A stretch of DNA of 27,959 bases, taken from positions 1 through 27,959 of IMG/VR virus record IMGVR_UViG_3300047550_002610; one strand, 5' to 3'. The stretch comes from a virus. The position numbers and the translations under genes were made by a program. The notes under the pieces are model-generated. The model saw only the letters and a program-made list of their open reading frames with translations. It did not search any database and had not been told where the DNA came from. Of the stretch, positions 1 through 27,959 are shown piece by piece. Position 1 is the first letter of the stretch; each line of letters begins with the position of its first letter.

Positions 1-285
1 ACCCCCGACCCTATCTTCAAAAAATGTCTTCTTGGCGTGGCATTTTTGGCAAAGCGTTTGAAGGTTGGTTAACTCGTCGGTTCCACCGTGACTTTTGGCC
101 AAAATATGATCAACATCAGTAGCAGGTTCGGAACAGCGCACGCACAGCGGCGAGCGCGCCAATACCATCTTGCGAAGCTTTTGCCATTCGTGACCGTAGC
201 CGCGACGCGATGGACTCAAACGCGGTGCGCGCGGCGCTTCATGCGACCTTATTTTGATTTGGTTTCTTGGGTCATGCGACCTCAT
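1..285 (-). CDS. HNH endonuclease, C-terminus cut by window edge
   Basis: The first 95 residues are visible and the frame runs off base 1. After a basic leader comes a YGHEW..LR..VL motif, then a zinc-binding CVRC pair, the DVDH of the HNH active site, HGG..ELTNLQTLC and C..CH..K. This order is that of phage HNH nucleases, which cut DNA and are commonly encoded next to the terminase genes, where they assist packaging. ATG at 285 overlaps the stop of the metallophosphoesterase gene (ATGA), implying translational coupling. Terminase small subunit would be expected next, beyond the left edge. The family is clear; the packaging role is inferred from position. Confidence 0.88.
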   Translation of the reverse strand, partial: MRSHDPRNQIKIRSHEAPRAPRLSPSRRGYGHEWQKLRKMVLARSPLCVRCSEPATDVDHILAKSHGGTDELTNLQTLCQKCHAKKTFFEDRVGG

Positions 286-1157
286 ATTTGCTCCGCAAAG
301 TACACGTACTCGGTGTTATGTTCATGGCGAAGGCATTCATGCGTTATCCACCAGCCGCCAAGCGGGCGCGCGCCACGTCCCTGGCTGACGTGCCAACTGT
401 CGTTGATCTCGTGCTTGTAACTGGAACAACGAACAAACAATTGATTCCTTATTTTAATCTTTCCGTTCAATGTGCAACGGACAATGTTATTCTCATCGAT
501 GTTCTTTCGGTGAATATGTCCGCTTACAAAAATGTCGCCGTCCCATTGGTCGCGAGTTCTGCTGTGATCGATCAACCCTCTAGTAATCGGGCCGCCTCCA
601 CCCCAACCATGGTGCAAAAATACTTTTGTGTTCGCCGTTTCTCTTGAATTCACGCGGGAATTCTTTTGCAACACGTAACACCAATCTTTTCCGTAAATCA
701 CTTCCGAACCAAGCTGTCGCATCGAAAAGCAAAATCGATCAAGAACGTCAATCTGGTGCCGCTTGGTAATGCTCGCTTCATGGTTGCCTGGCGTAATCAC
801 CGCCAAAATCTTTGCATAAGGTGCAAACCAATCAACCGCAGTCTGAACCACCAAATCCAAATAGCAGTTGCCGCGGTGTTCTGGCCTCAATGTGTTCTGG
901 TCACTTCTCGGATCCCATTTACCTTGCATCAGGTCGAACATATCCCCAACAACAATCACCGGCGCATCTTCAGCCAATGCCTTGTCCAGATGCCGCTTGA
1001 GTAATGCTCGGTCACAATGCGCGCTGTCCCAATGCAGGTCGGTAAGCGCCATCCACCGGAAACGCGAACGCGAGCCAGGATAAGTTACCCTTAGCTCGTA
1101 CACGCGTTCATTCAGGTTCTTTAAAGTCCACCGTCGCGGCTTGCTGGGTCGCGCCAA
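282..1157 (-). CDS. Calcineurin-like metallophosphoesterase
   Basis: A 291-residue protein with the full set of binuclear metal motifs in order: TDLHWD, GDMFD, GNHE, a histidine in HHGWGGG and GHIH. Members hydrolyse phosphoesters, including nucleic acids. Next to a Holliday-junction resolvase and HNH nucleases, a role in DNA processing or recombination is plausible, but the substrate cannot be read from sequence. I choose a TTG start at 1157 because it is preceded by AGGAG at 7 nt spacing. An in-frame ATG at 1214 would overlap rusA by 31 bp and has no better site. A copy of the 49-bp motif ends 17 nt upstream of this TTG, supporting the choice. Confidence 0.85.
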   Translation of the reverse strand: MARPSKPRRWTLKNLNERVYELRVTYPGSRSRFRWMALTDLHWDSAHCDRALLKRHLDKALAEDAPVIVVGDMFDLMQGKWDPRSDQNTLRPEHRGNCYLDLVVQTAVDWFAPYAKILAVITPGNHEASITKRHQIDVLDRFCFSMRQLGSEVIYGKDWCYVLQKNSRVNSRETANTKVFLHHGWGGGGPITRGLIDHSRTRDQWDGDIFVSGHIHRKNIDENNIVRCTLNGKIKIRNQLFVRCSSYKHEINDSWHVSQGRGARPLGGWWITHECLRHEHNTEYVYFAEQI

Positions 1158-1174
1158 ATGTTGTCTCCTGAAGA

Positions 1175-1223
1175 AACTATTTTCTAGTGTCGCTTCAGGA
1201 CGCGCACAACGCAAATTGCTCGG
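1175..1223 (-). promoter_or_regulatory. 49-bp dispersed motif, copy 1 (candidate phage promoter)
   Basis: On the minus strand this reads CCGAGCAATTTGCG, 25 variable bases, then GAAAATAGTT. The same two blocks at the same spacing recur at 17179-17227, and a weaker copy lies at 14027-14075. Here it covers the 3' end of rusA and ends 17 nt before the TTG start of the metallophosphoesterase gene. Position and bipartite form suggest a promoter read by a phage-specific factor, or an RNA signal. It matches a standard sigma-70 promoter poorly. Confidence 0.5.
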
Positions 1224-1552
1224 CTTGCTGGGTCACTTGGCTTTATGTACTCGGTAGATATTTTGGTAACGTGCTGCGTGTTATCGTCTTCAAAATATCC
1301 ACGCCATTTAAGCAGGTCGATAATCGCTTTATTTGTGTTGTCAAGGTCGCGGCGATGTGTCCAGCCTTTGCCGCCATGAATTTCAATCTGGACCTCGGCA
1401 GGCGCGCCAAGCGGCTTTCCCTTTGGTGTTAGTAAGTTGGCTTCTTGTAGCCAAAGCGTGTAAGCGCGGGATTTGTAGAAGTGTCCTTTTCTGCGGCCAG
1501 CGCGCCAAAGCTGGTTGCATGAAGGCGGAATCGGTAGTTGAAGTTCGATCAA
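1184..1552 (-). CDS. rusA: RusA-family Holliday junction resolvase
   Basis: The 122 residues show the RusA signature: an N-terminal PIPPSCNQLWR segment, then RRDLDNTNKAIIDLLK with its conserved acidic residues, and a downstream EDD. RusA dimers cut four-way DNA junctions symmetrically and resolve recombination or replication intermediates before packaging. Length matches the family (about 120 residues). The only start in frame is TTG at 1552, because a stop lies four codons upstream; a weak GAAAG sits 6 nt before it. A copy of the 49-bp motif overlaps the last codons. Confidence 0.9.
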   Translation of the reverse strand: MIELQLPIPPSCNQLWRAGRRKGHFYKSRAYTLWLQEANLLTPKGKPLGAPAEVQIEIHGGKGWTHRRDLDNTNKAIIDLLKWRGYFEDDNTQHVTKISTEYIKPSDPASRAICVVRVLKRH

Positions 1553-1621
1553 GATTAGCTTTCAAAAACGAGGAACAGTCCTTTTTCGTCGCATGAAATA
1601 TTGCAGGCGTGTAGCGTCTTT

Positions 1622-1945
1622 TCATGGACGCGTCACCACCTTGCGCAAGAATTCCGCGCAGTCCTGTTTAACAGCTCGGTTATAACTTTTCCAATGTCCA
1701 AGATGACCGAACATCAAATGACAGTTTCCAGCGCCTTCGCAGAGCGTCAGCAAGTTGCTTGCGACCAACTCAAGCGAAGGGAACAAGTGATACGGCTGTA
1801 TATGATGAACCTCAAGCGCTCTTTTAGCGCCACACGCGGCGCAATATGGATTGGTCTTAAGCCATTCCTTTCGAACGGCAGGCCATTGCGCGCTACGTTG
1901 CGGATAGCCAGCCAGCTTTTCACCGATGAATTTAATCAGACTCAT
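1622..1945 (-). CDS. HNH endonuclease (second copy, different subtype)
   Basis: A 107-residue nuclease with CAAC, EVHHIQPYHL.P.LELV..NL.TLCE and a C-terminal NCH..FGH..W.SYN block, typical of free-standing phage HNH proteins. It differs from the left-edge HNH in spacing and in the HHI core, so the two are not recent duplicates. ATG at 1945 has GAGGG 6 nt upstream and overlaps the preceding gene by 14 bp. It may be a packaging, recombination or homing nuclease; sequence alone does not decide. Confidence 0.87.
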   Translation of the reverse strand: MSLIKFIGEKLAGYPQRSAQWPAVRKEWLKTNPYCAACGAKRALEVHHIQPYHLFPSLELVASNLLTLCEGAGNCHLMFGHLGHWKSYNRAVKQDCAEFLRKVVTRP

Positions 1946-2210
1946 TTTGCACCCTCGCGGCCAATTCGATGTATCCAATTGCGTCCAACAAGTTATCGTC
2001 CTTATGCCTGTTGCCCTGGCGAATCAATTTCAACAACGCCATCATGATTGCGACATCGCCAGGCGTAAGGCTTTCATTATCCATCATGAAGCCTCTTTGA
2101 AACAAATAACCGTTCCAAGCTTTGCTAATGGCACTTAAATTAACCTTCGGGTCGCCGTAATCTTCGCCGCGTTCGCCAATGATTTTTTCAGCAGCTTCCA
2201 GAATGCTCAC
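1932..2210 (-). CDS. DUF6378-like phage protein
   Basis: A 92-residue protein with ILEAAEKII...RGEDYGDP near the N-terminus, then LTPGDVAIMMALLKLIR and HKDDNLLDAIGYIELA. I recognise this pattern from a small phage family (DUF6378) of unknown function; the conserved acidic and His residues in helical segments recall MazG-like pyrophosphohydrolases, but that link is only a resemblance. ATG at 2210 overlaps the stop of the zinc-ribbon gene by 4 bp (ATGA). Confidence 0.75.
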   Translation of the reverse strand: MSILEAAEKIIGERGEDYGDPKVNLSAISKAWNGYLFQRGFMMDNESLTPGDVAIMMALLKLIRQGNRHKDDNLLDAIGYIELAARVQNESD

Positions 2211-2551
2211 AATTCACCTCCTTCAATCTGTTTGTCGAGTTCCGCCAATTGCTTTTCCACTTCTTCAGGTGACCGACTGCGCTTGCGCCCGCATCGGCAA
2301 GCGTTGCCGCGAAATAGCGTCCGGTAGAAGTAAAGCTTTTGATTCAGTTCCTTGATTCGCCTGGACTGCGTTACGTTGCGCGTACGCAAACTAAAAAGCA
2401 TTTTCATAACCTCGCTGGTCACGCCACGCGTGGCCACGCACCGCGCGCAGATTGCGCCCCGGTAGCCTGCCAGCTTCCAGCCTGCACCGTGAATGGCGCG
2501 CAGGCATGAAGCGCAAGTTTTGGCTTTTTTAATTTTGCCTTCACGATTCAT
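2207..2551 (-). CDS. Zinc-ribbon protein of unknown function
   Basis: A 114-residue basic protein with a CASC...CARC pair near the N-terminus, predicted to bind one zinc, a helical middle, and CRCGRKRSRSPEEV followed by a charged helix. No family is recognised; a nucleic-acid or protein-binding adaptor would fit. Its ribosome binding site, GGGGA 8 nt before ATG 2551, lies inside the last arm of the palindrome at 2553-2717. Its translation is therefore probably controlled by folding of that leader. Confidence 0.7.
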   Translation of the reverse strand: MNREGKIKKAKTCASCLRAIHGAGWKLAGYRGAICARCVATRGVTSEVMKMLFSLRTRNVTQSRRIKELNQKLYFYRTLFRGNACRCGRKRSRSPEEVEKQLAELDKQIEGGEL

Positions 2552-2552
2552 T

Positions 2553-2717
2553 ATTCTTTTCCCCTATATGTATTAGAATTTTGGGAAAAGAATACATAAG
2601 TTGTTGTGTGTGTTACACTTACACACACAACAACTATACTTGAACACTGTTTATAGTGTTCACTTTTAGGTAAAGTATTCTTTTCCCAAAAAACAATTAC
2701 ATATAAGGGAAAAGAAT
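2553..2717. repeat. 165-bp nested palindrome with two inner hairpins
   Basis: Two 41-bp units, 2553-2593 and 2677-2717, are near reverse complements of each other, and each is itself an inverted repeat (ATTCTTTTCCC, 19 bp, GGGAAAAGAAT). The outer arms 2553-2572 and 2698-2717 match at 19 of 20 positions; 2579-2595 and 2675-2691 match at all 17. Between the units lie a hairpin with 15-bp perfect arms (2599-2613, 2621-2635) and one with 8-bp arms (2641-2648, 2655-2662). The GGGGAAAAG at the left end is the ribosome binding site of the zinc-ribbon gene, so alternative pairings could hide or free it. A replication origin, an antitermination RNA or a translational switch would all fit. Confidence 0.85.
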
Positions 2718-2755
2718 CGGGAATAGAATAAACACTTTTAACTAAACTACGCAAA

Positions 2756-3010
2756 CTACCCATTATTAACTTTTACCTCGATCGTTTTTTGGTGCATATA
2801 AAGCGCGCCGCGCTTGTTTTCTTTGCCCTTGTCGGCGAACTGAAACAAGAATTTGTAATGGCAGACGCGGCACAATTGCGCGTTTTCCTCTACCTCAAAC
2901 GTCATGGAAATCATCACCGGAAAAGAAAGCCCGTAATTGCGCGTAGACAGCTTAAGACCGTCCAATGGTCCATCCACCAATTCAAAGCTATAACGTTCAA
3001 TAGAAGCCAA
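2756..3010 (-). CDS. Small phage protein of unknown function
   Basis: An 84-residue protein with YSFELVDGPLDG near its start, a beta-rich middle, a CRVC pair and a Lys-rich end. It resembles small uncharacterised phage proteins found near replication genes; no function can be given. The frame is open further up to 3187, but that would overlap the upstream gene by 110 bp. TTG at 3010 is preceded by AGGA at 8 nt and is preferred. A GTG near 3055 is the alternative. The palindrome begins 39 bp after its stop. Confidence 0.65.
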   Translation of the reverse strand: MASIERYSFELVDGPLDGLKLSTRNYGLSFPVMISMTFEVEENAQLCRVCHYKFLFQFADKGKENKRGALYMHQKTIEVKVNNG

Positions 3011-3077
3011 ATAATGCGTCCTGCGTGGCCTTGTTTGCGGTGGCGCAGGAAGTTGCACCACCGCGCGAATTACAAGG

Positions 3078-3674
3078 CTAGAAAGGGTAAATAACTTCTT
3101 GCGGGGCCTTCCATGTTTGCCCGTCAAGAACGAAGTCATTAGCGGTAAATTTGCCATCCGAAAGCATCTGCTGCGCTTCCATGGCATCCATTACCTTGGT
3201 CTTCCCTGCAATGCTAACCATATAGGTCGTTGGCGCTTGATTGCCAAGAGTCGCTTGCTTTGGCGCTGGCGGTGGCGGTGGAACAGAAGGAACAGCAGGC
3301 GCGCTAGAACTTGCTGGCATACACAAAATCACGCGCGTTTTTGTTCCTGTTTTGTTATAACCAACCGTTATCTGATAGGTCTTTCCAATCAAGTTTTGAA
3401 CGTCGATATCTTCACCGCCGATAATTTTCCTTCCGAGCATTTCGCTCAGCATCTTGCCGAGTCCGTTTCCGGTGGTAAGCGTCTGCGGCGTGAAGCGGCT
3501 GGTAATCTTTCCAGCGTGTTCGCCTTCGGCAACTTCAAATTCCCAAGCCCAGCTTGGCTTGGAATCTGGAAACTGTTGGCTTGGTGGCATTTCCTTGTAC
3601 CCGACCAACTTCGCTCGGTAGCTTCCAACCGGCACATCAAACTTGCTCATTTGTTCAATAGCCTTCAATAACAT
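3078..3674 (-). CDS. DUF669-like replication-module protein with C-terminal GYF-like domain
   Basis: A 198-residue protein in two parts. Residues 10-118 (VPVGSYRAKLVGYKE, WAWEFEVAEGEHAG, GLGKMLSEMLGRK, DVQNLIGKTY) resemble phage DUF669-type proteins, which sit beside helicases and are thought to act as single-strand-binding or helicase-loading factors. A Pro-rich linker (about 128-140) leads to a DUF4339/GYF_2-like domain ending in DGQTWKAPQEV. ATG at 3674 has AGGAGG at 8 nt and overlaps the primase-helicase gene by 20 bp. A role in replication is inferred from domain and neighbours. Confidence 0.75.
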   Translation of the reverse strand: MLLKAIEQMSKFDVPVGSYRAKLVGYKEMPPSQQFPDSKPSWAWEFEVAEGEHAGKITSRFTPQTLTTGNGLGKMLSEMLGRKIIGGEDIDVQNLIGKTYQITVGYNKTGTKTRVILCMPASSSAPAVPSVPPPPPAPKQATLGNQAPTTYMVSIAGKTKVMDAMEAQQMLSDGKFTANDFVLDGQTWKAPQEVIYPF

Positions 3675-5775
3675 GATCCTGACCTCCTGAGAGTAAATCT
3701 TTTTGACCTAGTTCCATGGATACCTTTTTAAATTTCTGAGGGTTTCCGCGGGTTCCCTTGGTGCGGTCCACCTGGACTTCCCCGCCTGCGATAAGTTTTT
3801 TTAATTCCTTTGTTACTTTTTCTGTTCTGAGTCCGCATCCCTGGCGTATTTGTTCCAAAGTTTTCCATTCGTGATTTGATAACGCTTCATGAATGGAATC
3901 AAGGTCTTCGATTTGCTTTACTTCCTTGCAATCGCCAAGCAATTCATAATCATTGCCGTTCAACTCAATGACTAATTCCGCTGGCGTTTCCTGCCAGCGT
4001 CCTGAACCCTTGAGAATTCTTTGGTTCTTTTTGTCGACTCCAAAACCTCCTTCTACCTTGTCAAAATCAAGGATGATGTCAAACCTGCCCACTATCGCCC
4101 CGGAGCCACGCGCCCCGGTGAAGTTCGTTCCGCCGCTTTTGCGCTGGTGATGAATCACCATAACGCAAAGGTCAGATTGTTCTGTGAGGATGTCCAAGGC
4201 ATCAATTGCCTGCGTTGCTTGCACCGCGTCGTTTTCATCGGCAACAGGCCAGTAGCGCGAAAGCGTGTCGATGACCAAAATCTTGTGTCCGTTGCGTTCC
4301 ATATATCGCCGCGCGCGTCCGAGCCATTGTTTCCAAGACTCAAGGCAATAAGCGTTCTTTACTTTTGCCTGAACCAGCGCATGGTAATGACCGATTAATT
4401 CAAAGCGAGCGATTCGCGACGACCAGCTATTAGGATGTTCTTCGCTGGCATACAGGACTTTTGCCTGTTGCACCTTGTAACCGATAAAGGTATCGCCCTG
4501 CTCAAACGCCTTAAGCAAAGCCGCCATCAAGGTTGTCTTGCCGATTTTCGGAAGCGCGGTAATCAGCGTCTTTTGCCCAGGACAAAGAAAGCCGAACCAG
4601 TACCATTCATCAGGACTTAAAGGCGGTTTAAGCTTGTCAAAGGTAATGGCAAAATCGTCATCGCTTTCCTCATCTTCTCCCTTTAAGTATCGTTCAATCC
4701 CGTTTTGTTTCTTTGTGGCAACCGCGTCGATTACAATGGCTTGTTGCTGCCTGTAGCTCGGCAACGCGTTGGGCATATTGATTAAGTTTGCAATCTCTTC
4801 CGGTGTTCCGTAACCGAGTTCCGAAAGGCGCTTGCTGGCGCTTCTCAGGTCGTTGCCACAATGAACCAGCGCATAGGCGGAAAACTTGGAATAGCTTTGC
4901 CCTTCCTGAAAAGGCCATGCGTTCGATGAAAAAACAAAAAGCCTGTCGCCTGACTTTTCTCCGCGGCAATAACCGCTCGTAGCGCTAATGCCGAAATCCT
5001 TTTTGTCCGGCCTGCGCCAATGAATGACATTTTCGCGCCGCCTTGAAATTGTCCAGCCTAGCGGCAAAAGGATATCTTCCCAGCTTGAGCGCTGGTTGTA
5101 ATCGTCGCCGGGTCTTAAACGGCCATCATTATACGGTGGAATGACCGTATCAATTGCGTGTTCCTTGTAGTCTGGAAGGCTGGATTTCTCGTCTTGAAGG
5201 CGAGCCAGGGAAACAAACAGATCATATATCTCAGGATCAATTGGTTCCGGTTGCTTTCCCTCAGCCATCCAGCCTTCGTTTTCCCAATGGTACTGAAGGC
5301 CAAGCGGATGACATTCCGGCGGGCAACCTGGCGCGAGGCAATAGCCGCCTTCCGCCTTGGTTTCAATCAGAGTTTTGCCGCCTGCGTTCTTTGCCAGCTT
5401 TGCGCATTTCGCAGAAATTCCCCAGCAGTAAACGTGGCGCCCGCCGCTCGGTGTCTGCACGATGGGCAGCTTATCTAGTTCAAATAGCAAGCCTTCCTGC
5501 GCGCAATCTTCGCGCCATTGGATGTAGGCTTCCGCGCTATCGAAATCGAGAATAGTGAGTTTTCCGGAAACCGCTCCGCCAAGAATGGCAACACCGTTGA
5601 GCGAGCCTTCAGGATACCAAGACTCCAGTTGGGCGAATTGCGGGCGTTCGTGCTGAAACTTGGTCCAGCTACCGACCTCCCGCGCTGGAGCCTTGGTGCC
5701 GTTAGGCGCAACGGCAATGACCGAAAGGCCTTTCTCCAGATATCTTTTTGCGCAGTCCTTCGCGTTGTGGCTCAT
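3655..5775 (-). CDS. Fused primase-polymerase / RepA-like AAA+ helicase
   Basis: A 706-residue replication protein. The N-terminal 200 residues are an archaeo-eukaryotic-type prim-pol domain: KGLSVIAVAPNGTKAP, the metal-binding DFD at 77-79, TPSGGRHVYCW at 108-118 and GGYCLAPG at 143-150. The central domain is a hexameric helicase-type ATPase with Walker A ALPKIGKTT (407-415), Walker B ILVIDTLSRYW (499-509) and VMVIHHQRKSGG with an arginine-rich GARGSGAI segment. The last 80 residues include a winged-helix stretch (IHEAL..W.TLEQI..GCGL). It probably makes primers and unwinds DNA at the phage origin. The methyltransferase gene ends 2 bp upstream. Confidence 0.9.
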   Translation of the reverse strand: MSHNAKDCAKRYLEKGLSVIAVAPNGTKAPAREVGSWTKFQHERPQFAQLESWYPEGSLNGVAILGGAVSGKLTILDFDSAEAYIQWREDCAQEGLLFELDKLPIVQTPSGGRHVYCWGISAKCAKLAKNAGGKTLIETKAEGGYCLAPGCPPECHPLGLQYHWENEGWMAEGKQPEPIDPEIYDLFVSLARLQDEKSSLPDYKEHAIDTVIPPYNDGRLRPGDDYNQRSSWEDILLPLGWTISRRRENVIHWRRPDKKDFGISATSGYCRGEKSGDRLFVFSSNAWPFQEGQSYSKFSAYALVHCGNDLRSASKRLSELGYGTPEEIANLINMPNALPSYRQQQAIVIDAVATKKQNGIERYLKGEDEESDDDFAITFDKLKPPLSPDEWYWFGFLCPGQKTLITALPKIGKTTLMAALLKAFEQGDTFIGYKVQQAKVLYASEEHPNSWSSRIARFELIGHYHALVQAKVKNAYCLESWKQWLGRARRYMERNGHKILVIDTLSRYWPVADENDAVQATQAIDALDILTEQSDLCVMVIHHQRKSGGTNFTGARGSGAIVGRFDIILDFDKVEGGFGVDKKNQRILKGSGRWQETPAELVIELNGNDYELLGDCKEVKQIEDLDSIHEALSNHEWKTLEQIRQGCGLRTEKVTKELKKLIAGGEVQVDRTKGTRGNPQKFKKVSMELGQKDLLSGGQDHVIEGY

Positions 5776-5777
5776 TA

Positions 5778-6737
5778 TTACATCGACTCCACTTTTGCTA
5801 TTCTCTCACCTATCCACCGCATCACCGGAACCGCCATGCTGTTGCCTAGCGCCTTATAGCGTGGGCCGTCTGGGCAATCGCTGGCGGGTTTCTTGCGCCA
5901 CGGAATTTCGGTATATCGGTCTGGGAACCCTTGCAGGCGTTCACATTCAACTGGTGTTAGGCGGCGCACTTGCGAGAATGTCGCAATTAAATCAGTTGCG
6001 TCCTTGTAATATCTAGTTTTCAGGCAACTTGCTGTTTGGTCGTTTTTGTACTCGCCAAAAGCAATCATTCTTAAGGCATAATTCCCATTAGCTATTTGGT
6101 CTGCGTCCACGCCACGGCTTCCAAAGCCGCTTGTAATGGTTGCGGCAACACTTTCCCTCTTTTCGAGGCTCGGCGCAGTATTCCGGCACACGCTCTCGGA
6201 CTCAAAAAGAACCTTGGCGGCACATTCTGCGTTTCCAAAGTATCCGACAACGAACACACGACGGCGTCTTTGGGCCACTCCGAACCATTGTGCGTCCAAC
6301 ACTCGGTAGGCGAACCCATACCCCAGCTTGACCAGCGACCCGAGGAAGGTTCCAAAATCCCGTCCTCTGTTACTTGACAGAACACCTGGGACATTTTCCC
6401 AGACAAGCCATCGAGGCCGAAAACGTTCAGCGATTGCAAGGTATGTAAGCATGAGGTTACCCCTTGAGTCTTTGAGTCCTTGCCGCAATCCTGCGACGCT
6501 GAATGATTGGCAGGGGGTTCCTCCGACCAAAACGTTGACTGGTTCATGTAGATTCCATTCCTTAAATTTCGTCATGTCGCCAAAGTTTTTAACTTGCGGA
6601 TAATGATGCGCCAATACGGCGCATGGAAACGGTTCAACTTCGCTGAACCCGACAGGCTTCCAGCCCATGTGATGCCAGGCAAAAGTTGCAGCTTCAATGC
6701 CAGAACAGACAGAAAGATAATTCACTTTAAAAGCCAA
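5778..6737 (-). CDS. dcm: DNA (cytosine-5) methyltransferase
   Basis: A complete 319-residue C5 methyltransferase. Motif I is LSVCSGIEA, motif IV GGTPCQSFS with the catalytic Cys, motif VI WENVPG, motif VIII QRRRRVFVVG, then RRLTPVECERLQGFP of the target-recognition side and motif X ALGNSMAVPV. It transfers a methyl group from AdoMet to cytosine C5, probably to protect phage DNA from host restriction; no partner restriction gene is seen. The target region is short, and the recognition site cannot be predicted. The start is TTG at 6737 with GGAAG upstream, overlapping the preceding gene by 11 bp. Confidence 0.93.
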   Translation of the reverse strand: MAFKVNYLSVCSGIEAATFAWHHMGWKPVGFSEVEPFPCAVLAHHYPQVKNFGDMTKFKEWNLHEPVNVLVGGTPCQSFSVAGLRQGLKDSRGNLMLTYLAIAERFRPRWLVWENVPGVLSSNRGRDFGTFLGSLVKLGYGFAYRVLDAQWFGVAQRRRRVFVVGYFGNAECAAKVLFESESVCRNTAPSLEKRESVAATITSGFGSRGVDADQIANGNYALRMIAFGEYKNDQTASCLKTRYYKDATDLIATFSQVRRLTPVECERLQGFPDRYTEIPWRKKPASDCPDGPRYKALGNSMAVPVMRWIGERIAKVESM

Positions 6738-6912
6738 GCATCTTCTTCCATTCGTTATCAGCGTAAGATTTCCAGCATTTTTTCCAGTCTGCTATTTCTT
6801 TTTGAAGCCGGTGTTTTTCCCGCTGTAGCGTCATCAGTTGCTTGCGTAACGCTTTGACCGTGTTTTTCAGTTGAATAATCCGATTCATACTTTTCGTAAG
6901 TTTCTGACTCAT
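6727..6912 (-). CDS. Small coiled-coil protein
   Basis: A 61-residue Lys/Gln-rich protein with regular Leu/Ile spacing through residues 10-45, predicted as one long coiled coil, ending WKKMLGF. ATG at 6912 has AGGA at 8 nt. It overlaps the 3' 155 bp of the next gene upstream in another frame; both frames stay open, and this one looks more protein-like. Function unknown; small coiled-coil proteins of this kind occur beside phage methyltransferase and replication genes. Confidence 0.6.
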   Translation of the reverse strand: MSQKLTKSMNRIIQLKNTVKALRKQLMTLQREKHRLQKEIADWKKCWKSYADNEWKKMLGF

Positions 6913-7123
6913 TAATGAATTCCTTTCGATTACATGGTCGTGTTAATGCGAGCCTGTAAAGCATCTCAACTAGTTCCTCGTTCGTCTTCAGGCGCTGGCG
7001 TATTGACTGGCCAACCTGGCCAAATGTCATCTCGTGAACCAATCCTTCGCGCGGCTGAAAGTAGTATTTTTCATCGGCAAAGAAATGAACGCCTTCGCCG
7101 TCTTCATGCAAAACTACAAGCAT
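6758..7123 (-). CDS. Phage protein of unknown function
   Basis: A 121-residue protein starting at ATG 7123 (GAGAG at 6 nt), which overlaps the preceding gene by 10 bp. Residues 1-70 look like a folded domain (LHEDGEGVHFF, KYYFQPREGL, an Arg/Leu-rich helix). The last 50 residues are Ser/Thr/Lys-rich and lie over the coiled-coil gene in another frame. They may be a tail added by loss of an earlier stop. No family recognised. Confidence 0.6.
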   Translation of the reverse strand: MLVVLHEDGEGVHFFADEKYYFQPREGLVHEMTFGQVGQSIRQRLKTNEELVEMLYRLALTRPCNRKEFINESETYEKYESDYSTEKHGQSVTQATDDATAGKTPASKRNSRLEKMLEILR

Positions 7124-7485
7124 TGAATTCTCTCTTTCAATTCGTTTAAGTAACTGTCTACGGTAAATTGTTTTTGCCTGGACTCGTCGTCCAGAAAGCG
7201 CATTCGCTCGCGCAACCAGCCAGGCCAACCGCTTTTCGGCGTGTCGATTGCTTTGCTAATAGTGCCGGCGTCCGCAAAATCTGAAATCTCGTCATCGCTC
7301 AGCGCGTCGGAAAGTCTTTCCACCAGTTCCGCGCCGTCGGCGGTGACAAGGTTCAAGTTCGCTTGGCATTCCCGGACAGCGTTTTGCCATGAACACGGGT
7401 AAGCGCGTTCACCGAGCCACTCGTAAATCTCTTCGCCGTCGTAATAGATGTGCTTGGTATCGCTTCGAAGGAAGGTAATGATCAT
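7114..7485 (-). CDS. Acidic phage protein of unknown function
   Basis: A 123-residue acidic protein: an N-terminal beta-like segment (IITFLRSDTKHIYYDGEEIYEWLG), an Asp/Glu-rich helical middle and a C-terminal helix. ATG at 7485 has GAGGAGG at 7 nt, and the upstream stop lies 2 bp before it. It belongs to the run of tightly packed genes between csrA and the methyltransferase. I do not recognise it; the small size, acidity and early-region position are shared by many phage host-takeover proteins, which is only an analogy. Confidence 0.65.
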   Translation of the reverse strand: MIITFLRSDTKHIYYDGEEIYEWLGERAYPCSWQNAVRECQANLNLVTADGAELVERLSDALSDDEISDFADAGTISKAIDTPKSGWPGWLRERMRFLDDESRQKQFTVDSYLNELKERIQCL

Positions 7486-7487
7486 GC

Positions 7488-7961
7488 TTACGCCTCCTCG
7501 CTCGCTGGCGGATAAGGTTGGCCGCGGTCGGCAAATTCCTGCCGTCTTTCGAGGTCATCCTGCCACACCATAAAGATTGCGTGTTCGGCGCTGCCTGCTT
7601 TGCACCAAGTGTTTACGCTGTGCGCGCGCCTAAAGTATTCCCACTCCGCAGGCTTCTCGCCTTCGCCGCATGGAAAATGTTTGGTTGCTTTTATCAGAAG
7701 CTTGCCATGCTTTAATTTGCCGTCTTCTTGGGTCGGAAAAAGACCGCGAATATCCACGTCGACAAAAGCATGATTGCAAACGGTGTCGTATCGGATCCCA
7801 GAAACATAAGGTCGAATAAACGATGGCAAGCTTTCCATCGTCCTTTGAATGAAACGCAATTGGGTGCATTTTTCTTTTTGATCTTCAGCTTGCCCCAAGG
7901 AAAGAATCCGCTCAAGCGTTTCCGAAATTTCGTTGCCAGCCAATTTTGGTTCAGCCTGCAT
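7488..7961 (-). CDS. Phage protein of unknown function
   Basis: A 157-residue protein with an N-terminal helix (ETLERILSLGQAEDQKEK), a central beta-rich part (YVSGIRYDTVCNHAFVDVDIRGLF, KLLIKATKHFPCGEGEKP) and a C-terminal WQDDLERRQEF helix. The start is ATG at 7961, with AAGGAGG at 6 nt; the frame opens at an upstream TTG, but the SD decides for the ATG. It overlaps the end of csrA by 11 bp and is probably translated with it. No family recognised. Confidence 0.65.
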   Translation of the reverse strand: MQAEPKLAGNEISETLERILSLGQAEDQKEKCTQLRFIQRTMESLPSFIRPYVSGIRYDTVCNHAFVDVDIRGLFPTQEDGKLKHGKLLIKATKHFPCGEGEKPAEWEYFRRAHSVNTWCKAGSAEHAIFMVWQDDLERRQEFADRGQPYPPASEEA

Positions 7962-8142
7962 GAGCAACCTCCTTGCGGGTTGCCGCGCTTAAAAGTTCCT
8001 CGCGAAAGATTTGAATGTTTTTTGGCGCGCTGAATCCAAGCTTTGCGCGCGTTGTTTCTGTGGAAACAAGCGTTATGGTTATCGGGCCATCGCTTGTAAT
8101 TATGACAACTTTTTCTTCGTGCCTCCGATTTACTATCAACAC
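7951..8142 (-). CDS. csrA: CsrA/RsmA-family RNA-binding translational regulator
   Basis: A 63-residue protein matching CsrA throughout: LIVNRRHEEKVVI at the start (compare LILTRRVGE), a strand ITITLV, then AKLGFSAPKNIQIFREEL, which includes the conserved G-x-x-APK..I.REE core that forms the RNA-binding surface with the first strand. CsrA dimers bind GGA motifs near ribosome binding sites and change translation or mRNA decay. GTG at 8142, with AAGGAGG at 8 nt, gives the canonical length; an upstream TTG-type opening at 8196 would add 18 unrelated residues and lacks this site. The leader upstream is highly structured. Confidence 0.9.
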   Translation of the reverse strand: MLIVNRRHEEKVVIITSDGPITITLVSTETTRAKLGFSAPKNIQIFREELLSAATRKEVAHAG

Positions 8143-8158
8143 TCTTTCATCCTCCTTG

Positions 8159-8230
8159 AAAAAACCGCACGCCTGAAAAAGGAACCGCTCCTTCAACCTC
8201 TGGGTCGGACTGATTACCCTGGCGTGCGGT
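8159..8230 (-). promoter_or_regulatory. csrA leader hairpin, attenuator-like
   Basis: On the minus strand ACCGCACGCC (8230-8221) pairs perfectly with GGCGTGCGGT (8173-8164). The stem is followed at once by a run of T residues (to 8159), then C and AAGGAGG, the csrA ribosome binding site. Inside the 47-nt loop, AAGGA and TCCTT (8179-8193) form a second small hairpin. GGA triplets, the CsrA recognition core, occur in the loop and in the ribosome binding site. This has the form of an intrinsic terminator placed to control csrA, perhaps by CsrA itself. Confidence 0.6.
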
Positions 8231-8279
8231 GGATTGTGATTGTTGTAAACAAAAATACCTTTTGCAATACCAAAATCAC

Positions 8280-8303
8280 AAAAATAACTAATGTGTTATT
8301 TTT
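8280..8303. promoter_or_regulatory. Operator-like palindrome upstream of the RHH gene
   Basis: AAAAATAAC (8280-8288) and GTTATTTTT (8295-8303) form a perfect inverted repeat with a 6-bp spacer, in the AT-rich space between the divergent csrA and RHH genes and 20 bp before the RHH start. Ribbon-helix-helix proteins often repress their own promoters at such sites, so self-regulation is a reasonable inference. No confident -10/-35 pair was found. Confidence 0.45.
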
Positions 8304-8322
8304 TATGATGTAGAATGAAAGC

Positions 8323-8541
8323 ATGAAAAAAGGTCAAGACGGCGGAACGGTTCGCCTTAACAACGAAGCCTTCAAGCTTTTGAAGGACATTGCCAACATT
8401 GAAGAACGAACGGACAACACCGTTCTTTTTCGGGCGCTGCGCCTTTACGCCAGCCAGTTTCACGCTAACAAGTTTCCTAAGATTTCTCCTCCTGACTCTG
8501 ATCTTCCAAACCAAGGTCAAGCGTCTCCAAAAGGTGATTGA
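8323..8541 (+). CDS. Ribbon-helix-helix DNA-binding protein
   Basis: A 72-residue protein and the only convincing plus-strand gene. Residues 8-47 fit a ribbon-helix-helix fold: a TVRLN strand, helix AFKLLKDIANIEERT, turn DN, helix TVLFRALRLYASQF. The C-terminal 25 residues are Pro/Ser/Asp-rich and probably unstructured. RHH proteins dimerise and insert the paired strands into the DNA major groove; in phages they act as Arc/Mnt-like repressors. Its divergence from csrA and the palindrome at 8280-8303 suggest it switches this region. Its 3' end overlaps the convergent gene by 65 bp. Confidence 0.72.
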   Translation: MKKGQDGGTVRLNNEAFKLLKDIANIEERTDNTVLFRALRLYASQFHANKFPKISPPDSDLPNQGQASPKGD

Positions 8542-8674
8542 CCAAGTTATCTGTTCGCGCGTCGTAAACCGAATGCTGGAACTTGCTTCGCGGCGCGTCC
8601 GCGTTGCGCACGTGATCAGACAATCGCTCCAATACCTCAAGCGTGTACTGAAAAAAGTTTTCTTTAATTGCCAA
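8477..8674 (-). CDS. Small protein of unknown function
   Basis: A 65-residue protein with an aromatic helical N-terminus (KENFFQYTLEVLERLSDHV) and an acidic C-terminus. TTG at 8674 with GGGGG at 6 nt is preferred; it overlaps the HTH gene stop by 11 bp. The frame also opens at 8719 without a good site. It is convergent with the RHH gene and overlaps it by 65 bp. No family recognised; coding status is supported only by the start signal and coupling. Confidence 0.5.
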   Translation of the reverse strand: MAIKENFFQYTLEVLERLSDHVRNADAPRSKFQHSVYDARTDNLVNHLLETLDLGLEDQSQEEKS

Positions 8675-8951
8675 TTCTTGCCCCCAGTAAAGCCAACACG
8701 CGTTGCGTGTCTGCCTCATCGTTCCTAGTCCGTTTGCGTTTGTTTACTGTCGACGTGAACTCGCCGAGAAAGTCTTGTGCAGCTTCTGGCGTAATCATCC
8801 AATGCCCGCCAAGCTTGAAAGCTTGCAGGTATTTTCTGCCGTTTCCGCGCTTTGCTCCGCGCGTGATCCAACCGGTGATCGTCGCTGGCGTTTTCCCCCA
8901 ATGGCGTGCCAATGCTGCGGCGCTCATTGGGCGCTTGATTTCCAAACCCAT
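8664..8951 (-). CDS. DUF1580-like helix-turn-helix protein (candidate Xis)
   Basis: A 95-residue protein with an AlpA/MerR-type winged HTH: MSAAALARHWGKTPATITGWITRG as the helix pair, then a wing GRKYLQAFKLGGHWMI followed by TPEAAQDFL. The layout of HTH, two wing strands and S/TPEA..F is that of DUF1580-like proteins, which I associate with Planctomycetes. ATG at 8951 with GGAG at 8 nt is chosen over the longer frame up to 9077. Small HTH proteins near phage integrases often control excision, so Xis or an early regulator are the candidates. A candidate promoter and a hairpin lie upstream. Confidence 0.7.
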   Translation of the reverse strand: MGLEIKRPMSAAALARHWGKTPATITGWITRGAKRGNGRKYLQAFKLGGHWMITPEAAQDFLGEFTSTVNKRKRTRNDEADTQRVLALLGARIGN

Positions 8952-8976
8952 CGTAGTTGCTCCGTGTTTTAAAGAC

Positions 8977-9007
8977 GGGAAGCGGTTGGAGTGACCGCTT
9001 CCCTTTT
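8977..9007 (+). terminator. Strong hairpin with T run (terminator on + strand or leader hairpin on - strand)
   Basis: GGGAAGCGGT (8977-8986) and ACCGCTTCCC (8994-9003) form a perfect 10-bp stem with a 7-nt loop. On the plus strand TTTT follows directly, a short intrinsic terminator that could end a transcript from the RHH gene. On the minus strand it lies in the 5' leader of the HTH gene, 26 nt before its ATG, and could affect its translation. Confidence 0.5.
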
Positions 9008-9083
9008 GCGCTTCCTGCGCTGGCGCGTTAGCGAAAGAGTAAACCAACGCGTTCCATGGTGTTACTGTAGCAGACAAAAACGA

Positions 9084-9134
9084 TTAGCATAGTGAATAGC
9101 TATTCAATACAAATACACATCATGTTGAATAGCT
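9084..9134 (-). promoter_or_regulatory. Candidate promoter with operator palindrome in its spacer
   Basis: On the minus strand TTGTAT (9112-9107) and TGCTAA (9089-9084) are 17 bp apart. The perfect palindrome TGAATAGCTATTCA (9093-9106) fills the spacer. A third half-site, TGAATAGCT, lies at 9126-9134. This is how a repressed phage early promoter looks; it would drive the genes from 8951 downward. The repressor could be the winged-helix protein (9151-9360), the HTH protein or the RHH protein. Confidence 0.45.
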
Positions 9135-9150
9135 TTTGGCGAGGTATTGG

Positions 9151-9360
9151 TTAGCTGTTGATTTGGTAACCGTCGGGTCCAATAACAAGAATTTTGCGCG
9201 CGACCATGTTGGCTAAAGCAAAGCGAAGGTTGCCGCTTAGATTGTAGCCTGTTCTTTTGGATATTTCGGACGCGCTACCTGGCTTGTCAGTAATTGCCTC
9301 AATAAGAGATTCTTCAAGTTCGGAAAAATAAAGCCAACGTTCGGTGGGATAATTGGGCAT
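9151..9360 (-). CDS. Winged-helix regulatory protein
   Basis: A 69-residue protein with a LEESLIEAITDKPGSASEISKRTGY segment (helix, turn, helix), a second helix NLRFALANMVARKIL and a wing LVIGPDGYQI, resembling the transcription-factor winged-helix class. ATG at 9360 has AAGG at 8 nt. It lies between the integrase and the candidate early promoter, where a lysogeny regulator would be expected. It has no peptidase domain, so it is not a LexA/CI type repressor. Confidence 0.65.
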   Translation of the reverse strand: MPNYPTERWLYFSELEESLIEAITDKPGSASEISKRTGYNLSGNLRFALANMVARKILVIGPDGYQINS

Positions 9361-9418
9361 GGCGGATACCTTCCTATGGTGTACATAAGTTTAGCATCCT
9401 ACTTTTATTTGAAGCGCC

Positions 9419-10606
9419 TCATCGCGCAAGGTCAGCAGCAATTTTTGCGGCAAGTTCCGTTCTTCTTTCCGCGTATATCTGCGTCGCTTCAATCGACGCG
9501 TGGCCAAGCATAGCCTGCGCAGCTTCCAGCCCATGTTGCTGACGCACCATGGTAGCCACGCTATGTCTGATTTGCAATGGACACCAAGAAGGAATTTCCG
9601 TTTTTCCCTGGTCGCGCAACGCGGCGTTGCAGAACCTGATAGCTCGGTTGATAGCGGTTCGGTATCCGGTCGGATACACTTGCCCAAGATATTTCTTGGA
9701 TTTTCCCTTGCCCCAGCTGAGCCAAACGAAATCTAGTTCTTTGCTTGCACCGCGGCGCGGTAGCTCGCGCATACGCTCGACCAGTTCCGCGCGCAGGAAG
9801 ATAACCTTGTCAACGCCGCGGTGTTTGGTCTTATGCTCGGTTGGCTTGTACGCGTAAAGCGCTTCGTTATATTTGCTGATTTCGCGCCAGCGCATCGAGC
9901 ATAGCTCCGTTATGCGCATTCCAGTTTGAAGGTGCGTTTCAAGCATCAACTGAAACTTTGGCTTTAAATAAGGCATGACCGCGCGAACGTGTTCAATATC
10001 AACCGGCTTGATTGGCGCGGTATCTCTCAGGTTAGGCGCAGTTCGCCAGGATAAATTTGCCACGCAGGAAAGCGCCTGCCATGTTGCCGCCGGTACGAAT
10101 TCCCACTCGACGCCTTTTTTAAACATCCGCTTTAAGCGCGTTATGATTGCGTTGATGGTGCTGATAGATAGCTGCTTGCTCGATGGCTTGCCGTTCTGGC
10201 TTACTTGCTTGCGGTCAATAACTTGTTGGCGAACGGCGATAAGATCGGATGGTTTAAACTCGGCGCAAGAAACGTCAAACCAGTTCTTTAATTCGAGAAG
10301 CGCCTGGCGCACGCAATTATACTCGCTGGTTACTGTCCGCGTTCCAGGCTTTCGGTAATAGTCGCGCGCAAAAAGAATGTACTTTTCGACCAGTTGCTTG
10401 ATCGTACCTTCGCCGCGTGGCAATGGATGTTGAACGTCGCGGCTTGCAATATAATCAGCCACCCAGCGCTCGTAAGCGCGGCGCGTTTCGTGCGCTCCCC
10501 ATGGGCCGAGGTATATTTCTTTTTTAGTTTCTGGATCGGTAACGAATCCAAGGTCGCGCGCCTTGTGCCTGCATAGCTTCGGCACGCGAGGAAATTTTTT
10601 TTTCAT
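9419..10606 (-). CDS. int: Tyrosine recombinase / phage integrase
   Basis: A 395-residue integrase. The N-terminus (VPKLCRHKA, IYLGPWG, then a Tyr/Trp helix) is an arm-binding-like domain of a type I associate with Planctomycetes. A SAM-like core-binding domain follows (about 65-165). The catalytic domain has R231 (TGMRITELCSMRW), K259/K261 (EHKTKHRG), R347-H348 (CPLQIRHSVAT), H369 (LGHASIEATQIY) and nucleophile Y378. The His of the usual HxxR motif is Leu344. ATG at 10606 has GGAGG at 6 nt. It would recombine the tRNA-derived site about 130 bp upstream with a host proline tRNA gene. Confidence 0.93.
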   Translation of the reverse strand: MKKKFPRVPKLCRHKARDLGFVTDPETKKEIYLGPWGAHETRRAYERWVADYIASRDVQHPLPRGEGTIKQLVEKYILFARDYYRKPGTRTVTSEYNCVRQALLELKNWFDVSCAEFKPSDLIAVRQQVIDRKQVSQNGKPSSKQLSISTINAIITRLKRMFKKGVEWEFVPAATWQALSCVANLSWRTAPNLRDTAPIKPVDIEHVRAVMPYLKPKFQLMLETHLQTGMRITELCSMRWREISKYNEALYAYKPTEHKTKHRGVDKVIFLRAELVERMRELPRRGASKELDFVWLSWGKGKSKKYLGQVYPTGYRTAINRAIRFCNAALRDQGKTEIPSWCPLQIRHSVATMVRQQHGLEAAQAMLGHASIEATQIYAERRTELAAKIAADLAR

Positions 10607-10672
10607 CGGGTTCCTCCCATGGGTGGAAGTGTGTCCGATGTTGTAAGCGGAATCAATACTAAAAGTTTTCCA

Positions 10673-10716
10673 GAAAGTGTTGATTTTCCGTACTGGTACG
10701 GAAATTTTACACTTTC
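10673..10716. promoter_or_regulatory. Compound palindrome upstream of int
   Basis: A 44-bp symmetric element centred at 10694.5: GAAAGTGT (10673-10680) mirrors ACACTTTC (10709-10716), and TTTCCGTAC (10685-10693) mirrors GTACGGAAA (10696-10704), with only TG between. It holds the only inverted pair of the TTCCGTAC array and lies 67 bp before the int start. It may bind the array protein as a dimer and control int transcription. Confidence 0.6.
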
Positions 10717-10735
10717 AAAATCGTCGTAAGTCCAA

Positions 10736-10777
10736 TCGGGGATACAGGATTTGAACCTGCGACCTCTTGCACCCCAA
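10736..10777 (-). other. attP: attP core: 3' half of a proline-type tRNA gene
   Basis: The minus strand reads TTGGGGT of an anticodon loop, GCAAG (3' anticodon stem), AGGTC, T arm GCAGG/TTCAAAT/CCTGT (10760-10744), acceptor strand ATCCCCG (10743-10737) and discriminator A (10736). There is no D arm, 5' anticodon strand or 5' acceptor strand, so it is not a working tRNA gene. The loop fits tRNA-Pro with anticodon GGG. Integrating phages carry such 3' tRNA halves as the attachment core so that the host tRNA is restored on insertion. Confidence 0.82.
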
Positions 10778-10861
10778 TGCCTTTTTTCCGTACAAGACCA
10801 ATCTTCGGAAATGCCTATTTTACAAGCGTTTGGTGATCATTTTTAGGTTTTAATTTACCTC

Positions 10862-10886
10862 AAAAAACATGGTTGTTTTTAACCAT
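10862..10886 (-). terminator. Candidate weak terminator in the attachment region
   Basis: On the minus strand ATGGTT (10886-10881) and AACCAT (10874-10869) form a 6-bp stem with a 6-nt loop, followed by G and six T (10867-10862). The stem is AT-rich. It is placed to stop late transcripts that have passed the zinc-finger gene before they reach int. Confidence 0.35.
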
Positions 10887-11126
10887 TTTCCGTACAAAAC
10901 CTTTTGTTTTCATCATTAAAAAACGATGAGAATTTTTTTCCGTACAAAATTCCGTACGTCAAAAAATGACTTCAAAAATGGAATTTTTTTCCGTACAAAA
11001 AAATAAAGAATAACCACGCAGCGTAGTTGAAAAACTTAATTCAACAAATAGTCCTTATTTGCAATAGTTCATAAACGAAGCATTCGTCATTTGGCATAGT
11101 TTAAATTTGCCATCATTGATTATCTC

Positions 11127-11141
11127 GCATTGCAAGAGGTC
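11127..11141 (+). repeat. Inverted partial copy of the tRNA-derived att sequence
   Basis: GCATTGCAAGAGGTC on the plus strand matches the att region on the minus strand (GCATT, then TGCAAGAGGTC, 10780-10761) with four G residues missing. The shared 11-mer TGCAAGAGGTC would be unlikely by chance within 500 bp. It may be a relic of an earlier attachment site or a secondary integrase core site. Confidence 0.45.
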
Positions 11142-11222
11142 ATATTCTCATTTTGAAAAGGATAATTTTATTTTCCGTACGGGATTTTATAATTCCGTAC
11201 GCAATTCCGTACAAGCCTTTTA

Positions 11223-11702
11223 TCAGAAATCATTCCCGCCGGTGTCAACAATCCAATACGGCGTCTTGTGCGGCCTGAGTTCCAGTTCTGGTACTGGTTG
11301 ATGCGATAAGGTCGGCGGTCTTAACGGTGTCTTGTTGTCGTCTTCATGATGCAGCAGTTCACCGCGTCCATGGCGTTCAATCATGACGCAAATCTTTTCC
11401 TCAGTTCCCGGCTGCGCGCTGGTTGCCTGCGCTGGCACAACGCGCTTGCGGTCCAGCGCTTCCAGAATCTCGTCAGCATTACGGCCAAGATTCCATGGCA
11501 GCTTTGGAAAGTCTTGGTAGCGTTTCTGATAACAGTTATGGCAAAGGTTGCGCGCTTTGTGTTCGCTGAGAATCCCACAACCAAGGCACACTACTTTTTT
11601 GCGCGGGTATTTTTCCGTGTAGCAATGCAGGCAAAGTCCGCGCGCGCGGTGTTTTTTCTTTTCGTTGCATGACGGGCAAATTATTTCTGGTCTATTTTTC
11701 AC
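11223..11702 (-). CDS. Protein with two tandem zinc-finger motifs, function unknown
   Basis: A 159-residue protein whose first 65 residues contain two repeats of one zinc-binding unit: CPSC..KK.HRARGLCLHCY and CLGCG...HKARNLCHNCYQKRY. A low-complexity acidic and Pro-rich C-terminus follows. The units resemble short zinc ribbons that bind nucleic acid. The start is GTG at 11702 with AGGA at 6 nt, overlapping the preceding gene by 11 bp. As last gene of the late run, next to the attachment region, it could be a late regulator or a packaging-related factor; neither is shown. Confidence 0.7.
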   Translation of the reverse strand: MKNRPEIICPSCNEKKKHRARGLCLHCYTEKYPRKKVVCLGCGILSEHKARNLCHNCYQKRYQDFPKLPWNLGRNADEILEALDRKRVVPAQATSAQPGTEEKICVMIERHGRGELLHHEDDNKTPLRPPTLSHQPVPELELRPHKTPYWIVDTGGNDF

Positions 11703-12060
11703 GCCTGATCCTGAATGGGTCTTTGCCTAGTCCGAGTTGTTTTTTTTCAATCTTCTGGCGCTCGTCTTTCGGTATAAGGTCCAGAAAGTTTACATCCGCA
11801 AGCTCAAAACATTTGCGAATGGTAGCCGCTCTGCTGTAGTCGTAAACAAACTGTTGCATCAGAAGCGGAATAAAACGGTCAACAAATTCAACAGGAAGAT
11901 CAAACTTGATTGCCAGCCGACGCAAAAGAATGGTGCGCAAGTCTTCCGGGTCTTCCGTAAAGCCTCGCTCGCGCTCAAAGAATTCGCGCTCAAGGTTGGT
12001 TAGCCACGGGTCTTCGCCTTCCTCGTCCTGCGTCACAGCGTCAGCAACCAAAGAAGCCAT
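11692..12060 (-). CDS. Phage protein of unknown function
   Basis: A 122-residue charged, helix-rich protein: LTNLEREFFERERGF, a LRTILLRRLAIKFDLP helix, FIPLLMQQFVYDYSRA and a Lys/Arg-rich C-terminus. No family recognised. The frame also opens at TTG 12102, but ATG at 12060 overlaps the small membrane protein less; neither start has a strong ribosome binding site. It sits between the lysis cassette and the zinc-finger gene and overlaps both. Confidence 0.6.
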   Translation of the reverse strand: MASLVADAVTQDEEGEDPWLTNLEREFFERERGFTEDPEDLRTILLRRLAIKFDLPVEFVDRFIPLLMQQFVYDYSRAATIRKCFELADVNFLDLIPKDERQKIEKKQLGLGKDPFRIRREK

Positions 12061-12170
12061 TTGCCGATTTTCAGCAGAGGTCTTCCGCTGGCACAATGGC
12101 AACCACCGTAGAACGTCAGCCAGGAAAGCCAGCCAAGCATCAGACCGGTAATGATTCCTTGCGCGTTCAT
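12033..12170 (-). CDS. Small two-helix membrane protein of the lysis region
   Basis: A 45-residue frame with a hydrophobic segment at 5-23 (GIITGLMLGWLSWLTFYGG), a short loop with two Cys, and a Trp/Leu-rich second segment at 36-45 (GKWLLWLLTL). Its ATG at 12170 overlaps the holin stop (ATGA), the coupling used throughout this genome. Position right after the holin suggests a second holin, antiholin or pinholin; sequence alone does not choose. Confidence 0.55.
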   Translation of the reverse strand: MNAQGIITGLMLGWLSWLTFYGGCHCASGRPLLKIGKWLLWLLTL

Positions 12171-12391
12171 TTGTCTTTAAGCCTCACGCGTGCGCTGATA
12201 TAAGAAAGAATAGTTGCTCCGCTAACGATAAGCGCAAACACGCCTTGCACCGCTTTGCCTGCGGCATCGGCTATAGTTCCTTGATCTTGCGGTTGGACGA
12301 TACCAAACACAACGCCAAGCGCCACCGCCTGACCGATTAGCGTTATCCAAAATTCAGTCGTCTTGTATCCCGGCTTTACGTCTTCTGCCAT
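12167..12391 (-). CDS. Holin
   Basis: A 74-residue protein with a short polar N-terminus, a first membrane segment (TEFWITLIGQAVALGVVFGIV), a linker PQDQGTIADAAGKA and a second segment (VQGVFALIVSGATILSYISA), ending in a basic RVRLKDK tail. This TEFW..LI.Q..AL start and two-helix form are typical of a common phage holin type. It would form inner-membrane lesions that time lysis. ATG at 12391 has GGAG at 5 nt. The neighbouring protease candidate upstream and small membrane protein downstream complete a lysis cassette. Confidence 0.78.
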   Translation of the reverse strand: MAEDVKPGYKTTEFWITLIGQAVALGVVFGIVQPQDQGTIADAAGKAVQGVFALIVSGATILSYISARVRLKDK

Positions 12392-12450
12392 GTCTGCTCC
12401 TATCTTCGCATGGATTTATGGCGCGTGTTGATGAGCGCGCAAGCGTTGCT

Positions 12451-14010
12451 TTAAGTCTTTTTCCTGTTTCGCTTTGGCTTGCGTGATACCGGCTTTGCCT
12501 GTTCCTTTTGCGTGTCCTGCTTTTGGAAAAATGGCAAGATCGCTGGAATGCTGGCAATGATTTTTCCTAGCCATGGCAGGCCAACCATGGTGGCAATGCC
12601 TGCGGCCAGCATGATCACGAAGGAAAAGCCACCGCTTGCAGGTGCATCAGCTTCCTTGCGTTTGTCTGGGTCTTTCTTCGGGTCGTAGTCCGGTCGCACC
12701 TTGCGCAACGCCTGAGCTAGCTTGACAGCGCCACCGTCATAGTCTGCTTGAGAATGTAAGACTTTCCCGTTCCCGTTTGCATCCGGTCCAGACTGTACCA
12801 CGATACGCGGCGCGCCAGGCGCAAAGCCAACATTAGCAACCGCCCAATCGTTCGGGCGATAGCATTGAATGAGAACTTGTTCGGACCATGCTTTGAGGTC
12901 CGCGTTTGTGTCCATGTCATTGATAATTTGTCGGCATTGCTCTGCGCTGCCTATCACCGTTAAGCGCAACTTGCTGCGGTCATCCGTCAGCGTGTTGCCT
13001 TCCTTGAGGATTTGGAAAGCCTTGGTGCGGTTTACTTCACGGCCATCGAGGAAGAATCGCTCGCAACCCTGGTCAATCTTGTCACGCTCGACGCCAAAGA
13101 ATAGCGGCCCCTGCTCTACGCGCCTGCTGCGCTGATAGATTGCAGGCAATTCCACCGGCGCTTTATCCTGCCTCGGCCCGAAGCTTCCATCTGGGCGAAG
13201 CTCGCGGTAGTAATTGCCAGCGCGTGACCAGATTCCGACTTGGACTAATTTACGATAGAGCGCAATTTGATCGCCGCCGTCATCGTCTGCAAACTCGACC
13301 CACTTGTATTCTGACTGGTTGCTGTCTCCTTCGACCGAAGGGCAACCATTAGCGCCCCATCCACCACCGCCGCGCGGCTTGATTGCGCCGTAAACTACCT
13401 GATTATCGTTTGCGTTAACTGGAACCGGTGGCGGTGGCGGCGCTAGCAGGAAGACCGCCCAACCGCCTCCGCCAGATATCCAGCGTTTGCGGAATTCCTC
13501 TGGCGCCATCCATTCATATCGGTTATCGCCAGGAAAGTTGTTATCTAGAATCGCTGCCCAGCGATCGCTCAAATGCGCGATATTCACCATGTGCGCTATC
13601 TTTCCGCTGCCGTAGCGCGGACTATAACCGTAAGTGACCGCTGGCATTCTTCCGGTGGAAAGCGCTAGCTTGATCAAGCTTGGGTCGTTGCCTTCGTATT
13701 GCAGGAATTGCGCGCCTGTGCAGTATTTTCCCATCATTTTTTCAAGCTTGCTCGGATATCCGCCGCCTAACTCTTTAGTCATTTTTGTTTGGAATCCGCG
13801 AACGCTTTCCACGTTCTGCCAGCGTCCAGCGTGTTCCACGCTGGTAAACACGCACAAGCCTGCGCCGTCGCGCCCGCCGGTGTTCTTCATGTGTTCGGCG
13901 CCAGGCAAATCAATCTGAATTTCTTCGCGTCCATCCGGTGACGTGCGACCGCCTTCAACAGAAGAACCTTCAATCTGAAAAAGGCACAGCGAAAGTAAAA
14001 ACGCCAGCAT
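12451..14010 (-). CDS. Secreted, membrane-anchored papain-like cysteine protease (candidate lysin)
   Basis: A 519-residue protein. Residues 1-17 form a signal peptide (LAFLLSLCLFQ). A cysteine-protease-like domain follows: GAGLCVFTSVEH with nucleophile C53, IAHMVNIAH with H140, and WAAILDNNFPG with D156/N157 as third residue. A Pro-rich linker (about 181-190), a long Gly-rich region and one C-terminal membrane segment (about 462-495) before a Lys/Arg-rich tail complete it. The gene next to the holin suggests a cell-envelope-cleaving enzyme, but a tail- or host-modifying protease is possible. No amidase, lysozyme or transglycosylase motif is seen. ATG at 14010 has GGAG at 7 nt. The third copy of the 49-bp motif ends 16 nt upstream. 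Confidence 0.65.
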   Translation of the reverse strand: MLAFLLSLCLFQIEGSSVEGGRTSPDGREEIQIDLPGAEHMKNTGGRDGAGLCVFTSVEHAGRWQNVESVRGFQTKMTKELGGGYPSKLEKMMGKYCTGAQFLQYEGNDPSLIKLALSTGRMPAVTYGYSPRYGSGKIAHMVNIAHLSDRWAAILDNNFPGDNRYEWMAPEEFRKRWISGGGGWAVFLLAPPPPPVPVNANDNQVVYGAIKPRGGGGWGANGCPSVEGDSNQSEYKWVEFADDDGGDQIALYRKLVQVGIWSRAGNYYRELRPDGSFGPRQDKAPVELPAIYQRSRRVEQGPLFFGVERDKIDQGCERFFLDGREVNRTKAFQILKEGNTLTDDRSKLRLTVIGSAEQCRQIINDMDTNADLKAWSEQVLIQCYRPNDWAVANVGFAPGAPRIVVQSGPDANGNGKVLHSQADYDGGAVKLAQALRKVRPDYDPKKDPDKRKEADAPASGGFSFVIMLAAGIATMVGLPWLGKIIASIPAILPFFQKQDTQKEQAKPVSRKPKRNRKKT

Positions 14011-14026
14011 GGAAGCGCTCCTAAAA

Positions 14027-14075
14027 GGAATGATTCCAGCGTACCATTGATTTTAAATTTTGCGAAATTGCTCGG
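14027..14075 (-). promoter_or_regulatory. 49-bp dispersed motif, copy 3 (degenerate)
   Basis: On the minus strand CCGAGCAATTTCGC (14075-14062), 25 bases containing GGTAC at the same offset as in the 17.2-kb copy, then GAATCATTCC. The match to the other copies is exact for the first 11 bases and weak at the far end. It fills the only sizeable gap between the fibre-side gene at 14078 and the protease gene, ending 16 nt before its ATG. Confidence 0.4.
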
Positions 14076-14077
14076 TA

Positions 14078-14266
14078 TTATGGGTTGGCGTCAAAGTATT
14101 TTCGAAGCTGTTTGCGTAACTGCTGAATGATGGTTTCTATCTCTGATCCATCAGGGAAAAAATCTGATTCGTCCACTCGCCTTTTGCCCTGCTGGGCAAT
14201 GAATTGAACTGCATATCCTTTGGTTCCGGTATCCGCTTGGGTGTTTTCCCTTATTAATATTTCCAT
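14078..14266 (-). CDS. Small protein of unknown function
   Basis: A 62-residue protein with a strand-like N-terminus (EILIRENTQADTG), GYAVQFIAQQGKRR and a C-terminal helix (ETIIQQLRKQLRKYFDA). ATG at 14266 has AGGGG upstream, and the collar-protein stop lies 7 bp before it. Similar small proteins occur downstream of tail fibres, where some are fibre chaperones; no motif supports that here. Confidence 0.6.
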   Translation of the reverse strand: MEILIRENTQADTGTKGYAVQFIAQQGKRRVDESDFFPDGSEIETIIQQLRKQLRKYFDANP

Positions 14267-14273
14267 GTTTCCC

Positions 14274-15221
14274 CTAAGTTTTAATAATGAAATTTAGAAC
14301 GACAAAAGGCGGCACGTTATTATGCCTGCCGCCACCACCTTGGCTATCAATAGTGTGGGTGTGATTGGCTGCCGTGTCGGTATCATTCACGCCATCAGAA
14401 TCTGAAAACCTGTGCATGGTGCCTGAAGGAACCGAAACAGTAGTGGTACCATTTGGTGAAACATAACTTAAAGCAGGCTTGCCGAAAGTGTGATAGTGAC
14501 TGCCTGCACCCTGTGTAGCACCATTGTGATTGTGACTTGGCATTTCTGTTGTGGTCAACAAATTCGTTTCTTCACCACCCCATTGGCCTAATGACCGCGC
14601 TGTTTGCGTTGTGCCTGAAGGCGCGCCTGTGCCTGAAGCATTTAGGCCGGTTCCAGTACCGGACCCAAGCGGGAAGCGTCCGCGCATATCTGGAACGTTG
14701 AAGGTTGTCGAACCGTTTCCAGCGCCGTACGACGTGCCAATCACCGCAAATAACGTGGCGTAGGTAGTTCGCGAAACAGCCGACCCATCTGCTAAAAGAT
14801 AGCCCGTTGGCGCTGTTGAAGCAATGTACGGAAATACCGACCCAGTTGGCACACCAGGTGATGCCACCCAGCTTGGCGCGCTGGTGCCGTTAGACTGTAG
14901 CAGGTTGCCAGCCGTTCCAGCCGCCAGCATTGCAGTCGTACCACTTGCCGACTGGTAAGGCAATTGCCCTGCACCACCACCGGCGAGATTAGTTGCAGTT
15001 GTTGCGCTGGTTGCCGACGTTGCTGTTGTTGCGCTGGTTGCGCTGGCAACCGTTCCGATAATGTCCGCACCGTTCAGGCTGGCAACTAAGATATTTCCTG
15101 TGCCACCAGAGTTGCCAATAAACACTTTTTTATCTGCTGCCTGAATGGCGAGTTCCCCAGCGGCAAGCGTTGGCGTTGCCGATGCGGTATAACTTCGTTT
15201 TGGCTTGATCGTGTTTGCCAC
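14274..15221 (-). CDS. Tail fibre protein with phage tail collar domain
   Basis: A 315-residue structural protein. The N-terminus (TIKPKRSYTASATPTLAAGELA) is shared in style with the next gene. The middle is Ala/Thr-rich. From about residue 128 comes a tail-collar domain: GSVFPYIA..APTGYLLADGSAVSR..YA.LF, STTFNVPDMRGRFPLG, and a His-rich end with EMPSHNHN and NHTHTI, ending VPPFVVLNFIIK. Collar domains trimerise and bind ions through the His clusters. It is probably part of the host-contacting fibre. Start GTG at 15221. Confidence 0.87.
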   Translation of the reverse strand: MANTIKPKRSYTASATPTLAAGELAIQAADKKVFIGNSGGTGNILVASLNGADIIGTVASATSATTATSATSATTATNLAGGGAGQLPYQSASGTTAMLAAGTAGNLLQSNGTSAPSWVASPGVPTGSVFPYIASTAPTGYLLADGSAVSRTTYATLFAVIGTSYGAGNGSTTFNVPDMRGRFPLGSGTGTGLNASGTGAPSGTTQTARSLGQWGGEETNLLTTTEMPSHNHNGATQGAGSHYHTFGKPALSYVSPNGTTTVSVPSGTMHRFSDSDGVNDTDTAANHTHTIDSQGGGGRHNNVPPFVVLNFIIKT

Positions 15222-15223
15222 GC

Positions 15224-16447
15224 TTAGAAGGTTCCCCCGTCCACCGCTACGCCGTCAAGCGTGGTAGCGCTTAAAACGGTTGTGCCATTGATCTTAAAAG
15301 CTTTTCCGCTGGCAAGGTCGATATGCTCGCTGGATGTCCACGAATCGGTTGAATCAACCCAGTTCAAAGTTTTGTCGGTTGCGCCGTGTAGCGTAATACC
15401 ACCTCCATCGGCTGCTGCGTCTGTGCTGGAACCGGTGGCCAGTTCAATGTTTTTGTCGGCTACAGTTAAGGTCGTTGAACTTACGGTAGTTGTCGTGCCT
15501 TGAACGGTCAAATTTCCTGTAACGATAACATTCCCGGAAACCGTTCCACCGCTGGACGCAAGGTAACTGAGCGCCGGTATATCCGCTGCCACCAACGCGC
15601 GGAAGGTTGGCGTTGTAGCCGCGCCTGTGGTTGGTCCTGCGAAGATCACGTTTGCGCTCTGATTCGCCAGGGAAACCGCTAGCGTTCCGCTACTGGTGAT
15701 TGGTGAACCGCTCACGCTCAAGACGCTAGTTGGAACGGTAAGAGATACGCTGGTCACGGTGCCGCTGGTAGCGGTTACGTATTCAATGTCGGTAGCGCCT
15801 GAATTTACAGCAAGGTATTTGCCACCCGCCCCGGTAAATGAAGGCAAAAGATTAGTTCTTGCCAGCGCTGCGGTTGTGCCACCGGTTCCACCCTGCGCAA
15901 CGCTTAAAGCAGTTGTTAAGCCGGTAATCGAAGTGATGTCCGAATTCGCACCGCTTGCCGCTGCGCTAAGGTTCGAGCGCGCGCCGCTTGCCGTTGTGGA
16001 ACCTGTTCCACCCTGCGCCACGGTTAGCGCTGTAGTCAATCCAGTAATGGAAGTAATGTCGGAATTCGCGCCACTTGCCGCGGCGCCAAGATTGGAACGC
16101 GCACCGCTGGCGGTATCCGAGCCGGTTCCACCTCGATTAACCGGAAGCTGAAAACCGGAAGGGAAAGTAAGGGAAGTATTTGTAAAACTTACGGAATTAG
16201 AAAAAGTGGTAGCTGCGCTAAACGTTTTGGCGCCTGTGACCGTCTGCGAAGTTCCCAGCGTGCAAAAGCTTCCAGTTCCTGCAATTGCGGTGATGCTGCT
16301 GGCAACACCTCCGCCCGCATCACCATAACCGTAATAAAGAATGTTGTCGGCTTCATTGTAGAGCAATTCCCCGTTGTACGCGGTAACGCCGCTAACGCCA
16401 GCGCTTCCGCTTGAGGAACGTCTTTTGATTCGGATTGTATTTGCCAT
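15224..16447 (-). CDS. Repetitive tail fibre protein
   Basis: A 407-residue fibre protein. The N-terminus (TIRIKRR...NGELLYNEADNILYYG) resembles that of the collar protein. Residues 103-200 hold two and a half copies of a 40-residue unit with the phage tail-repeat motif AQGGTG..TA.GAR.NL. The C-terminal part is Ser/Thr/Val-rich, beta-helical in character (NLTVQGTTTTVSSTTLTVADKNIELA, GGGITLHG), ending VAVDGGTF, nearly the same end as the next gene. ATG at 16447 has AGGAG at 5 nt. No intramolecular chaperone or lyase domain is seen. Confidence 0.85.
   Translation of the reverse strand: MANTIRIKRRSSSGSAGVSGVTAYNGELLYNEADNILYYGYGDAGGGVASSITAIAGTGSFCTLGTSQTVTGAKTFSAATTFSNSVSFTNTSLTFPSGFQLPVNRGGTGSDTASGARSNLGAAASGANSDITSITGLTTALTVAQGGTGSTTASGARSNLSAAASGANSDITSITGLTTALSVAQGGTGGTTAALARTNLLPSFTGAGGKYLAVNSGATDIEYVTATSGTVTSVSLTVPTSVLSVSGSPITSSGTLAVSLANQSANVIFAGPTTGAATTPTFRALVAADIPALSYLASSGGTVSGNVIVTGNLTVQGTTTTVSSTTLTVADKNIELATGSSTDAAADGGGITLHGATDKTLNWVDSTDSWTSSEHIDLASGKAFKINGTTVLSATTLDGVAVDGGTF
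15848..16141 (-). repeat. 120-bp tandem repeats inside the tail fibre gene
   Basis: Two full copies (16141-16022 and 16021-15902) and a partial third (15901-15848) encode the 40-residue fibre unit. The two full copies differ at only a few residues (R/Q, D/T, G/S, T/S), so copy number could change by recombination and alter fibre length. Confidence 0.8.
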
Positions 16448-16455
16448 CGTCTCTC

Positions 16456-16815
16456 CTAGAAGGAACCGCCGTCAACGGATTGCGAGTTCGTCCACTTTTG
16501 CAACCCGCTGTGATATTTCAAAAGATTGGCGTCGGACAGGTTGACCAGCAACACGTCTTCAAGCTGCGAAAGCTGATTGATCGGACCACCAGCAGGACCT
16601 TGCGGACCAGCAGGACCACGCGCGCCAACTGGACCCGGTGCGTAAACCGTCAACGTGCCAACGCTGGATTGAACCTCAATTTGCGCCGGTGATTGCACTT
16701 CCACAAGTTCGGCAATTCGATTAACGGTTAAATTAATTCCCTGCTCGGTGGCGAGCAAAGGCGCGCCTTGCGTTTCCACGGTCGAATTTTCAGGAACGCC
16801 AAGAAGGTCGCTCAC
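16456..16815 (-). CDS. Short tail protein with collagen-like segment
   Basis: A 119-residue protein: a beta-rich N-terminal half (NLTVNRIAELVEVQSP, IEVQSSVGTLTVYA), a collagen-like run of G-x-y triplets at 61-77 (GPVGARGPAGPQGPAGG), then a domain ending KWTNSQSVDGGSF. Collagen-like segments make stiff triple-helical stalks in phage fibres. GTG at 16815 overlaps the upstream stop (GTGA), with GGAGG at 7 nt. Confidence 0.78.
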   Translation of the reverse strand: MSDLLGVPENSTVETQGAPLLATEQGINLTVNRIAELVEVQSPAQIEVQSSVGTLTVYAPGPVGARGPAGPQGPAGGPINQLSQLEDVLLVNLSDANLLKYHSGLQKWTNSQSVDGGSF

Positions 16816-17159
16816 TTGGTTACCTCCGGTGTTACGGTGCAGGTGCCGCCGACAAGGCGGGTAACGATTCCGCTTGGGTCAATAATTTCCAAATCCCAGA
16901 CGTAATTGCCTGGCGTCAGCGTGGCAGTCGTGGCGGCAGGAACACTAAACGCAATCAATCCAGTCGCCGCTGTGATCGAGATGGTTCCCGCCTGACTGGT
17001 TGCGCTCAGAACGGTGCCGCTCGCGCTGTAGCTGGTGCGAATTTGCGAACGCGCGCTGTAGCCTGTCAGGTCTACAATGGCGTTGTTGGAATCTCGATAG
17101 GTGAAACTTTCGCGCAAGGTTGCGCCTTGATCTATCACTAGGTGATAAAATGCTGCCAT
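16812..17159 (-). CDS. BppU-like baseplate/fibre N-terminal domain protein
   Basis: A 115-residue beta-sandwich-like protein. DQGATLRESFTYRDSNN.IVDLTGYSARSQIR, then ISITAATGLIAFSVPAATTATLTPGNYVWDLEI is the pattern of BppU-type and related phage domains that join receptor-binding parts to the tail. It stands alone rather than as a domain of a larger fibre. ATG at 17159 follows a copy of the 49-bp motif by 19 nt, suggesting a new transcript starts here. Confidence 0.75.
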   Translation of the reverse strand: MAAFYHLVIDQGATLRESFTYRDSNNAIVDLTGYSARSQIRTSYSASGTVLSATSQAGTISITAATGLIAFSVPAATTATLTPGNYVWDLEIIDPSGIVTRLVGGTCTVTPEVTK

Positions 17160-17178
17160 TAGTACCTCGCGTAAAAAG

Positions 17179-17227
17179 AACTATTTTCAATAGTACCTTC
17201 GGTATCATGTGTTCGCAAATTGCTCGG
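17179..17227 (-). promoter_or_regulatory. 49-bp dispersed motif, copy 2 (candidate phage promoter)
   Basis: Same layout as 1175-1223: CCGAGCAATTTGCG (17227-17214), 25 bases, GAAAATAGTT (17188-17179). The inner bases include TACCGAAGGTAC, a small hairpin. On the minus strand TTGCGA and TACTAT are 17 bp apart, a fair sigma-70-like pair in this copy only. It fills the 69-bp gap between the glycosyltransferase stop and the BppU-like gene. Confidence 0.5.
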
Positions 17228-17228
17228 A

Positions 17229-17960
17229 TTAACAATAATTCCCCTGCGCTTGCCAGCCGCGGACAGTAAACGATTCATCCAGCGTGACGCCGTAACGACT
17301 GGCCACGCTTTCATAGTCCGCGCGACTGTGCGAGCAATGCCAGACGATTCCTTTATCCTTGACCGTTCGCCGTTCCTGAAACAGCGGCCAGCGCCAGAAG
17401 TCGTTTTCAATCAAGCGCATGGCTTCCCAAACAAGAGCCTCAGCGGCAATCGTCTTGATTGGCCTTGGGAACAGCATGGACAAAGTATCCGGACGATACC
17501 AGCGCGCCACATCAAACAAAATAGCCTCGGTACGCAACGGCAAACGGTACGGACCTTCAAAGCACGACTGGCAACCGGTCGCCAGTCCGCTTGAAAGTAA
17601 ACCGCTTGCGCTGGTCCGTAGCCAGTCCTGAACATCCACAAGACAACGCTGGGAAAGCTTGCAGAAAACGTCCAGATCAAGCGCCTTCGCCCATTGTAGG
17701 CCAAGATAATAGCTGACCAAATCGCCGCCAACGTGGCCCAATCTGTCTGGATTACTCCAGAGCGTGACGCGGTTGGCGTGGCAAAGATGAAACAGCGTTT
17801 CAAATTTACTGTCCCTGTCAGGGTTTAGCGCTGTTCCTGTCGAACAGTCATCGCAAACAAGAATCTGCGTATCTTCCCCGCAACGGTCGCGGATTAATTT
17901 AATCTGCAATTCCACTAGGCGCGGATAGTTATAAGAACCAATAACCACACCGGCTTTCAT
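17229..17960 (-). CDS. Glycosyltransferase, GT-A fold (family 2-like)
   Basis: A 243-residue protein starting VVIGSYNYPRLVELQIKLIRDR, with ILVCDDCS as a nucleotide-sugar-binding acidic motif, HVGGDLVSYYLGLQWA as the next conserved part and DLDVFCKLSQR in place of a DxD region. It would move a sugar from a nucleotide-sugar donor to an acceptor that may be a virion protein, since tail genes lie on both sides, or a host envelope glycan. ATG at 17960 has AAGG at 7 nt and overlaps the Cys-rich gene by 4 bp, so the two are probably made together. Confidence 0.75.
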   Translation of the reverse strand: MKAGVVIGSYNYPRLVELQIKLIRDRCGEDTQILVCDDCSTGTALNPDRDSKFETLFHLCHANRVTLWSNPDRLGHVGGDLVSYYLGLQWAKALDLDVFCKLSQRCLVDVQDWLRTSASGLLSSGLATGCQSCFEGPYRLPLRTEAILFDVARWYRPDTLSMLFPRPIKTIAAEALVWEAMRLIENDFWRWPLFQERRTVKDKGIVWHCSHSRADYESVASRYGVTLDESFTVRGWQAQGNYC

Positions 17961-18268
17961 GGTTCATCCTTCCGGTAGTCAGAACAGGAAAGACAGGAAC
18001 GCACGCCATCATTAGAAGAACCGGTGCGGCAGCGTTCATGCAACGCGCAGGCGTGAACCCATTTGCCAGGACAATTACAAGCGGCGCGCTCAAGAACTTT
18101 CCCCAGGTGTTCGCAATTGTCGCGCCGATTAATCTTGATTGTTTTGATTCCGCCACCCATAAACAGGTCGGCGTAACGCTGATCAAACTGCACAAGCCAA
18201 CACAATCGGCATTGGGAAGAGTCCCACACGGACGACGTGACACGGTTACAGGTGCAGGGGCGCGTCAT
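17957..18268 (-). CDS. Cys-rich zinc-binding protein coupled to the glycosyltransferase
   Basis: A 103-residue protein with 12 Cys and several His in CxC, CxxC and NCEHLG...CNC...HACALHERC...SCLSC patterns, able to bind two or more metal ions. The C-x-HLG ... C..H..C ... SC..C.DY layout recalls Cys-rich modules that I associate with glycosyltransferase-like proteins in Planctomycetes. ATG at 18268 overlaps the upstream stop (ATGA) and is preferred to the TTG at 18289. It may be an accessory subunit of the glycosyltransferase. Confidence 0.68.
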   Translation of the reverse strand: MTRPCTCNRVTSSVWDSSQCRLCWLVQFDQRYADLFMGGGIKTIKINRRDNCEHLGKVLERAACNCPGKWVHACALHERCRTGSSNDGVRSCLSCSDYRKDEP

Positions 18269-19155
18269 TCGGTTATGATCGCTTTCCAATCACCAACAAA
18301 TTTTGTCCTATACCTTGAAACATTTACAACAGGTCCGTTTGGCAAATATGTCTCAGCGTATACATAAGCGCGAATAAAATCGTATGTTGCCAGGTCATAT
18401 ACTGAAGAAAAATTGTGCAACGGATACCATCTTGTACCAGTTGCTTTTGCAAAAAAAGGAGTACATGAAGACAACACCTTGTTGCCTTCTGGGTGAATTT
18501 GTCCAGCAGAATTGTTTGTTATAAAAAAACCTGCGCCGTCATTTGCTTGCGTCATCCATTCAAGCGTATAACTATTGCCAACGCAATATAGACGCATAAC
18601 CTTAAGTGTTCTTGTGCTAAGAAATGGCTGAAAAGCCAATGGGTCTTCGTAACTTGTTGGAAAACCAAAAAAAGGTGAATCAGGGCCGGCATATATTCGT
18701 ATATTATTTCCATTGTCGTTAATAACTGTGTCTAAAATGTCCCATTTTTTCAACTCTGTTATATTAAAATTGAATGGGCCACCGTTGAAATCACCTTGAC
18801 CAACTAAAGCCGGATCAATGTATTCAAAAACGTATGTCGCATCTTGGGATACAGAACCTGGGTCCATTGCTGCAGGCTTTCTTGACGTAGGAAAATTATT
18901 TGGATCGTAAAAAACATTATTAATTAACGTGCTTTTTTTGATTAATGGAATTGGACCAAGCCCTGGAAAACTAATTGCAGATGTAAAACTAAATCCCCGA
19001 TTTGTGGTTATTGTTTCTTCCTTCACAAATGGCATAAGTGTTACATAAAGGAATTCTGGCAAATCATCTATGTTGCAACACCCAAACTTATCACAACATG
19101 GAACGCAGGTTAACGAGTTTATTGTGCTTGCATTTGGCGTAAGATTAAGCGCCAT
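18265..19155 (-). CDS. AT-rich tail-region protein, candidate receptor-binding protein
   Basis: A 296-residue protein with a Cys-rich start (CVPCCDKFGCC at 17-27), then a long Asn/Pro/Phe-rich, mostly beta sequence (ITTNRGFSFTSAIS, YVFEYIDP, TLEWMTQAND) and no recognised family. Its DNA is clearly richer in A and T than the genes on either side, which suggests separate acquisition. Position between a coiled-coil fibre protein and the glycosyltransferase suits an exchangeable host-contact protein. ATG at 19155 has GGGGG at 6 nt and shares one base with the upstream stop. Confidence 0.65.
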   Translation of the reverse strand: MALNLTPNASTINSLTCVPCCDKFGCCNIDDLPEFLYVTLMPFVKEETITTNRGFSFTSAISFPGLGPIPLIKKSTLINNVFYDPNNFPTSRKPAAMDPGSVSQDATYVFEYIDPALVGQGDFNGGPFNFNITELKKWDILDTVINDNGNNIRIYAGPDSPFFGFPTSYEDPLAFQPFLSTRTLKVMRLYCVGNSYTLEWMTQANDGAGFFITNNSAGQIHPEGNKVLSSCTPFFAKATGTRWYPLHNFSSVYDLATYDFIRAYVYAETYLPNGPVVNVSRYRTKFVGDWKAIITE

Positions 19156-20735
19156 TACAATCCCCCTGCCGTGACGCGCGCTTCCAACGCCGTGTAGTCC
19201 GATTGCAGCGTAGATATATTTGTTTGCGCTGCTGCGAGGTCTGATTGCAAAGTTGCGATATCCGATTGAGCGGTTGCCAAGTCGCTTTGTAGCGTCGCAA
19301 TGTCGCTTTGCGCGGTGGCCAAATCGCCTTGAAGCGTGGTAATGTTTCCTTCTGCCGTAGAAAGTCCAGTCTGCAAAGTTGTGACATCACCTTGAAGCGT
19401 GGTTATATTGCTTTGGGCAGATGTTAAATCAGATTGAATCGTGCTAACGTCACTCTGTAGCGTGCTAACGTCAGATTGCAAATTAGTTATGTTTGATTGA
19501 ACTGTTGTCAGCGTATTATTGATCGTGGAAATGTCGCCGTTGATGTTTGATATATCACCTTGAAGCGTGGTTATGTTCGCGTTGATTGTGGAAATGGAAG
19601 CATTGATCGAAATAACGGAAGATTCCAGCGTTGATATTCTGCCGTCCAAAGCAATGTCCGCGTTGTTGCGGTCTGTTGCCTCGTTGCTTACAGCGGTTGT
19701 AACGTATCCTTGTGTGGCGTACGGTGCGTTTTCTATTGCGGTAATTCTGCTGTCAAGGTTATCAAAAAGCGGGTCAACATAATCAAATGAAACAGCAGGA
19801 ACCCAACCCTTAACGCCGAGCGTCGTCGTTCCATAAACATAATTTCCAGCCGGTGAAGCTTCGTCATTCACCAGCTTAATCGGTGTGGCAATGCTACCAT
19901 CACCGGTAACGCTCATGGTTGTTTCTTGATTCCCTGCGATATCGTACCAGCCGCGAACACCGGAACCATCGGTTCCGTACAGTTTCAAGTTTCCTGGCGT
20001 TGTCTGATCATTCACAAACTTGATTGGACTTGCAACCGTTCCCTTGCCAGTAATCGACATGGTTGATTCGGTGCCGCTTGGCAAGTCGTACCATCCGCGA
20101 ATCGAATTAGAATTTGTGCCGTAGTATTGTAGCGAAGTCGGTGAAGCAACATCGCCAACCAGATTGATTGGCGTGAAGCTGTTCAGCTTTCCGCCACCTG
20201 TAACCGAGTAACGCGTGGTGATTGAATAGTTTCCAGTTTGTTGACCGACAATAACGGCGGTTCCGCTATCCGGGCAAATGGTTGCGTAGGTTACGGATAG
20301 TTCGCCATCGGTACAAGATATGCTTTGAATCACGTCAAAGCATTCGCCCGAACCAGTACCACCGGAACCACCTGAGCCGCTACCGCTTCCGCTGCCAGCC
20401 GTTCCGCTTGCGGCAGATACCAGAAAAACAGGAATTCCGTTGTAGTATCCGCTAAAAAAGCCAAGGTAATAACTGTTTGCGCTAAGGGTCCGGTTACTGA
20501 CTTCCCGCACCTTCACCGCGTCGAGTTGCAGCAAGTTAACGTCTTGCGCGTTGAAATCGAGCCGGTAACCGCTGGCGTATGGTGTTCCGGTGGAAGTGAC
20601 CTTTACAACGCTTATGTGTGAGCCGACATGACGCGGCCCCGAAGCGACAAGGCCAAAGCTTCCCTGTCCTTGCTCAACGACCTTCACGGTCTTGGCTATT
20701 CTGCGGACTTCGTCTTCACCAAACGCAAAGCGCAT
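19155..20735 (-). CDS. Long tail fibre with C-terminal coiled coil
   Basis: A 526-residue protein. The N-terminus (FGEDEVRRIAKTVKVVEQG) probably attaches to the tail. A Gly/Ser linker lies at about 110-127. Then come three related repeats of about 45 residues with GWYD/GWVP motifs (SPIKFVND, TPIKLVND). From about 340 to the end a regular heptad coiled coil (ITTLQGDIS, ATLQSDLATAQSD) predicts a trimeric rod about 25 nm long. It is the likely main fibre shaft. ATG at 20735 has AGAGG at 7 nt. Confidence 0.82.
   Translation of the reverse strand: MRFAFGEDEVRRIAKTVKVVEQGQGSFGLVASGPRHVGSHISVVKVTSTGTPYASGYRLDFNAQDVNLLQLDAVKVREVSNRTLSANSYYLGFFSGYYNGIPVFLVSAASGTAGSGSGSGSGGSGGTGSGECFDVIQSISCTDGELSVTYATICPDSGTAVIVGQQTGNYSITTRYSVTGGGKLNSFTPINLVGDVASPTSLQYYGTNSNSIRGWYDLPSGTESTMSITGKGTVASPIKFVNDQTTPGNLKLYGTDGSGVRGWYDIAGNQETTMSVTGDGSIATPIKLVNDEASPAGNYVYGTTTLGVKGWVPAVSFDYVDPLFDNLDSRITAIENAPYATQGYVTTAVSNEATDRNNADIALDGRISTLESSVISINASISTINANITTLQGDISNINGDISTINNTLTTVQSNITNLQSDVSTLQSDVSTIQSDLTSAQSNITTLQGDVTTLQTGLSTAEGNITTLQGDLATAQSDIATLQSDLATAQSDIATLQSDLAAAQTNISTLQSDYTALEARVTAGGL
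19170..19660 (-). repeat. 21-bp heptad-coding repeats in the fibre gene
   Basis: More than 20 imperfect 21-bp units encode the seven-residue pattern seen as TLQSD(L/V)xxAQSD. Units near the 3' end (19170-19330) are nearly identical to each other and those further upstream more diverged, as expected if the array grows or shrinks at its 3' end. Confidence 0.75.
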
Positions 20736-20745
20736 TGGGAAACCT

Positions 20746-21687
20746 CTAGAGAATGTTATTGTAAATCGGTGTCAACCATGACCAACTAACCGGCTTGTAT
20801 TTGTAAAAGCGAATCAAGCCGCCGTTGGCTTCCGTAGGTTCAATGCCCGCATCAAGTCGGAAACCTTCGTCATCGAGAATCACGCCATTTGGAAACGGCT
20901 TTCCCGACTTGGCTTCTGCTGGTTTAATTTCCATGGTGTTTGGGTCAATCTCACAGTAACTGTGATTCAAAACAAGTATATCCCATAACTCTTTATCGAG
21001 CGCAATATCCAGCGAAATGCGCCAGTATTTAACCTCGTTTTCGTAAACGCGCTTTGCCGTGATTCGATCAAGAAACATGGAACGCGCCGGGTATCCTGAG
21101 AAAGCCGCGTTGTTCACCGTCTTCACCCTGTCCATCCAGTCGGCAGCCAAAAAGGTTGCCGTATTAAATTCCAAGTGCATATTCAAAACCGGTCGTTCCG
21201 TTTCAACCGGCGGATCAAACTTTTCAAAGATTGCATTGACTACCGCAAGTGGTGTTGTGTGGTAATCCTGAAGCAATAATTTTGGCCTGTCCACGGTGGA
21301 AAAATCCACGTCAGTTGGCCTGAGCAATGGATTTACCACGCGTTCCGCTGGTGAACTTCCCTGCTGCTGCTTCGCTACTTCCGGCGTTTGCGGCGCGCTC
21401 GGTGAACTGCTCGGCGTGACTGTGTCCAGGTTGCTTGAATAACTAACGACCACTTTCCAAAGCTGCGGATCTTCCGTTGGTTGAAAGTCTCGGCCAACAA
21501 CAAAGGCTTTGCTATAGTTCGGATGCACACTGAACATAGCAGGAATATTTCCAAGCGCCACGGTAGCCGCGTCGTCGTAATTGTTGTTCGTGCGCACAAG
21601 GAAGGTGCGCCTCATGGTCACTTGGGCTTTGCTGTCGTCGCTAGCGCTGCGGCCTTCAAACGTTTCTACTGTTCCGGTTACTGCCAT
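20746..21687 (-). CDS. Tail structural protein, unrecognised (possible distal tail/baseplate component)
   Basis: A 313-residue protein between the tape measure and fibre genes, where a distal tail or baseplate hub protein is expected. The N-terminal 95 residues look like a beta domain (TGTVETFEGR, AQVTMRRTFLVRT). A Pro/Gln/Ser linker (about 92-115) follows, then a domain with LNMHLEFNTATF, AARSMFLDRITAKRVYENEVKYWRISLDIAL and DPNTMEIKP. No known family is recognised. Role inferred from gene order. ATG at 21687 has GGGGG at 7 nt. Confidence 0.6.
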   Translation of the reverse strand: MAVTGTVETFEGRSASDDSKAQVTMRRTFLVRTNNNYDDAATVALGNIPAMFSVHPNYSKAFVVGRDFQPTEDPQLWKVVVSYSSNLDTVTPSSSPSAPQTPEVAKQQQGSSPAERVVNPLLRPTDVDFSTVDRPKLLLQDYHTTPLAVVNAIFEKFDPPVETERPVLNMHLEFNTATFLAADWMDRVKTVNNAAFSGYPARSMFLDRITAKRVYENEVKYWRISLDIALDKELWDILVLNHSYCEIDPNTMEIKPAEAKSGKPFPNGVILDDEGFRLDAGIEPTEANGGLIRFYKYKPVSWSWLTPIYNNIL

Positions 21688-21690
21688 GGA

Positions 21691-23946
21691 TTAACCCCCG
21701 AATGTAGCCGTAACGATTGGATTATTGTTGAGCGTTGCGGCAAGAATCTGCTCTTGTGTGCGTGCCTGCTGTTGTGCCAGTTCGTTGGCGCGCTCTGCCA
21801 GGCGTGCAAGGCGCTGTTGCGGGTTCTCACCGCTGCCTTGATTCTGAATCTTAAGCACCTGCGAGAACGCTTCGCGCGAACCTGCCAGCAAGGCGCCAGG
21901 GTTCTTGAGCGCTTCCACGCTGCCTACGGCGCGTTCAAGTTCGTCCGCAAGCATGGTTGCGCCTTCGGCGAACGCGTCCGGCAATATCTGGCCTGTGTTC
22001 AGCGCGTTTTCAAGTTCCGCAAGTTTCTCGCGGTACGTATCAAGCGGACTTTTCTTTTCTGTAAGCTGCTGAATCCAGTCGGGCAATTTGGTCGGAATGG
22101 TTGGCGCTATAATATCCTCTGGCGGCTTGAGGGAATCTAGCTGTTTATAAAGGCGCTCAATACTGGCGCCGTATTCCTCGTTGGTTATCTTGCCTTCCTT
22201 CAACGCAATATCAAGCGTTTTGAGCGCGCGCGTTTCCAGTTCCCCAATGGATTCTTGGAACTGGTCGGTACTCATGTTTCCGAGTTCCATTTGGCGCTTG
22301 AAAATTGCAATAGCGGAAGCGGTTCCGTTAGCTAATTGAGAAAGAAACGTTGTGTAACCAATTTCACCGGATGCAATGCCGCTTTGAAGATTGACAAAGA
22401 AACCCTTCATGTCGATGGATAAAGCTTTTTCAAGGTTGTCTTTTTTGTTCTCGAAGCTGTTTTGTAATCCTGTAATGAATCCTTTAAGGTAATTTGCTGC
22501 GGCATCGCTTCCAACCTGGCCAATAGTGTCGTTTATGCCTTGAAACATTTTTTCCATATTAGCTCTTACAGCAGAAAAATCAGCATTTTCACCAAAGCGT
22601 TCGTTGCTCATGGAAACGCCCAAGACGCCTGACAAAAAGCCAACACCAGCGCCAATGCCAGTTCCAATGCCAGGCAACACGGAACCAACCGCGGCACCGG
22701 CACCGGCACCAGCCGCACCAGCAGCAGCAAACTTACCTAGAAGTTTTGCGCCACCTGCAAGATTTACTAGCTCTTGAATTGCTTTTGTTGCCATGTCAGC
22801 AAATTGGGCAAATACTGCAACAACACTTTGAGCGAATGAAACGACAGCAGAGCGAACGCTGGAAACCCTATCTTGAATCATTCCATCCGTTTCTCCAAAG
22901 CGAGCAAAGAAATCAACAAGACCTCTAAACGCAGCAAAAAGAACATCACGCACAGCGGCAAGCGCTATCCCTATATTTTCAATTGCTGGCCTTAAACTTG
23001 AATCAAAATTTGTTTTTAGGCTTTGAATAAAATCAATCAATACTTGATTGAATCCCTTTAGGTCCAGCGCTTCCGCTATTGCGCCGCCCATGGTGGCAAA
23101 AAATCCTTCAATCTCACCGGCAAGCTGCGCGTAGATTCCTGAAAGCGTGTTCGCCTGCGCTTCTGCCTGCGCCTTTACTTTGTCGTTTCCACTCAGTCCG
23201 ACCAGCGCGTTAAGCGCATTCGTTCCGCTTACCTGGCCGCCAGCAAGCATGGCCATGGCGCGCTCGGCGCTGATGGCTTCGCCAGTCACGCTAGAAAGCC
23301 TTTGCGCCAGCGCTTCATAAACAGGCAAGCCCATGCTGGCAAGTTCTGCAAAGCTTTGCGCGTTCACTTCACCGGTGGACATCAGCGCCAGGGAAATCTC
23401 GCCCAGCTTGGTAAAAACTTCAGACGCGCCAGAACCGGCAGCTTTGGCAGACTGACCAAAGCTTTCAAGCATCCTTGCCGTTGAATCGCTGTTGATTCCA
23501 GCGGCCAGCATTTTTGCTGCAAGTCCACCCGATACATCAATTGCAATTCTTCCCTTGGAAGAAATGTCTTCAAGAACAGAACTAATCTTTTCGGCGCCAA
23601 TATTTTCGGAAAGCCCTCGAATACGAACCATTACATCTTCTGTTTTTTTGAAAGCTTCAATGGCGCGATCATAAAACTTGTAAACGCCATAAGCGGCCAG
23701 ACCGGCGGCGGCGGCTCCGTAAACGTACTTGATGGCGCTGGTTGCTTTTTCAGCAGAAGAAACAAACTTGTTACCAAAATTCGAAAGCGTAATTAAGTTC
23801 GTTACATTTTTGGAAATGCTTGAAGTTGATTTAGTTACATTATCGCCAAAGTCGGAAACTTTCTTTTGCGCTTTACTCATGTTGGAAATAAAGTCACCAA
23901 CAGATAGTGACATACCAACCGAGAGAGCGCCGATTGTTTTTGCCAT
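21691..23946 (-). CDS. Tape measure protein
   Basis: A 751-residue protein with the N-terminal tape measure domain of siphoviruses: a coiled-coil start (SMSKAQKKVSDFGDNV), then RIRGLSENIGAEKI, GGLAAKMLAAGINSDST, ISLALMSTGEVNAQSFAELASMGLPVYEAL and a ALVGLSG segment. A Gly/Ala-rich hydrophobic stretch (AAAGAAGAGAGAAVGS to LSGVLG) suits membrane passage during DNA entry. The rest is helical. Its length fits a tail of roughly 100 nm by the usual 0.15 nm per residue rule. ATG at 23946 with GAGG at 7 nt is preferred to the GTG one codon earlier. Confidence 0.9.
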   Translation of the reverse strand: MAKTIGALSVGMSLSVGDFISNMSKAQKKVSDFGDNVTKSTSSISKNVTNLITLSNFGNKFVSSAEKATSAIKYVYGAAAAGLAAYGVYKFYDRAIEAFKKTEDVMVRIRGLSENIGAEKISSVLEDISSKGRIAIDVSGGLAAKMLAAGINSDSTARMLESFGQSAKAAGSGASEVFTKLGEISLALMSTGEVNAQSFAELASMGLPVYEALAQRLSSVTGEAISAERAMAMLAGGQVSGTNALNALVGLSGNDKVKAQAEAQANTLSGIYAQLAGEIEGFFATMGGAIAEALDLKGFNQVLIDFIQSLKTNFDSSLRPAIENIGIALAAVRDVLFAAFRGLVDFFARFGETDGMIQDRVSSVRSAVVSFAQSVVAVFAQFADMATKAIQELVNLAGGAKLLGKFAAAGAAGAGAGAAVGSVLPGIGTGIGAGVGFLSGVLGVSMSNERFGENADFSAVRANMEKMFQGINDTIGQVGSDAAANYLKGFITGLQNSFENKKDNLEKALSIDMKGFFVNLQSGIASGEIGYTTFLSQLANGTASAIAIFKRQMELGNMSTDQFQESIGELETRALKTLDIALKEGKITNEEYGASIERLYKQLDSLKPPEDIIAPTIPTKLPDWIQQLTEKKSPLDTYREKLAELENALNTGQILPDAFAEGATMLADELERAVGSVEALKNPGALLAGSREAFSQVLKIQNQGSGENPQQRLARLAERANELAQQQARTQEQILAATLNNNPIVTATFGG

Positions 23947-23949
23947 CAC

Positions 23950-24276
23950 TTAGCCTCTTGGTGTTCCGACTGCAACCATCCACGCCTTAAACGCTGCAAA
24001 CTCGTTCTTTTTCGGCTTCGCTACCGAGTACCAGTCAGGTATAAAATCCACGACTTCAAACAACTTGGAATCTTTTCCGCGCCATTGATTTGCCATCATT
24101 GCGCAGACCTGCGCGGCGTGAATGTCCGCGCGGTCACCGTCAAGCGGTTCCAGCGTTGAATACGCCATCCAATCCGTTAGCTCGGCGCTGTCCACGGTGT
24201 CGAGAATCTCGCCGACTGTTTTTTTCAGGTGACCGGCCAAGCGAAAAAGAAATCGCCTGGTCGGTCGCTCGATTAG
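23950..24276 (-). CDS. Tail assembly chaperone T domain, made by -1 frameshift from the upstream gene
   Basis: The 108-residue frame begins exactly where a -1 slip at 24276-24282 would enter (CTA ATC GAG...), with no stop until 23950. The part from GHLKKTVGEILD, with LTDWMAYSTLEPLDGDRADIHAAQVCAMMANQWRG, resembles the T part of lambda-type gpGT chaperones (small phage minor tail T family). The fused G-T product spans 24623 to 23950. Such chaperones hold tail tube protein on the tape measure during assembly. The TTG inside this frame at 24240 is probably not a real start. Confidence 0.82.
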   Translation of the reverse strand, partial: LIERPTRRFLFRLAGHLKKTVGEILDTVDSAELTDWMAYSTLEPLDGDRADIHAAQVCAMMANQWRGKDSKLFEVVDFIPDWYSVAKPKKNEFAAFKAWMVAVGTPRG

Positions 24277-24623
24277 TTTTTTCTTGCAGTCTCCACCGCG
24301 TCGGACGTCATGCCGTTATGCCGCGCCGCTGCGTCAAAAATCTTTGACACAAAAGGCGCTGGCAGGTCACCGACCGCGTTGATTTCGTCATCCGAAAACA
24401 GGCGTTTGCCGTTCTCGTCTGCGACCGCGCGAACGACCAATTTGGCGCGCACGTTGTCCAGCTTGGAAAGACTGTTTTTTGCGTCCGTAAATTCTGCCTC
24501 GAGCGCGTCGCGTTCCCTTGAAGAAAGAACGCGCAAGTAGACTTTGCCTTCAAGCTCAGGAAGTTCTAGTTCCCCAAGCTTGAAGGCGGAATTAGCGGAA
24601 AGCAATTTTGCTTTGTCAATCAT
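24273..24623 (-). CDS. Tail assembly chaperone G
   Basis: A 116-residue protein between tail tube and tape measure genes. KVYLRVLSSRERDALEAEF, an acidic helical middle with DENGKRLFSDDEINAVGDLPAPFVSKIFDAA is typical of lambda gpG-like and other phage chaperones. Its last codons, AGA AAA AAC TAA, carry the slippery site used to make the longer G-T fusion. ATG at 24623 has AAGGA at 6 nt. Confidence 0.85.
   Translation of the reverse strand: MIDKAKLLSANSAFKLGELELPELEGKVYLRVLSSRERDALEAEFTDAKNSLSKLDNVRAKLVVRAVADENGKRLFSDDEINAVGDLPAPFVSKIFDAAARHNGMTSDAVETARKN
24276..24282 (-). other. -1 programmed frameshift site A AAA AAC
   Basis: The minus strand reads A AAA AAC in the X XXY YYZ register of the G gene, directly before its TAA stop. 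This heptamer is among the most efficient bacterial -1 slippery sites. A 6-bp hairpin with an 8-nt T-rich loop begins about 18 nt downstream and may help. Shifted ribosomes continue into the T frame. Confidence 0.85.
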
Positions 24624-24635
24624 TACAAATCCTTA

Positions 24636-25049
24636 TTATGTCAGCGTGTAGGTAACAACGCCGGTTGGTTTCAGTCCGATAGTTGCTTTAACGGTGTTGT
24701 CACCGACGCTGACAGCGTCCATGGAAACACGGGTAACGATTGCGTTAAACGAACAGCTTCCAGCGCTATCAGCAAGCGCGATGGAAACCGCTTTGGCTTC
24801 GTTGGCGCCGTAATCGTCCACATAACCGGCAACGGTTCCGATACCGGTTCCCGCGCCGCATATTACGGATACGGTCATTTCCGCGCCGTCCAGCAGGCCA
24901 GGAATATATTCCTTAGCTCTTCCGGTTGAGCCAAGATGGGTAACGTCAATCGTTCCGCGCTGGTACGATGGCGGCGTGATATCCGTAACGCCGGTAATCG
25001 AAGTTCCGCCAATCGTGATCGTTGCGCCGTAGCTTGCAGCCGCTGCCAT
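24636..25049 (-). CDS. Major tail tube protein
   Basis: A 137-residue protein: GATITIGGTSITGVTDITPPSYQRGTIDVTHLGSTGRAKEYIPGLLDGAEMTVSV, a lambda gpV-like tail tube pattern with the GTIDVTHL strand, and a C-terminal NTVKATIGLKPTGVVTYT. Hexameric rings of this protein stack into the tail tube. It is placed as expected after completion proteins and before the chaperones. ATG at 25049 has GGAG at 8 nt. Confidence 0.87.
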   Translation of the reverse strand: MAAAASYGATITIGGTSITGVTDITPPSYQRGTIDVTHLGSTGRAKEYIPGLLDGAEMTVSVICGAGTGIGTVAGYVDDYGANEAKAVSIALADSAGSCSFNAIVTRVSMDAVSVGDNTVKATIGLKPTGVVTYTLT

Positions 25050-25060
25050 GGTAAACTCTC

Positions 25061-25462
25061 CTATTCTCGGTACTGAATCAGAACGTCCATTACCACGCGG
25101 TAATAAAGGGAATCTGACCCGTCGATTGCCTCGCTTAAATCCTGCTCATCCTCGACCACCGAGGAGAGAACCGAAACGCTGGCACTTGTCCCGGTGTATC
25201 CGTCGAGTCTGCTGCGAACAGCGTTGGCCACCTGTTCCGCGCTTGCTTGGGTTGCTGCTAGAATGTCCAGTTGCATTCGTGTTTCTGGAACGTTGGTCGG
25301 TCCACCCAGCGTTGGCGTGCGCGTCGTGGAAATCCTGTGATAGACGACATAAGGAAGCGTGGTATCCTGCGGCGCTTTGCCAGGATAAATACGCTGGCCA
25401 ACAAGACCGGTAACGGTCGCATCGGAAACCAAACGCGCTCGCATGGCCTTGGCTGCGCTCAA
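25061..25462 (-). CDS. Tail completion protein, DUF3168 family
   Basis: A 133-residue protein with LVSDATVTGLVGQRIYPGKAPQDTTLPYVVYHRIS, MQLDILAATQASAEQVANAVR and the acidic end SLYYRVVMDVLIQYRE, the pattern of DUF3168 tail-terminator-like proteins that close the tail end facing the head. The start is TTG at 25462 with GGGGGA at 5 nt, overlapping the upstream stop (TTGA). Confidence 0.87.
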   Translation of the reverse strand: MSAAKAMRARLVSDATVTGLVGQRIYPGKAPQDTTLPYVVYHRISTTRTPTLGGPTNVPETRMQLDILAATQASAEQVANAVRSRLDGYTGTSASVSVLSSVVEDEQDLSEAIDGSDSLYYRVVMDVLIQYRE

Positions 25463-25989
25463 ACGCTTCCCCCTTCAATTGCGGACTTTAGTATTTTTTC
25501 CATGGCGCTAAGAACAGAACTTTTATTTTGGTCCCAAGATTTTCTAAGGAATGGATTCGGAGCGGCGCCAGGATGCCTATAAGCTCCGCCAAAAGATAAA
25601 ATCAATCTTTTGGCAAAACCAAGCACACCTTTTCCAGTTCTGGAATTTTTCTTGATAGAATGCGCTGCCGTTCCGTATTCAACAAAATGCGCATACTTTG
25701 TCGGTATTCTGTTTTTGCCGTCAATAGTTTTTCCTGCTCGACGCTTTGGACCGATGATTGAATACGCAAAACCCTTGGCAAATTTGAAACGCTCGCGGAA
25801 TCCTAAAGCCTTTTTTAAAATCTTATATTTGGTAGGAACATTCCCTCTGGCAGCTTTCAGATAAATCTTTCGCCCTTCCTTCAATGCGTCTTTAAGCGCT
25901 TTGTTTCTAACTTTTTTATCAATCTCTTCCATGGATTTAATCAAGCTTTTTAAACTCGATATATCAAGACTGACTGAAGCGCGTGGCAT
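25459..25989 (-). CDS. HK97 gp10-like neck/tail completion protein
   Basis: A 176-residue basic protein: SLKSLIKSMEEIDKKVRNKALKDALKEGRKI.LKAAR, YAHFVEYGTAAHSIKK and HPGAAPNPFLRKSWDQ are the conserved blocks of HK97 gp10-type proteins, which sit at the head-tail joint. ATG at 25989 with AGGGG at 6 nt is chosen over an opening at 26028, since it exactly follows the upstream stop (TGATG). Confidence 0.88.
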   Translation of the reverse strand: MPRASVSLDISSLKSLIKSMEEIDKKVRNKALKDALKEGRKIYLKAARGNVPTKYKILKKALGFRERFKFAKGFAYSIIGPKRRAGKTIDGKNRIPTKYAHFVEYGTAAHSIKKNSRTGKGVLGFAKRLILSFGGAYRHPGAAPNPFLRKSWDQNKSSVLSAMEKILKSAIEGGSV

Positions 25990-26315
25990 CAGGAACCCCT
26001 TTCGACGGCGTCGATTTCCAGTTCCCAAGAAGCTTCGTCAATGTTTCGAACGCTGATGATTTCCAGAACGCGCGAACCCATCATGATTCTGTCGCCGTGG
26101 CTTACATCCTTGCGGTGCCGAATGCGCACGCGGTGCGAAAGCGTGGCACCACGCGCCGCTCCGATTTCCTGTTCTCTACCAGACAGCGGGCGAACGCTAG
26201 CCCACACGGTCGCGTAAGTTCCCCAAACGTTGATCGGTTGCCCGTACGCGTCCACGCTGTTGCCAGCTTGGCGCTGAAGGTTCACACGCTGCGTAAGTTC
26301 ACCGGCCTTGATCAT
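25989..26315 (-). CDS. Head closure / head-tail adaptor protein
   Basis: A 108-residue protein of the SPP1 gp16-like head-closure family: AGELTQRVNLQRQAG..DAYGQPINVWGTYATVWASVRPLSGRE, then GATLSHRVRIRHRKDVSHGDRI..GSRVLEI. It plugs the portal-connector channel after packaging and offers the tail-docking surface. ATG at 26315 shares its A with the upstream TAA stop. Confidence 0.9.
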   Translation of the reverse strand: MIKAGELTQRVNLQRQAGNSVDAYGQPINVWGTYATVWASVRPLSGREQEIGAARGATLSHRVRIRHRKDVSHGDRIMMGSRVLEIISVRNIDEASWELEIDAVERGS

Positions 26316-26881
26316 TACTGAATGATTCCTCGCTGAAACATTTTTACAATTGCATCAACCGTATAAGGAACTTCATTCACAATATTGCCAACGTTTACCG
26401 TTTCTCTTACGGCGTACCAATGCGCGACCAAAAGCTTAATAGCCTGTTTTAAGATTGCAGGAACCGCGCTCGGAGCGCCGTACCCAGCAACGTAAGTAAT
26501 GGAAACGCAACCCATTCCGCCGTAAACTTCTGGCCAATCAAGGTCAACACCTGGCGCAACGCGCGCAGGATTGGCGGCGGTGTCAATGTCCACGTCGGTC
26601 AAATCAACTTCTTGCCAGTTGCCGTCGCTGTCTAGATAGTCGACGGAACTTACCGACTGCACCGGCCCTTCGAGATACCAAACGTCCGGCCATTCGTCGC
26701 GGTCGTCTTGAATCGTCTGCGTTACCAAGCGAATGCCCGCTTGTGTTTCAATAAGTTGACGCGCTGCGGAAATCAGCGAATTAACAAGGTCGTCATCTTC
26801 AAGAGAATCAATCCGGCAATGAAGTTTCACTTCCTGAAGCGTTACCGGTTCCAGCGCTGGCGCGGACGTTACTTTTGTCAT
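26315..26881 (-). CDS. HK97 gp6-like head-tail connector
   Basis: A 188-residue protein: EPVTLQEVKLHCRID...DDLVNSLISAARQLIETQAGIRLVTQTI at the N-terminus, a beta insert with a long aromatic loop (DEWPDVWYLEGPVQSVSSVDYLD), VSITYVAGYG and AILKQAIKLLVAHWYAVRET. This is the gp6 ring protein that joins portal to head-closure protein. ATG at 26881 overlaps the upstream stop (ATGA), with AAGGA at 6 nt; a frame opening at 26974 is rejected on that ground. Confidence 0.9.
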   Translation of the reverse strand: MTKVTSAPALEPVTLQEVKLHCRIDSLEDDDLVNSLISAARQLIETQAGIRLVTQTIQDDRDEWPDVWYLEGPVQSVSSVDYLDSDGNWQEVDLTDVDIDTAANPARVAPGVDLDWPEVYGGMGCVSITYVAGYGAPSAVPAILKQAIKLLVAHWYAVRETVNVGNIVNEVPYTVDAIVKMFQRGIIQ

Positions 26882-27081
26882 CGCTTTTCCTTCGCTCGCT
26901 TGGAAATTGCCTTTTCGATTTTCTTGGTTTCTACTGGTGCGCTCGGCTGAGCGGTTTCCACGGAAACCGCCCAACCTTTTTGAATCGCACCCTCGGCCTC
27001 AAATGCTGGCAGATCATAAACCAGGTTACAGTCGTAACCAAAATTTAGGCCAGCAACTGAGGTAAGGAATTTAACCTTCAT
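26878..27081 (-). CDS. Small head-region protein
   Basis: A 67-residue protein starting KVKFLTSVAGLNFGYDCNLVYDLP, with a basic Lys/Arg/Ala tail. Small proteins with this KVKFL.S.AG..F.Y...VVDLP start often lie between phage capsid and connector genes and are of unknown or minor structural role. ATG at 27081 lies 2 bp after the capsid stop; the ribosome binding site is weak. Confidence 0.72.
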   Translation of the reverse strand: MKVKFLTSVAGLNFGYDCNLVYDLPAFEAEGAIQKGWAVSVETAQPSAPVETKKIEKAISKRAKEKR

Positions 27082-27083
27082 GG

Positions 27084-27959
27084 TTAGCTAGCCGCCATTG
27101 CCATCACCTTGAGCGGGTCGGTGCCTGCGTCAAGGATTCGGCCATCGTGACGACTGAAGCCAACAAAGCCGACTTGGTGGTAGTCTGCGTACCTTTCTTC
27201 CAGACGCAACAGAGTAAAGTCGGTTACGTCGCGGATAAGGTACTTGGAAAAATCACCAGCAACGATAACCTTGGCGGCGGCAGCAATCGAGGCAACGTCC
27301 TGATTGATCACGATTGGCCAACCAAGCAAGGTCCCAGGCGAAGCGCCTGTGATGTCCTGCTGGAAGATTGGCCTTTGCTGACCGTCCACAAGCTTGCGAA
27401 CTGCCTTCAAGGTTGAATCGTGCATCATGAATCGAGCATTTGCACGATAAGCAGGGTCAACGCTGTGCTGCAAATCCAGCAATTCAGCGTAGGTGATCGC
27501 CGAAGCGCTGGCGCAGGTAACACCAGTTCCAGCATTTACGACGCCCTGCGGCTTGCTGGAATTGTCACCGGTCGTGAAATGGGTGTTTAGAATTCTTGCA
27601 ATTCTAGTACCCAAAGCGTTTCCGATGAAAGATTCCAAATCAATCGCGGTGTCTTGCAGAAGTTCAGCAGACACGCGCACAAGCTTTGAAGAGTATTTGT
27701 AAGCCTTCAAAGTGATCTGTGCAAATGTCATATCCTGTTCAGATACTTGGCTGTTTTCGGCAAGGATAGCGCCTACGTTGCCGGTGTCGTTAACAGTCGG
27801 AATCGGTAAATCGTTTCCGCTGTCGGTGCGAATCACCTGAGCAACTTCGCGCATACCACCGAAGGAAAGCAAAGATTCCTCAAGCTGGTTCAAGAAACCT
27901 TGCGGCACAGTATAACCACCGGCGGAACCGGTGAGAGACTGCGCGCGCGCTTCCTGAAT
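27084..27959 (-). CDS. Major capsid protein, HK97 fold, N-terminus cut by window edge
   Basis: 291 residues are visible and the frame continues past 27959. Typical HK97-fold blocks are present: SAGGYTVPQGF, GMREVAQVIRTDSGNDLPIPTVNDT, the E-loop region with TFAQITLKAYKYSSKLVRVSAELLQDTAIDLESFIG, HFTTGDNSSKPQGVV, RFMMHDSTLKAVRKL and the G..ILDAGTDPLKVM end. It forms the icosahedral shell. The missing N-terminus would hold the scaffolding delta domain, with portal and protease upstream. Confidence 0.92.
   Translation of the reverse strand: MQEARAQSLTGSAGGYTVPQGFLNQLEESLLSFGGMREVAQVIRTDSGNDLPIPTVNDTGNVGAILAENSQVSEQDMTFAQITLKAYKYSSKLVRVSAELLQDTAIDLESFIGNALGTRIARILNTHFTTGDNSSKPQGVVNAGTGVTCASASAITYAELLDLQHSVDPAYRANARFMMHDSTLKAVRKLVDGQQRPIFQQDITGASPGTLLGWPIVINQDVASIAAAAKVIVAGDFSKYLIRDVTDFTLLRLEERYADYHQVGFVGFSRHDGRILDAGTDPLKVMAMAAS

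Follow-up and report, generated by a model that had tools for sequence, protein, structure and literature searches.

Genes and inverted repeats at the locus

The window, by which we mean the whole stretch of DNA analysed, is a virus record of 27,959 bases in which nearly all genes are located on the minus strand. Along the direction of transcription, a PrimPol-helicase gene (3655–5775) is followed by an SSB-like gene (3078–3674), a small gene (2756–3187), a nested palindrome (referred to as the element hereafter), and a zinc-ribbon gene (2207–2551), past which the order continues with DUF6378, HNH, RusA, and phosphoesterase genes. The element lies 938 bp (0.94 kb) downstream of the PrimPol gene, beyond the SSB-like gene and one further gene. 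The G+C content of the region 2552–2755 is 29%, as compared with 50% for the whole window, and the G+C skew across the window has no turning point at 2.6 kb. The zinc-ribbon protein gave no match in Pfam and PHROG. A sub-threshold DUF1580 match, the sole pointer to the host, suggests the phylum Planctomycetota. The features considered below are as follows.

3655–5775, minus strand: PrimPol-helicase gene (Prim-Pol + AAA_25; Pfam PF09250, E = 7.8e-14, and PF13481, E = 2.2e-21), the proposed initiator
3658–4008, minus strand: C-terminal part of PrimPol, a probable winged helix-turn-helix (wHTH) and the proposed reader of the repeated word (co-variation with the words; AlphaFold)
3078–3674, minus strand: conserved gene, putatively SSB-like, that separates PrimPol from the element (aligned with the L085 relative at 45% identity; position kept in relatives)
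2551–2763, minus strand: 70-codon ORF enclosing the palindrome and overlapping the genes on both sides
2546–2724, no strand assigned: entire nested palindrome, the proposed replication origin
2719–2729, plus strand: fifth word copy, GGGAATAGAAT, with one mismatch
2707–2717, plus strand: word copy a1 (GGGAAAAGAAT, exact match), outer arm of unit 1; equivalent copy with equal spacing in L165 and L175
2677–2687, minus strand: word copy a2, inner arm of unit 1, 30 nt from a1
2641–2662, no strand assigned: inner hairpin with an 8-bp perfect stem; equivalent hairpin in most relatives
2599–2635, no strand assigned: inner hairpin with a 15-bp perfect stem; equivalent hairpin in all relatives
2583–2593, plus strand: word copy b1, inner arm of unit 2, 94 nt from a2
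2553–2563, minus strand: word copy b2, outer arm of unit 2, whose GGGG is a possible Shine-Dalgarno sequence of the zinc-ribbon gene
2207–2551, minus strand: zinc-ribbon protein gene, directly downstream of the element

The word GGGAAAAGAAT has exactly four perfect copies in the 27,959 bases, all within 2553–2717 and two in each direction, as the initial annotation had stated. The two 41-nt hairpin units that it had described (each 11 + 19 + 11 nt) were also found, as was the one large stem, in which long-range arms of 50 nt with 84% pairing, 79 nt apart, enclose two perfect hairpins. Sixteen of the window's 20 perfect 11-nt inverted-repeat pairs fall in the element, and about two such pairs are expected in the entire window. 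The folding energy of the element as DNA is −50.6 kcal/mol, as compared with −13.7 ± 2.5 kcal/mol for shuffled sequences (z = −14.6), and the corresponding z for RNA is −10.8. The long-range form (−81) is more stable by about 24 kcal/mol than the form with local hairpins only (−57), so that the two states of the palindrome are unbalanced. In Rfam, only sub-threshold matches were obtained for the element.

Elsewhere in the window, a probable attP is located at 10686–11212, upstream of the integrase gene. It contains a 43-nt stretch resembling a tRNA 3′ end (10738–10780), which is surrounded by nine copies of TTCCGTAC and one of GTACGGAA, likely to be integrase arm sites. In a host search, the tRNA-like core was absent from 392 Planctomycetota genomes.

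The element in related phages

Searches of viral contigs with the window's zinc-ribbon, PrimPol, or SSB-like protein singly found no relatives. A PrimPol alignment built with planctomycete homologues gave the relatives L085–L091, whose PrimPol proteins are 42–43% identical over the full length to that of the window, and an SSB alignment gave L165–L175, some of which are the same contigs as L085–L091. The gene order in these relatives matches that in the window, the element being located between the SSB-like and zinc-ribbon genes. In most of them, it immediately precedes the zinc-ribbon gene and folds into a single long stem with hairpins inside; L165 (the same contig as L085), for example, has 47-nt arms (91%) that are 83 nt apart. 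The arm symmetry exceeds all 1000 dinucleotide resamplings in eight of the nine members, L170 being the weak member, and exceeds nearly all synonymous-codon shuffles in most members.

Several word types were distinguished: ATTCTTTTCCC in the window, ATTCNGTTCCC in L165 and L175, a degenerate form of the latter in L166 and L172, and CATTWATCC in L167, L170, and L174. Within their 9.5-kb loci, L165 and L175 have no copies of their words outside the element. The copies face > < > <, and their start-to-start spacing of 30-94-30 is identical in the window, L165, and L175, while L167 and L174, with unrelated words, share 31-96-31. This preservation of spacing while the sequence changes argues for a protein-DNA geometry. 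The extra word copy is placed elsewhere in relatives: it adjoins a2 in L165, L173, and L175. RNAalifold on the sequence alignment gave nothing usable, since this alignment is not a structural one and the words vary from phage to phage.

The long inverted repeats and their A+T-richness, together with one similar hairpin in another planctomycete prophage, might recall a mobile hairpin element (MITE or REP-like) that was inserted in the phage. However, the element occupies the same site in all relatives and its words differ between phages; moreover, the 392 Planctomycetota genomes hold no copies beyond chance-level matches, and none was found in INPHARED phages. The mobile-hairpin reading is thus largely refuted, and we regard it as extremely improbable.

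The prophage hairpin just mentioned is a single 12-bp hairpin with the same arms (ATTCTTTTCCCC/GGGGAAAAGAAT), which overlaps a start codon in the Planctomycetota prophage L021 (6161–6196, equal to L009 2459–2494); its match to the window's word is probably a coincidence. Other DNA-pattern matches to this word in viral contigs are mostly inside coding sequences. The Ruminococcus MAG CAMNMO (L010–L018, L020) carries a dispersed repeat, unrelated to the phage, of which there are at least 11 copies in the genome; it contains the hairpin TATTCTTTTCCCCCGCC...GGCGGGGGAAAAGAATA or a variant of it. Another nested palindrome (GGGGGAAAAGAATTTCCCCC ... GGGGAAATTCTTTTCCCC) was found at 2820–2934 of L041, an unrelated viral contig, where it separates two genes. 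Two further features of the relatives are as follows. One is a long array of G+C-rich decamer-like repeats (GGCnnGGC) in L087 (8341–8657), L090, and L175, located between the PrimPol/SSB-like genes and the element. Another is that homologues of a CsrA-like protein encoded in the window (7951–8196; PF02599, E = 8e-11) are similarly placed in L085, L087, and L091.

Co-variation of the words and the C-terminal half of PrimPol

The words change in concert within one phage. The partner of this change can be sought by comparing group I (L086, L091, L173) with group II (L087, L174), between which the words differ. The PrimPol proteins of the two groups are 92–100% identical over the first 300 columns and 40–65% identical in the half comprising the helicase and the wHTH. 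The SSB-like genes of the two groups are 90–97% identical, and the zinc-ribbon genes are 89–96% identical in the closest pairs; in L173 and L174, the zinc proteins are 96% identical and the words are different. The C-terminal half of PrimPol and the element are thus two islands that differ together, with similar genes between and after them. Among 64 loci, word sharing tracks the identity of the C-terminal part (partial r = 0.60, permutation p = 0.0005), the corresponding value for the N-terminal part being 0.11.

The putative recognition helix and wing in this part are visibly different: they are QRRETVIKQL and GTRGSKKKFR in group I, QRQAFVRKHL and GGRGDKKRWR in group II, and LRTEKVTKEL and GTRGNPQKFK in the window. 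AlphaFold gave a core of two helices and two strands (pLDDT about 70 in the core and 56.6 overall), whose structural matches are weak and mostly to winged-helix domains. A wHTH at the PrimPol C-terminus is therefore probable but weakly predicted. In view of the strong co-variation, the C-terminal domain of the proposed initiator helicase is probably the reader of the words. The upstream genes, the zinc-ribbon gene, the SSB-like gene, and CsrA were also considered as readers and were rejected, since the word type is not reflected in how similar these genes are.

An open reading frame through the element

The element lies within a reading frame (2551–2763) that overlaps the stop of the preceding gene (ATGGGTAG) and the start of the zinc-ribbon gene (TAATG). 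An ORF of 65–66 codons is located directly upstream of the zinc-ribbon gene in the relatives whose sequence reaches there, and it is preceded by a strong Shine-Dalgarno sequence in relatives. This frame is open in all nine members examined, in which the other forward frames hold 2–11 stops. An untranslated leader is ruled out by this conserved ORF overlapping both neighbours. In most informative pairs, dN is about 0.5–0.8 of dS; it is higher in the pair L166–L172, which has very few changes. From L172 to L173, the second half of the ORF switches frame, and the ORF is still open and ends at the zinc-ribbon start; the symmetry of the palindrome is kept across this change. These patterns suggest that selection on the ORF may act on its being translated through more than on its peptide, and the peptide could matter too, given that the ORF is conserved.

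Such a conserved ORF, with its dN/dS and with arms that change in concert, might also be expected if the palindrome were a functionless by-product of mutation bias in a small membrane-protein gene, template switching having perfected quasi-palindromes. The exact spacing, the symmetry beyond synonymous-codon shuffles in most members, its persistence when the C-terminal half is shifted in frame between L172 and L173, and the tracking of PrimPol by the words all speak against this explanation, to which we give hardly any weight.

RNA or DNA

The initial annotation had interpreted the palindrome as a two-state RNA switch over the ribosome binding site. In its fuller form, local hairpins and the long stem would control translation of the zinc-ribbon gene, and the stem would be melted by translation of the upstream ORF, acting as a leader. 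This fits with the facts that both local and long-range pairing of the word copies is available in most phages, that an invariably open ORF, with a strong Shine-Dalgarno sequence in relatives, ends at the zinc-ribbon start codon, and that copy b2 is near the ribosome site. Among the outer-stem mismatches of nine elements, however, G-U and A-C are equally frequent (seven each, with 43 others), and the coding strand of the element folds no better overall than its complement; these equalities speak for a DNA element, the members being few and not independent. The covariation sought in relatives was seen in part: compensatory changes occur, and the G-U tolerance of a transcribed strand was not seen. 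In addition, the words track the C-terminal half of PrimPol and not the zinc-ribbon gene, as in L173 and L174, and the long-range form dominates. We thus find the RNA switch unsupported and quite unlikely. Because the last word is near the start of the zinc-ribbon gene, there may still be a side effect on its translation. As for a CsrA dimer bridging the GGA cores, which had also been proposed, the GGA motifs lie in stems, and not in hairpin loops as in a CsrA-regulated leader, and near-identical CsrA genes occur in relatives with different words, both of which argue against it.

Inverted-word clusters behind PrimPol genes

The occurrence of inverted words was examined in 55 non-redundant PrimPol loci. 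In 40 of them, the strongest inverted-8-mer signal is located within −20 to +300 of the PrimPol stop, as compared with 1.9 expected. The binomial p of about 1e-46 is optimistic, as the choice of interval followed an initial inspection of overlapping loci; the magnitude of the effect is beyond doubt. At other ORF ends in the same loci, used as a control, the count was 4 of 234. Each cluster behind PrimPol consists of a phage-specific word repeated in both orientations. In 15 of the 55 loci, the top cluster has another position, and the window's clade is among these exceptions, with its top signal at +1439 to +2226, at or near the homologous element. That the element of this clade corresponds to the sites behind other PrimPol genes is supported by its kind and not by homology. 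Four named phages were also checked: the Arthrobacter phages RootBeer and Eileen have a cluster at about +465, that of Eileen being inside an annotated ORF, and no cluster was found in Shambre1 and phi40:1.

Short two-way words at a fixed spacing are typical of protein sites, so that a transcription regulator's operators, or a site for packaging or partition, may be considered instead of an origin. The window's word is, however, confined to the element, and those of the relatives are likewise confined within their 9.5-kb loci; the co-variation with a replication protein and the position behind PrimPol genes in general are also at variance with such sites, which we therefore judge very unlikely.

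Proposed origin and comparison with known systems

The element has symmetry, synteny, and a conserved geometry, its words co-vary with the C-terminal half of PrimPol, and inverted words lie behind PrimPol genes in general. The synteny, geometry, co-variation, and position favour the DNA origin that the initial annotation had raised as a possibility, and on these comparative grounds the element is most likely a phage DNA replication origin, probably read by the PrimPol-helicase. From the same patterns, we infer binding, opening or unwinding, and priming by PrimPol at the element, and the reason for the ORF, along the following lines. A word of about 11 bp in four main copies (> < > <) would form two 41-bp units about 94 bp apart, between which an A+T-rich core could form two hairpins. 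The PrimPol-helicase would bind the words through its C-terminal winged-helix domain, by which hexameric helicase would be brought onto each unit; the core would then be opened or extruded, and the primase domain would begin synthesis where the strands are exposed. In most PrimPol-helicase phages, the origin would be directly behind the PrimPol gene, and in the window's clade it would have moved about 1–2 kb downstream. The short ORF around it probably stays open so that translation and transcription continue into the zinc-ribbon gene.

In the crenarchaeal plasmid pRN1, a 100-nt stem-loop behind a PrimPol-helicase-wHTH gene is needed for replication, its structure being conserved and its sequence not, and a similar stem-loop was proposed for the Bordetella phage BIP-1 (PMC4234260). 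The statement in the initial annotation that no named element was known to have this layout is reasonable, although the stem-loop origin of pRN1 comes close to it as a precedent (PMC4234260). The present element resembles it in being a large stem-loop DNA element of about 100–165 nt downstream of a PrimPol-helicase gene, with structure conserved while sequence varies and with a C-terminal winged helix that is here weakly predicted. It differs in that its stem is built from a repeated word in the order > < > <, that the site is 0.94 kb away from the PrimPol gene and inside an ORF, and that the helicase is AAA_25 (RecA-like), not superfamily 3; the system may therefore work like the pRN1 group without being a strict member of it.

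The SaPI Rep protein reads iterons directly downstream through its C-terminal domain (PMC7581432). The likeness is that an initiator helicase is combined with short iterons read by a C-terminal domain, which is inferred here, and that the origin is directly downstream of the helicase gene, as is the general case among the PrimPol phages. As in iteron origins, several copies of a replicon-specific word are confined to the proposed origin. The difference is that Rep and the primase are usually separate proteins in SaPIs, whereas the present primase is part of a fusion protein and the words are arranged as a nested palindrome. The element would thus join the pRN1 and SaPI descriptions, as a stem-loop made of iterons.

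The RSF1010 system differs in that it has three separate proteins and in that its iterons and hairpins are separate sequences, whereas here the words themselves form the hairpins. It is similar in that, at ssiA/ssiB with RepA, RepB′, and RepC, stem-loops adjoin iterons and the primase starts at the stem-loops (PMC4234260); its helicase is hexameric. The P4 alpha protein and ori share with the present case a primase, a helicase, and an origin-reading winged helix in one protein, and repeated sites; the P4 primase is, however, of the Toprim type, and a nested palindrome of this layout is not described there (PMC4234260).

The pRN1 origin was reported to lack iterons, and the bound motifs were left unidentified in that work (PMC4234260). 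A wider reading of our results can be offered tentatively, at somewhat less than an even chance. In the window's clade, an origin and a translated gene of 65–70 codons would occupy the same DNA, with the frame kept open even across a frame change, and the nested palindrome would be initiator-specific and would move between phages together with its matched partner, the helicase/winged-helix half of PrimPol about 1–2 kb away. Iteron origins and the stem-loop origins of PrimPol replicons would then coincide, with iterons making up the stem-loop, and an origin would be hidden within a translated ORF. As a rule, the strongest inverted-word cluster behind the PrimPol gene gives a candidate origin and initiator word in most of the 55 phages, which are mostly uncultured. 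The pattern also predicts which protein domain reads the word, so that specificity swaps and origin annotation become testable.

Further sites of this kind were noticed. In the Planctomycetota genomes L079, L080, and L082, inverted-word clusters (CGGACATG, GACCGG, and TGTCAAC) occur directly behind PrimPol-AAA_25 genes; these are candidate prophage or plasmid origins, and the C-termini of the PrimPol proteins carry a weakly predicted helix-turn-helix. In L113, the word repeated downstream of the PrimPol stop at 6618 is TTATCCACAG, which is DnaA-box-like, and therefore this phage may use the host DnaA at the same kind of site.
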